Part shown: piece by piece, positions 1 to 64,000 of the stretch
How positions within the stretch are numbered: the stretch's first letter is position 1
How the letters are laid out: every line of letters starts with the position of its first letter
Assembly (NCBI RefSeq): GCF_013030265.1
Contig: NZ_WPZQ01000002.1
Coordinates: 124,001-188,000, forward strand
Direction: 5' to 3'
DNA from: Ruegeria arenilitoris
GTDB taxonomy: Bacteria > Pseudomonadota > Alphaproteobacteria > Rhodobacterales > Rhodobacteraceae
Length of the DNA stretch: 64,000 bases
Notes under the pieces: model-generated
The model's database searches: none
Seen by the model: the letters and a program-made list of their open reading frames with translations, nothing else
What the model was told of the DNA's origin: nothing
Translations under genes and position numbers: made by a program

Positions 1-66
1 TACCAGTTTTCCAAGTGATCCAAGCATGACCGAACTATACTCCACCACGGGTGCAGGCGAAAGCGC

Positions 67-1230
67 TTACCGCGCCCGCTTGGTAACCAGATACGCAATG
101 CCGCCTGCCGCCAAGCCCCAGACCGCCGCGCCCAAGCCAAATACGGTGATGCCCGAGGCGGTGATCGCAAATGTCAGGATTGCAGCCTCTCGTTCGGCAG
201 GAACCTCGAGCGCGGCAAAGGTCGCGTTTGCCATGACGCCGATCAGGGCAATACCCGTCAATGTCCCCATCAACATCGGATCGGCATGGGCCGCGAATCC
301 GGTAATCGCCACCGCAAAGACGCCGAAAACGCAGTAGAACACACCCGCCATGACCGCCGACCAATAGCGCTGGTTCGGGTCTGGATGGCTGTCTTCGTTC
401 GAGCACATGGCTGCGGTGATGGCGGCGAGACAGGTGGCGGGCGCTCCGAACGGTGCGGATAGGATGCTGGCACCTCCAACGGCCGAGAACAGCCTGCCGG
501 CGAGCGGCGAGTAGCCAAAGCTGCGCATCACCGCGATACCGGGGATGTTCTGTGTTGCCATAGTGACGATGAACAGTGGGATGCCGATCCCCACGGCCGA
601 AGCGACCGAGAAGGTTGGCATGGTCCAGACAGGAGCAGCCACCAGATGCTCGGGCCGGACCGAGCTGTCGCCCGCGTTCAGAACAACGACGATTGCCGCC
701 GCAATAACCGCAGCAGGAACTGCGATCAGCCGGTTGATCCGCCCCGCAACAAACCAAGTCAGGATGACGGGCAGCGCCTGCCATGGCAGCTCAACTGCCG
801 CCTTGAACGGAATGATACACAACGGCAGCAGAACCCCGCCCAGCATGGCTTGCGCCAGTGTGGTTGGTATTGCTGCCGCCAACCGTCCCAGCGGTCGCCA
901 AAGGCCTGCCAGAACGGTCAGCGCTCCGGCGCACAGGAACGCACCTACCGCACCCGAGAATCCTGTGGCTGGTGTCGCCGAAACTGCAAGCAACGCCGCC
1001 CCGGGCGTGGACCAGGCCACGCTGATCGGCTGCTTGTACCACAGGCTGAGAAAGATCGCCGCCAGCCCCATCGCCACTGCAGCCATCATTAACCCGGATG
1101 CGGATTCAGCCGCCGAAGCGCCCATGGCAGCGAGGCCCTGCAGCACGATCGGGAAAGAGCTGAAAAAGCCGACCACGGCTACCACAAGGCCGGTTGAAAT
1201 CGTCTGCACTGGGGGAAGGGGACGTGCCAT
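67..1230 (-). CDS. benE: BenE-family benzoate/H+ symporter
   Basis: The 387-residue protein is almost entirely hydrophobic, with about 11-12 predicted membrane segments, and reads as a BenE-type transporter: an N-terminal segment with a paired glycine-rich motif (STPGAALLAVSATPA) and the later TQNIPGIAVMRSFGY and FGAPATCLAAITAA stretches typical of the family. BenE members import benzoate or related aromatic acids with protons across the inner membrane. The start at 1230 is chosen because GAGG lies about 5 bases before this ATG; an upstream in-frame start would add 25 non-conserved residues. No benzoate catabolic genes are nearby, so the substrate is inferred from family only. Confidence 0.85.
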   Translation of the reverse strand: MARPLPPVQTISTGLVVAVVGFFSSFPIVLQGLAAMGASAAESASGLMMAAVAMGLAAIFLSLWYKQPISVAWSTPGAALLAVSATPATGFSGAVGAFLCAGALTVLAGLWRPLGRLAAAIPTTLAQAMLGGVLLPLCIIPFKAAVELPWQALPVILTWFVAGRINRLIAVPAAVIAAAIVVVLNAGDSSVRPEHLVAAPVWTMPTFSVASAVGIGIPLFIVTMATQNIPGIAVMRSFGYSPLAGRLFSAVGGASILSAPFGAPATCLAAITAAMCSNEDSHPDPNQRYWSAVMAGVFYCVFGVFAVAITGFAAHADPMLMGTLTGIALIGVMANATFAALEVPAEREAAILTFAITASGITVFGLGAAVWGLAAGGIAYLVTKRAR

Positions 1231-1304
1231 CACTGCCTCAAGATCATTTGAGGAATTGCTAACAACCACAAGCTGCTGGGAACAAGGGGAAAAGCCATCG
1301 GGCA

Positions 1305-1339
1305 AATGAAAACCCCGCTGGGCTTGGCTCAGCGGGGTT
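1305..1339 (-). terminator. Rho-independent terminator of valS
   Basis: A perfect 10-bp stem (AACCCCGCTG and its complement) with a 9-base loop lies 26 bases beyond the valS stop. Read on the minus strand it is followed by TTTTCATTT. It sits just upstream of the benE start and so separates the two genes. Confidence 0.8.
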
Positions 1340-1364
1340 CAAAGCGTGCGATTTTGAAGAAGGG

Positions 1365-4442
<3,078 letters not shown>

Positions 4443-4525
4443 GGGGTGCGTCCTGCGTCATCAATCTCGGGTCAGCGCCTGCAATAGCGAATGCGTAAGG
4501 GAAGGGGAAGGGTCTGCGCGGCTGT

Positions 4526-5425
4526 TTAACCCGCCTTTGGTGGTGCAGGTTCATACAGATGCAGGGTCTCGGCCGCGCCCTGGGCCAGTGCCTTGGTCTG
4601 ATCAGCCCGGATACGCGCATGCAGATCCAACGCGTTGGCAGCGAACAACCCGGTCGGCTCCGGGATGTGAACAAAGTTCCCGACCCGGTCCTCACCCCGC
4701 GCCAGAATGGCATAATCGCGATCAGCTACCTTTTGCTGTGCGTTTGGATTTAGGTATCGGATCGCCAGACCTATGCGCCGGTCTTCCGACAGGTTTGGCC
4801 CCGAGCCATGGATGGTCAGGCCGTGATGCAATGACATCTGACCCGGCTGCAGTTCGATATGGGTTTTGTCCTTTTCGGCTACCTCAACCGCAATCTCTTG
4901 CCCACGCGACAGCAGGTTGTTGTCCGAGAAAGTGTCGGTATGCGGCAGGATCGGGTTCTTGTGACTGCCCCTGACAAAATCCATGCATCCACTCTCGATC
5001 GTCGCAGGCGACAGTGCGATCCACGCCGTTACCTGATCCGGTGTCTCACCCATGCCCCAATAGGTCAGATCCTGATGCATGCTGACCACCTGCTTGGTGT
5101 GCGGCTCTTTGATGAACAGTTCCGCCGACCACAACAGCAGGTCAGGTCCCAGAACCCCCTCAACCACATCCAGCACCCGCGCATCCAGCGCTATGCGTGT
5201 CACCAGCGGCATCACCACATGCGCGTTCACGCGTTTGTACATGTTTAGGGGCAGCGGCAGGTCAGCCTCGCGCCAGTCACGCTCGATCTCTTCCAGTTCG
5301 GAGCGCAGATCAGCTGCTTCCGAGTTGTTGAACACAGGTATCGGAAAGACAAAGCCGCTTTCCCAGTAATCATCGATCTGCTTTGGTGTCAGGCGACCGT
5401 TCGTCAGGGCAATTGGGTTTGTCAT
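4526..5425 (-). CDS. Phytanoyl-CoA dioxygenase family protein (Fe(II)/2-oxoglutarate)
   Basis: 299-residue PhyH-family oxygenase. The iron site is visible: HxD in SMHQDLTYW (about residues 117 and 119), the distal histidine in LTIHGSGPN (about 206), and the downstream arginine in SEDRRIG that would bind the 2-oxoglutarate carboxylate. Such enzymes hydroxylate lipid-like or small-molecule substrates; the substrate cannot be told. ATG at 5425 is preferred over one 8 codons upstream because GGAG lies 5 bases before it. It diverges from the molybdoenzyme gene at 5590, with a shared 164-base promoter region, so the two oxidative enzymes might serve one catabolic route. That link is inference. Confidence 0.85.
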   Translation of the reverse strand: MTNPIALTNGRLTPKQIDDYWESGFVFPIPVFNNSEAADLRSELEEIERDWREADLPLPLNMYKRVNAHVVMPLVTRIALDARVLDVVEGVLGPDLLLWSAELFIKEPHTKQVVSMHQDLTYWGMGETPDQVTAWIALSPATIESGCMDFVRGSHKNPILPHTDTFSDNNLLSRGQEIAVEVAEKDKTHIELQPGQMSLHHGLTIHGSGPNLSEDRRIGLAIRYLNPNAQQKVADRDYAILARGEDRVGNFVHIPEPTGLFAANALDLHARIRADQTKALAQGAAETLHLYEPAPPKAG

Positions 5426-5589
5426 GATATCTCCATCAGGCTGAACCACATCTTCAGACTACGAAGCACGTTTCGGATCAGGCATTGCATTTTGCGACAC
5501 GCAGGTCGCCTCACGTCCATGTTCAGGGCTCTGGACATCAATTGGCAGAAAGCTAGTGTCGCGACGGTGGGCAGACAGAGGATCAGGCA

Positions 5590-7881
5590 ATGGAAAAATT
5601 CGGCAAAAGCCAATCGGTCAAACGGACCGAGGATCAGCGGTTTCTGACCGGGCAGGGCCAATACATGGATGACGCGATCCCCGGGGATGCGCTGCACGCA
5701 GTGTTTTTTCGCAGCCCGGTTGCCCACGGCGAAATCACCTCGCTTGATCTGGATGCCGCGCGCGAGGCTGATGGCGTGCACCTGGTCCTGACAATCGACG
5801 ATCTGACCGATGCGGGCTTTGATACAGAAATGAGTGCAACGGTCGTGCCCAACCGCGATGGGTCCTCGGGTGCTGCACCCGCGCGACACATGCTGGCCAA
5901 GGGTCGCGTGCGTTTCGTGGGTGAACCGGTGGCGGTGGTGATCGCAGACACGCTGGAACAAGCCCATGATGCAGTTGAACTGATCTGGATGGACACAGAT
6001 GATCTGCCCGCCAAGCTGGATCTTCAAGCCGGGGGGGAAACCCTGCATCCCGAGGCACCGAATAACCGCGCCTTTGACTGGGGCATGGGAGATGAGGCTG
6101 CAACCGAAGCTGCCTTTCAAGCTGCTGCACGCACGGTTTCCCTGAACGTCCATGACAATCGGGTCATCGTGAACTCGATTGAGCCACGAGGCTGTCAGGC
6201 CAGTATGAGCGATGGTCGCCTGCACTTCTCATATGGGGGGCAGGGCGTCTGGGGGATGAAGGCGCAGCTGGCCCAGAAGCTTAAGCTTGATGCGGAATCC
6301 ATTCGTGTAACCACCCCGGATGTCGGCGGTGGCTTTGGTATGAAGGCCATGCCCTATCCCGAATACTTCTCGATTGCTGTGGCAGCGATGAAGCTGGACC
6401 GGCCTGTGCACTGGATGTCGGGCCGGACCGAGGCGATGCTGTCCGATCACCATGGCCGCGATCTGACCTCGCTGGCCGAGCTGGCCTTTGACGAAAACAA
6501 CCGCATCACCGCCTACCGGGTGCACAGCAAGGTCAATCTGGGGGCTTACAACAGTCACTTCGGGCAGGCGATCCAGACCAACCTTTTCAGCAAGGTTCTG
6601 ATGGGGGTCTACGACGTTCAAGCCACCTATCTGCGGGTTGAGGGGTTTTACACCAACACCACGCAGGTCGACGCCTATCGAGGTGCGGGCCGTCCCGAGG
6701 CGATCTATGTGCTGGAACGCGTAATGGATCGCGCGGCGCGCGAACTGGGCGTCGATCCATGGGAACTGCGGCGCAGAAACTTCATACGCCCGGACGCGTT
6801 CCCTTATTGGACAGCAACCGGCGAAACCTATGATGTGGGCGATTTCAACATGGTCCTCTCACGGGCGGGCGAGCAGACACAGGGCTTTGCCGGACGCAAA
6901 GCTAAGGACGCCGAACGTGGCCTGATCCGCGGGCAGGGGCTTTGTTACTATATCGAAAGCATTTTGGGTGATCCTTCCGAAGGTGCAAAGGTAGAGTTTT
7001 GCGAGGACGGGACCGTGAACCTTTATGTGGGGACACAATCAAACGGGCAAGGGCATGAGACTGTCTATGCACAGTTTCTGTCGGATCAGACCGGGATTCC
7101 TGCGGATCGGATCAATGTTGTTCAGGGCGATTCCGACCGGCTGGCGCAAGGGGGCGGAACCGGCGGATCACGTTCGGTCACCACGCAAAGCAATGCAACG
7201 CTGGTCACGGTCGATACGATGGTTGCCGCATTCACGCCCTATCTTGCAAATAAGATGGGAGTTGAGGAAAGCGATGTGAACTTCGACCATGAAACCTTTC
7301 GCGCGCCCGGCTCCAACCTGACGCCGACCCTAATCGAAGCGGCTGATATGGCGCGTGCTGATGGCCGTACCGATCTTTTGCAGCATGAAGCCCGCGCAAC
7401 GCTTGAGGCACGCAGCTATCCGAATGGCGCCCATGTTGCCGAGGTCGTGATCGATTCTTACACCGGTGTCGTGACCGTTGACCGCTACACTGTGGTTGAT
7501 GATTTCGGCAACCTTATCAACCCGATGCTGGCCGAAGGGCAGGTGCATGGCGGGGTAGTTCAGGGCATCGGGCAGGCGCTGAATGAACACGTTGTCCACG
7601 ATGCCGAAGGGCAACTGCTCACGGCAACGTTCATGGATTACGCCTTGCCCCGCGCTGCAGACGTACCCATGATTAAGTTTACCTCGGCGCCGGTTCCGTC
7701 AACGGCCAACCCGATGGGCATGAAGGGCTGTGGCGAGGCGGGCACCGTGGGCGCGCTGGCCGCTGTGGCAAATGCGGTGCAGGATGCGCTCTGGGATCAT
7801 GGGGTGCGGCAGGCGGATATGCCTTTCACACCTCACAAAGTATGGGAATTGCTGACGCATGGTTCTGTCGCGGCTGAGTAA
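5590..7881 (+). CDS. Xanthine dehydrogenase family molybdopterin-binding subunit (form II CoxL-like)
   Basis: 763-residue large subunit of a molybdenum hydroxylase, with the aldehyde oxidase/xanthine dehydrogenase a/b hammerhead domain at the N terminus and the Mo-cofactor domains after it. The motif AYRGAGR at residues 362-368 is the form II signature; true CO dehydrogenase (form I) has AYxCSFR. The catalytic glutamate is E716 in GCGEAG. GAGG precedes the ATG by about 9 bases. No FAD (CoxM) or 2Fe-2S (CoxS) subunit gene is adjacent, which is unusual: these enzymes normally work as three-subunit complexes encoded together. The substrate is unknown. The last 23 bases overlap the next gene. Confidence 0.9.
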   Translation: MEKFGKSQSVKRTEDQRFLTGQGQYMDDAIPGDALHAVFFRSPVAHGEITSLDLDAAREADGVHLVLTIDDLTDAGFDTEMSATVVPNRDGSSGAAPARHMLAKGRVRFVGEPVAVVIADTLEQAHDAVELIWMDTDDLPAKLDLQAGGETLHPEAPNNRAFDWGMGDEAATEAAFQAAARTVSLNVHDNRVIVNSIEPRGCQASMSDGRLHFSYGGQGVWGMKAQLAQKLKLDAESIRVTTPDVGGGFGMKAMPYPEYFSIAVAAMKLDRPVHWMSGRTEAMLSDHHGRDLTSLAELAFDENNRITAYRVHSKVNLGAYNSHFGQAIQTNLFSKVLMGVYDVQATYLRVEGFYTNTTQVDAYRGAGRPEAIYVLERVMDRAARELGVDPWELRRRNFIRPDAFPYWTATGETYDVGDFNMVLSRAGEQTQGFAGRKAKDAERGLIRGQGLCYYIESILGDPSEGAKVEFCEDGTVNLYVGTQSNGQGHETVYAQFLSDQTGIPADRINVVQGDSDRLAQGGGTGGSRSVTTQSNATLVTVDTMVAAFTPYLANKMGVEESDVNFDHETFRAPGSNLTPTLIEAADMARADGRTDLLQHEARATLEARSYPNGAHVAEVVIDSYTGVVTVDRYTVVDDFGNLINPMLAEGQVHGGVVQGIGQALNEHVVHDAEGQLLTATFMDYALPRAADVPMIKFTSAPVPSTANPMGMKGCGEAGTVGALAAVANAVQDALWDHGVRQADMPFTPHKVWELLTHGSVAAE

Positions 7882-8935
7882 AAAGGTTCTGGGATGGCTC
7901 GGACGCCCCTTACGGTCCGAGCACTCTGCCGAGACGCGCCACCGCGAACCGATCAGCCATGTCATCATCCTTGATGGCACCATGTCCACGCTGGAGCAGG
8001 GCTATGAAACCCATGCCGGGCAGACCTATCGCCTGTGCTGCGAAATGGGCAGCAGCGTGTCAGTGTTCTACGAGGCGGGCGTGCAGTGGGAGAACTGGAA
8101 ATCCTCGCTGGATGTGATGATGGGGCGCGGGATCAATCGTCAGATCCGTCGTGCCTATGGCTATCTCGCGTCGCGTTACAAACCCGGAGACCGGATTTAT
8201 TTCATCGGCTATTCGCGGGGTGCTTACGGTGTGCGCAGCCTTGCTGGCGTACTCGACATGATCGGCCTTCTCAAAGCCGAACACGCCACCGAACGTAATA
8301 TCAAACAGGCTTACCGTCATTACGAATGCAATCCAGGCGGTGCGGCGGCGCGCGATTTTCGCCGCAATTTCTGCCACGAAGAAGTGGCGATCGAAATGGT
8401 GGGTGTCTGGGACACCGTCAAAGCGCTGGGTCTGCGCCTGCCATTGCTCTGGCGCTGGGCAGAGGAACGCCATGCTTTCCATAACCACCGCCTGGGACCA
8501 TCGATCCGCCACGGCTACCACGCCATGGCACTGGACGAGACGCGCGAAGTGTACGAGCCCGTGCTGTGGACATGTACGCCCGAATTCAAGGGCCATGTCG
8601 ATCAGGTCTGGTTCCGCGGCACCCATGGTGATGTCGGCGGTCAGTTGAATGGCTATGAAGAGGCCCGGCCCCTCAGCAATATTTCACTCGTTTGGATGCT
8701 GGACAAAGCCGAATTGCACGGTCTGCCCCTGCCCGAAGGCTGGCGAGACCGTTTCCCCACCGATCCCAATGCAACATCGGTCGGAACATGGCGCGGCTGG
8801 GGTAAAATATTCCTGCTGCGCAAGCATCGGAAAGTGGGGCGAGACAGATCAGAACGGCTGCATGTCTCGGTCTCACCTGACGATTTGCCGGGCTGGGTGC
8901 CGATGCCGGACCTACCTTCGCATCCTGCGCAGTAG
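7859..8935 (+). CDS. DUF2235 domain protein, Tle1-like alpha/beta hydrolase
   Basis: 358 residues with the DUF2235 features: the early DGT motif (ILDGTMST, about residues 38-45) and the nucleophile elbow GYSRG with serine 119. A DGDVGG-like segment is present as THGDVGG (about residue 257), carrying the likely catalytic acid/histidine. DUF2235 domains occur in type VI secretion phospholipase effectors (Tle1) and in many uncharacterised cytoplasmic proteins; no secretion genes are seen here. It has no signal peptide. The start lies inside the end of the molybdoenzyme gene, suggesting translational coupling, with no strong ribosome binding site of its own. It converges on the Imm11-like gene. 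Confidence 0.8.
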   Translation: MVLSRLSKKVLGWLGRPLRSEHSAETRHREPISHVIILDGTMSTLEQGYETHAGQTYRLCCEMGSSVSVFYEAGVQWENWKSSLDVMMGRGINRQIRRAYGYLASRYKPGDRIYFIGYSRGAYGVRSLAGVLDMIGLLKAEHATERNIKQAYRHYECNPGGAAARDFRRNFCHEEVAIEMVGVWDTVKALGLRLPLLWRWAEERHAFHNHRLGPSIRHGYHAMALDETREVYEPVLWTCTPEFKGHVDQVWFRGTHGDVGGQLNGYEEARPLSNISLVWMLDKAELHGLPLPEGWRDRFPTDPNATSVGTWRGWGKIFLLRKHRKVGRDRSERLHVSVSPDDLPGWVPMPDLPSHPAQ

Positions 8936-8938
8936 GGG

Positions 8939-9558
8939 TCAGGATAGGTCGTAGGGGCCGACAAACCTTATCCCCGGAAAGCTCGCTGTCTCGATCGCTT
9001 GCTTTAACCGGTCGGAAACAAAGATAAGGTTGTGAACTTCTGCCGTGCAAAATACGTTTTGCGAACCCACAGTGGCTTGTTGAAAAACAAAATGCCATTC
9101 AGCGGGTGGGATTGTCTGGTCGTAATATCCTAGGTGATTCAGAGGAGGAATCACACGGTTTGGGTCGAGCGCATGAAGCCGAACGCTGGGAAAAAACCAG
9201 AAAAATCGCGCTTCTCAGGTTGGCCATCGCGATCGAGTATCTTCAAAGGTTCGAATTGATGTACCCGCGGATCAAACTTCTCGACCAAGTCACGAAACGC
9301 GCTCGAGCAAATTTGAGCCAATCGAACATCCTTGAAGTCTTCGATTGGTTGCGTTCCTGCTCCACTCCGTTTGGCTCTAGTAGGTAAAAAGTCTGTCTTC
9401 ACCCGTCGCCCGGACTGATAGTAATCCGCGCGCATAAGCGGCTTGCGGCCAATATCGACCGACATATCTTCCAAGGTGTTCTTGTCCCAATCGCCATTCA
9501 GAAAGTCGATGTTAACGGAGTAGGTGCCAGTAGACTCAGTTGCTAACATCCAGATCAT
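8939..9558 (-). pseudogene. Imm11-family (MXAN_0049-type) immunity-like gene with a frame break
   Basis: Two overlapping frames make one protein. The first (9558 to 9151, 135 codons) has FRDLVEKFDPRVHQFEPL and KILDRDG; the second frame continues SVRLHALDPNRVIPPLN and ends with LIFVSDRLKQAIETA and FPGIRF. These are conserved blocks of the Imm11/DUF1629 family. The frames join exactly in the T6 run at 9191-9196 (minus-strand T TTT TTC CC): one additional T, or a -1 ribosomal slip, restores a continuous protein of about 205 residues. As written, the first frame runs into unrelated residues and a TGA at 9151. It may be a disrupted gene, a sequence error in a homopolymer, or programmed frameshifting. 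Confidence 0.7.
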
Positions 9559-9573
9559 TGTCGTGCTTTCAGT

Positions 9574-10197
9574 CTAGTCAAATCGGGTTGTATTTTGACT
9601 GCTTCTGCACGCTTCAAACGCTGCTTCTATGTCCTGCCTGAGGGACCGGGTCAGCGACAGTTCCGGCAACGTATCTAGCATGAAGAAATCTGCTTCGCTG
9701 GTTTCCTCTCCAGCCACCGGTTCATCAGATCCGGTCTCATCACACAGAAAAAACAACTTATAGAAATCCCGCGCGTCTGCCGGGTAGGGATGCCGCGCCT
9801 TGTGGCGAAGTGCATAGAGATGCCGCGCCCGTACGCGTAGCCCTGCCTCCTCCAGAACTTCACGCTCGATGTTTTCTGCCGGAGAGCTGCCGATATCCGC
9901 AAAGCCACCGGGCATTGCCCATTTCCCGTCACTGCGCTCGCGCACCAACAGGATCCGCTCATTACGGATAATCGCACCGCGAATATCGATGCTGGGCGTG
10001 GCATATCCTGCCGCGTGTTTGGAAATCAGACCGTCGATGCGCGACAGCGGAACTTGCCCAAGATCGGCCAGCATGGCGCGGGCCATATCCGCGATCTCGT
10101 CGTATCGTTCGCGATCAAACGGGTCTTTGGTAAAGTGCTGGCCGGTTTCGGCCAGCGCCAGCAATCGTTTCGCCCGGGCAAGCCAGGTATCCTCCAT
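9574..10197 (-). CDS. Nudix hydrolase with helical N-terminal domain
   Basis: 207-residue hydrolase of nucleoside-diphosphate-linked compounds. Residues about 1-70 form the helical extension seen in one branch of the family (WLARAKRLLALAETGQHF), followed by a Nudix domain with GGFADIGSSPAENIEREV then LEEAGL. The REVLEEAGL metal-binding core is intact; the first glutamate of the Nudix box is replaced by serine, which is not a catalytic residue. ATG at 10197 is preceded by AGGA about 10 bases away; a GTG at 10218 with poorer spacing is the alternative. It follows gcrA by 26 bases on the same strand. ADP-ribose-type substrates are likely but not shown. Confidence 0.85.
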   Translation of the reverse strand: MEDTWLARAKRLLALAETGQHFTKDPFDRERYDEIADMARAMLADLGQVPLSRIDGLISKHAAGYATPSIDIRGAIIRNERILLVRERSDGKWAMPGGFADIGSSPAENIEREVLEEAGLRVRARHLYALRHKARHPYPADARDFYKLFFLCDETGSDEPVAGEETSEADFFMLDTLPELSLTRSLRQDIEAAFEACRSSQNTTRFD

Positions 10198-10223
10198 CGC
10201 TGTCGGATCCTGGCGCACAGGTC

Positions 10224-10799
10224 TTACCGCCGCCGGTCGCGGCGCGAGCTCATGGGCTGGAAGGCCACGCCCACATGCGCTTCACAATAAGGCTTGCCCT
10301 GTTCAACGGGCAGGCCGCAGAACCAGAAATCCTCGGTCGCGGGGTCGCCCACGGGCCACTTGCAGGTTTTCTCGGTCAGTTCCATCAAGGTCAGCTTCTT
10401 GGCTTTCTTTTCGACCTCATTCACCTTGGCCAGCGCCTCGGGGCTGATTTCATTAGCCGAAGGCTGCGGTGGCAGGGGCTGACCGGCCGGAATAATCTGG
10501 CGGCGTGGCGGTGTTGCGGGTTTCGCCTCGGCGGCCGGTGCCGGGGCCGGGCGCGCCGGTTCGGTCTTTGGTGCGGGCTTGGGCTTGGCCTCGGCCTTTG
10601 GTGCGGGTGCCGGTTTTTCCTTGGGTTCCGCCTTGGCCGGGCTTGCGCCGGTTGCGCGGTTCGACAGACCCAGACGGTGCACCTTGCCGATCACCGCGTT
10701 GCGGGTCACACCGCCCAGTTCCTTGGCGATCTGGCTTGCCGACTGGCCTTCGCCCCACATTTTCTTTAGCAGTTCTACGCGCTCGTCAGTCCAGGACAT
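10224..10799 (-). CDS. gcrA: Cell-cycle regulator GcrA
   Basis: 191 residues. GcrA is an alphaproteobacterial factor that binds sigma70-RNA polymerase and, preferentially, methylated GANTC sites, and activates cell-cycle promoters. The N terminus MSWTDERVELLKKMWGEG, then SASQIAKELGGVTRNAVIGK and VHRLGLSNR, is the signature helix-turn-helix. A long Ala/Pro/Lys linker (residues about 50-110) leads to the C-terminal polymerase-binding domain, with KKLTLMELTEKTCKWPVGDP and FCGLPVEQGKPYCEAH. One GAATC (GANTC) site occurs in the upstream region at 10907-10911, consistent with CcrM-linked control, although a single site is weak evidence. Confidence 0.97.
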   Translation of the reverse strand: MSWTDERVELLKKMWGEGQSASQIAKELGGVTRNAVIGKVHRLGLSNRATGASPAKAEPKEKPAPAPKAEAKPKPAPKTEPARPAPAPAAEAKPATPPRRQIIPAGQPLPPQPSANEISPEALAKVNEVEKKAKKLTLMELTEKTCKWPVGDPATEDFWFCGLPVEQGKPYCEAHVGVAFQPMSSRRDRRR

Positions 10800-10926
10800 C
10801 GTCAGCCTTTCAAAAAGCGGGAAAGCGGCCCCGGATTCGGGCCGCCTTCGGAATTCGTCTCAGCCCCCTATTCTAATCACTGCGGCCCGAGTTACAAGCT
10901 ATCTTCGAATCAGTTGGGGACAGAGC

Positions 10927-11730
10927 ATGCAGAATCTTACAGATCAGGACACGCGCCGTTTTGGTGTGGTCAACTGGATGGGGCTGTATACGCTTGCGCA
11001 ACGAGAAACTCTTCGGTTTCTGACGGTGTGGACACAGACGCTTTTGGCGCCGCTTGTGACCGCCGGATTGTTCCTGCTGATTTTCAATATCGCCGTTGGT
11101 CCGGGCAGACCGGATGTAATGGGCGTGCCTTTTCTGACCTTCCTGGCACCCGGGATCATGATGATGACGGTGATCCAGAACGCTTTTGCCAACACCTCGT
11201 CCTCGATGGTGATTGCCAAGGTACAGGGCAATATCGTGGATACGCTGATGCCGCCGTTGTCGCCGCTGGAGATTCTGCTGGGCTATCTGGCGGGGGGTGT
11301 CGCTCGCGGAGTGCTCATCGCGTTTGTCGTCGCTGCGGCGCTGGCTTTGGTCCTTGGGCTGGTGCCTGTAAACCCGCTGATTGCCTTGCTCTTCGTGATC
11401 CTTGGCGGGGCGTTTATGGGTGCGCTGGGTCTGTTTGCCGGAATCTTTGCCAACAAGTTCGATCAGATGGCAGCGATCACCAACTTCATCGTCACGCCGC
11501 TGGCTTTCCTGTCCGGCACTTTCTACTCGGTTGATGCTCTGCCGCCGCTGTTGAATCGGATCAGCCACGTCAATCCGGTGTTCTACCTGATCGACGGGCT
11601 GCGGTATGGTATGATCGGCGTATCCGACAGCTCGCCCTATCTGGGCCTTGCCGTCTGCTCGGCAGCGACCCTGCTGATCTGCGCACTGACCTGGCAGATG
11701 TTGCGGACCGGGTACCGTCTCAAGGCCTAG
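10927..11730 (+). CDS. ABC-2 type transporter permease
   Basis: 267-residue permease with six predicted membrane segments (residues about 35-265) and an ABC-2 region (PFLTFLAPGIMMMTVIQNAF; LAFLSGTFYSVDALPPLL). The start at 10927 has GGGGAC about 6 bases upstream; a longer in-frame reading upstream runs through the gcrA N terminus and is not credible. These permeases pair with an ATP-binding protein to export drugs, polysaccharides or lipids. No ATPase gene is next to it, so the partner must lie elsewhere. It diverges from gcrA and ends four bases into the convergent MFS gene. Confidence 0.9.
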   Translation: MQNLTDQDTRRFGVVNWMGLYTLAQRETLRFLTVWTQTLLAPLVTAGLFLLIFNIAVGPGRPDVMGVPFLTFLAPGIMMMTVIQNAFANTSSSMVIAKVQGNIVDTLMPPLSPLEILLGYLAGGVARGVLIAFVVAAALALVLGLVPVNPLIALLFVILGGAFMGALGLFAGIFANKFDQMAAITNFIVTPLAFLSGTFYSVDALPPLLNRISHVNPVFYLIDGLRYGMIGVSDSSPYLGLAVCSAATLLICALTWQMLRTGYRLKA

Positions 11731-12962
11731 GCCGGTTCTGCCAATGATCCCGGCTGCAGCGGCACCCGGGGTCGACCCAGACGGGGGTGCAGCCGCGCTG
11801 CAACGGCCCATGCGCCAAACAGGGCAAACCCACCCGCAGCAAAGACACCTGCAACCGGAGTGACCAACAAGACCAGAGAGGCAACACCAGGGGTCAAAAT
11901 GCCCGAGACATCACGGTAACTGGAATAGATGGCTGACATTTCAGTCCGTTCCGACGGTTTGACCGCCATCAGGAACGGCAGACCCGCGCAGATATCCAAT
12001 ACGATCAACCAGACCGATCCAAAGACCAGCGCCGCGACCGAGGCCACAGGCCAGCCGGAAATGAAACCAGCGGCAAGGAAGCACGCGGCACAGGCCGCAA
12101 ATCCGACCCGTACAGCCGAACGCAGCGAACGCCCCTGCACCCACCGCAAGATCAGCGGGGCAACGAACAGCATCGCATTAGTGACCGACAGCAGAATGCC
12201 GCCCAGCTGTTCCCCCAGACCGTTCTCGATAGCGAAGATCGGCAGGTACACCACGTAAATCCACCAACCGCAGGACCGGATCATCGCAAACAGGTAACCG
12301 GCAACCAACCGGGGCTGAGCAAAGAAACGGGGCAGAAACGCCAGCGGGTTCTTGGCTTGTCCGCGTGCCTTGGTGATCAGCTTTCCGTTGCCCAACCGCA
12401 TCGCCCAGAACATGATCAGCATGGCGGTTGCTGCAACAGCGCTGATGACAAAGGGGGCGGGGGCCCAGACCTCCATCAGCAATACACCGGCCATCGGGCC
12501 TGCGGTCCAACCTAAGGCACTGTAGAACATGCGGCTGGTTTCGCAGCGGCCCAGTTCGATTTTGCTGATGTAGTCCAGCACATAAGCGTTAAAGCAGATG
12601 AACGTCACAACCGCAGCCACGGTGTTCAGTGCAAGCGCGCCGACGACCGCTTCGGGGCTGCCTTCGATCGCCAACAGGGCACCGGCAATGAACATGACGC
12701 AGCCGGCGGAATAAGCCCATCTGCGCGGTACGAACCGGATTAGAAAAGGCACCATCAACCCGGCGGCCAGCGAAACGATCCCAACCAGAAAATACAGGAA
12801 TGAGACGGATGAGGCGTCGCCAAGTGCCCGGTACATGACCAGCGGAAAGACGGATATCAGGATGCCGCGGACAATGGCTTCGAATCCGGCAAGGATGCCG
12901 AAATCACGAACAGACGGGGCTGGGGCATGGCGAACCCATTCGGGAATACGACGTTCATGCAT
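11727..12962 (-). CDS. MFS transporter
   Basis: 411-residue integral membrane protein with about 12 hydrophobic segments in the two-bundle major facilitator layout and a polar central loop near residues 195-215 (RLGNGKLITKARGQAKN). No substrate-specific motif is recognisable, so the cargo is unknown. It converges on the ABC-2 permease with a four-base overlap of stop codons. The ATG at 12962 gives a short polar N terminus of about 20 residues before the first membrane segment, as usual for the family. Confidence 0.85.
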   Translation of the reverse strand: MHERRIPEWVRHAPAPSVRDFGILAGFEAIVRGILISVFPLVMYRALGDASSVSFLYFLVGIVSLAAGLMVPFLIRFVPRRWAYSAGCVMFIAGALLAIEGSPEAVVGALALNTVAAVVTFICFNAYVLDYISKIELGRCETSRMFYSALGWTAGPMAGVLLMEVWAPAPFVISAVAATAMLIMFWAMRLGNGKLITKARGQAKNPLAFLPRFFAQPRLVAGYLFAMIRSCGWWIYVVYLPIFAIENGLGEQLGGILLSVTNAMLFVAPLILRWVQGRSLRSAVRVGFAACAACFLAAGFISGWPVASVAALVFGSVWLIVLDICAGLPFLMAVKPSERTEMSAIYSSYRDVSGILTPGVASLVLLVTPVAGVFAAGGFALFGAWAVAARLHPRLGRPRVPLQPGSLAEPA

Positions 12963-13069
12963 GGCGCAATCTCTCTAATCAACTGCGCCCAAATTGCGTC
13001 TTTCGATTTCGGTTTCATGAGGGATTGCGACATGGGGGTCGCCCGCAGACATTCCGCAGGAAATTTTTG

Positions 13070-13954
13070 TTAGCTGCTTCTGGCGCGTGCCTCGCGCCAG
13101 ACCAGGATCAGCGCACCGGTCAGGATGATGCTTGATCCAATGACGCTCACGATATCGGGCACAACCTCGAACACTGCGAAGTCATAGAACGCTGCAAAGA
13201 TCAGCGTGGCATAGCTGATCGGTGCCACAAACGAAGCATCCGCCCGCGCCATGCCATTGACAAAACAGGCTTGCGCACAGGCCATCAGGACACCGATCCC
13301 CGCCAATGCGGCCCATTGTTCGGGCGTCGGAGGTTTCCAGACCGTCACCACCGCGACAGTGGCTATCGTCAGCCCCATCGAGTTGTTGACCAGCAGAATC
13401 TGGATGGGGATTTCCTTGCCCGAAAGCTTTTTGATAAAGATCAGCTCCATCCCGATCACCGCAGCAGCGGACAGCGCCAGCAGGGCTGCGGGCTGAAAGC
13501 TGTCAGGTGTCGGGCGCAGCAGTATAAGTGCACCGGTCAGGGCAACAGCCGCCGCCAGCCAGCGCCACGGACCAACACCTTCTTTCAGCAGCGGGATCGC
13601 CAGAACCATGGCAAACACCGGGTTCAGAAACGAAATCGCGGTCGCATCCGCGATAGGGATATAGGCGACCGAGGCAAACATCAGAGTGATTCCGGTCCAG
13701 CCAAAAGTCGTCCGCCCGATGTGCAGGCCCCAATGCGGCCGTCGCAGGGGCGGTCGCAGGATGGCTACGGCGCTGATGATTACCAGAAAGGCAAACATGA
13801 ACCGGCCATGGCTGATCTGCATCGGATGCAGCGCCGGACCCAACGTATCCGTGCCTAGCGCCTTGGCCAGCAGCGTGGTGCCCGCAATCAATGCGCTTGC
13901 CGCAAAGATCAGAATGGCGGCCAGCGCCGGATTATGGCTCTTGGGAACGAACAT
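13070..13954 (-). CDS. EamA/DMT family transporter
   Basis: 294-residue protein with ten predicted membrane segments arranged as two EamA repeats (residues about 10-140 and 150-285), the drug/metabolite transporter fold. The second conserved half contains ACAQACFVNGMARADASFVA. Such carriers usually export amino acids or metabolites from the inner membrane; the cargo is unknown. ATG at 13954 is chosen because it directly precedes the first membrane segment; an upstream TTG would add 16 basic residues. Confidence 0.85.
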   Translation of the reverse strand: MFVPKSHNPALAAILIFAASALIAGTTLLAKALGTDTLGPALHPMQISHGRFMFAFLVIISAVAILRPPLRRPHWGLHIGRTTFGWTGITLMFASVAYIPIADATAISFLNPVFAMVLAIPLLKEGVGPWRWLAAAVALTGALILLRPTPDSFQPAALLALSAAAVIGMELIFIKKLSGKEIPIQILLVNNSMGLTIATVAVVTVWKPPTPEQWAALAGIGVLMACAQACFVNGMARADASFVAPISYATLIFAAFYDFAVFEVVPDIVSVIGSSIILTGALILVWREARARSS

Positions 13955-14245
13955 GCGTAAGCGGTGCGGCAGCCGATGCCAAATGGCAAGCCGGAAATGC
14001 AAAACCGCATCAGAATTCCGGTACTACAGGATTTTGGGTTTTCAGATCGCATTCCTGTCGCTATACGGCGTCCCATGATCAAACACGCACATATCCTGCG
14101 CCTCCGACGCCGACGCTTTTTTGCGTAACCGGCCCGTTTGATCCCTTTGTGCTGTCCAAATCAGCGCAAATCCCACCAAATCAGTTGACGAACCCGGCCT
14201 CAGTGTATCAGTCACTGGGCTCAACCTATCGAAAAGGATGATCCG

Positions 14246-15433
14246 ATGATCCCGTCCGTTTTGCCGACCTATAATCGTGCGCCCCTCAGCTTTGTGAAGG
14301 GCGAAGGCGCCTGGCTGACCGAGGCGGACGGGCGACGTTTCCTTGATCTGGGTGCGGGCATCGCCGTGAACGCGTTGGGTCACGCACATCCGGCACTGGT
14401 CAACGCGTTGACCGAACAGGCGCATGCGCTGTGGCATGTCTCGAACCTCTACCAGATTCCGCAGCAACAGGCGCTGGCCGACAAGCTGGTCGAACATACG
14501 TTTGCCGACACCGTGTTCTTTACCAACTCGGGTACCGAAGCTTGCGAGCTGGCCGTAAAAATGGCCCGCAAGTATTTCTATGACAAAGGTCAGCCCGAGC
14601 GTGTTGAAATCATCACCTTCGACGGTTCGTTCCACGGCCGGTCCTCTGCTGGTATTGCAGCGGCCGGGTCCGAGAAGATGACCAAGGGCTTCGGTCCACT
14701 GTTGCCCGGCTTCGTGCATGTGATGTTTGGTGATCTGGACGGCGTGACCAATGCGATCACCGACAAGACTGCCGCCATCATGATCGAACCCATTCAGGGT
14801 GAGGGCGGTATTCGCCCGGTGCCCGATGCGGAACTCAAGGCGCTGCGTCAGATCTGTGATGACAACGGCCTGTTGCTGATCCTGGACGAAGTACAATGTG
14901 GTGTCGGCCGGACCGGCAAGCTGTTTGCATATGAGTGGGCAGGTATCACACCCGACATCATGATGGTCGCCAAAGGCATCGGTGGTGGCTTCCCGCTTGG
15001 CGCTGTTCTGGCAACCGAAGATGCAGCTTCTGGCATGACAGCTGGCACGCATGGCTCCACCTATGGCGGCAACCCGCTGGGCTGCGCGGTGGGGTGCGCC
15101 GTGCTGGATCAGGTGGCAACCCCTGCCTTCCTTGAGGGTGTGAACCGCAAGGCTGGCTTGTTGCGTCAGAAACTCGAGGGACTGGTTGCCGATCATCCCG
15201 AAGTGTTCGAAGAGGTTCGCGGCTCGGGCCTGATGCTGGGCATCAAGTGCAAGGCCACCAATATCGACGTCGTAAATGCCGGTTATGATAACGAGGTCAT
15301 AACCGTTCCTGCCGCTGATAACGTGATCCGCCTGCTGCCTCCGCTCACGCTGACCGAAGACGACATCGCGCAGGCGATGATCCGCCTCGAAAAAGCGGCC
15401 AAACAGGTCGAGGCCAGCCTCGCCACCGCCTGA
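14246..15433 (+). CDS. argD: Acetylornithine aminotransferase
   Basis: 395-residue class III PLP transaminase that converts N-acetylglutamate semialdehyde to N-acetylornithine in arginine synthesis, and may also act in lysine synthesis. Seen are FTNSGTEACELAVKMARKY for cofactor phosphate binding, LILDEVQCGVGRTGK, and the cofactor lysine K243 in MMVAKGIGGGFPLGA. Length matches ArgD rather than longer omega-transaminases. AGGA lies 8 bases upstream of the ATG. It is followed by argF after a palindromic spacer, and this pairing strongly supports the ArgD call. Confidence 0.95.
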   Translation: MIPSVLPTYNRAPLSFVKGEGAWLTEADGRRFLDLGAGIAVNALGHAHPALVNALTEQAHALWHVSNLYQIPQQQALADKLVEHTFADTVFFTNSGTEACELAVKMARKYFYDKGQPERVEIITFDGSFHGRSSAGIAAAGSEKMTKGFGPLLPGFVHVMFGDLDGVTNAITDKTAAIMIEPIQGEGGIRPVPDAELKALRQICDDNGLLLILDEVQCGVGRTGKLFAYEWAGITPDIMMVAKGIGGGFPLGAVLATEDAASGMTAGTHGSTYGGNPLGCAVGCAVLDQVATPAFLEGVNRKAGLLRQKLEGLVADHPEVFEEVRGSGLMLGIKCKATNIDVVNAGYDNEVITVPAADNVIRLLPPLTLTEDDIAQAMIRLEKAAKQVEASLATA

Positions 15434-15436
15434 TCC

Positions 15437-15482
15437 TAGTCTTTCCAAAATACTCCGGGGGGCCGGGGGCAGCGTCCCCGAC
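15437..15482. repeat. GC-rich REP-like intergenic element
   Basis: Between argD and argF lies TTTCCAAAATACTCC followed by a G-run and the inverted repeat CGGGG GCAGCGT CCCCG (15468-15484 region). This sequence type, a conserved A/T block plus a G/C palindrome, resembles the dispersed intergenic repeats of Rhodobacteraceae. It could form a hairpin in the argD-argF transcript. Classification as a dispersed repeat is from memory of the group and is not shown by this window alone. Confidence 0.45.
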
Positions 15483-15508
15483 TCTCGATAGCTAAAAGTG
15501 ACAGTGAA

Positions 15509-16435
15509 ATGAACCACTTCCTCGATATACACAAAACTGATGCAGCCGATCTGCGGGGCATGATCGATCAGGCCGCGGCGATGAAGCAGGCGCGCCTTGG
15601 TCGCCCCAAGGCAGCCCCTGATGACGAACAGCCGCTGGCAGGTCGCATGGTCGCCCTGATCTTTGAAAAACCATCCACCCGGACTCGCGTGTCTTTTGAC
15701 GTGGGCGTACGTCAGATGGGCGGTCAGACCATGGTTCTGTCCGGCAAGGATATGCAGCTGGGCCATGGCGAGACCATCGCGGATACCGCGCGCGTCCTGT
15801 CGCGCTATGTCGACATGATCATGATCCGAACCTTTGACGAAACCATCCTGACCGAGATGTCGGAATACTCCGATGTTCCCGTCATCAACGGCCTGACTGA
15901 TCGCACCCACCCCTGCCAGATCATGGCAGATGTTCAGACTTATGAAGAACATCGCGGTCCGATCGCGGGCAAAAAGGTAGTCTGGACCGGCGACGGCAAT
16001 AATGTCTGCGCCTCATTCCTGCATGCGGCGGGCCAGTTCGGTTTCGACCTGACCTTCACCGGCCCGGCCCAGTTCGATCCCGAAGAAGAGTTCATGGGAC
16101 TGGCGCGGCAGAAAGGTTCAAAAATCGTGGTCGAGCGTGACCCGTTCAAAGCCGTAGAAGGCGCCGATCTGGTGGTTGCCGATACCTGGGTCTCGATGCA
16201 CGATTCCCAGTCGGCCAAGGAACGCCGCCATAACCTGCTGCGCCCGTATCAGGTGAATGCCGAATTGATGTCCCACGCCAAACCTGACGCGCTGTTCATG
16301 CACTGCCTGCCTGCGCACCGCGAGGAAGAGGCGACTTCTGAAGTCATGGATGGTCCGAATTCGGTCATCTTTGATGAGGCCGAAAACCGGCTGCACGCCC
16401 AAAAGGCGGTCATGCGCTGGTGTCTGGGCGTGTAA
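15509..16435 (+). CDS. argF: Ornithine carbamoyltransferase
   Basis: 308-residue cytoplasmic enzyme that joins carbamoyl phosphate and ornithine to give citrulline. Diagnostic motifs are all present: [11 protein letters not shown] for carbamoyl phosphate, [20 protein letters not shown], the ornithine-binding DTWVSMHD, and the catalytic MHCLPAHR near the C terminus. Length is typical of the family. It lies 75 bases after argD, with a palindromic element in between. The ribosome binding site is weak (GTGA about 4-7 bases upstream). Confidence 0.97.
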
Positions 16436-16487
16436 AGCTGTCATCGGGCGGGTCCCCGCGGCCCGTCCCCACATTCCGGAGCAATCC

Positions 16488-16832
16488 ATGCCTCACGTGA
16501 CCCTTGAATTTTCCGAAGGTCTTGAACATACCCATGACTTTCAGGCGATCTGCAATGACCTCTTCACCGTTTTGGCTGCACATGAAGAGTTCGACGCCGA
16601 CGCGTTGAAAATTCGGGCCACCCCTGTCGCGTTCTACCGGATTGGGACCGATCCTCAGACATTTGTCCACGCCACGCTGCTGTTGATGCAGGGCCGCAGC
16701 GAAACCACGCGTGCCGCGCTCAACGCTCTGATCCTCGACGCGCTGGCCTCGGCCATGCCTGGGGTCGGCAGTATCACGGTGCAAGAGGTCGAAATGAACC
16801 GAACCACCTACGCAAAGCGCCTGTCACGCTGA
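16488..16832 (+). CDS. 5-carboxymethyl-2-hydroxymuconate isomerase-like protein
   Basis: 114 residues beginning MPHVTLEFSEGL; the N-terminal proline after Met is the catalytic residue of the CHMI/tautomerase superfamily. CHMI (HpaF) acts in homoprotocatechuate degradation, but no other genes of that pathway are here, so the real substrate may differ. GGAG lies 7 bases before the ATG at 16488, which decides the start against longer readings that would run through the end of argF. It may be transcribed with argF (52-base gap). Confidence 0.8.
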   Translation: MPHVTLEFSEGLEHTHDFQAICNDLFTVLAAHEEFDADALKIRATPVAFYRIGTDPQTFVHATLLLMQGRSETTRAALNALILDALASAMPGVGSITVQEVEMNRTTYAKRLSR

Positions 16833-16866
16833 CGACTGGTTCTGCCGCCGACCTAGGTTCTTTCTG

Positions 16867-17646
16867 TTATCCCTGTGCGCTGCCCGGGGGAACAAGTGGC
16901 TGAAGGTAATGATCAAACAGGATTTGCAAGGCCACAGGCTGGGCACCGCCAAACTCTGAAAACGGGTAATCAAAGCTGTTGATGAAAAACAGCACCGTGC
17001 CGACATAGCCCGCATAGATCGTCAGCAAGATCATGTTGCCAAACACCGGCGGGAAAGCCAGAAATGACGCGGCAATTGCGGAAATCCCGACAAACGTGAT
17101 GACCCAGAATGCCGGATTGACGTCGGTCAGGGCCACGATCTCACGCGTACTGCGCTCATCCCCAACCTCGGAAATCTGTGTCAGCATCCGATTGCGCAAC
17201 CACCTCTGCCTATCATCCGGGGCGGGCAGGTTCAGGATGGAATCGTAGAGTTTTGCCCAGAGCTGATCCGCATTGGGGCTGAGCTGCTTGTTTACATCCA
17301 GCAAGGGCCATTCGACCTCAATCACCTCATGTACATACAATGCAATATCACGCTGCAGTTCGGCTGCTTCCGGGCCGCCATACTGCTTCAGGTCGTGAAA
17401 CACGCTTTCAAGCTTATTTGCCTCACGTCCGATTGTCTGGTTCAGCTTGTTCAGGTTGGACAACTCCTGAGAAAACACCAGCGCCAGCATCAGGCCCAAC
17501 AATGCAGCCATGCGAAATGCGGTGGATGATGCCAGATCCTGCGATTCCAACACCCGGTGTTCACCTAGCACGTAGCGCATCAGAAAATAGCTGCCGAAGG
17601 TCAGCGCGAATGTGCCGCCGACAAAGAGAATACTGCTGAAGATCAA
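16867..17646 (-). CDS. DUF4239 (bestrophin-like) membrane protein
   Basis: 259 residues with two N-terminal membrane segments (about 5-25 and 45-65), a polar central domain of about 120 residues (QTIGREANKLESVFHDLKQY) and two C-terminal membrane segments (about 180-225). This 2+2 arrangement and the SxEA-like N..REANKLE stretch after the second segment match DUF4239 proteins, which resemble bestrophin channels. Function is unknown. It diverges from the pirin gene. Confidence 0.65.
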   Translation of the reverse strand: MIFSSILFVGGTFALTFGSYFLMRYVLGEHRVLESQDLASSTAFRMAALLGLMLALVFSQELSNLNKLNQTIGREANKLESVFHDLKQYGGPEAAELQRDIALYVHEVIEVEWPLLDVNKQLSPNADQLWAKLYDSILNLPAPDDRQRWLRNRMLTQISEVGDERSTREIVALTDVNPAFWVITFVGISAIAASFLAFPPVFGNMILLTIYAGYVGTVLFFINSFDYPFSEFGGAQPVALQILFDHYLQPLVPPGSAQG

Positions 17647-17873
17647 GGGTAATACGTCCGGTTAGTTGTCTTGATTCCGGCGACCTTAGCCAGCAGGTTC
17701 AATCAGGGAAAGAGATTTTGCGTTCTGATAAGATGTTTATTTTCAGGACGTTCTGGCAATAACCCCATCGTGCTACACCTGAAGTCAGTCAGGACAGTAC
17801 AGCGAAGGTCATCGCGATCCGCACCCGATCTGTGCGTGCGCGCACTTTATGAGATCCCGGCTCGCATTATCTG

Positions 17874-17889
17874 TGAATTCATGAATTCA
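17874..17889. promoter_or_regulatory. Perfect 16-bp palindrome upstream of pirin
   Basis: TGAATTCATGAATTCA is a perfect inverted repeat and also a tandem duplication of TGAATTCA. It ends 29 bases before the pirin start, in the position of an operator overlapping a promoter. No known regulator motif is recognised. Confidence 0.45.
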
Positions 17890-17918
17890 AACCCCGGATC
17901 GAGATGGAGAGATCAGTC

Positions 17919-18860
17919 ATGAGCTGGAACCCGAGCCAAAACAGCGCCCTCGACATGCTAATCATCCCACGAGCCCGCGATATCGGCGGCTTTGAGGTGC
18001 GACGTGCGCTGCCCTCTCTTCAGCGCCAGCTTGTCGGTCCTTTCATTTTCTTCGATCAGATGGGGCCTGCCGAGTTCATTACCGAAGGCGGCATCGATGT
18101 TCGTCCGCATCCCCATATCGGCCTTGGCACCGTAACCTATCTGTATCAGGGCGAGTTCGAGCATCGTGACAGCCTTGGCACGCATCAGATGATCTATCCG
18201 GGTGAGGTCAACTGGATGGTGGCTGGACGGGGCGTGACCCATTCCGAACGCACCAGTGACGAAACCCGCAGCAAGCGCCACAGCTTGTTTGGCATTCAGA
18301 CCTGGCTTGCGCTGCCCGAGGCGCACGAAGACATGGCACCTGAGTTCGAGCATCACAAACAGGGGGCCTTGCCACATATTCAGGATGCAGGTGTCAGCGC
18401 GCGTCTGATCCTTGGGTCCGCTTATGGAGAAACCAGCCCGGTTTCGATGCTGTCCGAGACTTTTTATCTGGATGTGCAGCTTGAACCCGGTGCCTCGTTC
18501 CCACTGCCCGACGATCATGAGGACCGTGGTGTCTACGTCACTCAGGGTTCAATTGAGGTTTCTGGCGACAATTTTGACGCTGGTCATATGATGATTTTCC
18601 GCCCCGGTGACCATCTGTCAGTCAAGGCTGGCCCTGAGGGCGCGCGCCTGATGCTGCTGGGGGGCGCGACACTGAATGAAGAGCGGTATATCTGGTGGAA
18701 CTTCGTCTCTTCCTCGAAGGAAAAGATCGAAAACGCGACCCGTGAATGGAAAACCGCCGATTGGGCCAACGGCGCGTTTCATCTGCCCCCCGGTGACGAT
18801 CAGGAATTCATCCCGATCTCGGCCGAACTGGAACGTACCCGCCCGCGACTGGCGCGTTGA
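17919..18860 (+). CDS. Pirin family protein
   Basis: 313 residues with the double cupin fold of pirins. The metal site is visible in the N-terminal cupin: DVRPHPHIGLGTVTYLYQGE supplies two histidines and, further on, a histidine and glutamate from GRGVTHSERT. The C-terminal pirin domain follows. Bacterial pirins are iron-binding proteins, some with quercetinase activity and some acting as regulators; which applies is unknown. GGAGAG lies 8 bases before the ATG at 17919. A perfect palindrome sits just upstream. Confidence 0.92.
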   Translation: MSWNPSQNSALDMLIIPRARDIGGFEVRRALPSLQRQLVGPFIFFDQMGPAEFITEGGIDVRPHPHIGLGTVTYLYQGEFEHRDSLGTHQMIYPGEVNWMVAGRGVTHSERTSDETRSKRHSLFGIQTWLALPEAHEDMAPEFEHHKQGALPHIQDAGVSARLILGSAYGETSPVSMLSETFYLDVQLEPGASFPLPDDHEDRGVYVTQGSIEVSGDNFDAGHMMIFRPGDHLSVKAGPEGARLMLLGGATLNEERYIWWNFVSSSKEKIENATREWKTADWANGAFHLPPGDDQEFIPISAELERTRPRLAR

Positions 18861-18938
18861 TATCAACTCTGCGACGTCACGGTAAGCTTGCCTGCACGAA
18901 CGGTCCCGGCAATCCTCTTCGGAAAGGGGAGGGCGACC

Positions 18939-19925
18939 ATGAAACTTGTCATTGCGGGTGCGGGCAGCATTGGCTGCTATTGCGGTGCTCTGCTTGCGGA
19001 TGCAGGGCATCGTGTCACGCTGCTGGGTCGCGCCCGCGTACTCGATCCAATACGTGAGCAAGGTCTGACGGTATCCGACTTCTCGGGTCTGAGAACCACG
19101 GTCCCGGCCGATGGTCTGGTGCTGATCGAAGACCCTGCCTGTCTGGCGGGTGCGGATGTCATAATCGTGACTGTCAAAACCGGTGCAACGGCTGAGATGG
19201 CCAAGCTGATCTCTGACCATGCGCCCAAGTCGGCACCAGTCCTGTCGTGGCAGAATGGAATGGAGAACGCCCGCACATTGCGTGCTGCGTTACCAGATCG
19301 TGACGTCCGTGCAGGCATGGTGCCATTCAACGTGGTGCCAACCGATGCGGCGACTTACCACCGCGCAACCTCGGGTGATATCGTTATCCAGAACGGGCCG
19401 GGTGCGCTGGCTGATCAGTTGAACAGCCCTAGCCTGCCAGTTACCGAAAGCAACGATATCGAGGCCGTGCAGTGGGGTAAGCTGGTCATCAACCTCAACA
19501 ATGCGCTCAATGCACTGTCCGGTCTAACCCTGCGCGAACAACTTATGGACCGCAACTGGCGTCGTCTCATGGCGGATCAGATGACCGAAGCTTTGGGGGT
19601 TCTCAAGGCTGCAGGGCATCCTGTCGCCTCAACCACGCCGCTGCCTGCATGGATGACGCCACATATCCTGCGTCTGCCTACGCCCCTGTTTAGTCGTATC
19701 GCTGCCCGGATGCTGACCATTGATCCAAATGCACGTTTGTCGATGGCCTATGACCTGATGGCAGGCCGTCCGACCGAAATCGACAGTCTGCAAGGTGAAA
19801 TCATCCGGATCGGTGCTGAAGTGAATGTACCGACCCCGATCTGCGCGCGCGTTTCGGAATTGATCAAAAAGACGCCTCAGCAGGCGCTGACCCCAGATCA
19901 GATTCTGTCAGGGCTCGCCAGCTGA
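18939..19925 (+). CDS. panE: Ketopantoate reductase family protein (2-dehydropantoate 2-reductase)
   Basis: 328-residue NADPH-dependent reductase. The Rossmann motif GAGSIG is at residues 7-12, and the ApbA/PanE N- and C-terminal domains follow: SWQNGMENARTLR, then the catalytic-lysine segment VQWGKLVINLNNALNALSG and RPTEIDSLQGEI. The reaction would be reduction of ketopantoate to pantoate for CoA synthesis, but many genomes carry paralogues with other substrates, so the symbol is tentative. The SD GGGGAGGG lies 5-6 bases before the ATG. It may be co-transcribed with pirin (78-base gap). Confidence 0.85.
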   Translation: MKLVIAGAGSIGCYCGALLADAGHRVTLLGRARVLDPIREQGLTVSDFSGLRTTVPADGLVLIEDPACLAGADVIIVTVKTGATAEMAKLISDHAPKSAPVLSWQNGMENARTLRAALPDRDVRAGMVPFNVVPTDAATYHRATSGDIVIQNGPGALADQLNSPSLPVTESNDIEAVQWGKLVINLNNALNALSGLTLREQLMDRNWRRLMADQMTEALGVLKAAGHPVASTTPLPAWMTPHILRLPTPLFSRIAARMLTIDPNARLSMAYDLMAGRPTEIDSLQGEIIRIGAEVNVPTPICARVSELIKKTPQQALTPDQILSGLAS

Positions 19926-19939
19926 GACCGACCGATTGT

Positions 19940-21418
19940 TTAGGTGAACGCCGTCAGCAACCAGAAGATCGCAGCTGACATGACCGCCGCCGCAGGAACA
20001 GTGATCACCCAGGCTGCGACAATAGTCATGAAGTGAGACCGCCGTACCAGCTTGCGTCTCTGGTGTTCTTCGCGGGCCAGCCTCAGGTCAGCCGGGCGCT
20101 GACGGTTCGACTTTTTCCACCGCTGATCGGCGTGCCATTCGCGATAGAAACCAACGCCAAAGACCGCACCAACAGCGATATGGGTCGAACTGACGGGCAG
20201 CCCCAGCCAGCTGGCAACGATCACGGTAATAGCTGCTGACAAAGCCACACAGAAGGCACGCATCGGGTTCAGCTTGGTGATCTGACTGCCGACCATCCGG
20301 ATCAGCTTGGGTCCGAACAGGAACAGGCCAAAGGAAATGCCGAAGGCGCCGATGATCATGACCCATGTCGGGATCGCCACCTTGGCGGCGAAATCACCGA
20401 ATTCGGCCACATGGACGATGGCGGCAAGCGGACCAACCGCGTTGGCCACATCATTGGCGCCATGCGCAAAACTCAGGAATGTGGCCGAGATCACCAGCGG
20501 CAGGCCAAACAGGGTTTTCAGGGACCGGGTGCGGTTCTCCAGCCCTTCTGACTTGCGCCGGACCCATGGCACCGTAACGGCCCAGGCCAACGCGCCCGAG
20601 GCAAAGCCGATCAGGATCGCGATTTCCAGATCAACTTTCACGATCCGCTTCAGGCCCTTGACGGCCAGATAGGTGGCAAACGCCCCTGCCATAACGGCCA
20701 CAAGGATCGGAACCCAGCGGCGTGCAGCAGCGATCTTGTCGTCCTGATACTGGATTTTGGCCTTGATCAACGCCAGAAACAGGGCTGCGATTACGCCGCC
20801 CAAAACCGGTGATATGACCCAGCTGGCCGCAATCGCGCTCATGGTTCCCCAGCTGACCGCGCTAAAGCCGGCCGCTGCGATACCCGCGCCCATGACGCCA
20901 CCGACGACCGAATGGGTTGTCGATACCGGTGCACCGATCCAAGTCGCCAGATTGACCCACATCGCAGAAGAGATCAGTGCCGCCATCATCGCCCAGATGA
21001 AGACTTCGCTGTTCTGAACCGACATCGGGTCGATAATGCCCTTTGAGATGGTCGAAACCACGTCTCCGCCTGCCAGCAACGCACCCGCGCTTTCCGCAAC
21101 GGCGGCAATCGCGATCGCTCCGGCCATGGTCAGCGCATTCGCCCCCACCGCCGGGCCCATGTTGTTGGCCACATCATTCGCGCCGATATTGATCGCCATA
21201 TAGGCGCCGAATGCGGCGGCGGCGATAACGATCATGCTGCCGTCGGCATGCCCGAACAGCACAGCGGCCGACAACCCGGCCAGAGCAATAAAGGCCAGCG
21301 CAATACCAGGCGCCAGCATCGGACGTGCCACATAGGCGTTAGCGCGTTCAACGCTTGTGATGCGCTGAAGATCGCGGTCCAGAGCCTGCCAGCGGGATTT
21401 GGATTGTGTATCGGACAT
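19940..21418 (-). CDS. Inorganic phosphate transporter, Pit family
   Basis: 492 residues, about 10-12 membrane segments. The two inverted PHO4 signatures are clear: INIGANDVANNMGPAVGAN in the first half and FAHGANDVANAVGPLAAI in the second. Pit proteins import metal-phosphate with protons at low affinity. A hydrophilic basic loop (WHADQRWKKSNRQRPADLRL) precedes the last membrane helix. It converges on the panE-like gene with 14 bases between stops. Confidence 0.93.
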   Translation of the reverse strand: MSDTQSKSRWQALDRDLQRITSVERANAYVARPMLAPGIALAFIALAGLSAAVLFGHADGSMIVIAAAAFGAYMAINIGANDVANNMGPAVGANALTMAGAIAIAAVAESAGALLAGGDVVSTISKGIIDPMSVQNSEVFIWAMMAALISSAMWVNLATWIGAPVSTTHSVVGGVMGAGIAAAGFSAVSWGTMSAIAASWVISPVLGGVIAALFLALIKAKIQYQDDKIAAARRWVPILVAVMAGAFATYLAVKGLKRIVKVDLEIAILIGFASGALAWAVTVPWVRRKSEGLENRTRSLKTLFGLPLVISATFLSFAHGANDVANAVGPLAAIVHVAEFGDFAAKVAIPTWVMIIGAFGISFGLFLFGPKLIRMVGSQITKLNPMRAFCVALSAAITVIVASWLGLPVSSTHIAVGAVFGVGFYREWHADQRWKKSNRQRPADLRLAREEHQRRKLVRRSHFMTIVAAWVITVPAAAVMSAAIFWLLTAFT

Positions 21419-21508
21419 CGGTCTGCGGGTCAGTTGTTTCGGCGCCAGCGCGCTATATGGTTATGCGGCCGGGAGCAAGTGCGATGTCATAAAATTGTAG
21501 TGATGCTG

Positions 21509-21967
21509 TTACATCTGAAGCAGCAGATCACGCAGCTCCGGCTCCTGAACCCGTTCGGCCGCAACGTCAGGAGAAACCCAGACCCGCTCGCGCTGATGCG
21601 CCTCGGGATATTTGTCGGACAACTCGGCGACTCGAACGTGATAGACGCTGGTCAGAACCGGTTCAGCCGTCCCATCCTTGAGCACTTTGTCATAGGTGTA
21701 GTGACCCATCGGCTCTTTTTCCGCATCGGCGACCCGAACACCGGCCTCTTCCCAGGCCTCTTGCAGGGCTGTTTCCGATCCATCCAGACCGTCAATTGGC
21801 CAGCCTTTGGGGATGATCCAGCGCCCAGTGTCCCGGCTGGTGATCAGCAAAACATCGTCACGATCCCCGGTTTTGCGAGTGCACAAAGCTGCAAACTGCA
21901 CCCGCCGGGGGCGCAGGAATAGCGGTCTTGCGACCTCATCCCATATTTTACGCAGCTTTTTCGCCAT
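21509..21967 (-). CDS. Nudix hydrolase, DIPP-like
   Basis: 152 residues with RRVQFAALCTR at the start of the Nudix fold, then RWIIPKGWPIDGLDGSETAL and QEAWEEAGV. The PKGW and the DGSETALQEAWEEAG form of the Nudix box (Q in place of R before E) match the diphosphoinositol polyphosphate or diadenosine polyphosphate hydrolase branch. Cytoplasmic; exact substrate unknown. It sits 90 bases upstream of the Pit phosphate transporter gene on the same strand. Confidence 0.85.
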   Translation of the reverse strand: MAKKLRKIWDEVARPLFLRPRRVQFAALCTRKTGDRDDVLLITSRDTGRWIIPKGWPIDGLDGSETALQEAWEEAGVRVADAEKEPMGHYTYDKVLKDGTAEPVLTSVYHVRVAELSDKYPEAHQRERVWVSPDVAAERVQEPELRDLLLQM

Positions 21968-22145
21968 AATTTGTCGTCAGTTCACGCGTATGTTCCAAAG
22001 TTCATGTCACATAACAATGAACAACGTATTTCTCAAGTTTCGTGTTGGAAATCGTAGTTTTTCGCCCGAATTTTGTTACATATATTCAAATATGTGGGAA
22101 AATCCCACGTACAAGGTGTGTTGTGGGTGGGCTTTTCGGCCCGCG

Positions 22146-24599
22146 TCAGTCGCGCCTGCGTTTGGCCCGCAAAGTGGGGTCTGCCTGAGTTGGGTCTTCG
22201 GGCCAGGGGTGTTTTGGGTATTGCGCCCGCATATCCTTACGCACATCCGCGTAAGAACCTGCCCAGAAACCGGGCAGGTCGCGGGTAATCTGAATGGGCC
22301 GCTGTGCAGGTGAAAGCAAAGTGATTTTCAGAGGCTCACCGCCGACCACTGGGTGTTTGGACACGCCAAACAGCTCCTGCAGCCGAACCGAGATTTCGGG
22401 CACGGCCTTGCCGTAATCAATCGGCAGCTTGCGCCCCAGAGGGGTCACGAAAGAGGCCGGAGCCCGACGATCCAGCTCCTGCATCTGCTCCCAGCTCAAG
22501 CGGGTCTGCAATGCCGGCAACAGGTCGAACCGTTTCCAGTCTTCTACATTGCGGACACCGGACAGCATCGGCAGCAGCCAGTCCTCCAGCTCTGATAGCA
22601 AGCCCTCGATCGAGAAATTGGGCAGTTCTATCCCATCGGCACGCACCAGTTCGACCCGCGCGGCCAGACGCGCAGCAGCGCCGTCCAGCCTCAGGCCCAA
22701 ATCTCGCACACCATCCAGCATGGCCCGCGCTATCGCTTCATCCGGCACATCTTTCCAGATGCGATCATCCAGCGTGATTGCCCCGAACCGCTGTTGCCTG
22801 CGCGCGATCACCCTGCGTTCGCGTTTGGACCATTCACAGCTTTCGACCCATTCGATCTGATCGGCGAACAGGTCACGAATTTCACTTTCCGGGATTTGTA
22901 CGGCCATCCGCAATCTCGCCTCTCGCGGATTGCCATCGGTGTCGAGCGCTACCAGATAGGGCGCTCCGGCCAACGTATCGCCGCTGTCCATTACAACACC
23001 TTTTCCAGCGGACAACACGTAACGCGGAACATCCCCCTTGCGGCGCTGGCCAATGCGATCCGGATAAGCCAGCGCGGCCATGGAGGCCGGGCTGAGATCG
23101 TTCCGTACCTGTCCGGCTTGTGCTTTCAGTCGCTTGGATTCCTGCTTGATCCGATCCACAACCGCAGGGTTGGCCTGCCATGGCCGGTTTTTCCGAAAGG
23201 CGCGTATGTCCCGAACCGCTTCCAACCTCAGGTTCAGATCTACAGGCGCGCCCTTTAGCGGATCCCGCTCGGCCATCAGGGCAGCCAGCTGCGCTGCATC
23301 CGTGCCAGCTGTAACCAGCATATGGCCTAGTCGTGGGTGCAAGGGCAGCGCAGCCAATGCCCGCCCATGATCCGTAATTCGACCTTTGCTATTCAGCGCC
23401 CCCAGCATGCCCAGCAGCGATCGCGCCTCGGCCATCGAGCCTTCGGGCGGGGCGGTCAGAAAGGCCAGATCACCCGCATCGGCACCCCACAGAGCCAATT
23501 CCAGAGCCAGCCCGGTCAGGTCCGCGGCTTCGATCTCGGCCGGAGGAAACGCCGCCAGCGCGCCTTCCTCACCCTTGGACCAAAGCCGATAGCACAGCCC
23601 CTCGGCCACACGCCCGGCGCGTCCGGCGCGCTGGGTTGCTTCGGCCCGTGTTACGCGTTCGGTCACCAGCCGCGACATACCGGACCCCGGATCGAACCTG
23701 GCGCGCCGGGCCTGTCCCATATCCACAACCACACGGATGTCAGGAATTGTCAGCGAGGTTTCGGCAATCGAGGTCGCCAGCACCACCTTGCGCCCATCTT
23801 TGACAGGCGCAATCGCTGCGCGCTGGGCGGCAAAGGGCAGGGCGCCGAATAGCGGGCGCACCGCGCATCCATCGGGCAATCGCCCGGTCAGGGCCGTCTC
23901 AGCCCGCCGTATCTCACCCTCTCCGGGCAGAAACACCAACATGCCCCCGCCAATGTTACGCGTCTCGCGCTCGGCCTGAACCACCAGATCAACCAGCGCA
24001 TCCAGCCGCCGCGCCTGTATGCCCAGCGGTCGGTCAAGCCAGCGCGTCTCAACCGGATAGCTGCGTCCTTCCGAGGTCACCAGAGGGGCATTCATCAACT
24101 TCCCCACCGGTTCGGCATCCAGTGTGGCCGACATCGCCAGCAGGATCAGATCGTCCCGCAGCGCACCGGCCACCTCAAGGCACAAGGCCAGACCCAGATC
24201 CGCGTTCAGCGATCGTTCGTGGAATTCGTCAAATATCACTGCACCGACGCCCGGCAGGTCCGGATCTGACTGCAGCATCCGGGTCAGAATGCCCTCAGTC
24301 ACCACCTCGATACGTGTGGCCTTGGAAGCCTTGGCCTCACCCCTCACGCGATAACCGACTGTCTCGCCCGCGCGCTCTCCCAAGGTTTCGGCCATCCGCT
24401 CGGCCGCCGCGCGCGCTGCCAGTCTGCGCGGCTCCAGCATCACGATCTTGCCCTCGCACAGACCGGCCTGCAGCATTTCCAGCGGAACCCGCGTGGTTTT
24501 GCCCGCGCCCGGCGGGGCTTGCAGCACCGCGCGGCCATGGCTGCGCAGGGTGTCCAGCAATTCGGGAATGGCGTCATCAATGGGCAGGCGTGTCGTCAT
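22146..24599 (-). CDS. hrpB: ATP-dependent helicase HrpB
   Basis: 817-residue DEAH-box helicase of the HrpB type. Visible motifs: I (APPGAGKTTRVPLEML, near residue 35), II (FDEFHER), III (AMSATLDAE), V and VI (ATSIAETSLTIPDIR; TQRAGRAGRV). The C-terminal HrpB domain ends in AQRPIQITRDLPGFWAGSY, the usual closing signature. AGGG lies 6 bases before ATG 24599; a GTG at 24620 would add seven residues. HrpB helicases act on RNA, but their cellular role is poorly defined. Confidence 0.95.
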   Translation of the reverse strand: MTTRLPIDDAIPELLDTLRSHGRAVLQAPPGAGKTTRVPLEMLQAGLCEGKIVMLEPRRLAARAAAERMAETLGERAGETVGYRVRGEAKASKATRIEVVTEGILTRMLQSDPDLPGVGAVIFDEFHERSLNADLGLALCLEVAGALRDDLILLAMSATLDAEPVGKLMNAPLVTSEGRSYPVETRWLDRPLGIQARRLDALVDLVVQAERETRNIGGGMLVFLPGEGEIRRAETALTGRLPDGCAVRPLFGALPFAAQRAAIAPVKDGRKVVLATSIAETSLTIPDIRVVVDMGQARRARFDPGSGMSRLVTERVTRAEATQRAGRAGRVAEGLCYRLWSKGEEGALAAFPPAEIEAADLTGLALELALWGADAGDLAFLTAPPEGSMAEARSLLGMLGALNSKGRITDHGRALAALPLHPRLGHMLVTAGTDAAQLAALMAERDPLKGAPVDLNLRLEAVRDIRAFRKNRPWQANPAVVDRIKQESKRLKAQAGQVRNDLSPASMAALAYPDRIGQRRKGDVPRYVLSAGKGVVMDSGDTLAGAPYLVALDTDGNPREARLRMAVQIPESEIRDLFADQIEWVESCEWSKRERRVIARRQQRFGAITLDDRIWKDVPDEAIARAMLDGVRDLGLRLDGAAARLAARVELVRADGIELPNFSIEGLLSELEDWLLPMLSGVRNVEDWKRFDLLPALQTRLSWEQMQELDRRAPASFVTPLGRKLPIDYGKAVPEISVRLQELFGVSKHPVVGGEPLKITLLSPAQRPIQITRDLPGFWAGSYADVRKDMRAQYPKHPWPEDPTQADPTLRAKRRRD

Positions 24600-24641
24600 T
24601 CGGCCCTTATCGGTGATCACGCCTGTGGCGTCCAGCGAAGG

Positions 24642-25355
24642 CTACTTTCGCACGACAACGGCAGGGCCATAGATCGTCTTTGCCTCGACCCGCATTGCCC
24701 GCATGATGTCACCTGAACGCGCGTAGGTTACCAGAACCGGAAAGCGGCTGCCCTGCCGCAGATCACCGGGTGGATATCCGGCCAGTCGCGTGAAGTGCCC
24801 GCTGCACTGCACCATATCACCGGAATTGCTGCGCCGTGTCAGGGCGATTTCAGTGAGCCGTTCGCCGTCAAAGATCTTCTGGCGCAATGTGCACAGTTCG
24901 GCCTCGCGCTGATCACGCAAAACCATGAAGATCGCCGTCAGAGGATCGACAGCCCCGCGTTGCTGAGCATCGGTCACGGAATGGTCGCTGACTTCGCCAA
25001 CCTTTGGCCCACTCGCGCGCGCTATCCCCCGGGAATAGTCCAGCCGTACCCGCGATTCCCGCTGACCGGTGTCCATGTCCTCGACATATCTTTTGGGCTG
25101 AAACTGCGCGCCTTTGCGTCGGCCGGTGACTTCCAGAATAAAGCGCACCCGCTTGATTGTGCCCGCAAGCCCCGTTGTTCCCAACCGGCCTGTCACGGCA
25201 TAACGCGTTTGGTTTATATCGGAACTCAACGCCATTTCGCCCACCTTGACCCCAAGGGCGCGCAACGCAAACTGGCTCTGATTAACCTCTGCGAGACCGG
25301 CAACAGGCAGCATGGCGAGTATCAACGGAAACACACGTATTAAAACAAATGACAT
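24642..25355 (-). CDS. DUF3108 domain protein, probably periplasmic
   Basis: 237 residues starting MSFVLIRVFPLILAMLPVAG then LAEV, a good Sec signal peptide with cleavage near residue 22. The mature part is beta-rich (FALRALGVKVGEMALSSD; RYAVTGRLGTTGLAGTI), as in DUF3108 proteins, which are thought to be periplasmic or envelope proteins of unknown role. An upstream in-frame start at 25409 would overlap the meaB region and lengthen the signal peptide unnaturally. It lies 42 bases upstream of hrpB on the same strand and is divergent from meaB. Confidence 0.75.
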   Translation of the reverse strand: MSFVLIRVFPLILAMLPVAGLAEVNQSQFALRALGVKVGEMALSSDINQTRYAVTGRLGTTGLAGTIKRVRFILEVTGRRKGAQFQPKRYVEDMDTGQRESRVRLDYSRGIARASGPKVGEVSDHSVTDAQQRGAVDPLTAIFMVLRDQREAELCTLRQKIFDGERLTEIALTRRSNSGDMVQCSGHFTRLAGYPPGDLRQGSRFPVLVTYARSGDIMRAMRVEAKTIYGPAVVVRK

Positions 25356-25438
25356 TGGATAAAATTCCTCGTCGGTCCGGGCTGGACAAATCGGTTCTGG
25401 GGGCGGCAAGTAGTCATGCCGTTAAGATTGGGGGCAGT

Positions 25439-26416
<978 letters not shown>

Positions 26417-26561
26417 ATTCGCACGACTGTCAGAGGTAGTTCGTTCGCTCAGAAACATGTATTCTGTATGCGTGTTCAATTTTTGGTTGCTCAGATTGCC
26501 CGGCTAAGTGCGTTTGCTCGGGTAGTTTGAGCGCAGCCGATGCTAACGGAAACTGCCGATA

Positions 26562-27698
26562 ATGCCCAATATCACCGGGACAAATGGCGCTGACAATATT
26601 GATGTCACCGATGACAACGGGACACTGAACGGTACTCCGCAGGGGACGCCGATCGATGACATTCGGGCCCGTGGCGGGGCCGACCAGATCAATGTGACCA
26701 ACAGCACCATTTCAGGCAGCGTTCGTGGCAATGCCGGAAATGATGACATAAATGTTTCCGACAGTTCCATTGGCGGGCAACTCAATGCGGGGCGGGATGA
26801 CGATACCGTCAATGTTCAAGGCTCAAGTATCGGCAACATCCGGTTGGGACGTGGCAACGATACTCTCAATTTCAGCAGCACAAACGTCTCCGGAGACGTT
26901 CGGGGTGGTAATGGAACCGATGCGCTTAACCTGCCCGAAGGCACGGTAGTCAATGACAGCACATTTGGCACCTTCACGGTTGTCGCCGGAACCAGCTATT
27001 CCCTTTCCGGGGGCACCTTTACCCTGCCATCAGGGATCACCGTTACCTACAGCACCTTTGAAACAGGTACCGGCTTTGTCTGCTTTACCCGTGATACTCT
27101 GATCTTATCAGAACGTGGTCCGGTTCGCGTGCAGGATCTGCGCACCGGCGATATGGTCCCGACCAAAGGTCATGGGATGCAACCCCTCCGCTGGATCGGT
27201 CGCCGCCGCTTTGACACCGGTTCGCTTGAAGATAATGCCAAGCGCCGCCCGGTTCGTATCCTTGCCGGAGCGCTGGGCGGTGGTTTGCCAGAACGTGACT
27301 TGCTGGTGTCGCGCCAACACAGGATGCTGGTGCAGTCCAGGATTGCCGAACGTATGTTCGGAGCATCCGATGTGCTGATCCCGGCGATCAAGCTGATTGC
27401 GCTGCCCGGGATCTTTGTCGATGAGACAGTCGAAAGTGTTGAGTACTTCCACCTGCTTTTCGATCGTCACGAAATCGTCTTTGCCGAAGGCGCCCCTAGC
27501 GAGAGCCTTTATACCGGGCCGGAAGCGCTCAAATCCCTGAGCCCTGAAGCGCGGCGTGAGATCTTTGATATCTTCCCGGAACTGGCCGAGATGAACTATG
27601 CCCCCAATCCAGCCAGCTATATTCCCAAGGGCCGCCAGCAGGCGCAGCTGGTCGCGCGGCACCTGAAGAACAACAAGCCACTGTTGCAGGCGATCTGA
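26562..27698 (+). CDS. Repeat protein with C-terminal Hint (Hedgehog/intein) domain
   Basis: 378 residues. Residues about 42-121 are four imperfect 19-20-residue repeats (INVTNSTISGSVRGNAGNDD and variants ending GRGNDT, GGNGTD) that resemble RTX/beta-solenoid calcium-binding repeats. A Hint_2 domain begins at C174 (GFVCFTRDTLILSERGPVRV) and runs to about residue 310 with SRQHRMLVQS and FDRHEIVFAEG blocks. Hint domains of this class are self-cleaving modules in secreted proteins; the first-residue cysteine and the SRQHR histidine are intact. There is no N-terminal signal peptide, so type I secretion is possible. The extreme C terminus (about 60 residues) is unassigned. Confidence 0.85.
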   Translation: MPNITGTNGADNIDVTDDNGTLNGTPQGTPIDDIRARGGADQINVTNSTISGSVRGNAGNDDINVSDSSIGGQLNAGRDDDTVNVQGSSIGNIRLGRGNDTLNFSSTNVSGDVRGGNGTDALNLPEGTVVNDSTFGTFTVVAGTSYSLSGGTFTLPSGITVTYSTFETGTGFVCFTRDTLILSERGPVRVQDLRTGDMVPTKGHGMQPLRWIGRRRFDTGSLEDNAKRRPVRILAGALGGGLPERDLLVSRQHRMLVQSRIAERMFGASDVLIPAIKLIALPGIFVDETVESVEYFHLLFDRHEIVFAEGAPSESLYTGPEALKSLSPEARREIFDIFPELAEMNYAPNPASYIPKGRQQAQLVARHLKNNKPLLQAI

Positions 27699-27928
27699 AG
27701 GCATTTGGCACGCTCATACCCTTGCTTCATGTATTCTGGGCTTTGTAGAACTAAGCCGCTGGCAGGGAATCTGAAATCCCGGCAAAAGATTTCGCCCCGC
27801 CCGTCTTGACCCTCCGTGCGATTCCCACTACACGCATCCAACCAGTTTTCGGGCGCGACTTCGGGTTGCGCCCCTTGTGATTTGGCCGAGGGCGTTATGC
27901 CCGGCCACCAGAAACAAAGGAAGAAACC

Positions 27929-28216
27929 ATGTCGCGCCGTTGCGAACTGACCGGAAAAGGCCCGATGACTGGCAACAATGTCAGTCACGCCAAAAACAGA
28001 ACTCGTCGTCGTTTCCTGCCCAACCTGAACGACGTTACACTGCAGTCGGAAACACTGGGTCGTGGCGTCAAGCTGCGCATCTCGGCAGCTGCTCTGCGCT
28101 CAGTTGACCACCGTGGTGGTCTGGACGCTTTCCTGGCGAAAGCCAAGGATGATGAACTGTCCGCGAACGCACTGAAAGTGAAAAAAGAAATCGCCAAAGC
28201 ACAAGCTTCGGCGTAA
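27929..28216 (+). CDS. rpmB: 50S ribosomal protein L28
   Basis: 95 residues with the L28 pattern [20 protein letters not shown], then [13 protein letters not shown]. The single N-terminal cysteine does not make a zinc ribbon, as in the C-minus form. AGGAAG lies about 6 bases before the ATG. A strong terminator follows at 28240, so the gene is a single-gene transcript. Confidence 0.98.
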
Positions 28217-28239
28217 CGCTTTTTCACTGCGAAATTTCG

Positions 28240-28270
28240 AACCCCTGTTCCTGATGGAGCAGGGGTTTTT
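28240..28270 (+). terminator. Rho-independent terminator of rpmB
   Basis: A 12-bp stem (AACCCCTGTTCC with GGAGCAGGGGTT, one G-T pair) around a TGAT loop, followed by TTTTTCTTT, lies 23 bases after the rpmB stop. Confidence 0.9.
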
Positions 28271-28288
28271 CTTTGTACGTATCGGTCT

Positions 28289-28780
28289 TCAAGGGGTCTG
28301 CAGCCTGAATTTCTGAAACCCGGTATCATCATATGTGACCATACCCTCGGAAACGGCACCAAGCCGCCGCAGGGCGCCCAGATTGCGCCGGGTTGGTGGC
28401 AGCAGAAAGGTTACCGAGGATATGCGCGGATCATTACGGGCAAATTCCAGTGCTTTTCGTGTGATGGCATTCCCCAGCCCAAACGAATCTGCAGTCAGAA
28501 CCAGCCCGTAGTCCCAGTCTTTGCCTTCTCGTTGGAAACCGCCCCAGCCGACATAGTCCCCCCTGTGAAGGATAGCCCAGTGCCCCAATCCGTCGCGTTT
28601 CCAGTACATTTCTTTGGCTGTGACAAAGCTCTGCACCTGAGCTGAATCCCAGGGCGATGTCATCAGCGGCAGATGCGCCGCCACGCGAGGATCAGACATG
28701 TGCTTCATGATTCTGTCCTGGGAAATCTCAGGCAATCGCACAAATTGAATGTCGCTTGAATCGATAGGTTTCATGGCCAT
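28289..28780 (-). CDS. GNAT family N-acetyltransferase
   Basis: 163 residues resembling acetyltransferase_3/RimJ-like enzymes: IQFVRLPEISQDRIMKHM at the N terminus, GHWAILHRGDYVGWGGFQ in the central sheet, and FGLGNAITRKALEFARNDP as a degenerate acetyl-CoA loop, followed by RRNLGALRRLGAV. The acceptor is unknown. ATG 28774 (third codon) is an equally good start. It ends 19 bases from the rpmB terminator, converging on it. Confidence 0.75.
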   Translation of the reverse strand: MAMKPIDSSDIQFVRLPEISQDRIMKHMSDPRVAAHLPLMTSPWDSAQVQSFVTAKEMYWKRDGLGHWAILHRGDYVGWGGFQREGKDWDYGLVLTADSFGLGNAITRKALEFARNDPRISSVTFLLPPTRRNLGALRRLGAVSEGMVTYDDTGFQKFRLQTP

Positions 28781-28955
28781 GACTTAGCTGATTTCGGCGT
28801 CACTGCCAGCCAGTCTGGCATAAATCCAAAGTTGGTGGATCAGGGTGAATTATTCCAAACTGTGAATAATAAGGGGTGCTACAGTGATATTGTTCACATA
28901 CGATATGCTGAATTTGAATTATGTCTAAGCTTATTCAGAATCGGAGGCCATATTC

Positions 28956-29108
28956 ATGCCTGTAAGACTTACTGAAATTCTGGCAATTCCCTCGAAAATT
29001 TTGGTCGAGGCAGTCAGAACCTGCACCGTTATCCAGCGAAGGGTAAATCGGCTGCATACAAGTATGACGATAGATCCGACCAACAGATCGGGCCTTGATA
29101 ACCGGTAA
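28956..29108 (+). CDS. Possible small protein, 50 residues, unknown
   Basis: In the 446-base stretch between the GNAT gene and the copper-related genes, an ATG at 28956 has a strong GGAGG 9-10 bases upstream and opens a 50-codon frame (MPVRLTEILAIPSKILVEAV...). The predicted product is basic, with an amphipathic N-terminal half and no membrane segment. Base composition here is lower in GC than in neighbouring genes. It may be a real small gene or chance; no family is recognised. The rest of the stretch holds only the inverted repeats noted at 29133-29233. Confidence 0.25.
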   Translation: MPVRLTEILAIPSKILVEAVRTCTVIQRRVNRLHTSMTIDPTNRSGLDNR

Positions 29109-29132
29109 CAAAATCTGCCGGATACTGAATAA

Positions 29133-29233
29133 CCAGACGGGGAATACGGCGCGGTTGGCCAAACTGTCTCAGCACGCCGATTGCGCTTGAAGCCCCGTCT
29201 GGCCTGGGCCTATACCATTGGTCGAAATGGTAT
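29133..29233 (+). promoter_or_regulatory. Two inverted repeats in the leader of the copper-related operon
   Basis: CCAGACGGGG (29133-29142) pairs perfectly with CCCCGTCTGG (29193-29202). A second perfect 8-bp repeat, ATACCATT (29212-29219) with AATGGTAT (29226-29233) around GGTCGA, has the ATG at 29227 inside its right arm. If that ATG is used, the hairpin would hide the start codon; otherwise the repeat could be an operator. Confidence 0.4.
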
Positions 29234-29577
29234 CGATGCTTCGGAAATCACTGCCTTTTGTATTGTCTCTGCTTCTGGTTCTAACCGGGCAGAGCGTTGC
29301 AGCGTCACGTGGTGTAGATGCTGCTGTCGGTCAGATGGTTCTGTGCACGGGCGAAGGCCCTGTTGTCGTCTACATGGACGAGAACGGCCAGCCGACCAAA
29401 CCGCCTCATTTCTGTCCCGAATTTGCTCTGACTTTGCTGGGCGCTATTGCGGTTGCACAACCCGGGCTACCTGAGGCTCCGGATCGGGTACTGCCCTCTC
29501 CCGCGCATCGGGTCGAAAGCCTGATCGCAGCGCCTCGGCCTTCACAGCCCGCGCGGGCACCTCCCTTTTCTGTCTGA
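29227..29577 (+). CDS. Small secreted protein upstream of PCuAC, DUF2946-like
   Basis: 116 residues with a signal peptide (LRKSLPFVLSLLLVLTGQ, then SVAAS) and a short mature region with MVLCTGEGPVVVYMDENGQP and HFCPEF: two cysteines and a histidine that could bind metal, in the manner of DUF2946 proteins. The tail is proline-rich. It is 41 bases upstream of the PCuAC copper chaperone gene on the same strand, suggesting a periplasmic copper-handling role. Starts at 29227 and 29236 are both possible; the second would free the start from the hairpin. Confidence 0.6.
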   Translation: MVSMLRKSLPFVLSLLLVLTGQSVAASRGVDAAVGQMVLCTGEGPVVVYMDENGQPTKPPHFCPEFALTLLGAIAVAQPGLPEAPDRVLPSPAHRVESLIAAPRPSQPARAPPFSV

Positions 29578-29618
29578 ACTCTTCTCAATCTGTCAGACAA
29601 TTCAAAAGGAGAAGGCAA

Positions 29619-30092
29619 ATGACCTTCAAATCCACTCTGCTCGCCGCGCTGGCCTCTGCAACACTTGCCACCGCCGCTTTTGCTGAAGACACCATCAAAA
29701 TTGGCGACGCCTATGCCCGGTCTTCGGGGAAAACAGCCAAGGCGGGCGCAGCTTTCATGATGATCGAAAACACTGGCGACACTGATGATCGTCTGATTGG
29801 TGTGTCGTCCGATGCTGCCGGTCGCGTTGAACTTCATACTCACATGATTGATGACAACGGCGTCGCGAAGATGATGCACGTCGAAGAAGGCTTTGCCATT
29901 CCGGCAGGTGAAACGCACATGCTGCAGCGTGGCGGTGACCACGTCATGTTCATGGGTCTGTCGCAGCCTTTTGAACAGGGTGCGATGGTTCCGGTGACTC
30001 TGGTCTTTGAAAAGGCCGGCGAGATCGAAGTTGAGATCCCCGTCGATCTCGAACGTCAGGACAGCGGTGCCCACGGCGGACATTCGAACTGA
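29619..30092 (+). CDS. PCuAC-type periplasmic copper chaperone
   Basis: 157 residues: signal peptide (residues 1-22, ending AFA-ED), then the PCuAC cupredoxin-like fold. The Cu(I)-binding residues follow the H-M...H-x-M pattern: LHTHMIDD and KMMHVEEG, then ETHMLQRGGDHVMFMGL. The C-terminal AHGGHSN adds further histidines. These chaperones deliver Cu(I) to cytochrome oxidase. GGAG lies 7-8 bases before the ATG. It forms a pair with the secreted Cys/His protein upstream. Confidence 0.92.
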   Translation: MTFKSTLLAALASATLATAAFAEDTIKIGDAYARSSGKTAKAGAAFMMIENTGDTDDRLIGVSSDAAGRVELHTHMIDDNGVAKMMHVEEGFAIPAGETHMLQRGGDHVMFMGLSQPFEQGAMVPVTLVFEKAGEIEVEIPVDLERQDSGAHGGHSN

Positions 30093-30109
30093 GGCAACGC
30101 CTGTCTTCA

Positions 30110-30164
30110 GGCCGCAATGCGGCCCTATTCATGCGTCAGGCCGGGCAATGCTTGGCCTGTTTTC
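30110..30164 (+). terminator. Terminator(s) after the PCuAC gene
   Basis: Two hairpins in tandem: GGCCGC AAT GCGGCC (30110-30124), then CAGGCC with GGCCTG (30137-30159) followed directly by TTTTC. The second has the form of a Rho-independent terminator. Confidence 0.65.
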
Positions 30165-30196
30165 GTCTGGATGCGTAGGTGTCAGATCGCGGCTGT

Positions 30197-30805
30197 CTAG
30201 CGATTGATGACGCGCATCCCAACACGGTCTCCAGCTGACTTGAAACGGGCGGCCATGAAGAACATGACCACAGCAAAGGCCAACGCCGAGAACGCAATTG
30301 CCCAACCCAGTGCGACAAGCCCGCCTACTGGCCAGAACACCAGCACCAGCCCGATGATAAGCGCCACGATGCCTGAATTCCGCACGGTCGCACGTTCCGG
30401 GTCCGAGGCGTGCATCTGTCCAATCGCGATAAGCGAGCCAATGCCGATGATAAGCGCCCAGGCGCCCAGCAGGAAAAACGTGACCTTGGCAACACCTTCC
30501 GGCCAGAACAGCAGAACAAGCCCTATCAGGACCGCACCGATACCGACGCCTCCGACAAGCCCCCGGCGACCAAAGCCCATCAGTGTAAGCGCACCGTCCA
30601 GAACCAGAAGGACGCCAACCAGACGCAGCAGCAACGAAATGCTGCCTGTGGGCCAGAATAGCGCTGCAATCCCGACCAGAGCCGCCAATATCCCGCGCAA
30701 CAGGAAGGTCCACCACAGATTGGCCAGATTCTCGCTGAGCGCATCCCGGCCCGCCATGCTGCCATCATCGACGATTTCGCCGTCTTGGGTTTCGTTTTCA
30801 GTCAT
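30197..30805 (-). CDS. DUF308/HdeD-family membrane protein
   Basis: 202 residues: a polar N terminus of about 30 residues, then six hydrophobic segments in three pairs with the repeated motif ALFWPTGSISLLLRLVGVLL / LLFWPEGVAKVTFFLLGAWA / LVFWPVGGLVALGWAIAFSA. This triplicated FWP pattern is the DUF308 (HdeD) signature. HdeD is linked with acid resistance in enteric bacteria; the role here is unknown. It ends 105 bases from the PCuAC stop and converges on that gene. Confidence 0.85.
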   Translation of the reverse strand: MTENETQDGEIVDDGSMAGRDALSENLANLWWTFLLRGILAALVGIAALFWPTGSISLLLRLVGVLLVLDGALTLMGFGRRGLVGGVGIGAVLIGLVLLFWPEGVAKVTFFLLGAWALIIGIGSLIAIGQMHASDPERATVRNSGIVALIIGLVLVFWPVGGLVALGWAIAFSALAFAVVMFFMAARFKSAGDRVGMRVINR

Positions 30806-30884
30806 GGGTCTCCCCCAGCTTGTTGAGCTCTCAGCATAAACGAGAAATTGGTGAAATGTCTTCTACCTTCGCGAGGGGCCGCAC

Positions 30885-31580
30885 CTATCGGCGACCCAGC
30901 AGCTTGGCGACCCATTGTGGGACAGTTTCGGTTGCCGGACCAAAGCGGGTTTCGTCAAAGCTGGACACACCTGCAGACGGTTCCAGATTCAGCTCGATAG
31001 TGCGCGCGCCGGATGCGATTGCCTCATGCACAAAGGCTGCTGCGGGGTAAACCTGACCCGATGTGCCGATCGCGGCAAAGATGGATGCTTCGGCCAGATG
31101 GTCATAAATTTCGTCCATGCGATAGGGCATCTCACCAAACCACACCACGTCCGGCCGGGCGGTTGGTGCGGCGCAAGCCGGGCAGGGTTCGCCAACAGCC
31201 ATTTCCGGGGGGGCAGTCCATCGGTGTCCGCACGCCGCACAAAGCGCCCCGGCCAGAATACCGTGCATGTGGATTACATCACTGGCACCTCCGGCTTCGT
31301 GCAGGCCATCCACGTTCTGGGTGACGATGATGACCTCACCCGGCCAGTCCTGTTGTAGGCGTGCCAACGCAACATGAGCGGCGTTTGGCTCTGCCTTCGC
31401 AGCCTGTACCCGTCGGGCATTGTAAAAAGCGTGCACCAGTGCCGGATTGCGGGCAAACCCTTCGGGTGTGGCGACATCTTCGATCCGGTGTTGGACCCAC
31501 AGGCCACCCTCATCACGGAAAGTACCCAGACCGCTTTCCGCCGAAATTCCGGCTCCGGTCAGAATGACGATCTTTTCCAT
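30885..31580 (-). CDS. cobB: NAD-dependent protein deacylase (sirtuin, class III)
   Basis: 231 residues. NAD site GAGISAESGLGTFRD (near residue 10), QNVDGLHEAGG, the catalytic histidine in HMHG, and two zinc CxxC pairs (CAACGH, CPAC). YNARR gives the Tyr-x-x-Arg pair that in class III sirtuins (SIRT5, E. coli CobB) favours succinyl or malonyl lysine. The SD GGAGG is ideally placed 5 bases before ATG 31580. Its start is 21 bases from the divergent phosphatase start, so both genes share a very short promoter region. Confidence 0.93.
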   Translation of the reverse strand: MEKIVILTGAGISAESGLGTFRDEGGLWVQHRIEDVATPEGFARNPALVHAFYNARRVQAAKAEPNAAHVALARLQQDWPGEVIIVTQNVDGLHEAGGASDVIHMHGILAGALCAACGHRWTAPPEMAVGEPCPACAAPTARPDVVWFGEMPYRMDEIYDHLAEASIFAAIGTSGQVYPAAAFVHEAIASGARTIELNLEPSAGVSSFDETRFGPATETVPQWVAKLLGRR

Positions 31581-31601
31581 TTCACCTCCGCGCGATAAAC
31601 C

Positions 31602-32051
31602 ATGCCCATGACCCACCGTATCCTCTTTGTCTGTCTGGGCAATATCTGCCGTTCACCCGCTGCTGAGGGCGTCTTTCGCGCCCGCGCACCGCAATTCGAA
31701 TCTGACAGCGCGGGAACCTCGGGCTGGCATATCGGGGATCCACCCTATGGCCCGATGCAAAAGGCCGCGCGGGCCCGCGGGCTGAATATCTCGGACCTGC
31801 GTGCCCGCCAGTTCACCGCCGCTGACTTTGATCGGTTTGATCTGATCATCGGGATGGATGCCAACAATATTTCGGATATCGAGGCGCTGCGCCCGTACGG
31901 CAATGAGACCCCTGTGCGGCTGCTGACTGATTTCGCGCCACAGGCCGGTGCCGACCACGTGCCTGACCCGTACTACACACGGGATTTCGACGGGGCGCTG
32001 GACTTGATCGAAGAGACAGTCGCGGGCCTGAACGCCCATCTGCAGAGCTAG
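31602..32051 (+). CDS. Low-molecular-weight protein-tyrosine phosphatase
   Basis: 149 residues. The P-loop CLGNICRS (C11-x5-R17) opens the protein, and the general-acid aspartate lies in VPDPYYTRD near residue 125, as in LMW-PTPs with the DPYY variant. The role may be protein or arsenate/phosphoprotein dephosphorylation; with no exopolysaccharide kinase nearby, a housekeeping role is more likely than polysaccharide control. The start may be 31602 or the ATG two codons later. The stop overlaps the convergent LysR gene by four bases. Confidence 0.93.
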   Translation: MPMTHRILFVCLGNICRSPAAEGVFRARAPQFESDSAGTSGWHIGDPPYGPMQKAARARGLNISDLRARQFTAADFDRFDLIIGMDANNISDIEALRPYGNETPVRLLTDFAPQAGADHVPDPYYTRDFDGALDLIEETVAGLNAHLQS

Positions 32052-33001
32052 TCGCCAATCACCTTCAGCTGCCCGCTCAGCCAGGGCAATTGCGCGACTG
32101 CCGGATCAATGATCTGGCTCTGCATCAGGCGCCTCATCATCCCGGCTACCTCGCGCGGCACCTGATCGGACCAGTCCGACTGGGTGAAGAGTGAGATCAT
32201 GCGTGAGCTTTCGCCAAACGGGGCAGGGTAGGCAGTCAGGCCCTCATGGAAGCGCGCTGCGCGCATATATCCCAACGGTGTCGTGATGGCCCAGCCCAGA
32301 CCACGCGCCACCATCGCCATCAGGGCCAGATGCGAGCCGATCTCGAACCGCTCCTCGAACTCCATCTGATTGCGTGCCAGATGGCTTTCGATCTGTCGGC
32401 TGATCAGCTGTTCCCTTGCATAGCGCAGGAATGGCAGGTTCTGCAGCGCATCGTCAACGTTATCCGCTGTTTTGGGGGTCACCAGAATGAATGGGTCCTG
32501 AACCAGCGGATACTCCACCACACCTTCCAGCACCTCACCGCTATGGGCCGAAACCGCCAGATGCAAACGCTGCTCTTCAAGTGCCTGAAACAGATCGAGA
32601 CTGGACAGCGTGATCAGCTTGAATTTCGACCGTGTCAGACTGTCGGCCAGCAGAGTCGCCAGCCGCGGTGTAAGGTCATTGTCGAAATCATCGATCAGGC
32701 CGATCGACAGCGTGGTCAGATGGCCCAGATCCATGACGGTCAGTTCGCTTTGCGCCAATTGCAACTCGCCCAGAACCGCCTCGGCCCGGGCCAGAAAGCT
32801 GCGCCCGGCCTGTGTCAGCCGCATCGGCCGCCGACCGTGATCCACCAGATCGGTGCCTAGTGCCTTTTCCAGATTGCGCAATTGCTGACTGACCGAGGGC
32901 TGGCTGAGCCCCGTGATCTCGGCGGCCTGCGCCACCGATCCCGTCCGCGCCAGAGCTTCGAACACCTCGAGCCCGCGCAGGGTCAGCCCTTTCATAACCA
33001 T
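32048..33001 (-). CDS. LysR-family transcriptional regulator
   Basis: 317 residues with an N-terminal winged helix-turn-helix (LRGLEVFEALARTGSVAQAA through LSQPSVSQQLRNLEKALG) and a LysR substrate-binding domain (residues about 90-300). The start at 33001 is preferred because AGGGAAG lies about 5 bases upstream. It has no divergent partner that looks like its target; the small secreted gene lies upstream on the same strand. The effector is unknown. Confidence 0.88.
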   Translation of the reverse strand: MVMKGLTLRGLEVFEALARTGSVAQAAEITGLSQPSVSQQLRNLEKALGTDLVDHGRRPMRLTQAGRSFLARAEAVLGELQLAQSELTVMDLGHLTTLSIGLIDDFDNDLTPRLATLLADSLTRSKFKLITLSSLDLFQALEEQRLHLAVSAHSGEVLEGVVEYPLVQDPFILVTPKTADNVDDALQNLPFLRYAREQLISRQIESHLARNQMEFEERFEIGSHLALMAMVARGLGWAITTPLGYMRAARFHEGLTAYPAPFGESSRMISLFTQSDWSDQVPREVAGMMRRLMQSQIIDPAVAQLPWLSGQLKVIGD

Positions 33002-33067
33002 GCAACTTCCCTTTCGCTGCGCCATTTCTGAGGCGCAGCGGGGGTCAGGTCAAGTATTCAGAATGGG

Positions 33068-33379
33068 TTAGCTACAGATCGCCTGTGCCATCTGGCCAAA
33101 GGCCTGATACCGATCCCACAACGCATCATCGCGCGCGGTCTTCGACATCTTCAGAACTTGCGCCTGATGAGGGTCGGTGAACCACTTGGCTACGGTCTTC
33201 TGGTCACTGCGGGTCAGCGCCTGATCCGCGACGCGCTGAATGCAACTGCACCGAGACCGCGTCGCTGCTGACCGGTCCGATGCCAGACATGCCCGTTTAA
33301 TCTGTGCAGCCTCGCTTGGTGCCGGAGCCACTGCTGTCAACGACGTTGCGCAAAATGCTATTAAGAGGAACTGTTTCAT
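33068..33379 (-). CDS. Small conserved secreted protein
   Basis: 103 residues with a clear signal peptide (MKQFLLIAFCATSLTAVAPAP, cleavage near SEA-A). The mature part has four cysteines (RACLASD, SRCSCIQR, AQAICS) that could form two disulfides and a helical SDQKTVAKWFTDPHQAQ segment. The type is familiar from Rhodobacteraceae genomes, where it is sometimes labelled an arginine transporter without basis. GAGG lies 8 bases before ATG 33379. Function unknown. Confidence 0.65.
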   Translation of the reverse strand: MKQFLLIAFCATSLTAVAPAPSEAAQIKRACLASDRSAATRSRCSCIQRVADQALTRSDQKTVAKWFTDPHQAQVLKMSKTARDDALWDRYQAFGQMAQAICS

Positions 33380-33555
33380 GCTCAAGCCTCGTGTTTGCCT
33401 GCCCGGAGAGATCTGCGTCCCTCTCGGCTTGCGGCAGAGTATTGTGCAAGTTGCGATGCGGATCAATCACTTGGTTCGAAAAAGTGATTGTACGAGTCTG
33501 AAATGTCGCGTTTGGTGCAGCGAACTATTTGGTTCAATTGATTGAGAAAAGACCA

Positions 33556-34179
33556 ATGCTCCGGAAATATGGTCGTACATTTCATCTGCCCCAGTCACCG
33601 GGCGCGACTAGTGATGATAAAATCATGTCCGATGTTGCTGCTCTGCTCAATGCAGCAGAGGTCATCTTTACAGAAAAAATGGATGGTGAAAACACAACTA
33701 TTCATTGCGATGGCTGTCACCCACGGAGTTTGGATGCGCGTTATCACCCATCTCGCGATTGGATCAAAGCATTCGCAGCGGGTGTCTCGCCCCTGCTGTC
33801 ACCGGATGAACGTATTGTTGGAGAGTACTTGTTTGCCCGGCATTCCATCGCCTATTCCCGGCTACCAACGTATTTTCTGGGTTTTGCCTATGTAAAAGGG
33901 AATGTGGTGCAATCTTGGGACGCAACCTTGTTGCGGTTCGCTGAACTTGGCATCTCACCTGTGCCGGTTCTGTTTCGGGGACAGTTTTCGGAGAAGTCTA
34001 TCGCTGATGTAATCAGCAATCTGGACCTGTCGACACAAGAAGGATTTGTCGTAAGAACCACCGCAGCGTACGCGGAAGAAGCTATGCCAACCCATCTGGC
34101 CAAATACGTCCGTGAGGGCCACGTGCAAAGTGAAACGCATTGGATGAACGCCGAGTTGGTGAAGAATGGACTACGCTGA
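33556..34179 (+). CDS. RNA ligase family protein
   Basis: 207-residue nucleotidyltransferase. Motif I KMDG at K41 (TEKMDGENTT) is the adenylated lysine; GEYLFARHSIAYS matches motif III, EGFVVR motif IV, and LAKYVR the position of motif V. There is no C-terminal domain, so it is a minimal ligase like those of phages and of Deinococcus-type RNA repair. No kinase/phosphatase or tRNA-cleaving toxin gene is next to it. GC content is visibly lower than in flanking genes, pointing to horizontal transfer. ATG at 33556 with GAGAAA upstream is preferred over a non-ATG start. Confidence 0.8.
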   Translation: MLRKYGRTFHLPQSPGATSDDKIMSDVAALLNAAEVIFTEKMDGENTTIHCDGCHPRSLDARYHPSRDWIKAFAAGVSPLLSPDERIVGEYLFARHSIAYSRLPTYFLGFAYVKGNVVQSWDATLLRFAELGISPVPVLFRGQFSEKSIADVISNLDLSTQEGFVVRTTAAYAEEAMPTHLAKYVREGHVQSETHWMNAELVKNGLR

Positions 34180-34280
34180 CAGTTCGCCTGCTACGTTCAA
34201 TGCGAACAGCCATGAAGTCGGATTGTTGGCCCGTCCGGTGAACCCTACAAATAAAGGGTTTCGGATCGTGCGGTCCCACC

Positions 34281-34309
34281 TTGACCAGCGCCCGTTTTCG
34301 AACCATATC
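34281..34309 (+). promoter_or_regulatory. Sigma70-type promoter of lepA
   Basis: TTGACC and CATATC are separated by exactly 17 bases. The expected transcription start is at about 34316-34318, which is the lepA start codon itself; no Shine-Dalgarno sequence is present. Confidence 0.5.
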
Positions 34310-34317
34310 CCGACGCT

Positions 34318-36117
34318 ATGACAGACCTCGCTCATATCCGCAATTTCTCCATCGTCGCGCATATCGACCATGGTAAATCCACCCTTGCTGACCGGCTCAT
34401 CCAAGAGACCGGAACGGTCAAGGATCGCGACATGAAGGAACAGCTGCTCGACAGCATGGATATCGAGCGCGAGCGCGGCATCACCATCAAGGCCAACACG
34501 GTTCGCATCGACTATACCGCCGACAATGGCGAGAAATACGTGCTGAACCTGATCGACACGCCCGGTCACGTGGACTTTGCCTATGAGGTCTCACGGTCCA
34601 TGCGCGCGGTCGAGGGCTCTCTGCTGGTTGTCGACTCGACCCAAGGGGTTGAAGCGCAGACGCTGGCGAACGTGTATCAGGCCATCGACGCCGATCATGA
34701 GATCGTGCCGGTGCTGAACAAGATCGACCTGCCCGCGTCCGATTGTGACCGCGTGGCCGAACAGATCGAGGATGTGATCGGCATCGACGCGACCGACGCC
34801 ATTCAGGTCAGTGCCAAGACGGGGCAGGGCATCCATGAGACGCTCGAGGCCATCGTGCAGCAACTGCCCGCGCCGCAGGGCAATCTCGACGCGCCGCTCA
34901 AGGCGATGCTGGTGGATTCCTGGTACGACGCCTATCTCGGCGTCATCGTTCTGGTCCGCATCATGGACGGCACGCTGAAAAAGGGCATGCGGGTCAAGTT
35001 CATGTCGAACGGCACCCTGCACCATGTCGACCGGGTCGGTGTCTTCCGGCCCGAGATGGAGATGGTCGACAGCCTTGGCCCCGGTGAGATCGGCTTTCTC
35101 ACCGCTTCGATCAAACAGGTCCGCGACACCCGCGTTGGTGACACCATCACCAATGACCGCAACGGTACCGAAGACGCGCTGGACGGCTTCAAACCCGCGC
35201 AGCCGGTGGTGTTCTGTGGTCTTTTCCCGGTGGACTCGGCCGAATTCGAAGACCTGCGGGATGCGATCGACAAACTGGCGCTCAACGACGCCAGCTTCAG
35301 CTTTGAAATGGAAACCTCGGCCGCACTTGGCTTTGGCTTCCGCTGCGGCTTCCTTGGCCTTCTGCACCTTGAGGTCATACGCGACCGCATCGAACGCGAA
35401 TACGATATCGAGCTCATCACAACCGCGCCGTCGGTGATCTATCACGTCTACATGAAAGACGGCGAGATGATCGAGCTGCACAACCCCGCCGACATGCCCG
35501 ACCCGTCGAAGGTCGACCATATCGAGGAACCGCGCATCAAGGCGACCATTCTGGTGCCTGACGAATACCTCGGCGACGTGCTGAAACTGTGTCAGGACCG
35601 CCGCGGCATTCAGCTGGACCTGACCTATGCGGGCAGCCGCGCCATGGTCGTCTATGACCTGCCGCTGAACGAGGTCGTTTTTGATTTCTACGACCGCCTG
35701 AAATCGGTGACCAAGGGCTATGCTTCGTTCGACTACCAGATGACCGGTTATACCGAGGATAATCTGGTCAAGATGTCGGTGCTGGTGAATGATGAGCCTG
35801 TGGATGCACTGTCAACCATGGTTCACCGCGACCGGGCCGAGATGCGGGGCCGCGCGATGTGCGAAAAGCTCAAGGACCTGATCCCGCGCCACATGTTCAA
35901 AATCCCGATCCAGGCCGCCATCGGAGGCAAGGTCATCGCGCGCGAGACCCTCTCGGCCCTGCGCAAGGACGTGACCGCAAAATGTTACGGCGGCGACGCC
36001 ACGCGGAAACGCAAACTGCTGGACAAGCAGAAGGCAGGTAAGAAGAAGATGCGCCAGTTCGGGAAGGTGGATATCCCGCAGGAGGCGTTTATTAGCGCCT
36101 TAAAAATGGACAGCTAA
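34318..36117 (+). CDS. lepA: Elongation factor 4 (LepA)
   Basis: 599-residue translational GTPase that back-translocates ribosomes and aids initiation. G1 AHIDHGKS, G2 RERGITI, G3 DTPGH, G4 NKID and G5 SAK are all present, followed by domains II, III, V and the LepA-specific C-terminal domain ([20 protein letters not shown]). It lacks an SD, and the promoter -10 box ends 8 bases before the ATG, so the mRNA may be leaderless. A terminator hairpin overlaps the stop codon. Confidence 0.98.
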
Positions 36118-36131
36118 AGCTGGCCATTTTT
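36102..36131 (+). terminator. Terminator overlapping the lepA stop codon
   Basis: AAAAATGGACAGCT pairs with AGCTGGCCATTTTT with 13 of 14 matches. The TAA stop at 36115-36117 is in the loop. The A-tract and T-tract on opposite sides would make it work in both directions. Confidence 0.75.
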
Positions 36132-36138
36132 ACGGCGG

Positions 36139-36177
36139 GTGGGCGAAAGCGGTTGGCGCAGCCAACTGCGTGCCCAC
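36139..36177. repeat. Long palindromic element after lepA
   Basis: Nested inverted repeats GTGGGC...GCCCAC (outer) and GTTGGC GCA GCCAAC (inner). It marks the left edge of the low-GC AlbA_2 gene region and looks like a REP-type intergenic palindrome. Confidence 0.5.
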
Positions 36178-36194
36178 ACGGTTGATTAGTGTAT

Positions 36195-37187
36195 TCAACC
36201 CAGTATGCTGGTATCGGTCCCATAGCGTGCGGCTTTCAATATCTCACGGCACCCAATCAAATAAAGACCATTGCCCTCTACCTGACTACATATGAAATCA
36301 ACAAAGCCTTCGCTGTATTGTGGGCTTGCCAGCTCATGAGGTTTGTGCACGAAATCTGGTCTAGTTTCTTCGTTGATGTCCTCGGCACACTTCACAGCTT
36401 GAATATCGTGGCTGTTGAAGCGGCCAATTCCGGGAACTCTTTCTCGAACTTTTCTGATTAGTTCTTTTTGTCGGTGAGGGTGCGTATCACTGACATTTTT
36501 AATCGTTACGGCAGGCGCATTGGGGTCACTCGAAAGCCGAAGCTCCGAGATCGGTTCCTCGGGTTCAGCAATTGTTACGGTTGATCCAGGTGGGGCCTCA
36601 ACAATTTGCCTCATGCTTCCCAACCACTCTTCCCGCACGCGGCGGAGTTCCCTATCGAATGATGATCTGAGATCGTCTTGAGTGGCGGGTTCGCTTTTGG
36701 CTCCGTGTCTAAAATAAACTGTACCCAAGCTAAACGCGGTTTTTTGAACGGCGGTATCGGTTTCGTATGTTCCCACTTTCTTGAAAACCATGGGAATTCT
36801 AGTTGGTTCGATGATCAAGGCTGGGTGAAAGACGCCGTTTCTACCGACCGAAGTAATCCAAAACTGCGAGAACTGAGTACCAGTGTATTTATTGATTTGA
36901 TCAGTTAGTTTTGCCGGATCAAAGCTGAGCAGTCCTTCGCAATTATCGTCAGATAACGAGCCATCATCATTGATGCCGAATACGATTGCTCCGCCTCTAG
37001 TATTCGCAAATGCGACGATATCTTTAATCAACTCGACCCAAAACGCAGCCTTCTTTTGAGGCTGGAACTCTCTCTTAAAGTCAAATTGGTCATCTTCCGT
37101 AGTTGCTGTCTCTGCAAGTAATAGTAGTTCGTCTTTAGTCATAATAATTTGTTGCCAATATACTGTCGGGATAAGCAAGTGTTCCAT
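36195..37187 (-). CDS. AlbA_2/Schlafen-like putative DNA-binding protein
   Basis: 330 residues. The N-terminal half has the AlbA_2 (SLFN-type) pattern: DDQFDFKREFQPQKKAAFW and DIVAFANTRGGAIVFGIND. The C-terminal half (about 200-330) is not recognised. Such proteins bind nucleic acid and are often found as accessory regulators or in defence regions; the role here is unknown. Base composition is about 45% GC, well below the neighbours, and palindromic repeats lie on both sides, so the gene is probably acquired. ATG 37187 has AGGAAG about 7 bases upstream; the ATG at 37142 has no SD. Confidence 0.65.
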   Translation of the reverse strand: MEHLLIPTVYWQQIIMTKDELLLLAETATTEDDQFDFKREFQPQKKAAFWVELIKDIVAFANTRGGAIVFGINDDGSLSDDNCEGLLSFDPAKLTDQINKYTGTQFSQFWITSVGRNGVFHPALIIEPTRIPMVFKKVGTYETDTAVQKTAFSLGTVYFRHGAKSEPATQDDLRSSFDRELRRVREEWLGSMRQIVEAPPGSTVTIAEPEEPISELRLSSDPNAPAVTIKNVSDTHPHRQKELIRKVRERVPGIGRFNSHDIQAVKCAEDINEETRPDFVHKPHELASPQYSEGFVDFICSQVEGNGLYLIGCREILKAARYGTDTSILG

Positions 37188-37290
37188 TTTGAAACTTCCT
37201 ACAAATTCGAACTCATTGCAAAGCTTCAGTCACTGATTGAACAACGACGTCAGGCAGAATTTGTCCTAAACAAAGTAATTCAACTTTCCC

Positions 37291-37395
37291 GCCCGGCGGC
37301 ACCGCCGGGCCGCGCCGACCCGCCCCCATGGGGCGGCGCGTTTGCGCCCCGGGGCTCCGCCCGATCGGCCCTGAAACGGTCCACTGGACCGTTTC
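37291..37395. repeat. Cluster of perfect GC-rich palindromes
   Basis: At least four perfect inverted repeats occur in 105 bases: GCCCGGCGG with CCGCCGGGC (37291-37310), CGCCCC CAT GGGGCG (37321-37335), GGCGC GTTT GCGCC (37335-37348), and GAAACGGTCCA C TGGACCGTTTC (37373-37395, 11-bp arms). The stretch 37188-37931 otherwise holds only the small frame at 37559. Confidence 0.75.
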
Positions 37396-37558
37396 CGAGA
37401 CGGGCCTCACCCCTCGGGTCGGTCGCGGCCCTCATCTCTTTTCATCAACCGTTGCCGAAGATGATGGCTTCAAGTGAAGCTTGGTTGCGTGTAGGTTGTG
37501 ACAATCAGTGCTTTGGCCCATTTTGCTAAGAGGCCAACAATAGTCACAGGATCGATCA

Positions 37559-37720
37559 TTGAAGGCGTCAGTCATCTGGAAGTTGTTGGCCTTTCTAGGC
37601 CTCGCCGTTCTTTTGTATTATTCGAGAGTTGTTGATCGCGGAGAGAGTGTTTGGGTCTCAGTCGTCATTCTTTGCATTGTCGGCTCGTCGTTTGTTTTCT
37701 CAGAGTTAAGGCGAAAGTAG
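37559..37720 (+). CDS. Possible 53-residue two-helix membrane protein
   Basis: A TTG-initiated frame (translated M-KASVIWKLLAFLGLAVLLYY...) with AGGA 7 bases upstream. It has two strongly hydrophobic segments (about residues 5-21 and 32-48) joined by a charged loop VVDRGES, and ends in the basic tail ELRRK, giving a consistent two-helix hairpin topology. No family is recognised. The hydrophobicity pattern and the ribosome binding site argue for a real gene; the rare start codon and lack of conservation data argue for caution. Confidence 0.4.
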   Translation: MKASVIWKLLAFLGLAVLLYYSRVVDRGESVWVSVVILCIVGSSFVFSELRRK

Positions 37721-37931
37721 GCCAAGACCTGCACGTTGCTTTCTGGTATATTGATTGACCGTAGGGTCGGCTATCAGGTTTCGTCCGGCCTCTCCAACTA
37801 ACGCTCATCTAAACCAATCATGAAGTTTCCCTTAGGTAACTTGTAAGCATCCAACCTCCTCCCAATCTGTAGGCCACAGCAGAGATGTTCGCTTTCGAAC
37901 CTCGAAGGGTCGCATTCAGGAGGAGATCCCC

Positions 37932-38381
37932 ATGACCAGATACATGACTGCCGGAGCAGCCGCTCTGGCCACGTCCCTCGCCCTCGGAACCGCAGCACTG
38001 GCCGATACCACACCGGATCTGCGCGGCACCTGGGTCGGGTCTTATACGACCGTCCAGCCCAGCCATTACTACAAGGGCGATCAGCCCCGCTTCAATCAGG
38101 CCGAATGGATGCTCGACGTCCAGATGCAGGAAGACAATGTCTTCTGGGGGCCCAGCAAGTGGCGTCGGGACGGTGATACCGAATGGAACGAATATGAGGC
38201 CACCGGAACCATCAGCCTCGATGGCTCGGGTTCGATCGGCATCATTGAAACCTCACCGCTGGTGATCGGCGCGAATGCGTTGATCGATGCACGGTACGAA
38301 GATGGCAAGATTTTTGCCGATTTCCGTAGCCTGCGTAACGGAACGACCTACAGCACCGTTCTGGAACGTCAGGTGAACTGA
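37932..38381 (+). CDS. Secreted protein of unknown function
   Basis: 149 residues. A signal peptide (residues 1-24, AALATSLALGTAALA-DT) precedes a beta-rich mature domain with LRGTWVGSYTT at its start and repeated Gly/Trp positions (QAEWMLDVQMQEDNVFWGPS; YEATGTISLDGSGSIGII), resembling a small beta-barrel or lipocalin-like fold. The SD AGGAGG is very strong and 7-9 bases from the ATG. It stands alone, converging on the antitoxin-like gene. Function unknown. Confidence 0.75.
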   Translation: MTRYMTAGAAALATSLALGTAALADTTPDLRGTWVGSYTTVQPSHYYKGDQPRFNQAEWMLDVQMQEDNVFWGPSKWRRDGDTEWNEYEATGTISLDGSGSIGIIETSPLVIGANALIDARYEDGKIFADFRSLRNGTTYSTVLERQVN

Positions 38382-38481
38382 AGCGTTTCCGGCCCGGGCG
38401 ATTGTAGGGGGTAAGTACCGCTGCTGCGATTGTGAATGCAGCGGAGGTTAGTAGGTTGCCACGCGCGGGTCGGAACGCTTC

Positions 38482-38898
38482 TCAAAAACGGAACCATCGT
38501 CTCCACAGGGAGGAGACGGGCCGGGCGGCCAGTTCGCCGCCCGCGACAGGATCCAGACCGCCACGTGCTAATATGCGGCGTTCCTCGGCACGGGTCATCT
38601 GGATCTCGCGGACCTTCAGCGCGGCTTCGCGCGCGGTGACATAGCTGCCGTCCGGCCCCGGTTCCATTCCCGGAATGTTTCGTCCCCGCGACCACATTCC
38701 GCGTATGCCGCTCAGGGGATGTTTCCAACCGATCTCATCGTCGTCCTGCAGATGCCAGATCCGCTCGACCTCGGTTACCGAGACCAGCGCGGCCATTGGT
38801 TTGCCATGTCGGGTCAGAATGATCACCTGACGCGGGTCCTGTGCGCGGGTGACCAGCTCTCCCAGATGGGCGCGGGCGTGGGAAATTGTGCAGCGCAT
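38482..38898 (-). CDS. Phd/YefM-type antitoxin-like protein, orphan
   Basis: 138 residues. The first 50 follow the Phd/YefM fold: ISHARAHLGELVTRAQDPRQ then VIILTRHGKPMAALVSVTEV. The rest is longer than a normal antitoxin tail and contains a Trp/Gly/Pro segment and a helix KVREIQMTRAEERRILARGG. No Doc, YoeB or PIN-type toxin gene is adjacent on either side, so it is either an orphan or a transcription factor of Phd ancestry. GGAG is 8 bases before ATG 38898. Confidence 0.75.
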   Translation of the reverse strand: MRCTISHARAHLGELVTRAQDPRQVIILTRHGKPMAALVSVTEVERIWHLQDDDEIGWKHPLSGIRGMWSRGRNIPGMEPGPDGSYVTAREAALKVREIQMTRAEERRILARGGLDPVAGGELAARPVSSLWRRWFRF

Positions 38899-39081
38899 CG
38901 GCGAATCTCCGGTTGTACGATTCGAAAGATCTGGGGTCTGAGCTTTGTACAAATCCTGCAATTTCTGCCTAAATGACCGTGCGGGGGCCTTTGCAGGCGC
39001 AGAAAGCGTCCGAAATCCGCTCGATCCTTCATGTCCGGACTTTTCCGCCGTCAACCCTGCGAAGTTTCGCATGTTCTGGAG

Positions 39082-39125
39082 TTATCCACATGGCTTTCCC
39101 TGTGGATACCAACAGGTTATCCCCG
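39082..39125. promoter_or_regulatory. Cluster of DnaA-box-like sites
   Basis: TTATCCACA (39082-39090, perfect DnaA box), TGTGGATA followed by C (39101-39109, opposite orientation, one mismatch) and TTATCCCCG (39117-39125, two mismatches) lie within 44 bases in a non-coding region. DnaA binds such sites for initiation, titration or transcription control. Confidence 0.5.
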
Positions 39126-39159
39126 TCTAATTTTCATGCTGCAGTGCTATTTTCTTGTC

Positions 39160-39525
39160 GGATCGGGGGTGCGGGTGCAACAGTCTGATCACTGCCAAGG
39201 TTCTTAGGAACCACGGTAGGACGCAAAGGCCAGGGGGCCAGAGCAGGGAGAGCAGGTCCTACGGATTTGTGTTTTACTGCAAGGGCTTACCGGTGGGTGA
39301 TCAGCCGATGTCGGGTCTCGTACCCATGCCGGGTGATCAACTTCTCAGAAGGTCAATGCGTGCTGCGAAGTACCCTCGCGTACAACGTGGCGGCTGCGGT
39401 CCTCCCGGGATCGGAGCAACTGGATCGGGACGTCCCTCGGGCGTGTCGACCCGGCAAGGCGTCAGGGGCATCCGTATGGGTGCATGCAAAGACCGCGTCT
39501 GCGCACCTGACGCCTTTTCCTTTTG
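39160..39525 (+). ncRNA. Candidate structured RNA, unclassified
   Basis: The stretch 38899-39732 has no credible protein gene. Within it are GGTTC TTAG GAACC flanked by CTGCC/GGTAG, GTAGGAC pairing with GTCCTAC (39216-39261 region), two copies of GGGTGATCA (39295, 39331), and a long stem AAGGCGTCAGG (39456-39466) with CCTGACGCCTT (39506-39516) followed by TTCCTTTT, which looks like a terminator. It does not match tmRNA, RNase P RNA, 6S or SRP RNA. GGACGCAAAGGCC resembles part of the c-di-GMP-I riboswitch core but the rest of that motif is missing. Confidence 0.35.
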
Positions 39526-39574
39526 CCGGACCCCGGTTTCATACAGGCTACCACTCACCACCCTGAAAAAGGGA

Positions 39575-39608
39575 ACGGGGTTCTTTCGCTTGCGCAAAAG
39601 AACCCCGT
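39575..39608. terminator. Strong hairpin, probable terminator of the entericidin gene
   Basis: ACGGGGTTCTTT pairs perfectly over 12 bp with AAAGAACCCCGT around a 10-base loop. On the minus strand, downstream of the entericidin gene, it is followed by TCCCTTTTTC. Confidence 0.6.
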
Positions 39609-39732
39609 AGTAGCGTCAGATGATGCAATGCCGCGTCTATGCACCTGTACTTTTGATTGTAGCTCGGCTCAGACCTTGCATCAACCATATATTGGGGTTG
39701 TGCGCGGCATTCTCACAATATGCAGAAAGAAG

Positions 39733-39870
39733 TCAGAGATTTTCCTGAACGTCAGTCGCTGCGCCCTGGATGGCATCGCCTGCTTTCTCGATATCTTTGC
39801 CAGCGCCTTTTGCGGTTTCGCAGGCGGTGAGGGCAAACAGGCTCAGACCAATCAGAAGTGTGCGGATCAT
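39733..39870 (-). CDS. Entericidin A/B family lipoprotein
   Basis: 45-residue lipoprotein. A lipobox (LFALTAC, Cys17) follows the signal peptide MIRTLLIGLS, and the mature 29 residues ETAKGAGKDIEKAGDAIQGA have the regular amphipathic pattern of entericidins, which are small envelope lipoproteins (EcnA/EcnB, described in E. coli as an antidote/toxin pair linked to stationary-phase lysis). Only one gene is present here. AAGGAG lies 6 bases before the ATG. Confidence 0.9.
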   Translation of the reverse strand: MIRTLLIGLSLFALTACETAKGAGKDIEKAGDAIQGAATDVQENL

Positions 39871-40199
39871 AGGTATCTCCTTGGCTACTCAGTTATTTTG
39901 TCGGTAGCACCTTTCTGAGGCCCGGGCCAGCATTTTGAGCGTTTTTGATTTCTGGTTATCTTGAGAAGGTGTTGGAATCTCGAACTGAATATACGTGCCG
40001 TTGCGCTGCAAACTGTCACGATCCTCATCAAAACCGCACCCAAAGGTGTGAATGCAGGGAGTTTTCAAGTGATCTCTTTGATTGCTGAACGCCAATCCGG
40101 AACGGCTCTGCCAGCTGGTTTGATCAACAGCCCTCAGGGTCGTGTGTAACTAGAGCGGCTTGCAGCGTTATTAACAACGCCAATCACTACCAGTCCCCG
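39871..40199. other. 329-base intergenic region without a gene
   Basis: Between the divergent-facing ends of the entericidin start and the ArsR stop. A low-quality 60-codon frame exists but lacks a start codon and SD. No repeat or RNA element is recognised. It must contain the entericidin promoter near 39880-39930. Confidence 0.5.
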
Positions 40200-40541
40200 T
40201 CAGGATTTGTCGTCGCTGCAAAACAGCTCGTAAACCACTTCAAGCATGCGGCGGGGGCGATCATCGGTCAGACGATAGTAGATAGCCTTGCCTTCGCGGC
40301 GCGGTGTCACGAGCCCTTCAAGACGGAGGCGGGACAATTGTTGGGAAACGGCAGCCTGGCGGGCAGACAGAAGCTCTTCCAGCTCGGTTACGGATTTCTC
40401 ACCGGAAACCAAATGACACAGGATCATTAAACGACCTTCATGACTGATCGCCTTGAGGAAATTCGATGCGCGCGTCGCATTATCGACCATTCGGTCGAGA
40501 TCTTCTGAAGTCATGTCCTGGGACAGCTGGGGAAGTGCCAT
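40200..40541 (-). CDS. ArsR-family repressor, SqrR/BigR-like persulfide sensor
   Basis: 113 residues with the ArsR winged helix (SVTELEELLSARQAAVSQQL then RREGKAIYYRL). Cys42 (MILCHLVSG) and Cys108 (ELFCSDDKS) are the only cysteines and match the positions (41 and 107) that form a tetrasulfide bridge in Rhodobacter SqrR; metal-binding ELCVC is absent. It is therefore probably a sulfide/persulfide-responsive repressor. Its expected target operon is at 53980-56179 in this window rather than adjacent. An inverted repeat at 40621 lies about 80 bases upstream of its start. Confidence 0.85.
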   Translation of the reverse strand: MALPQLSQDMTSEDLDRMVDNATRASNFLKAISHEGRLMILCHLVSGEKSVTELEELLSARQAAVSQQLSRLRLEGLVTPRREGKAIYYRLTDDRPRRMLEVVYELFCSDDKS

Positions 40542-40620
40542 CTAGATTGTTTTCCTTTCGGGCCCGGCTTGCGGGCTATTGTTCCCTTACGTAAGTTTCG
40601 CTGAAGGCGAGCCATTTCAG

Positions 40621-40639
40621 TACATGTTTCGAACATGTA
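40621..40639. promoter_or_regulatory. Inverted repeat upstream of the SqrR-like gene
   Basis: TACATGTT TCG AACATGTA is a perfect 8+8 repeat in an AT-rich stretch between arsR-type gene and clpP. It lies in the 373-base region 40542-40914, which has no gene. It may be an operator; it does not resemble the sequence upstream of the sulfur operon. Confidence 0.4.
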
Positions 40640-40914
40640 TTTCTATATGTATGGATCAAAATAGCGTGATGGATAACGGGGAAAATGCCGGAATATGACT
40701 CCCTAGTGCGTCTATGCGGCATTCGGCTTGCGGATTTTAGCGGTCGAAGTAACGCTCAGTAGTTCAGCAGTCCCTGCTCCCCATTCGCCACGAATCCTAC
40801 ATTAGCGAAGCGATGTCTGCTGCACCCCTTGCGGCCCCCCGGTGCCGATACTAAGACTCATGTAACTATTCTTCGGGTAGTGTCCCGATCCATTGCAAAG
40901 CAGGCAGGTTCCGA

Positions 40915-41547
40915 ATGTTCGATCCAGTTGACACCTATATGAATACGCTCGTTCCCATGGTCGTCGAGCAGACCAGCCGGGGTGAGCGGGCTTACGACAT
41001 TTTCTCGCGCCTGCTGAAGGAGCGGATCATCTTCATCAATGGCCCGATCCACGACGGAATGAGCCATCTGGTTGTTGCACAGTTGCTGCATCTTGAGGCG
41101 GAAAACCCGAACAAGGAAATCTCGATCTACATCAACTCGCCCGGCGGCGTGGTGACCAGCGGTTTGTCGATTTACGACACAATGCAGTACATCAAGCCGA
41201 AATGTTCGACGTTGGTGATCGGTCAGGCAGCATCGATGGGATCAGTTCTGCTGGCCGGTGGCGAGAAGGGCATGCGCTTTTCACTGCCCAACAGCCGTAT
41301 CATGGTGCACCAGCCCAGCGGCGGGTATCAGGGTCAGGCCAGCGATATCATGATCCATGCTGCCGAAACGCAGAAACTCAAGGATCGCCTGTATGATATC
41401 TATGTGCGTCATACCGGACAGACCAAAAAAGCTGTTGAAAAAGCTCTGGATCGTGACAATTTCATGAGCCCGGAAGAGGCGAAAGAGTGGGGTCACATCG
41501 ACGAAATCGTCGAGAACCGCGCTAAGATGGATGTTGAAGAAAGCTAA
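40915..41547 (+). CDS. clpP: ATP-dependent Clp protease proteolytic subunit
   Basis: 210 residues. The catalytic triad is Ser107 (GQAASMGS), His132 (MVHQPSGG) and Asp181 (DRDN). ClpP forms a tetradecameric chamber fed by ClpX or ClpA. CAGG lies 6-8 bases before the ATG. The upstream region holds CTTG at 40828 and CGATACTAAG near 40846, which could be a heat-shock (RpoH) promoter, but this is weak. clpX follows after 131 bases with a hairpin between. Confidence 0.98.
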
Positions 41548-41555
41548 GATCAAAA

Positions 41556-41576
41556 CCTCGCGCGTGTAGCGCGAGG
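41556..41576 (+). terminator. Hairpin between clpP and clpX
   Basis: CCTCGCGC GTGTA GCGCGAGG is a perfect 8-bp stem just after clpP, followed by TGTGATTTTG. It may attenuate read-through into clpX or protect clpP mRNA. Confidence 0.5.
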
Positions 41577-41678
41577 TGTGATTTTGAGATTGTAGCTGCC
41601 ACAGTGCTGGCCTAAGCTGCATGAACAGGCGCAAGCGCGACGCAGCGGCGCGCAGGGATGGAGCCCGAAAGGTAGATC

Positions 41679-42947
41679 ATGGCGACGAATTCAGGCGGTG
41701 ACAGCAAGAACACGCTCTACTGCAGTTTCTGCGGCAAGAGTCAGCATGAGGTGCGTAAACTGATTGCGGGCCCGACGGTGTTCATCTGTGACGAATGCGT
41801 CGAACTGTGCATGGACATCATTCGCGAAGAAACCAAGGCCAGTGGCCTTAAATCTTCGGATGGTGTGCCGACACCAAAAGACATCTGCGAAGTTCTGGAT
41901 GACTATGTTATCGGTCAGGCCACTGCCAAGCGGGTTCTGTCGGTTGCGGTTCACAACCATTACAAGCGCCTTAATCATGCTCAGAAAGCGGGCAGCGATA
42001 TTGAGTTGGCCAAGTCCAACATCCTGCTGATCGGTCCGACCGGTTGCGGTAAGACGCTGCTTGCGCAGACTTTGGCGCGCATTCTGGATGTTCCGTTTAC
42101 CATGGCGGACGCGACCACACTGACCGAAGCCGGTTACGTGGGCGAGGATGTTGAGAACATCATCCTCAAACTGCTTCAGGCCAGCGAGTACAATGTCGAG
42201 CGCGCGCAGCGCGGCATCGTCTATATCGACGAGGTCGACAAGATCACGCGCAAGTCCGAAAACCCTTCGATCACCCGTGATGTCTCGGGTGAGGGTGTTC
42301 AGCAAGCGCTGCTGAAACTGATGGAAGGCACCGTTGCCAGCGTTCCACCCCAGGGTGGCCGCAAGCATCCGCAGCAGGAATTTCTGCAGGTTGATACAAC
42401 GAATATCCTGTTCATCTGTGGTGGTGCGTTCGCCGGGCTGGATAAGATTATCGCACAACGTGGCAAAGGCTCGGCCATGGGCTTTGGTGCCGACGTTCGT
42501 GACAATGATGACCGCGGTGTTGGTGAGATCTTCAAGGACCTCGAGCCCGAGGATCTGCTAAAGTTTGGTTTGATCCCGGAATTTGTCGGTCGTCTGCCGG
42601 TTCTGGCGACGCTGGAGGACCTGGATGAGGACGCACTTGTTACCATCCTGACCAAGCCCAAGAACGCGCTGGTTAAGCAATACCAGCGTCTGTTCGAGCT
42701 TGAAGATGCCGAGCTGGCCTTTACCGATGATGCGCTGAAGGCGATCGCGAAGAAGGCCATTGAGCGTAAAACCGGTGCACGCGGGTTGCGCTCGATCCTC
42801 GAAGATATACTGCTGGACACGATGTTCGAACTGCCAGGTCTGAAGAACGTGACCGAGGTGGTGGTGAACGAAGAGGCGGTGACTTCGGAATCGCAACCGC
42901 TCATCATTTATGCGGATGCCGGTCCCGAATCGGCGTCAGCTGGCTGA
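41679..42947 (+). CDS. clpX: ATP-dependent Clp protease ATP-binding subunit ClpX
   Basis: 422 residues. The N-terminal zinc-binding domain has [11 protein letters not shown] and [10 protein letters not shown] (four cysteines). The AAA+ module has Walker A GPTGCGKT, Walker [10 protein letters not shown], the [16 protein letters not shown] pore region, and the C-terminal IGF-type loop region. It unfolds substrates for ClpP. In alphaproteobacteria it degrades cell-cycle regulators such as CtrA, which ties in with gcrA and gapR nearby. Confidence 0.98.
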
Positions 42948-42970
42948 ACTCAGAGAGTTTCCGAATTTAC

Positions 42971-42998
42971 ACGGCGCGGTATCATCCGCGCCGTTTTC
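42971..42998 (+). terminator. Rho-independent terminator of clpX
   Basis: ACGGCGCGG TATCAT CCGCGCCGT is a perfect 9-bp stem followed by TTTC, 24 bases after the clpX stop and just before the RidA gene. Confidence 0.75.
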
Positions 42999-43011
42999 AT
43001 ATGAGGGCACA

Positions 43012-43374
43012 ATGACAATCAAGCGTATTTCTTCAGGTGGTGAGTTTGAGGCAAAGGTCGGATATTGCCGGGCTGTCGTCGCGGGTGGCTGGGTGCACGT
43101 TGCCGGTACTGTCGGTCAGGGTGACGGCGCGGCCGAGCAGTGTCGGTCAGCGTTGGCTGTCATAGAAAAGGCCCTGACGGATGCTGGTGCGTCTTTTGCC
43201 GATGTGGTGCGCGTCACTTACATGCTGCCGGACCGTGCCGAGTTCGAGCCTTGCTGGCCCATTCTGGCTGAAACCTTTGGTGAGAACCCGCCAGCGGCGA
43301 CGATGATCGAATGTGGTCTGATCGATCCAAAGTACCGGATCGAAATCGAAGTGACTGCAATCTTGCCGGAATAA
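43012..43374 (+). CDS. RidA (YjgF/Rid) family protein
   Basis: 120 residues with the Rid fold: VAGGWVHVAGTVGQGDGAAE, ALAVIEKALTDAGASFADVV, RVTYMLPDRAEF and the closing IEVTAILPE. The conserved arginine that binds carboxylates in active RidA (usually within the segment R-x-C...E) is not clearly placed here, so it may be a Rid subfamily without imine deaminase activity. GAGGG lies 4-5 bases before ATG 43012. Confidence 0.88.
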   Translation: MTIKRISSGGEFEAKVGYCRAVVAGGWVHVAGTVGQGDGAAEQCRSALAVIEKALTDAGASFADVVRVTYMLPDRAEFEPCWPILAETFGENPPAATMIECGLIDPKYRIEIEVTAILPE

Positions 43375-43452
43375 GGGCTGCGGCCCTGCTGACACTGGAC
43401 CTTGGTCGGCCTTTGGTCCATATCTTCAGGAGCATAACTGCCGGAGGCGCCA

Positions 43453-43836
43453 ATGGGAATCCTGAACACTCTTTTACGAGCTGTGACCTGGTGGAACGGG
43501 GCGACCCTGAACACGCAGATTTTCACCGCGCGCAAGGGTATCAAGGTTGGCGAAGATGATCAGGGCAACGTGTTTTACCACAACGCCGATGACAGCAAGC
43601 GCTGGGTCATTTTCAATGGCGAAGCCGAAGCAAGCCGGATTGATCCGGACTGGCATGGTTGGCTGCATCGCACCTGGGATGAACCTCCGACAGAAAAACC
43701 GTTAAAGCACAAATCCTGGGAGCTGCCGCATCAGGAAAACCTGACCGGCACCGCATTGGCCTATACGCCGGCGGGATCTCTGCGCCGACCGGACCCGGTT
43801 GAGCGCAAGGATTATGAGGCCTGGAGCCCTGAATAG
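43453..43836 (+). CDS. NDUFA12 subunit of NADH:ubiquinone oxidoreductase
   Basis: 127 residues with the family signature: [51 protein letters not shown] and [13 protein letters not shown]. It is the supernumerary complex I subunit shared by alphaproteobacteria and mitochondria, at the base of the peripheral arm. It is not linked to the nuo operon, which is the usual arrangement. It begins a three-gene unit with mlaD and DUF2155. Confidence 0.95.
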
Positions 43837-43848
43837 GCGAGGCGAGCA

Positions 43849-44301
43849 ATGTCTACCCACAACATGACCGAAGTTCTTGTCGGCGGAGCCGTGCTGGCTT
43901 GCGCCGTCGCGTTTGGCGTCTATGCGAGCCAGTCCACAGGCCTGTCTCAGAACCGGGCCGGGTATGAATTGGGCGCATCATTCCGTTCACTGGAAGGCGT
44001 CGGGATCGGCACCGACGTGCGGTTGGCTGGTGTGAAGATCGGGACCGTTACGAACGTTGCGCTCAATCCCGAGACATACCGTGCTGATACGACCTTTTCG
44101 GTTGCTGACGGTATCCAGATTCCGGATGACAGCGCCATCGTCATTTCCTCGGAAGGTCTGCTGGGCGGTAACTTCGTTGAGGTCATGCCGGGCGGATCAC
44201 CGTTCTATTTTGAGCCCGGAGACGAGGTGGAGGATACACAAGGTGCGGTCAGCCTGATCTCGCTGTTGGTCAAGTTTGTTGCCGGGGACAGTAGCGAATG
44301 A
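43849..44301 (+). CDS. mlaD: MlaD family outer-membrane lipid-asymmetry protein
   Basis: 150 residues: one N-terminal membrane anchor (residues about 8-26, VLVGGAVLACAVAFGVYA), then an MCE domain (YELGASFRSLEGVGIGTDVR LAGVKIG) and a C-terminal tail. MlaD is the periplasmic substrate-binding ring of the Mla phospholipid transporter in the inner membrane. The ATPase and permease are elsewhere. It starts 12 bases after NDUFA12 and overlaps DUF2155 by four bases. Confidence 0.93.
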   Translation: MSTHNMTEVLVGGAVLACAVAFGVYASQSTGLSQNRAGYELGASFRSLEGVGIGTDVRLAGVKIGTVTNVALNPETYRADTTFSVADGIQIPDDSAIVISSEGLLGGNFVEVMPGGSPFYFEPGDEVEDTQGAVSLISLLVKFVAGDSSE

Positions 44302-44666
44302 TGCGGGCTGCTATTTTTGCATTGCTGCTGGCCGGTACGGGTGCTGCTGCTCAGCAAAAGGTGGAATCCGGCCCGGGCGCGATGCTGCGTGGGCTGGATA
44401 AGGTCAGCGGGCAGACCGTTGATGTCGAACTGCAGAGCGGCCAGACAGAGGCCATATTCGGGCTGGATGTTGCCCTTGGGGATTGTCGATACCCCGCGGA
44501 TAACCCGACTGGGGATGCCTTCGCCTATCTGACAATCTGGGAAAGTGGCAAATCAGAGCAGCTGTTCGATGGCTGGATGATTGCGACCTCTCCCGCGCTG
44601 AATGCACTGGATCACGCGCGTTATGACGTCTGGGTGATCCGCTGTATCACGCCATCCGCCGACTGA
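44298..44666 (+). CDS. DUF2155 domain protein, secreted
   Basis: 122 residues with a signal peptide (residues 1-18) and the DUF2155 core: AMLRGLDKVSGQTVDVELQS, LGDCRYPADNP, FDGWMIATSPALNALDHARYD and VWVIRC. The function is unknown, but it is always near complex I or Mla genes in these bacteria. The ATG overlaps the mlaD stop as ATGA, so they are translationally coupled. Its last 46 bases overlap the end of aat on the other strand. Confidence 0.92.
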   Translation: MMRAAIFALLLAGTGAAAQQKVESGPGAMLRGLDKVSGQTVDVELQSGQTEAIFGLDVALGDCRYPADNPTGDAFAYLTIWESGKSEQLFDGWMIATSPALNALDHARYDVWVIRCITPSAD

Positions 44667-45253
44667 GCGATTGCGGCAGTAAAATCTGCGCTGGCGTTAA
44701 TCGCTTCTTCAAGCTCTCGGCGATACTGGTTGCGTGGGATTTCGATCGCGCCCAATGATGCCAGATGCGCAGTCAGAAACTGTGTGTCAAACAATCGGAA
44801 CCCGGTTTGGCGCAGACGGTCCACCAGATAGGCCAATGCAACCTTCGATGCGTCTGTGCGGCGTGAGAACATGCTTTCCCCAAAGAAAGCCGCCCCCAGC
44901 ACAACGCCATAGACGCCGCCAACTAGCTGATTTTCCTCCCAGACTTCGAGAGAATGCGCGTGGCCGGATTGATGAAGGTCCAGATACAAGCCGCGTAACT
45001 CGGCGTTGATCCATGTGTCTGTACGATCTGCGCAGCCATCAACGACACCTGCAAAGTGTTGGTCGATTGACACCTCAAACCCGCTGTTGCGAATTCGGCG
45101 CGCGAGGCTGCGTGAGATATGAAATCCATCCAGCGGGAAGACACCACGAAATTTTGGATCGACCCAGAAAAGCTCGGGATCGTCACGATGTTCTGCCATC
45201 GGAAAAATGCCGATGGAATACCCATGCAGGAGGAGTTCGGGTGAAAGGCTCAT
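44621..45253 (-). CDS. aat: Leucyl/phenylalanyl-tRNA--protein transferase
   Basis: 210 residues. It adds Leu or Phe to N-terminal Arg/Lys of proteins, marking them for ClpAP. Typical segments: LLLHGYSIGIFPMAEHRDDP, LFWVDPKFRGVFPL, TWINAELRGLYLDLHQSGHA, HSLEVWEENQLVGGVYGV and FFGESMFSRRTDASKVAL. It follows accC by 48 bases, an arrangement seen in the group. Confidence 0.96.
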   Translation of the reverse strand: MSLSPELLLHGYSIGIFPMAEHRDDPELFWVDPKFRGVFPLDGFHISRSLARRIRNSGFEVSIDQHFAGVVDGCADRTDTWINAELRGLYLDLHQSGHAHSLEVWEENQLVGGVYGVVLGAAFFGESMFSRRTDASKVALAYLVDRLRQTGFRLFDTQFLTAHLASLGAIEIPRNQYRRELEEAINASADFTAAIAQSADGVIQRITQTS

Positions 45254-45301
45254 GCAGAATACCCGAAGGTCGAAGAGCGTTCGCCCTTCGACCTTACAGA
45301 C

Positions 45302-46651
45302 TTATTGGGCCATGTTCTCCGCAAGCCAGTGCTCCAGCCAGTGGATGTTGTAGTCACCGCTGTGAATGTCTGGTTCCTGCAGCAGAGCGTGGAACAAGGG
45401 CACAGTCGTGTCGATGCCATCCACGATCAGTTCACCCAAAGCACGGTTCAGGCGTGCCAGCGCCTCATCCCGGTCGCGGCCCTGCACGATCAGCTTGGCA
45501 ATCAGCGAGTCATAGTAGGGTGGAATGGAATAGCCGTCATAGAGTGCTGAATCCATCCGTACGCCAAGACCGCCAGGTGCGTGATAGGCAGAAATCTTGC
45601 CCGGGCAGGGTGAGAAGTTTGGCAGTTTCTCGGCATTGATCCGAACTTCGATGGCGTGGCCATTGATTTCCAGATCGTCCTGACCGAACGACATCGGTTC
45701 GCCCGCTGCGACGCGAATTTGCTCGCGCACCAGATCGACACCAAAGATGCCTTCGGTCACCGGGTGCTCCACCTGCAGACGCGTGTTCATCTCGATGAAA
45801 TAGAATTCACCGTTTTCGTACAGGAATTCGATGGTGCCTGCGCCGATATAGTTGATCTTGGCAACCGCGTCGGCACAGATCTTACCGATCTTGGCGCGCT
45901 CTTCCGGAGTGATGCTGGGGCCGGGGGCCTCTTCGAACACCTTCTGGTGACGACGCTGCAACGAGCAGTCGCGTTCGCCCAGATGGACCGCTTTGCCTTT
46001 GCCATCACCGAAGACCTGAATCTCGATATGACGCGGTGTGGTCAGATATTTCTCGATATAGACTTCGTCATTGCCAAAGGCAGCCTTGCCCTCGGCGCGT
46101 GCGGTCATGAACGCACTTTCCATTTCATCAGCGCTTTGCGCGACTTTCATGCCGCGACCGCCGCCACCAGCGGTGGCTTTGATGATGACGGGATAACCGA
46201 ATTCTTCACCGATTTTCTTGGCCGCAGCCAAATCTGGAACACCACCGTCTGAACCCGGAACACAGGGAACACCCAGTTCCTTCATCGTGTCCTTGGCTGT
46301 GATCTTGTCGCCCATGACGCGGATATGTTCTGCGGTGGGGCCGATGAAGGTGATGCCGTGATCTTCGACGATCTGCACGAATTCGGCATTTTCGGACAAA
46401 AAGCCATAACCGGGGTGGATCGCTTGCGCGCCTGTGATCTCACAGGCCGAAATGATCGCGGGTACCGACAGATAGCTCTGCGGGCTGGGTGCCGGGCCGA
46501 TGCAGACCGATTCGTCGGCCATACGTACATGCATCGCGTCGCTGTCGGCGGTCGAATGCACGGCAACCGTCGCAATACCCATCTCGCGCGCGGCGCGGAT
46601 CACACGCAGGGCGATCTCGCCTCGGTTGGCAATCAGGATCTTGTCGAACAT
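45302..46651 (-). CDS. accC: Acetyl-CoA carboxylase biotin carboxylase subunit
   Basis: 449 residues. The ATP-grasp fold shows the Gly-rich lid [14 protein letters not shown], the bicarbonate/biotin site residues in [16 protein letters not shown], and [19 protein letters not shown]. It carboxylates biotin on AccB with ATP and bicarbonate, the first half of the fatty-acid committing step. It starts 9 bases after accB. Confidence 0.98.
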
Positions 46652-46660
46652 GGGCCCGCC

Positions 46661-47161
46661 TTACTCGATGATAACCAGAGGGGTGCCGAATTCGACGGCG
46701 TCACCATCGCTGACCAGAATACGCTTGATGGTACCCGATTTGGGTGCGTGGATATGATTCATGGTCTTCATAGCTTCGACGATCAACAGCGTGTCGCCTT
46801 CGGATACTGATGCGCCAACGGTGATAAAGGCGGGTGCGCCCGGCTCGGGCTGCATGTAGACAGTGCCAACCATGGGTGAGGTTACCGCGCCCGGGTGGCT
46901 TGCCGGATCTTCCGCGGCTGCGGGTGCTTCGGCCGGGGCTGGCGCTGCAGCGGGTGCTGCGGCTGCAGGTGCTGCAGCGGCTGGAACGGCCACCTGAACC
47001 GGAGCAGCTACGGCTTGGTTCATCCGGCTGACACGAACGTTCAGGCTGTCTTCTTCGCCATATTCACGTTTGACCTGCAGTTCGGTCAGGTCGTTTTCGC
47101 GCAGCAGTTCGGCCAAGGCCTTGATGAACGCCACATCCGCTTCGTGTTTGGTATCTGTCAT
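46661..47161 (-). CDS. accB: Acetyl-CoA carboxylase biotin carboxyl carrier protein
   Basis: 166 residues. The biotinyl lysine is K132 in EAMKTMNH. Residues about 55-85 are an Ala/Pro linker. The closing [16 protein letters not shown] is the usual second half of the lipoyl/biotinyl fold. First gene of accB-accC-aat; AGGACACTC precedes the ATG. Confidence 0.97.
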
Positions 47162-47311
47162 GAGTGTCCTCGACGGTTCCCCTTTGGCCCGTCTGTTTTT
47201 GCGGGCTTGGTCTAATTACGCAGCGTTATAAGCCATGCAGTCGGCCATGAAAAGCGCAGTCTCAGCCTGTCAAATGGGGGTTTTTGTGTACATTGCGAGA
47301 GGCAAGCTGGA

Positions 47312-47848
47312 TCAGAGTGGCATCCCCGACAATTTCGCCACCAGTTCGGGCAGTTTTCGAGCGCCAAACTTCTCCAGCAATCGGGCCCGATAAGCCTCGA
47401 CTGTGCGATAACTCAGGCCAAGTTCAGCCCCGATTTCTTTTGCGGACAACCCTCTGCACGACATGATCGCCACTTCGCGCTCACGCTGTGTAAGTTCTAC
47501 TAATGGGCGCTCTTCGGAGATGTCGGAAAAGCTCCAGATGCCGTGGCGGAAAGGATCGTCCGGTGTCAGTGACCGTCCGCGTGCCCGGCACCAGAACAGA
47601 TCGCCATTCCGGCGTCGCATGACCCGTTCGTCCGTATAGTAGCCCGTGTCTCGCATCACCTGCAGGCTGCGCGCGCCGATGCGTTCCCAATCCGCAACTG
47701 ACGGATAGAGGTGCAACAATGGCATATTGCGATACTCTTCCTCACTGCCGCCAAAGGTACGGGCAAACTGCAAATTGCAGCGCCGGATGATCCGGTTCTC
47801 AAGCTCAACGAGCCCGATCGGGGCGTATTCAAAGGCTGGATCGCTCAT
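47312..47848 (-). CDS. PAS domain LuxR-type transcriptional regulator
   Basis: 178 residues. Residues about 5-105 are a PAS domain (YAPIGLVELENRIIRRCNLQ; RRRNGDLFWCRARGRSL), and residues about 112-172 the LuxR/GerE helix-turn-helix (LTQREREVAIMSCRGLSAKE through LGLSYRTVEAYRARLLEKFG). There is no receiver or autoinducer-binding domain. The PAS input could sense redox or a small ligand. ATG 47848 is chosen because the PAS domain starts directly after it. It is divergent from the ScfR-like gene. Confidence 0.88.
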   Translation of the reverse strand: MSDPAFEYAPIGLVELENRIIRRCNLQFARTFGGSEEEYRNMPLLHLYPSVADWERIGARSLQVMRDTGYYTDERVMRRRNGDLFWCRARGRSLTPDDPFRHGIWSFSDISEERPLVELTQREREVAIMSCRGLSAKEIGAELGLSYRTVEAYRARLLEKFGARKLPELVAKLSGMPL

Positions 47849-48063
47849 ATACCTATGGTGACGCGTATTGGGGCAGAATTGAAGGGGCGAAACTCTCAAT
47901 CACTTGGCTGAATGATGGGCTCTTGAGTGATATTAAACCGGAAAAGTAGTAAATCCTGTAAATGTGCTTTGAAAATAGGACTGCAACCAATAACAATTAA
48001 ACAACTATTCTGAAAAATCGTGTGCCCGGCCGAAAAGCGGGCGACGCCACCTTAGGGAAAGTT

Positions 48064-49365
48064 GTGCCTTTGCGCGACACACTGACAGGAAGCCGAATAC
48101 GGGAAAGACGACAGATTTCCGGTCTGCGTCAGGCGGAACTTGCGCGCCGGGTTGGTATTTCGGCGTCATACCTGAACCTGATCGAACATAATCGTCGGCG
48201 GATTGGGGGTAAGCTACTGGTCGATATCGCTTCGGCGTTGTCGGTCGAACCTTCGTTGCTAACACAAGGGATCGAGGCCACCTTGATCGCGGCGCTGCGC
48301 GAGGCGGCTGCAGATGCAGTTGGACAAACGGCCGAACTGGATGCGCTGGATGAGTTTGCGGGGCGTTTCCCCGGCTGGGCAGGTGTCTTGTCGCAGATGC
48401 ATCGCCGTGTCGTGTCTTTGGAGCGCACGGTTGAGACCCTGTCAGATCGATTGACCCATGACCCGCATCTGGCGGCCTCGATGCACGAGGTGCTTTCGAC
48501 CGCCGCCGCAATCCGATCGACCGCTGCGATTCTGGCCGAGCCCGAAGAGATTGATGCAGAATGGCGGGATCGTTTCCACCGCAACATTCACCAAGATGCT
48601 GAACGTCTGGCCGAAAGTTCCAAGGCTCTGGTTGCCTATCTGGATGAAAGCGAAGATGAGCCTGACCGCCGTGGGATGCCGCTGGAAGAGGTCGAGGCGT
48701 TCTTTGCCGAGCGAGATTACCATTTCCCGGAAATCGAAGAAGGTGCGGCAGCCGATTCGTTTCCGTTGGATGGTCTGGACACATCCGCTGCAAAATCCGT
48801 GGCGCAGAGCCTGTTGGCGACCTATGCCGCTGACGCGCGTGCAATTCCGCTGGAGAGGCTTCGGGAAGAGTTGGGCGGTGCTGAGCCGGATCCGATGGGG
48901 CTTGCGGCGCGATTTTCGGTAGATCTGGCGACAGTGCTGCGTCGGTTGGCATTTGTTCCGAAAAGCCTTCTGCCGCGGGCGGCGGGTCTGGCAATTTGTG
49001 ATGCGTCCGGCAGTATCCTGTTTTACAAGCCTGTGCCTGGATTTGCGTTACCCCGGCACGGAGAAGGCTGTCCGTTATGGCCGTTGTTTACAGCTCTTAA
49101 TCGGCCTCTGGTCCCTGTCCGGAAAAGGATCGTTCAGCTGGGCCGGACCGCGGCCGAGTTCGATTGCTATGCGATTGCCTGGCCTCAGCCTGTACAGTCA
49201 TTTGATCAGGACCCCGTTTATCACTCGGCAATGCTGGTGCTGTCGGTCGAAGATCCGTCGCCAGATGTCGAAGCGAAGGCTCAGGTTGGGACCAGCTGTC
49301 GCATCTGCCCCAGAAACGCATGTGAATCACGGCGTGAGCCGTCGATTCTTAGCGAAGTTTTTTGA
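48064..49365 (+). CDS. XRE-type regulator with ScfR (short-chain fatty acyl) domain
   Basis: 433 residues. The N-terminal HTH (SRIRERRQISGLRQAELARR then VGISASYLNLIEHNRRRIGG) is followed by a long helical region, an IrrE/peptidase-like ImmA zone, and the C-terminal ScfRs domain ending with three cysteines, TSCRICPRNACESRREPS. Relatives regulate propionate, acetate or glyoxylate-cycle genes by sensing acyl-CoA. The GTG start at 48064 has AGGGA 6 bases upstream; a GTG at 48022 has none. It heads a block with a response regulator and a transporter-kinase. Confidence 0.85.
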   Translation: MPLRDTLTGSRIRERRQISGLRQAELARRVGISASYLNLIEHNRRRIGGKLLVDIASALSVEPSLLTQGIEATLIAALREAAADAVGQTAELDALDEFAGRFPGWAGVLSQMHRRVVSLERTVETLSDRLTHDPHLAASMHEVLSTAAAIRSTAAILAEPEEIDAEWRDRFHRNIHQDAERLAESSKALVAYLDESEDEPDRRGMPLEEVEAFFAERDYHFPEIEEGAAADSFPLDGLDTSAAKSVAQSLLATYAADARAIPLERLREELGGAEPDPMGLAARFSVDLATVLRRLAFVPKSLLPRAAGLAICDASGSILFYKPVPGFALPRHGEGCPLWPLFTALNRPLVPVRKRIVQLGRTAAEFDCYAIAWPQPVQSFDQDPVYHSAMLVLSVEDPSPDVEAKAQVGTSCRICPRNACESRREPSILSEVF

Positions 49366-49443
49366 CAGTTTCCTGACAGAACGATTAATCTGACAGCGAT
49401 GGATGGCCGCGCGTCTGATCGGCCATGGGGAGGAACTGCAAAT

Positions 49444-49824
49444 ATGAGCCGTAAGGTTCTGTTGATCGAGGACGAGCCAAACATTACCGAGGCGATCCGA
49501 TTTCTGCTGACTCGTGAGGGTTGGCAGGTCGAGACCCATGCCGAAGGCGTGGATGCTGTTCAGGTGATTGTAGCTGAAAATCCGGACCTTGTTATTCTCG
49601 ACGTCATGCTGCCGGGTAAGAGCGGTATGGACATCCTGCGTGACCTTCGAGAACTTGAGGGGATGAAGGGCCTGCCTGTGTTGATGCTTACGGCAAGGGG
49701 GCAATCCCGAGATCGGGAAATGGCGGAGCAAGCTGGTGTCAGCCGGTTCATGACCAAACCATTTTCCAATACCGAAGTTCTGACTGCTGTGCGCGATCTT
49801 CATGCGCAAGCGTCGCGGTCATGA
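49444..49824 (+). CDS. Single-domain response regulator
   Basis: 126 residues comprising one receiver domain: acidic pair in LLIEDEPN, phosphoacceptor D53 (VILDVMLPG), T83 (LMLTARG) and K105 (FMTKPF). With no output domain, it must act by protein contact or phosphotransfer. Its stop overlaps the next start as ATGA and the transporter-kinase gene is two genes on, so they probably form one pathway. GGAGGAAC lies about 10 bases before ATG 49444. Confidence 0.93.
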   Translation: MSRKVLLIEDEPNITEAIRFLLTREGWQVETHAEGVDAVQVIVAENPDLVILDVMLPGKSGMDILRDLRELEGMKGLPVLMLTARGQSRDREMAEQAGVSRFMTKPFSNTEVLTAVRDLHAQASRS

Positions 49825-50132
49825 CGTCGGAGGATAATGCACGTCAATCAACGGCGACAAGACCGTCGCTCTTCCTGGAACGTCAGAGTTATCGTCGGCG
49901 CAGATTGTCTGATGCGGCGAGATTGCTGCCATTTCTGGGTGCCGCTCTGATCGGGCTCCCCTTGCTCTGGCCAGATGGCAGCGCAGGAGAAGACGCAGTG
50001 CCGCTTTCCTCCGCCATCCTGTACATCTTTGGTTGTTGGGGCGCCCTTATCCTGATCAGTATGTTCTTCGGCTTCGTGGCCAAGCGTTTTGCAGCACGTG
50101 AGGATACGGAGACGGACGAATGGCGACATTAA
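49821..50132 (+). CDS. Small two-helix membrane protein preceding the transporter-kinase
   Basis: 103 residues: a basic cytoplasmic N terminus (LERQSYRRRRLSD), two membrane segments (about residues 33-51 and 64-86) and an acidic tail. Its ATG overlaps the response regulator stop and its end overlaps the kinase by 13 bases. The position just before an SLC5 protein is like that of the small membrane proteins (YjcH/DUF485, DUF4212) that precede acetate permeases, but no match to those families is evident. It may be a subunit of the transporter-like sensor. Confidence 0.8.
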   Translation: MTSEDNARQSTATRPSLFLERQSYRRRRLSDAARLLPFLGAALIGLPLLWPDGSAGEDAVPLSSAILYIFGCWGALILISMFFGFVAKRFAAREDTETDEWRH

Positions 50133-52798
50133 ACGTCCTGATACTCGTCTGTCTTGGCTATGTTGTACTGTTGTTCGGCGTGGCCTTTGCCGCCGACCGG
50201 ATGGCGGTTGCCGGACGTGGGAAATGGCTGCGATCGCCATTGATCTACACTCTGTCCCTGTCGATCTATTGCACAGCTTGGACATTTTACGGCGCGGTTG
50301 GCAACGCCGCCCGTTCGGGTTTGGAATTTGTCACCATCTATCTGGGGCCGACGCTGGTGATGATCAGTTGGTGGTGGGGGCTGCGTAAACTTGTTCGCGT
50401 AGGGCGCAGCCAGCGCGTGACTTCAATCGCCGACCTGATTTCGTCCCGTTATGGCAAGTCGAATACTCTGGCGATTTGTGTGACCATTCTGGCTGTCTTG
50501 GGCGGCACGCCTTACATCGCGCTGCAATTGCAATCGATTACGCTCTCGTTCTCGATATTTGCCGAAGCGGATTCGTCTGGTCTCTATCGTGAGGGGTCGA
50601 GTGTCTTCTGGGTTGCGGCTGGTCTGGCAGTCTTTGCCATTCTGTTCGGTACACGAAACCTGGACGTGAACGAGCGTCACCACGGCGTTGTGACGGCCAT
50701 TGCTTTGGAATCTGTGGTCAAGCTGTTTGCGCTGCTGGCAGTCGGTATATTTGTCGTCTGGGGAATAGCTGGCGGTGTTGGTCCGATGATGGACCGTATT
50801 GATGCCTCTGAGATCGGTCAGTGGAACGTTGATGCGGGCCGCTGGACCACAATTACCTTCCTTTCTGCAGCGGCCTTTGTCTGCCTGCCGCGTATGTTTC
50901 AGGTGATGGTCGTAGAAAACGATGATGAGGGGCACCTGAGAACGGCGGCCTGGGCCTTTCCGCTGTATCTGCTGTTGATGAGCCTGTTTGTAGTCCCTAT
51001 CGCTGTCATCGGGCTGGACCTGATGCCCGAGGGATCAAATCCGGACCTTTTTGTTCTGACGGTACCGCTGTCTCAGGGTAATGAATGGCTCGCCATGCTG
51101 TCGTTTATTGGGGGTTTTTCATCGGCTACATCGATGGTGATTGTGACGGCCATGGCGCTTTCAACCATGGTCTCCAACCATGTTGTCATGCCGATCTGGC
51201 TGAGTACTCAGGAAGGATCGGGTTCGGTTTCGGGTGACGTACGCAATATCGTTCTGATGGCGCGCCGGGTTTCGATCGCCGTTATCATGGGATTGGGCTA
51301 CTTCTATTTCCATTTGTCCGGTGGGGGTGCGGCGCTGGCCTCCATCGGGCTTGTCGCATTTGCAGGGATTTCCCAGATTCTGCCAGCACTTGTAGGTGGT
51401 TTGTTCTGGCGCGGAGCGACGCGAACCGGTGCTCTGATTGGATTAAGTGTCGGGTTCTTCCTCTGGATTTATACGCTGCTGTTGCCCGGAATGGGCGGGG
51501 GGGTGATGCCTGCCTCGGTCCTTGAAAACGGTCCATTTGGCTGGGGATGGCTCAGGCCGCAGGCGTTGTTCGGGATCGATGGGATCGATCCGATGGTACA
51601 TACGATCATGTGGTCGCTGTCCCTGAACACCATCGCCTTTTGCGTGGCATCCCTACTGAGCTTTCCCAGCCCGCTGGAGCGGTTGCAAGGCGCTCAATTC
51701 GTGAATGTCTTTGACCATTCGGTTGCCCCGCAGGGATGGACCGGGTCCGTTGGCCAAAGCGAAGATCTGATGATCATGACACAGCGAATTCTTGGCACGA
51801 TTCCCGCGCAGGTGTTCTTTCAGGCCGAAGCGTTGAAACAGGGTGGTCGGGGACGATTGCCCGAACCTACGCCGGGTTTTCTGGTGCGTCTTGAACGTGA
51901 GTTGAGCGGTTCTGTCGGAGCGGCTACCGCTCATGCTATGGTAGGGCAAATCGTAGGCGGATCGTCGGTTTCGGTCGAAGATCTGCTGGCGGTGGCTGAT
52001 GAATCGGCGCAACTGCTGGAATACTCAGGTCAGATGGAGGCAAAATCTGCCGAGCTTAGCCGCACGGCGCGTCAGTTGCGTGAGGCGAATGAAAAACTCA
52101 CGCAAATCTCGATGCAAAAGGATGCCTTTCTTGGTCAGGTGAGCCACGAATTGCGCACCCCGATGACCTCAATCCGGGCATTTTCGGAGATCATGCGGGA
52201 TACCGAAGAGCTGAGTGCCGAGGAAAAGACGCGTTATGCAGCGATCATCCATGACGAGGCTTTGCGTCTGACTCGGTTGCTGGATGATCTGCTGGACCTC
52301 AGTGTTCTGGAAAGCGGGCAGGTCAGTCTGAACTTGGGCGACAGCACGTTGCGGACTGTTCTGGATCGCGCCATTTCTACCGCGCTTGCCGGAACAGATC
52401 GCAAGCTCGAGATACGGCGCAGCCTGACCTCCGAACGCATGCCGCTGCAAACTGATCTGGATCGCCTTGGCCAGGTCTTCATTAATCTGATTTCGAACGC
52501 GCAGAAGTACTGTGATGCGCCCGACCCGATCCTGACCATTTCAGCGCACGATGTTGGGGGGCAGGTCGTGATCGACTTCATCGACAATGGCAGTGGAATT
52601 CCACCCGAGGCGCAATCGATGGTGTTCGAAAAATTCGCGCGTGTAGGCTTCGACAAAGCCGGGGGCGCGGGTCTGGGCCTGGCCATCTGTCGTGAGATCA
52701 TGCAGCGCCTCGGCGGCGAAATCAGCTATTTACCGGGGCAGGCGGGGGCCGCATTCCGGGTCAGCCTGCCGCTGGCGCACAAGCAAGCCGCCCAGTGA
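50120..52798 (+). CDS. SLC5 transporter-histidine kinase fusion (CrbS-like)
   Basis: 892 residues. Residues about 1-525 form a sodium:solute symporter domain with about 13 helices (YGAVGNAARSGLEFVTIYLG; GGTPYIALQLQSI; FGTRNLDVNERHHGVVTAIA). A short linker and coiled coil (about 625-665) lead to a histidine kinase: H676 in FLGQVSHELRTPMTSIRAF, N box (LISNAQKYCD), G1 DNGSGIPPEA and G2 GGAGLGLAICREI. Proteins of this architecture (CrbS) sense acetate or related substrates and control their use. Together with the ScfR-type regulator this suggests short-chain fatty acid sensing, which is inference. Confidence 0.93.
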   Translation: MATLNVLILVCLGYVVLLFGVAFAADRMAVAGRGKWLRSPLIYTLSLSIYCTAWTFYGAVGNAARSGLEFVTIYLGPTLVMISWWWGLRKLVRVGRSQRVTSIADLISSRYGKSNTLAICVTILAVLGGTPYIALQLQSITLSFSIFAEADSSGLYREGSSVFWVAAGLAVFAILFGTRNLDVNERHHGVVTAIALESVVKLFALLAVGIFVVWGIAGGVGPMMDRIDASEIGQWNVDAGRWTTITFLSAAAFVCLPRMFQVMVVENDDEGHLRTAAWAFPLYLLLMSLFVVPIAVIGLDLMPEGSNPDLFVLTVPLSQGNEWLAMLSFIGGFSSATSMVIVTAMALSTMVSNHVVMPIWLSTQEGSGSVSGDVRNIVLMARRVSIAVIMGLGYFYFHLSGGGAALASIGLVAFAGISQILPALVGGLFWRGATRTGALIGLSVGFFLWIYTLLLPGMGGGVMPASVLENGPFGWGWLRPQALFGIDGIDPMVHTIMWSLSLNTIAFCVASLLSFPSPLERLQGAQFVNVFDHSVAPQGWTGSVGQSEDLMIMTQRILGTIPAQVFFQAEALKQGGRGRLPEPTPGFLVRLERELSGSVGAATAHAMVGQIVGGSSVSVEDLLAVADESAQLLEYSGQMEAKSAELSRTARQLREANEKLTQISMQKDAFLGQVSHELRTPMTSIRAFSEIMRDTEELSAEEKTRYAAIIHDEALRLTRLLDDLLDLSVLESGQVSLNLGDSTLRTVLDRAISTALAGTDRKLEIRRSLTSERMPLQTDLDRLGQVFINLISNAQKYCDAPDPILTISAHDVGGQVVIDFIDNGSGIPPEAQSMVFEKFARVGFDKAGGAGLGLAICREIMQRLGGEISYLPGQAGAAFRVSLPLAHKQAAQ

Positions 52799-52875
52799 TT
52801 GCGATTTAAAGGTATTCGTAACCGTCGCCGGGTTAGACCGGGTGTCAGGCGATAAACAGAAAGCGGTTCGGTGCC

Positions 52876-53979
52876 ATGGCAAATGACGTCAGCGCAGCTT
52901 TGGCGCGTAAACTTGTGGTTGGGCAGGCTGATGCCGAGGATAAACCCCGCCCTATCCTGCGGGCTCTGCGGTTGGCATTGGCTCGGGCAGCAATTGAAAC
53001 CATTCAGCTGCCACTGTCCGTCATCGGGGCCAAACAAACCACCAAGCCCTCGGACGCGCTAAGCCAGACTCTGACCGATGCTTGGTTGCTGCTCGCGTTT
53101 ACCAACAAAGACGGACGGACAGCTGCGGTCTGTCTGGACACCAGCTGTGTTTCAGCGATCCTGCAAATGCAGACCATAGGCGAAATACTATCAGGCTCGC
53201 CCCCGGATCGTGTATTCACCGATACGGATGCGGCCATGGTTGCACCACTCATTGAAAGTGTGTTGACCCAGGTTCCGGATCTAATTGACGCTCCGGCCGA
53301 TAGTGAATGCTTCGTCGGATACGAATTCTTGTCCCGAGCTGAAGATGTTCGATCGCTGTCCCTTGCGCTTGTCGAGGATGAGTATCGTGTCTTCGACCTG
53401 ACCGTTGATCTCGGGGGTGGAGTTCGTCAGGGCCAGCTAAGTATGTTCATACCGGAACAGCCAGCAATTGTACCTGAAGAAGAAGCAGAGGCTACTGAGG
53501 CTGGGCCTGTTCTGGAAATGGCAACGGGCGTGATGAGGGCTGAGCTGAACGCAGTTATGTGTCGTTTGTCATTGCCCCTGTCTGATCTTTCAGATCTGGA
53601 CGTGGGCAATGTTCTTCCTCTGACCGGAGCGAGGCTGGATCGCATCGACGTTTTGACGATCGAGCGAACACGGGCAGCTGTCGGACGCCTTGGGCAATGC
53701 GGCGGGATGCGGGCAATTCGTGTGAACGAGGAATTGGACATTCCAGTGATTGCCGGGCCAGATGCGCCTGAATTCATTGAAAGCAGAACCAGACACGCTC
53801 AGCCCGACGTGAGAGAGGCTGATCAGCCCGAGATGACAGTGTTAGACCCGTTGGACACAAGCGCTTTGCTGCCAATGGATCACAACCCGCTCTCCTCGAA
53901 TCCGGACGAGATCGCGGCTGAGATTTCGCAGTTGGCCGGGTTGACCGGGCTTCAGGACGATCAAGACCAGAAATTCTGA
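52876..53979 (+). CDS. Orphan FliM/FliN-type SpoA domain protein
   Basis: 367 residues. Residues about 224-287 form a SpoA domain (LNAVMCRLSLPLSDLSDLDV, GNVLPLTGARLDRIDVLTI, then GQCGGMRAIRVNE), as in the flagellar switch proteins FliM/FliN. The first 200 residues resemble a FliM-like middle region with an extra acidic linker (EEEAEATEAG), and the last 70 are acidic and probably disordered. No flagellar gene is nearby. It starts 77 bases after the transporter-kinase and may be its co-transcribed partner. Its stop abuts the convergent DUF442 stop. Confidence 0.8.
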   Translation: MANDVSAALARKLVVGQADAEDKPRPILRALRLALARAAIETIQLPLSVIGAKQTTKPSDALSQTLTDAWLLLAFTNKDGRTAAVCLDTSCVSAILQMQTIGEILSGSPPDRVFTDTDAAMVAPLIESVLTQVPDLIDAPADSECFVGYEFLSRAEDVRSLSLALVEDEYRVFDLTVDLGGGVRQGQLSMFIPEQPAIVPEEEAEATEAGPVLEMATGVMRAELNAVMCRLSLPLSDLSDLDVGNVLPLTGARLDRIDVLTIERTRAAVGRLGQCGGMRAIRVNEELDIPVIAGPDAPEFIESRTRHAQPDVREADQPEMTVLDPLDTSALLPMDHNPLSSNPDEIAAEISQLAGLTGLQDDQDQKF

Positions 53980-54411
53980 TCAGGTGTTCGAATTGCGAAT
54001 CTGATCAAGGGCAGGGCGCAGGCCTTCCAGCGCGTATCCGGCCTTGCTGGTCGCGTCGAGAATATCGTCGGTGCTCATCCTGTCGCACTGACCCAGAGCC
54101 CAGACAACGGAACAGCGAGTACCCGAGGCGCAATAAGCCAACACCGGTCCCGCGCAGCTTTCAGCCAGATCGCGTTGCAAGGCGACGTTTTCGGCAGTCA
54201 TGGTCTGATGCGTGAGCTCTAGGACTTCGTACTCCATGCCCGCTGCGCGAACGGCATCGCCGATCGCATCGGATTGCATGTCCGACGGGACCTCTACGTT
54301 GGGACGGTTGCAGATCACCTTGGCAAAACCTGCCTCGGCGATGGCTTGCACGTCTTCCACCGTGATCTGGGGTGAGACGGCATAGCGGGGGGTAATCTGA
54401 CGAATCTCCAT
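53980..54411 (-). CDS. DUF442 / TIGR01244 sulfur transferase-phosphatase
   Basis: 143 residues with the cysteine loop AYCASGTRC, a phosphatase-like P-loop (Cx5R is close: CASGTRC is shortened) used as a rhodanese-type active site. In BigR-Blh operons this domain is often fused to the MBL persulfide dioxygenase; here it is a separate gene at the end of the operon. It probably transfers sulfane sulfur in H2S detoxification. It follows the second YeeE/YedE half after 9 bases. Confidence 0.88.
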   Translation of the reverse strand: MEIRQITPRYAVSPQITVEDVQAIAEAGFAKVICNRPNVEVPSDMQSDAIGDAVRAAGMEYEVLELTHQTMTAENVALQRDLAESCAGPVLAYCASGTRCSVVWALGQCDRMSTDDILDATSKAGYALEGLRPALDQIRNSNT

Positions 54412-54420
54412 GGCAAATCC

Positions 54421-54852
54421 TTAGGTCGCGTTTGCAATCCTGTCCAGTTGTGCGCCGACTTTAGGAGCCGCAAACATGCCTGCCATCATGGCAACGAGAA
54501 AGACCAGCCCCTCAAACCCGCCATAACTGAGCGAGGCCATTGCCGGACCGGGGCACAAACCTGCTAATCCCCAGCCCATGCCAAACAGCACGGATCCGAA
54601 GATCAACCGTCTGTCCATCTCGGGTTTGGGCGGCACTGGAAAGTTGCCGCCAGACAGTGGTTTCCGGCTTTGCGTTAGGCGCCAGGCAATCAGCATAGGT
54701 AGGATTGCACCACCCATCACAAAAGCGAGTGTTGGATCCCAGTTGCCAAACACGTCCAGCCAGCCCTGAACCTTGGTCGTGTCAGTCATCCCTGAAACCA
54801 ACAAGCCAGTCCCAAAAAGCGATCCGGCAATAAGCGCAATCAGAACGCGCAT
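54421..54852 (-). CDS. YeeE/YedE family membrane protein, second half
   Basis: 143 residues with four or five membrane segments (IALIAGSLFGTGLLVSGMTD; FGMGWGLAGLCPGPAMASL). The conserved GLCPGPA cysteine is the sulfur-relay residue of these thiosulfate/sulfite-type transporters. The start at 54852 overlaps the upstream gene stop (ATGA); a longer frame to 54981 would run through the upstream gene. Confidence 0.88.
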   Translation of the reverse strand: MRVLIALIAGSLFGTGLLVSGMTDTTKVQGWLDVFGNWDPTLAFVMGGAILPMLIAWRLTQSRKPLSGGNFPVPPKPEMDRRLIFGSVLFGMGWGLAGLCPGPAMASLSYGGFEGLVFLVAMMAGMFAAPKVGAQLDRIANAT

Positions 54853-55280
54853 CAGATTAGCCCCCAGACATGGCGGAACAAGACAAGCGTGATCCCACCG
54901 GCCAGAATGTAAAACACGGTAGCGACCATACCGCGTAGCGAGAATCTTGATATGCCACAGACACCATGCCCCGAGGTGCATCCATTCGCGATACGCGTGC
55001 CAATGCCGACCAGCAAACCGGCGATAATCACAACCGCCAGATCGCTGGTCAAATGGGTTGCTGCCTGAGGGGCGATCAAGGGTTTCAGTAGCAATGGCAT
55101 GACGATCACACCGGCAATGAAAGCCAGTCGTTCCTTCGCTTCGCTTTTGCCACTGCCGTCAACCAGCCCGCCGAGAATGCCGCTTGCACCCATAATGCGT
55201 CCATTCCCCAGCAAATAAACCGCTGCGCCAAGTCCAATCAGCAGACCGCCAATCAAACCCCATATCCATTCCGGATTCAT
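54852..55280 (-). CDS. YeeE/YedE family membrane protein, first half
   Basis: 142 residues, about four membrane segments, with GIGTRIANGCTSGHGVCGIS, the family motif that carries the transport cysteines. With the next gene it makes a split YeeE-type transporter for a sulfur compound (thiosulfate in the best-studied case). It lies 35 bases after the MBL gene. Confidence 0.88.
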   Translation of the reverse strand: MNPEWIWGLIGGLLIGLGAAVYLLGNGRIMGASGILGGLVDGSGKSEAKERLAFIAGVIVMPLLLKPLIAPQAATHLTSDLAVVIIAGLLVGIGTRIANGCTSGHGVCGISRFSLRGMVATVFYILAGGITLVLFRHVWGLI

Positions 55281-55315
55281 CGTGAGGTGTCTCCTTGTCT
55301 AAGGCCGTAGGTGCA

Positions 55316-56179
55316 TCAAATTTTGTTGATGGGCAGCTTCAGGAAAACATCGCCTTCCTCATCGGCAGGGGGCATTTGACCAGCGCGCATGTTGACTTGC
55401 AGCGAAGGTAGGATCAGTCGTGGCATGCCCAATGTTGCATCGCGGGCATCGCGCATTTCGGTAAACTCTTCGATGCTGCGGCCCTGGCCGATGTGAACAT
55501 TCAGGGCTTTCTGTTCACCAACAGTGGTTTCCCACGCGTACTCATCCCGCCCCGGTGCCTTGTAGTCATGTCCGACATAGATCCGGGTTTCGTCCGGCAG
55601 CGATAAGATCTTTTGGATCGATTCATAAAGCATTGTCGAAGAACCGCCCGGAAAGTCACATCTGGCGGTTCCAAAGTCTGGCATGAAGAGAGTGTCTCCT
55701 ACAAAGGCCGCATCACCCAGAACATAGGTCAGACAGGCCGGAGTGTGCCCCGGAGTGTGCAGGACATCGCCCCGCATCTGGCCGATGTGAAAGCTGTCTC
55801 CTTCAGAGAACAGCGCATCAAACTGGCTGCCATCGCGCTGGAATTCCGTACCTTCGTTGAACACTTTGCCAAAGGTATCCTGTACAACGACAATATTCTT
55901 ACCGATGCCGATTTTCCCGCCAAGTTTTTGCTGAAGATAGGGTGCTGCTGACAAATGGTCGGCATGCACATGGCTTTCCAGTATCCATTCGACCTTGAGG
56001 TTGTTTGCGGTCACATACTCGATGATCTGATCGGCAGATCCTGTGTCCGTGCGACCCGAGGCATGGTCAAAATCCAACACGCTGTCGATGATTGCGCAGG
56101 CCGCGCCTTCGGGTTCCTGAACCACGTAAGACACCGTGTTTGTCTGCTCGTCAAAAAAGGCCTTTACGATTGGTGTCAC
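55316..56179 (-). CDS. MBL-fold persulfide dioxygenase (ETHE1/Blh-like)
   Basis: 287 residues. The metal motif HVHADH (ESHVHADHLSAA, from residue 69), HTPGHTPACL, VGDTLFMPDFGTARCDF and GHDY are as in ETHE1-type and Blh enzymes, which oxidise glutathione persulfide to sulfite with a mononuclear iron. First gene of the sulfur operon with two YeeE/YedE genes and DUF442. The AGGAGG SD is strong. Regulation by the SqrR-like repressor at 40200 is inferred; no clear match to its operator was found in the 246-base upstream region. Confidence 0.92.
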   Translation of the reverse strand: MTPIVKAFFDEQTNTVSYVVQEPEGAACAIIDSVLDFDHASGRTDTGSADQIIEYVTANNLKVEWILESHVHADHLSAAPYLQQKLGGKIGIGKNIVVVQDTFGKVFNEGTEFQRDGSQFDALFSEGDSFHIGQMRGDVLHTPGHTPACLTYVLGDAAFVGDTLFMPDFGTARCDFPGGSSTMLYESIQKILSLPDETRIYVGHDYKAPGRDEYAWETTVGEQKALNVHIGQGRSIEEFTEMRDARDATLGMPRLILPSLQVNMRAGQMPPADEEGDVFLKLPINKI

Positions 56180-56353
56180 GTGCTCCTCCTGTGCTTCTTA
56201 CTTTTCATATAGTGATAGCGGAATGTGACACAACTGCCAATTCACGACTTGATGTCTGTCAAGGCAGCCAAAGTTAAATCCGCGTAATAAGTATGCATCC
56301 TGCGGAGCCTCGCCCGAAATCGCAAAATAGCTGAGCGGATTTCCGCAGGCATT

Positions 56354-56379
56354 CATTAAGTCTCAAGTTGGTCTTAATG
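56354..56379. promoter_or_regulatory. Inverted repeat between sulfur operon and small gene
   Basis: CATTAAG (56354-56360) and CTTAATG (56373-56379) are perfect inverted repeats 12 bases apart, about 50 bases before the start at 56426. The spacing of about two helical turns between half-site centres fits a dimeric repressor or activator. Confidence 0.35.
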
Positions 56380-56425
56380 CCGTTACCTATATCTGGCAGA
56401 CTGGTGCTAAGTGGGAGGATGCAAA

Positions 56426-56641
56426 ATGACTGCACAAGATCTCTACACAGAAGTCGAGCGGCTTGAAAAAAAGCTTAACGGCGCATGTCTGGACACCCGG
56501 TTGGCCCTTCAACCGAATGTCAGCAGAATAGTCGATCAGATGCGGGCGAAACGCATGCAGATACCGTCACGCCTGCGCAGGCTGGACGCGGCTTTGTTTG
56601 AAGACGCGGTTGAAGCGCGCTTTGACAACATGCCGGTCTGA
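56426..56641 (+). CDS. Small hypothetical protein, 71 residues
   Basis: 71 residues (MTAQDLYTEVERLEKKLNGA...), mostly helical and basic, without membrane segments. Two helices around residues 3-17 and 28-60 are predicted; RIVDQMRAKRMQIPSRLRRL is strongly basic, suggesting nucleic acid or protein contact. The SD GGGAGG is 8 bases before ATG 56426. No family is recognised. Confidence 0.7.
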   Translation: MTAQDLYTEVERLEKKLNGACLDTRLALQPNVSRIVDQMRAKRMQIPSRLRRLDAALFEDAVEARFDNMPV

Positions 56642-56649
56642 CCGGTTGG

Positions 56650-56880
56650 TCATCCAAAGGATATCCCGAGGATGACCATCATCAGTCCGATGACGGATAA
56701 AAACAGTGATGCAAGGTTCCAGGGCAGTACAGCCTGAACCGCTGCGCGCAATTCATCATCCGACAGGCCTGCCTTGCGCGCTTTCATCACGCGCAGGATA
56801 CACCATACCAGTCCAAGCATTCCGGCCAATGACAGGGCAGCTCCGCCCCAGATGATGATGTCGAACATAGCTTTCCACAT
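56650..56880 (-). CDS. Small two-helix membrane protein
   Basis: 76 residues with two membrane segments (about 7-27 and 53-73) joined by a basic cytoplasmic loop VMKARKAGLSDDELRAAVQA. The type is common in Rhodobacteraceae and uncharacterised. It converges on the 71-residue gene with 8 bases between stops. Confidence 0.75.
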   Translation of the reverse strand: MWKAMFDIIIWGGAALSLAGMLGLVWCILRVMKARKAGLSDDELRAAVQAVLPWNLASLFLSVIGLMMVILGISFG

Positions 56881-57031
56881 ATGTCTCTTGTTTCACGACC
56901 GCGCTTAGCGGATCACCGCTGCTGGCACAAGCCTGACAGCCCAAAGTGCGCTTGCGGCCAGAGCGGCAGCAATGTATCCGGCTTACTGCCCGAAACCTTG
57001 CGGATTATTTTAGCCTTTGGGAGAGACGCAT

Positions 57032-57298
57032 ATGGAAGACATCACCGAAGATCAGGCCGCCGCCAACTATCGAGTCACAGCAGGTGAACTGCGCCAGTTC
57101 ATCGAACGGTTCGAGCGTCTGGAAGCCGAAAAGAAGGACATCGCGGAACAGCAAAAGGAAGTGATGGCCGAGGCGAAAGCCCGCGGTTACGACACCAAGG
57201 TGATGCGCAAGGTGGTTGCTCTGAGAAAGCGCGACAAAGACGATATCGCCGAAGAAGAAGCGGTTCTGGAAATGTATAAGGAAGCGCTGGGCATGTAA
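57032..57298 (+). CDS. gapR: GapR (DUF2312) nucleoid protein
   Basis: 88 residues. The family signature is clear: LRQFIERFERLEAEKKDIAE, QQKEVMAEAKARGYDTKVMR and KVVALRKRDKDDIAEEEAVL. GapR is a coiled-coil tetramer that clamps overtwisted AT-rich DNA, needed for replication and transcription in alphaproteobacteria. GGGAG is 8 bases before ATG 57032. A stem-loop CCGAGGAGG/CCTCCTCGG follows at 57305-57332. Confidence 0.95.
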   Translation: MEDITEDQAAANYRVTAGELRQFIERFERLEAEKKDIAEQQKEVMAEAKARGYDTKVMRKVVALRKRDKDDIAEEEAVLEMYKEALGM

Positions 57299-57814
57299 GC
57301 GTTGCCGAGGAGGTCTCAAAGCGCCTCCTCGGGCTTCGAAAGAACAGCTGGCACGCATTGATGATGTGCCAGATTTACCAAGCACCACTCGGACACGGCG
57401 GCCATTGCATCGCCGTTTCCGATTGGTGGGATCAATTTCTCCACATACTTGCTCGAGATCGACTTGCAACGCCAGAGCGCCCTGCGACGCAACTGCAGGC
57501 CTTCTTCACTTTATCAGGTCGGTTGATCTGAGGTGGCGAATCAATTCGCTTGTGTTGCTCAGGCTATAACCGCGGATGTTCACGCGATGTCGGGCAGTCG
57601 GCCTATAGCGCTTTGGGCACATCTCTCGCATTAGCGCGCAATTCCCCGCTCGCATTACGTATAGTAAAGCCGGGTTTTGGATGGTTCGTTGCGCAAGTAG
57701 CCCTTCTGACCGGTAGCTGGTTGCAAGGCTGACACCAGAAAATTCTGTCTACAGCAAGATCAGGTTAAATTGGGGCTTGCGGTCTCTTCCCATAGTGATT
57801 AATCGGACGCCAGC
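57299..57814. other. 516-base intergenic region before tRNA-Thr
   Basis: It holds the 9-bp hairpin CCGAGGAGG TCTCAAAGCG CCTCCTCGG (57305-57332), probably the gapR terminator although without a T-run. A possible tRNA promoter is TTGCGG (57777-57782), 17 bases, TAATCG. No coding frame with a start and SD is visible. Confidence 0.5.
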
Positions 57815-57890
57815 GCCCCTATAGCTCAGCTGGTAGAGCAACTGATTTGTAATCAGTAGGTCCGCGGTTCGAGTCCGTGTGGGGGCACCA
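57815..57890 (+). tRNA. tRNA-Thr (anticodon UGU)
   Basis: 76 bases including an encoded CCA. The acceptor stem GCCCCTA pairs with TGGGGGC, the D arm is AGCTCAGCTGGTAGAGCA, the anticodon arm ACTGA TTTGTAA TCAGT gives anticodon TGT, and the T arm carries GGTTCGAGTCC. All four helices are intact. Confidence 0.97.
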
Positions 57891-58336
57891 CTTCACGAAG
57901 ATTAGTGAGCTTTCCAATTATCAAAAATTGGTTTCGTAGGCTTACAGTGACTCTAGTTGGTCACTAGATGGTGCCGGTTCAGACAGATCACTCGTATCCG
58001 CATTTGCTGATTCAGAAGGCGATAATCTGTTTGAAAGCATAGGCCTATGGTGTTGACGCCAAGGGTAAACGATTCGCTTTGTCGGGTTTAACTTGGTGCT
58101 TAGGGTGGTGCGTTTGCAAACCCCGGTTTTGATACCAGTATTGATATATGAGGGCGTTAGATCTTTGAGAGCGCATATCGGGAAATATGCATGATTCAGA
58201 TTGACATGCGGTTGATCTAAGTATCAATTTGATTTGACGCACAGGCAACAATCTCGTGATTGCTGCAATTACGTCTCTTTTCCGCCGAATTTATCGTTGA
58301 TACACAGGCCTTGTAATTGGTGGGGTGTTGAAAGGT
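57891..58336. other. 446-base low-GC region after tRNA-Thr
   Basis: No coding frame with support is found. The sequence is richer in A/T than its surroundings. It carries no direct repeat of the tRNA 3' end, so there is no evidence of an integrated element, although the position is a common integration site. Confidence 0.5.
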
Positions 58337-58852
58337 ATGAGTGGGCAGATGAGTACCGGTTTAGACGGTCGTATAGCGGTTTCCTGGAATCAAACAGAAC
58401 TTGACGGGCTTGAGGCAGCGCCACTTGCCCTCGTAGCTGTTGGGTCCGCCTGGTCATGGCGTGGTAAAGCAGTACAGCTTTCTGCCGCAGAGACCATGGG
58501 TTTGGTGCAAACGGCCCACTCTGTGGCACCGTTATTGACCTCGGGCATCGACATGCTTTCGGCGATTGGCCCCGTAATCGGTTCGGTTGCGACCATCGAG
58601 TTTTCGAATGGCTCTCAGCAATTCTCGGCAGAACTCATCAGAGTTGAGGGAAGCGATTCCCCGGTGTTGATTTTTGAGAACGGTTGTCCTGAACGGGATC
58701 AGGAGTTCTGGGTGAGCAGTGTTTCGGCGCAAACTGACCTGGCTGATTTTGATCGGGAGGTCGATCAGACAGTTGTGGCGTTTCCCGGCGCTCGTTCAGA
58801 AGAGAAACGTGAGTCGACATCTACTCCTCACGTTGTTTACGCAGCAGAATAA
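58337..58852 (+). CDS. Hypothetical protein, 171 residues
   Basis: 171 residues beginning MSGQMSTGLDGRIAVSWNQT. No signal peptide or membrane segment; a central hydrophobic stretch LALVAVGSAWSWRG and a beta-rich part LIRVEGSDSPVLIFENGC. No family is recognised. Several starts are possible (GTG 58325, ATG 58337, ATG 58349); none has an ideal SD. It stands alone between tRNA-Thr and rpsD, in DNA of ordinary codon use. Confidence 0.6.
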   Translation: MSGQMSTGLDGRIAVSWNQTELDGLEAAPLALVAVGSAWSWRGKAVQLSAAETMGLVQTAHSVAPLLTSGIDMLSAIGPVIGSVATIEFSNGSQQFSAELIRVEGSDSPVLIFENGCPERDQEFWVSSVSAQTDLADFDREVDQTVVAFPGARSEEKRESTSTPHVVYAAE

Positions 58853-59060
58853 AGTGGCAAGCAGGGCTATGCGGCCATCGCGGGATTTTTCCTGCAGGGT
58901 GGCCTCAGTATATTGACTCTGACAATTCCCAAGATATAAGCGCGACTTCATTGGTGTTGGTGGCCCCCGCAAGGGGATGCCTGTCATGGGGGAGACCTCA
59001 AGAGGACAACGCCCTTCATAGTGGCCCGCTGGGCCTCGACCTAAACGAAGGAGATCAGCC

Positions 59061-59681
59061 GTGACCAAACGCACGTCTGCCAAGTACAAAATCGACCGCC
59101 GGATGGGCGAAAACATCTGGGGCCGTCCGAAATCCCCGATCAACCGTCGTGAATATGGCCCCGGCCAGCACGGTCAGCGCCGCAAGGGTAAACTGTCGGA
59201 TTTCGGTCTGCAGTTGCGCGCCAAGCAGAAGCTGAAAGGCTACTACGGCGACCTGACCGAGAAGCAGTTCCGCCGCATCTACGCCGAAGCTGAGCGTGTA
59301 AAAGGCGACACCGGTGAAAACCTGATCGGTCTGCTGGAGCGCCGCCTGGACGCTGTTGTTTACCGCGCCAAGTTCGTACCAACCGTGTTTGCTGCACGTC
59401 AGTTCGTGAACCACGGCCACGTCAAAGTGAATGGCAAGCGGGTCAACATCCCGTCCTACCGCGTCAAAGAAGGCGACGTGATCGAAGTCCGTGACAAATC
59501 CAAGCAGCTGGCTGTTGTTCTGGAAGCTGTTGCTCTGGCCGAGCGTGATGTTCCTGACTACATCGATGCTGATCACTCGAAAATGACCGCGACTTTCGTT
59601 CGTGCACCGGGCCTGAGCGATGTGCCTTACCCGGTCATGATGGAACCGAACCTGGTCGTCGAATTCTACGCGAAGAACTAA
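59061..59681 (+). CDS. rpsD: 30S ribosomal protein S4
   Basis: 206 residues starting with GTG. The family signature is complete: [20 protein letters not shown], the S4 RNA-binding domain [20 protein letters not shown] and [20 protein letters not shown]. Length is standard. The SD AAGGAG is 7-8 bases before the start. Upstream, a GCAA tetraloop hairpin (CCCC GCAA GGGG, 58965-58976) lies in the likely leader and might have a regulatory role. A terminator follows. Confidence 0.98.
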
Positions 59682-59706
59682 TCTTCGCCGAAACGATCCA
59701 AGTTTC

Positions 59707-59740
59707 AGAGCCGCGCCCAAAAGCGCGGCTCTTTCTTTAT
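59707..59740 (+). terminator. Rho-independent terminator of rpsD
   Basis: A perfect 10-bp stem, AGAGCCGCGC with GCGCGGCTCT around CCAAAA, followed by TTCTTTATTT. Confidence 0.92.
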
Positions 59741-60025
59741 TTACCCAAGCAGGATTATGTCGGACGATCCGATATTGCGGCGCAGTGCGTGGACATCACT
59801 CAGCGCCGGGTCATTGATCCATCCCAAGGCGGACTCGCGATCTGGAAATGAAAGAACGGCGGCAACGTCCGGCAGGTCTGGCGCGCCGTCCAGAGCGGTA
59901 GGTTCTGCTGACGCGGTTTCGACCTTACCGCCATGGCGTGCCAGCGCATCCCCGGCTTTTTCACGATAGGCGGCCAGAGCATCGGGGTTTTTTACTGTCA
60001 ATTTGGCGTAGGCATAAATCATCAA
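59741..60025 (-). CDS. DUF1330 domain protein
   Basis: 94 residues with the ferredoxin-like DUF1330 fold: IYAYAKLTVKNPDALAAYRE, GGKVETASAEPTALDGAPD and ESALGWINDPALSDVHALRR. A dimeric alpha+beta barrel protein of unknown reaction. The start may be ATG 60025 or the next ATG. It is divergent from the LysR gene with a perfect palindrome between, so it is probably that regulator's target. Confidence 0.88.
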   Translation of the reverse strand: MMIYAYAKLTVKNPDALAAYREKAGDALARHGGKVETASAEPTALDGAPDLPDVAAVLSFPDRESALGWINDPALSDVHALRRNIGSSDIILLG

Positions 60026-60047
60026 TCTACTCCTTGGTTGTGCAAGT

Positions 60048-60070
60048 AAAACCTATGTTAGATAGGTTTT
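60048..60070. promoter_or_regulatory. Palindrome between DUF1330 and LysR genes
   Basis: AAAACCTAT GTTAG ATAGGTTTT has perfect 9-bp arms. It is 22 bases from the DUF1330 start and 46 from the LysR start, the classic position of a LysR operator in a divergent pair. Confidence 0.55.
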
Positions 60071-60116
60071 TGCGAAAACGCGTGCAATTGCAGTTGGCTT
60101 GTGCATAAACGCATGT

Positions 60117-60989
60117 ATGACGATAAATTGGGATGACTATCGAACCGTACTGGCCGTGGTGCGCGCGCGCACCTTGACCGCTGCATCAGAGCGGCTTGGT
60201 GTAAACTACACCACCGTTGCCCGTCGAATTGCGCGCGTGGAAACCGCCACTGGAGAAGTGTTGTTTGAACGTTTGCCAGATGGCTACCGTCCCACCGAGG
60301 CCGGACATCTGGTGGCGCAGCATGCGGCAAGTATGGAAGGTGCTGAGCATGCCATGCTCAGGGGGTTATCCGGTCAGGATACGCGTCTGGAAGGGGAGCT
60401 GACCCTGACAGCACCTCAGCTTTTGATTGCGCATGTACTTTCACCGGTTCTGGACGCGTTCTCGGCGCAACATCCCGGTGTTAAGCTCAGAGTACGGGCC
60501 GACAATGAGATCGTGGACCTGAACAGACGCGAAGCAGACATAGCCATCCGTATCAGTCGCAATCCGGGCGATACTCTGAAGGGACTGCGCTTGGCCGAAC
60601 AATTCTCGGCTTACTATGCCTCACCAGAACTTATGCGGCGTGTGTCGGACACCCCGCATGGGCCGGTGGATTGGTTGGTTTATGAAAAACAGCCAGACCT
60701 GTCTGAGGAGGTGATGCAGACACACCCCGGCTCGCGTATTCGAATGCGATTTGACGATATGGTTGCGATGTCTTCCGCCGCGCAGGCAGGGTTAGGTGCT
60801 GTCAGGATGCCGATGTTTCTGGGGCGGTCACTGACCGGTCTCGTTCAACTCCCGACACTTTCACCGCAACCTTATGCGGATATCTGGGTGGTGGCCCATC
60901 CAGATGTGTGGCCGTCGGCCAAATTGAAGGCCTTTCGTTCCATCGCAGTTCCACACTTTCGCAGGCTACGCCCGCTGTTCACGGCCTGA
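60117..60989 (+). CDS. LysR-family regulator divergent from DUF1330
   Basis: 290 residues. The N-terminal HTH is YRTVLAVVRARTLTAASERL, then GVNYTTVARRIARVETATGE, and the effector domain covers about residues 85-285. It is of the branch with a single-domain-like GCVA/PtxR effector fold. Start at ATG 60117 is favoured because the HTH begins directly after; an upstream start would add six residues. Confidence 0.9.
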   Translation: MTINWDDYRTVLAVVRARTLTAASERLGVNYTTVARRIARVETATGEVLFERLPDGYRPTEAGHLVAQHAASMEGAEHAMLRGLSGQDTRLEGELTLTAPQLLIAHVLSPVLDAFSAQHPGVKLRVRADNEIVDLNRREADIAIRISRNPGDTLKGLRLAEQFSAYYASPELMRRVSDTPHGPVDWLVYEKQPDLSEEVMQTHPGSRIRMRFDDMVAMSSAAQAGLGAVRMPMFLGRSLTGLVQLPTLSPQPYADIWVVAHPDVWPSAKLKAFRSIAVPHFRRLRPLFTA

Positions 60990-61451
60990 TCAGATCGGCA
61001 GCGGCCGGCCTTCGGCAATAGCCTCCATGGCAAAGTACGAGGTCACGCTGTCCAGTTCGACCTTTTCGATAAGTCGCTGATAGACCTTGTCGTAAGAGGC
61101 CATGTCTTCGGTCACGACTTTCAACTGATAGTCGTAGTCTCCGCCAATGCGATGAAAATCGACTACTTCAGGGATGGTCAGGACATGGCTGCGAAACGCC
61201 TGAAGCCACTCCGCCGAATGATGCCTTGTACGCAGCATCACAAAGACAACAAGATTGAGCCCCAGCTTTTCCCGTGCAATCCGCGCGGAAGACCCCTGTA
61301 GAACGCCGTCGTCGTTCAACACCTTCAGGCGCCGCCAGCAAGCATTCTGGGACAAGCCAACCCGATCCGCCAGCTCGCGCTGCGAGAGGGTCGCGTCCTT
61401 TTGCAGTTCTTTCAGGATGAGGGTGTCAATATGATCTATTTTATGGGCCAT
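60990..61451 (-). CDS. Lrp/AsnC family transcriptional regulator
   Basis: 153 residues with an N-terminal HTH (HIDTLILKELQKDATLSQRE, then LADRVGLSQNACWRRLKVLN) and a C-terminal RAM ligand-binding domain (VVDFHRIGGDYDYQLKVVTE). Such regulators respond to amino acids. It is divergent from the class V aminotransferase gene (102 bases between starts), which is its likely target. Its stop is directly next to the convergent LysR stop. Confidence 0.93.
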   Translation of the reverse strand: MAHKIDHIDTLILKELQKDATLSQRELADRVGLSQNACWRRLKVLNDDGVLQGSSARIAREKLGLNLVVFVMLRTRHHSAEWLQAFRSHVLTIPEVVDFHRIGGDYDYQLKVVTEDMASYDKVYQRLIEKVELDSVTSYFAMEAIAEGRPLPI

Positions 61452-61553
61452 ATCTAATCATATGACACAAATTTGAGGAAATACAGGCAAAGAATGGTGA
61501 AGTTTCTGCACTCCAGATCAATCACATTGGTTATGCAATATGGAGCCTATGTT

Positions 61554-62969
61554 ATGACCCTGTCCAAGTTTCGTGCAGATATCCAATCCACCACTCACAA
61601 TTCCACGCTGCGCGATGGGCTGATCGGTGAGGGTGTCCTCATCCCTGGTCTGCATGGGGACGTACCGCTTGTCTATGCGGATTACGTTGCTTCGGGCCGC
61701 GCGATGCGGCAGGTCGAAGATTTTATCGCCCAAGATGTGCTGCCGTTCTATGCGAACAGCCATACCGAGGCCTCCTATTGCGGTTCCTACATGACACGGC
61801 TTCGTCGCGAAGCGCGTGCTGAAATAGCCCGCATTGTTGGCGCGAGGGGAGAGGACGCGGTGATCTTTACCGGGTCCGGAGCCACTGCTGGGCTTAATCG
61901 GCTGGTCAGCTTACTGGGAGTGGAAGAGGCTGACCGGCCGATTATCCTGATTGGTCCATACGAGCATCACTCGAACATTCTGCCTTGGCGGGAAAGCAAG
62001 GCGCAGGTGATCGAAATTCCCGAAGCGCCCGCTGGCGGGCCTGATCTGGCAGTGCTGGAACAAACACTGGCTGACAATGCAGGGTCTGATCTGATCATTG
62101 GTTCTTTCTCGGCCGCGTCGAACGTAACGGGCATCATCACCGATCCCGATCCGGTCACGCGTCTTCTGAAGGCGCATGGGGCGCTGGCCGTTTGGGATTA
62201 TGCAGGCGGCGGCCCTTACCTGCCAATGAATATGGGTCCCGAAGATGCTCGCAAGGATGCCATTGTTGTCTCACCCCACAAGTTTCCCGGCGGTCCGGGC
62301 GCATCAGGTGTATTGGTAGTCAATCAGCGCGCCGTTCAGCGCACGTGTCCCAGTTGGCCGGGTGGCGGTACCGTAAGTTTCGTGTCCCCGTGGCGGCATG
62401 ACTACAGCGAGGATTTGGCGACGCGGGAAGAGGCCGGTACGCCCAATGTCATCGGCGATATCCGGGCTGCGCTTGCCTTTATCGTCAAGGATGTTGTCGG
62501 AACTGATGAGATCGGAAGACGAGAGGTTCTGTATAACAAAATGGCTCTGGATGGTTGGCGTGACAACCCGAACCTGACTCTGCTGGGGGCGGATAATCCG
62601 CATCGTCTGCCGATCTTTTCATTCCTTGTTCGGGATAACTCGGGGCAGCCGGTTCATCAGCAGCTGTTTACCCGCATGCTCAGTGACATCTACGGCATTC
62701 AAGCCCGTGGCGGATGTGCCTGCGCCGGTCCCTATGCCCATCGCCTGCTGGATATTGATCGCGAGACTTCCGAGCAGTTGCATGCGGCGTTGTCAGCAGG
62801 TGAAGAGATGAAGAAACCCGGCTGGGTGCGTCTGAATTTCTCATATCTGATGAGCGAAGAGACGGTTCAGTTCATCATCGACAGCGTCAATGACCTGTCG
62901 CACCGGACCGAGGAATTCGCGCCCTATTACAACGCCGACCCGGCGACAGCGCGCTTCAAAGCCGCCTGA
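61554..62969 (+). CDS. Class V aminotransferase (cysteine desulfurase-like)
   Basis: 471 residues. PLP-binding lysine in VVSPHKFPGGPGASG, the phosphate site in FTGSGATAGLNRLVSLLG, and the C-terminal RGGCACAGPYAHRLLDI, whose cysteine pair is at the position of the desulfurase active-site loop. It is longer than SufS/NifS, so the exact reaction is unclear: selenocysteine lyase, cysteine desulfurase or another PLP lyase. ATG 61554 is preferred because GGAG lies about 8 bases upstream; starts further upstream add a basic tail that lacks homology features. The Lrp-type gene is divergent. Confidence 0.85.
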   Translation: MTLSKFRADIQSTTHNSTLRDGLIGEGVLIPGLHGDVPLVYADYVASGRAMRQVEDFIAQDVLPFYANSHTEASYCGSYMTRLRREARAEIARIVGARGEDAVIFTGSGATAGLNRLVSLLGVEEADRPIILIGPYEHHSNILPWRESKAQVIEIPEAPAGGPDLAVLEQTLADNAGSDLIIGSFSAASNVTGIITDPDPVTRLLKAHGALAVWDYAGGGPYLPMNMGPEDARKDAIVVSPHKFPGGPGASGVLVVNQRAVQRTCPSWPGGGTVSFVSPWRHDYSEDLATREEAGTPNVIGDIRAALAFIVKDVVGTDEIGRREVLYNKMALDGWRDNPNLTLLGADNPHRLPIFSFLVRDNSGQPVHQQLFTRMLSDIYGIQARGGCACAGPYAHRLLDIDRETSEQLHAALSAGEEMKKPGWVRLNFSYLMSEETVQFIIDSVNDLSHRTEEFAPYYNADPATARFKAA

Positions 62970-62982
62970 GGGAATTGCCGCT

Positions 62983-63002
62983 TTTCTCAAGGCGTTGAGA
63001 AA
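62983..63002 (+). terminator. Hairpin between aminotransferase and hisC
   Basis: TTTCTCAA GGCG TTGAGAAA is a perfect 8-bp stem with a tetraloop, 13 bases after the aminotransferase stop. It has no following T-run and may be a weak terminator or mRNA-end structure. Confidence 0.4.
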
Positions 63003-63032
63003 TGTATGAGGGGCGCAATCAAGGAGCCCCTC

Positions 63033-64000
63033 ATGAACCAGATCATTCCGCAACCCGGCATCATGGACATCGCTCTGTATCAGGGCGGTAAGTCCCATGT
63101 CGAAGGCGTGGCGAATGTCATCAAGCTCAGCTCGAACGAAAACCCGTTCGGACCCAGCCCCAAAGCGATCGAGGCCGTGCGTGACAGCGCGACCACCCTG
63201 CATCGCTATCCAAGCACAGATCACTATTCGTTGCGCGCAGCCATTGGTGAGCGTCACGGGCTGGATGCTGGCCGGATCATCTGTGGTGTAGGCAGCGACG
63301 AGGTTCTGCAATTCGTGGCGCAGGCCTATGCCGGTCCGGGTGATGAGGTGATCTATACTGAGCACGGATTTTCCATGTACCCGATCATCGCGCGTATGGC
63401 GGGGGCGACTCCTGTCATGGTGGATGAGAAGGATCGCAAGGTTGATGTCGACGCAATCCTTGCGGCTGTGACCGGGCAAACGAAGATCGTCTTTGTCACC
63501 AATCCGGGCAATCCCACCTCAACCATGATTTCGGATGCCGAGCTTACACGTTTGGCGGAAAAACTTCCTGTCGATTGCCTAATGGTAATCGACGGGGCTT
63601 ATGCCGAATTCGTAGATGGTTTTGATGGTGGGGCATCACTGGTGGATCGTTTTGAGAACGTCATCATGACCCGAACCTTCTCCAAGATTTACGGGCTGGG
63701 CGGGATGCGTGTCGGCTGGGGTTATGCGCACCAGTCGATTATCGATGTGCTGAACCGCGTGCGCCAACCCTTCAACCTGTCTTTGACTGCGTTGGCTGCG
63801 GCTGAAGCAGCGATACGCGACGAGGAGTATGTCGAATTCTGCCGGTCCGAAAACGCGCGTCTGCGCACGTGGCTGTCCGAAAAACTGGCAGAGATCGGCG
63901 TGCCATCTGACGTATCGAATACAAATTTCATCCTTGCCCGCTTTTCGGATCTGGCCGAGGCCGAGGCCTGCGATGCCTATCTGCAATCTCAGGGTTTGAT
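63033..64000 (+). CDS. hisC: Histidinol-phosphate aminotransferase, 3' truncated by window
   Basis: 322 codons are present before the right edge; the full protein is about 360 residues. The start [20 protein letters not shown], then [25 protein letters not shown], the PLP lysine in [19 protein letters not shown], and [17 protein letters not shown] are the HisC signature. It transaminates histidinol phosphate in histidine synthesis; a related role in Tyr/Phe synthesis (as in alphaproteobacteria that lack TyrB) is possible. AAGGAG is 7 bases before the ATG. Confidence 0.93.

Follow-up and report, generated by a model that had tools for sequence, protein, structure and literature searches.

On balance, five adjacent genes of Ruegeria arenilitoris would probably constitute a conserved four-gene nutrient-sensing relay, in which phosphate passes from a His of a kinase to an Asp of a response regulator (RR) and on to a His of a transcription factor (TF), followed by the fliM gene of the native flagellum. 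The surprise of this locus is the hybrid build of its regulator, i.e., a TF with a kinase-like DHp domain. Two-component transcription factors are normally receivers that are phosphorylated on Asp. We give somewhat less than an even chance to a fuller history, in which gain of a DHp domain, probably from a neighbour-like kinase, connected a metabolite-type TF to a two-component system and part of the ligand pocket of the TF was later lost; the TF would then be the DNA-binding end point of a His-Asp-His phosphorelay with a terminal phospho-histidine, and a further output may be FliM, which is kept with FliG even in flagellum-free genomes.

The window, i.e., the whole 64,000-nucleotide stretch of DNA analysed, contains the five consecutive open reading frames in the order given by a preliminary description of this DNA, all on the + strand, with an ATGA overlap (49821-49824) between the genes for the RR and a small protein with two putative transmembrane stretches (2-TM protein), and a 13-base overlap (50120-50132) between the latter and the kinase gene. 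The features are:

48064..49365, + strand: ScfR-like TF; GTG start; Pfam HTH_3 and ScfRs above cut-off
48442..48645, + strand: DHp-like domain within the TF; invariant His codon 48484-48486
49444..49824, + strand: single-domain RR; Pfam Response_reg, E 2.4e-26; D53 codon 49600-49602
49821..50132, + strand: small 2-TM protein; two hydrophobic stretches judged by eye; CbrX-like position; homologues aligned
50120..52798, + strand: SLC5-STAC histidine kinase; HisKA 667-733, HATPase_c 779-886; H676 codon 52145-52147
52806..52824, + strand: cis element TTAAAG-N6-GTAACC, conserved, between kinase and fliM
52876..53979, + strand: divergent FliM (SpoA protein); Pfam FliMN_C, E 1.6e-8

A possible alternative start of the TF, a GTG at 48022, lies upstream, but the alignment with homologues begins only near residue 17 of this longer form; the invariant His is H155 when counted from 48022 and H141 when counted from 48064. 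The reading frame of the RR opens at 49399, and a GGAGG precedes the ATG at 49444, which is the start that gives D53.

This gene order is real and old and did not arise by chance. In tblastn searches of 20 family genomes, which were chosen by hand and include five picked for the apparent lack of a SpoA gene next to the kinase, the kinase was adjoined by the RR gene in 20 genomes, by the TF gene in 19, by the 2-TM gene in 17 and by the SpoA gene in 14, so that the proposed five-gene order is indeed syntenic in related genomes. The four-gene core (TF, RR, 2-TM protein, and kinase) recurs across the Rhodobacteraceae and, outside this family, in a small number of MAGs. It should be noted that some loci were the same record fetched twice; hence counts of distinct sequences are given too, with distinct to total rows being 108/111 for the TF (one gapped at the His), 118/121 for the kinases, 105/108 for the operator regions and 83/85 for the cis regions.

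Kinase residues 4-613 matched the SLC5-STAC profile of 10ed_A (E 1.2e-94), and together with HisKA and HATPase_c this match bears out the earlier call of an SLC5-histidine kinase, in which SLC5 is joined via STAC to DHp and CA. The Lys at position 201 aligns with K196 of 10ed_A and is invariant in the kinase alignment A2, and H676 is kept in 121/121 rows (118 distinct). Judged by its sequence, the kinase is a CbrA-type transceptor. It shares with the CbrX-CbrA system of Pseudomonas the order SLC5, STAC and DHp/CA, the Na2-site Lys and a small membrane protein whose gene overlaps the kinase start; in contrast to that system, no PAS domain was found in the kinase with Pfam, and its partners are a lone receiver and an ScfR-like TF rather than a sigma-54 activator. 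The acetate and pyruvate systems CrbS/R and RpuS/R belong to the same SLC5-STAC sensor class, but in S. fredii they are described as hybrid kinases with LuxR-type regulators (PMC9100948).

In Pseudomonas, the gene of the CbrX peptide overlaps cbrA by 17 nt, and CbrX co-purifies with CbrA, packs on its SLC5 domain and is dispensable for growth on histidine (PMC13022988 preprint; PMC6591292). Because the 2-TM protein parallels the CbrA-binding CbrX, a two-subunit receptor has precedent, and the suggestion that the sensor is a two-subunit, transporter-like receptor is by analogy plausible. The agreement with CbrX is in position and size only, with no convincing match to a solved chain. The 2-TM protein itself had no Pfam match, and DUF6611 was matched by 13 of its 18 homologues, for which 19 families were listed. 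DUF4212, the small partner of acetate permease, was absent both for the R. arenilitoris protein and among these 19 families; a non-match is no proof, and the likeness to that partner proposed earlier is left unsupported. The assignment of the 2-TM protein to DUF4212 was dropped, as the match was not seen.

The TF comprises an XRE-type HTH, a linker, the inserted DHp domain and a PrpR-like C-terminal part, in which four Cys are conserved. Homology and structure prediction indicate that the linker holds a two-helix hairpin with an acceptor-type His that is homologous to the DHp domain of kinases. The TF family profile matched the DHp of 24/24 kinases examined (17-43 bits), and hhalign of the TF DHp against that of the neighbouring kinase gave 97.7% (E 1.6e-12, 60 columns), compared to at most 1.3% for control pairs. 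The His is kept in 107/107 distinct sequences, and in the AF2 model of the TF (pLDDT 89.7) the DHp stretch is a helical hairpin. The R. arenilitoris TF fell below the Pfam HisKA cut-off, weak HisKA matches occurred in just 6 of 66 TF homologues (best E 0.023), and the structure-search lists, which were filled by HTH, had no match to the modelled DHp stretch. Neither HATPase_c nor an ATP-binding CA domain was found in the TF with Pfam and its C-terminal part is PrpR-like, so the TF fails as a histidine kinase. A second ScfR protein of the R. arenilitoris genome is without the DHp insert and aligns to PrpR lacking it. Three of the 68 ScfR homologues (L076, L078 and L128) were excluded from the TF alignment A4. 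ChpT and Spo0B are DHp phosphotransferases, relay members without a working kinase domain. The TF resembles them in having a DHp without a working kinase domain in a relay, which is here proposed, and differs in that its DHp lies within a DNA-binding protein.

The HTH, the ScfR C-terminal domain and four Fe-S cysteines place the TF in the ScfR/PrpR family, and a structural match to PrpR (Z 18.5) covered residues 204-433 of its model. Cys 350, 426, 429 and 434, numbered from the GTG at 48022, are kept in 106-107 of the 107 distinct homologues; by this conservation the [4Fe4S] cysteines are retained. Compared to the ScfR/PrpR/RamB acyl-CoA regulators, which have the same HTH, C-terminal ScfR domain, CX2CX4C plus fourth Cys and two-box operator, the TF differs in the DHp of its linker and, in most members, in the absence of about 75 residues of the CoA pocket, i.e., of the DIII domain of PrpR, from the family profile A4. 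The acyl-CoA contacts of PrpR are K217, W232 and F240 (PMC6765138), and the DIII segment with these residues is absent from profile A4 when aligned with PrpR (in our numbering from Cys363); four family members retain a longer DIII segment of 69-121 residues. Because this CoA-contact segment is absent, we did not file the TF as an acyl-CoA sensor. The DHp had been overlooked in the earlier description, which labelled the TF an ScfR-type acyl regulator. That the TF still senses acyl-CoA, with the DHp helices serving merely for dimerisation, would agree with the retained ScfR domain and Fe-S cysteines, but is decidedly unlikely given the missing contact segment and an invariant His that dimerisation alone leaves unexplained.

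Upstream of the TF gene, a TGTAAA box is found in 95 of 105 distinct loci, and 60 of the 105 have two such boxes at a spacing of exactly 32 bases, while the next commonest spacing occurred 4 times and shuffles gave none; the exact 32-base pair is absent from the R. arenilitoris TF promoter. Under the proposed relay, the SLC5-STAC receptor and its 2-TM partner would bind or carry a small nutrient, and the STAC domain would relay the change to the kinase. H676 would be phosphorylated and the phosphate transferred to D53 of the RR, which would dock on the TF DHp and exchange phosphate with H155; the TF would thereby alter its binding to the two-box operator before its own gene. FliM would be transcribed from, or aided by, its own element and act in the C-ring, sharing the neighbourhood rather than the phosphate pathway. 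Of this scheme, our data show the order of the genes, their domains, the DHp homology with its invariant His, the predicted fold and the distribution of FliM and the conserved cis elements; we infer which way the phosphate flows, the ligand and any effects on genes or motility.

The DHp of the TF could instead be a docking and dephosphorylating site only, at which the phosphorylated RR masks or releases the TF while H155 keeps no phosphate. DHp phosphatase activity goes with an acidic residue (E/D) directly following the His and S/T at +4, and in the TF homologues E/D is kept at +1 in 92/107 and S/T at +4 in 101/107 distinct sequences; that no ATP-binding domain was found in the TF also fits. 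Pure docking, however, could dispense with the His that all 107 sequences keep, and we regard this alternative to the phospho-accepting His of the proposed relay as rather unlikely.

The last of the five genes had been described as encoding an orphan SpoA protein. From its predicted fold and its sequence intermediates, this protein is instead a divergent FliM. With VIA-align, its model matched 8umd_C (Z 18.0; 233 aligned, rmsd 14.9 over both domains), 4fq0_B (Z 17.3; 167 aligned, rmsd 2.8) and 2hp7 (Z 16.8), and Foldseek of the AF2 model also matched FliM structures. A CheC-like middle domain (about residues 25-200) and a SpoA domain (about 218-288) lie in one chain, followed by a variable tail. 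The R. arenilitoris FliM itself is below the PF02154 threshold and phmmer of it against PDB sequences gave no match; profile A1, however, reached PF02154-positive FliM genes of eight genomes (G001, G008, G015, G017, G074, G083, G130 and G146) over 183-285 of 369 positions, providing intermediates to ordinary FliM with a VLxRK-like N-terminal stretch common to them. SpoA reading frames of more than 460 residues (L062, L068 and L096) were excluded from alignment A5. The idea of a novel sensory adaptor was ruled out by the FliM fold and the intermediates, and the scan made of viral contigs gave no relatives.

An N-terminal CheY-docking stretch and a FliG-binding GGxG are typical, lineage-variable FliM motifs. 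The canonical N-terminal motif was not seen in the R. arenilitoris FliM, nor do the 10 aligned basal native FliMs have it; 9 of these 10 carry a GG pair close to where the FliG-binding loop would lie, which was not seen in the R. arenilitoris protein. The AEISxLAGL tail, considered as a possible moved CheY-docking peptide, is present in close relatives only.

The genome of R. arenilitoris encodes two SpoA proteins, the FliM described here and a FliN-like protein, and no PF02154 protein. By our own split by score, every FlhA match was counted as native unless it was the one high-scoring match (about 769 bits or more) that each of 12 genomes has, with G039 assigned to the high-scoring group by hand. 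Among 109 native-FlhA genomes, 97 have the divergent FliM, 9 a PF02154 FliM alone and 3 neither; 4 of the 97 have a second, PF02154 FliM, and in the other 93 the divergent FliM is the sole candidate for the native flagellum. RSP6099 was reportedly identified as the R. sphaeroides Fla2 FliM in a 2007 paper. The FliM of native (fla1-type/Fla2) flagella is comparable in its CheC-like middle and SpoA domains, in being the sole candidate in most native flagellates examined and in a gene off the flagellar cluster, and the R. arenilitoris protein differs in the missing GG pair and canonical CheY-docking motif and in its long variable tail. A FliM gene apart from the flagellar cluster is described for R. 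sphaeroides Fla2 (PMC7277832) and D. shibae (PMC6473078).

Among 149 family genomes, the kinase is present in 133 (E 1e-30) and the SpoA/FliM family in 117, and FliM adjoins the kinase in 106 of the 111 genomes with both (counted by hand). The kinase without such FliM occurs in 22 genomes and such FliM without the kinase in 6, and loci without FliM retain the genes upstream of it. With up to one mismatch allowed, the kinase-fliM element was found at 32 of 83 distinct loci (1.8 in shuffles). Its core TAAA-N8-TAAC was present at 15 of the 56 loci that have fliM and at none of the 21 kinase loci that do not, and shuffles gave 0.03; by matrix score, 50 of 85 cis regions were above the 95% level (one shuffle per region), partly by construction. 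TAAA-N8-TAAC, which is also TTAA-N9-TAAC, occurs once in the 64 kb and is the sole exact site in the window among the spacings tried. Before the FliG gene, the core was found in 0 of 40 cases and TTAA-N9-TAAC in 1 of 40. A CtrA box before fliM was rejected: exact TTAA-N7-TTAA occurred in 0/84 regions and, with up to one mismatch, in 9/84, where shuffles gave 1.2 on average and 7 at most.

Because 22 and 6 genomes separate the pair and fliM has its own conserved upstream element, FliM looks like a lodger beside the sensor rather than its signalling partner. The claim that coupling of this sensor to a FliM/FliN-like protein is unprecedented is not supported: the protein is a candidate native-flagellum FliM, FliM genes distant from the flagellar cluster are in print, and kinase and FliM each occur alone. 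A link between sensor and FliM may still exist, because adjacency in 106/111 genomes exceeds the need of an idle neighbour. That adjacency and the lone-receiver nature of the RR would suit a model in which the sensor phosphorylates the RR and the RR targets FliM itself, the nutrient sensor then steering or braking the motor beside the Che system; against the separate occurrences, the persistence of the upstream genes at loci without FliM and the element of fliM itself, we consider such direct action very improbable.

Twenty-seven family genomes are FlhA-negative (20 listed and 7 by elimination from the listed matches). FliG is present in exactly the 15 of them with divergent FliM (14) or basal FliM (1) and in 0 of the 12 others, and the FliG reading frames are intact in 15/15. 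Of the 14 kinase-linked FliM copies in these flagellum-free genomes, 13 have an open frame and that of G144 is broken. In a rate test on 26 genomes with kinase, FliM and FliG all at hand, terminal-branch rates relative to the kinase were mildly higher (3.67 vs. 2.95 for FliM and 1.92 vs. 1.33 for FliG; 13 and 9 genomes). Mere decay of FliM is disfavoured by the 13 open frames, although the loss may be recent. The joint survival of FliG and FliM, the intact FliG frames and the only mildly raised rates would also be explained by a second, non-motor job of the SpoA protein with FliG. But the genes of FliG and FliM are not part of the flagellar cluster, so that its deletion spares both, the flagellum-free genomes are scattered tips, one FliM copy is broken, and G030, which has an acquired flagellum only, has two FliG and no such FliM, making a second job unlikely.

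If the proposed relay is correct, a widespread regulator with a kinase-like phospho-acceptor domain would, judged by the open-access literature, represent a new wiring of two-component systems, whose evolutionary path may be readable, with the insert gained first and the pocket lost next. For roseobacter motility, a 2025 paper on the fla1-type flagellar gene cluster names no FliM in its main text, where the only mention is in a reference title (PMC12363192); the unnamed fla1-type FliM would now have a fixed address, next to a nutrient sensor. Across the 27 FlhA-negative genomes FliG and FliM survive all-or-none, which opens a possible non-flagellar role of these switch proteins to direct testing.

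The sequence of the window bears out the preliminary description of five open reading frames on one strand, with ATGA and 13-base overlaps:

48064-49365, + strand: ScfR-like transcription factor (TF)
49444-49824, + strand: response regulator (RR), a lone receiver
49821-50132, + strand: two-transmembrane (2-TM) protein
50120-52798, + strand: transporter-like histidine kinase
52806-52824: 19-base element TAAAG-N6-GTAACC, between kinase stop and fliM start
52876-53979, + strand: SpoA protein (fliM)

In Pfam, the TF matches HTH_3 and ScfRs, the RR Response_reg, the kinase HisKA and HATPase_c, and the SpoA protein FliMN_C; the 2-TM protein matches no family. The gene neighbourhood is real and old. 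Among 149 Rhodobacteraceae genomes, the kinase is present in 133 (E 1e-30) and the SpoA-family protein in 117; by hand count both occur in 111, adjoining in 106 and apart in five (G012, G023, G026, G037 and G126), all multi-contig assemblies. The kinase occurs without the SpoA protein in 22 genomes and the SpoA protein without a kinase match in six, of which the G118 copy lies near a contig end. In 20 regions of our choosing, genes beside the kinase encode the RR (20/20), TF (19/20), 2-TM protein (17/20) and SpoA protein (14/20). Across 76 named loci whose kinase ORF exceeds 600 residues, some on cut contigs, the RR, 2-TM gene and TF are found upstream of the kinase at 69, 68 and 65, respectively, and a SpoA-family ORF is present at 55. 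Among named records, Rhodobacteraceae bacterium KLH11 is closest (kinase identity 90%). Three MAGs not named as Rhodobacteraceae (loci L107, L111 and L112) contain the TF, RR, 2-TM gene and kinase, with the SpoA ORF absent. The minus-strand genes downstream (53980-56179) presumably encode a small phosphatase-like protein, two YeeE/YedE-like membrane proteins and a metallo-beta-lactamase-like protein; many of the 20 regions also have them next to the block.

Unexpectedly, the TF-family profile matched the DHp domain of the kinase in all 24 genomes of the set (17-43 bits):

TF residues 141-208: segment with profile match to the kinase DHp

In profile-profile comparison this segment matched the kinase DHp at 97.7% (E 1.6e-12, 60 columns) and a longer enclosing segment at 97.4%, while the other pairs tried gave at most 1.3%. 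All 107 distinct ungapped sequences have His155 (counted from a GTG at 48022; H141 from the start at 48064); 92 of them carry E/D at position +1 and 101 carry S/T at position +4. The AlphaFold2 model of the TF (pLDDT 89.7) has a long helix and then a hairpin of predicted helices 134-158 and 165-198 (48064 numbering), the first of which carries the histidine. In Foldseek and VIA-align searches the N-terminus matched XRE HTH domains and the C-terminal half PrpR (Z 18.5 over 204-433), and the DHp region had no match of its own in these lists. The second ScfR protein of the genome is without the insert. A DHp-bearing TF is new to us and was not found in the open-access literature searched.

Relative to PrpR, the TF family profile lacks ~75 residues of DIII, and the CoA contacts of PrpR, K217, W232 and F240 (PMC6765138), fall in the missing stretch when numbered from Cys363; the four [4Fe4S]-site cysteines are retained in 106-107 of the 107 sequences. 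The ligand pocket has probably been exchanged, at least partly, for a DHp. Because four homologues (L103, L107, L111 and L112) keep a longer PrpR-like segment at DIII together with the DHp, and 6/66 homologues match Peptidase_M78, the insert probably preceded the segment loss. The simplest reading is a relay in which the transporter-like kinase passes phosphate via the lone receiver to the TF; phosphate transfer is favoured over mere docking since the TF histidine is invariant. The DHp of the TF may also have a phosphatase role.

In the 300 bases preceding the TF gene, 95/105 distinct loci contain TGTAAA, and 60/105 contain a pair exactly 32 bases apart (next spacing counted four times; none in shuffles). 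The window's own TF promoter has one box and lacks the exact pair. ScfR operators are described with two boxes and an 18-bp spacer (PMC10370305).

In this genome the SLC5 part of the kinase falls slightly short of the SSF cut-off (21.2 vs. 22.8 bits). A profile of 17 kinases matched 10ed_A, a solved "histidine kinase" chain, over residues 4-613 (E 1.2e-94); invariant K201 aligns with K196 of 10ed_A, the lysine reported to lie in the Na2 site (PMC13022988). From the numbering of this lysine 10ed_A is taken to be CbrA SLC5-STAC, which makes the architecture SLC5-STAC-DHp-CA. The earlier idea of a two-subunit sensor has a published parallel. Among 18 members of the 2-TM family, 13 matched DUF6611 (best E 2.4e-5) and one DUF3311, which the RpuS/R paper mentions alongside the pyruvate symporter (PMC9100948).

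The SpoA protein is a FliM. Its AlphaFold2 model (54 sequences) has an N-terminal domain at residues 31-190 with pLDDT of at least 95 by blocks and a SpoA domain of lower confidence. Foldseek ranks FliM chains from the Salmonella C-ring highest (8wiw_7, E 2.6e-12). VIA-align gave Z 18.0 to 8umd_C, 17.3 to Helicobacter pylori FliM 4fq0 (167 residues at rmsd 2.8) and 16.8 to Thermotoga maritima FliM 2hp7; FliY (14.7) and CheC (13.2) scored lower. Besides this protein, the only SpoA protein of the genome is a FliN-like one, and no PF02154 protein, the recognised FliM family, was found in it. In ten other Rhodobacteraceae genomes there is a FliM that matches PF02154 (one sub-cut-off) and has a similar N-terminal VLxRK-like stretch, and the profile of the P0005 family, the type of the window's FliM, extends to eight clear PF02154 FliMs, covering 183-285 of 369 positions. 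Eight genomes have a PF02154 FliM without the P0005 type (G030, G033, G044, G045, G076, G090, G138 and G139). Native-type FlhA, split from acquired-type by score, is present in 109 genomes: the P0005 type occurs in 97 of them (four with a second, PF02154 FliM), PF02154 FliM alone in nine, and in G053, G054 and G093 these searches found neither. One argument against a plain FliM is that the protein here lacks the GG pair of 9/10 aligned basal FliMs. The SpoA protein is now accounted for and is less novel than the preliminary description held.

Reportedly, a 2007 paper named RSP6099 the Fla2 FliM. Accounts of Rhodobacter sphaeroides and Dinoroseobacter shibae place native-system FliM and FliG outside the cluster, CtrA- or quorum-responsive (PMC7277832; PMC6473078); in a Sulfitobacter D7 study, FliM as labelled there was highly expressed in all treatments and not differential (PMC9873259), and sections 7 and 8 of a 2025 Phaeobacter study name fliG and fliN but not fliM (PMC12363192). 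The FliM C-terminus (53900-53979) carries a conserved AEISxLAGL in close relatives, resembling the CheY-docking motif of canonical FliM, and DLPDLP repeats in others. G053 has FlhA, FliG, a FliN-like SpoA protein and a homologue of the 712-aa cluster protein, while kinase and FliM were not found, reflecting an assembly gap or real loss.

FlhA was not found in 27/149 genomes, of which 15 keep FliG, exactly those with P0005 FliM (14) or basal FliM (G074); FliG and FliM are both absent from the other 12.

L201-L215: FliG loci of FlhA-negative genomes
L175-L185, L042-L044, L167: FliM loci of FlhA-negative genomes

Identical sets have a chance of 5.8e-8 assuming independence, an assumption that the relatedness of the genomes breaks. 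Among the matches listed, every one of the 15 has a single SpoA match, which, taken as FliM itself, leaves no FliN. FliG ORFs are intact in 15/15, one of 14 FliM copies (G144) is broken, and evolutionary rates, scaled to that of the kinase, show only a mild increase in flagellum-free genomes. Since these genomes are scattered tips of the kinase tree, including two sister pairs, a separate flagellar cluster may have been lost recently. Among 13 genomes with acquired-type FlhA alone, six keep P0005 FliM and seven have two FliG, G030 being the only one with a second FliG but without P0005 FliM. The TAAAG-N6-GTAACC element is retained in some flagellum-free genomes (e.g., L185 and L177).

The core of this element occurs in 15/56 fliM-bearing loci (shuffles 0.03/56) and in 0/21 kinase loci without fliM, and with at most one mismatch the element is present in 32/83 distinct loci (shuffles 1.8). 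Its conservation before fliM argues for separate control of fliM, and the FliM is best seen as a neighbour of the sensor block with its own control.
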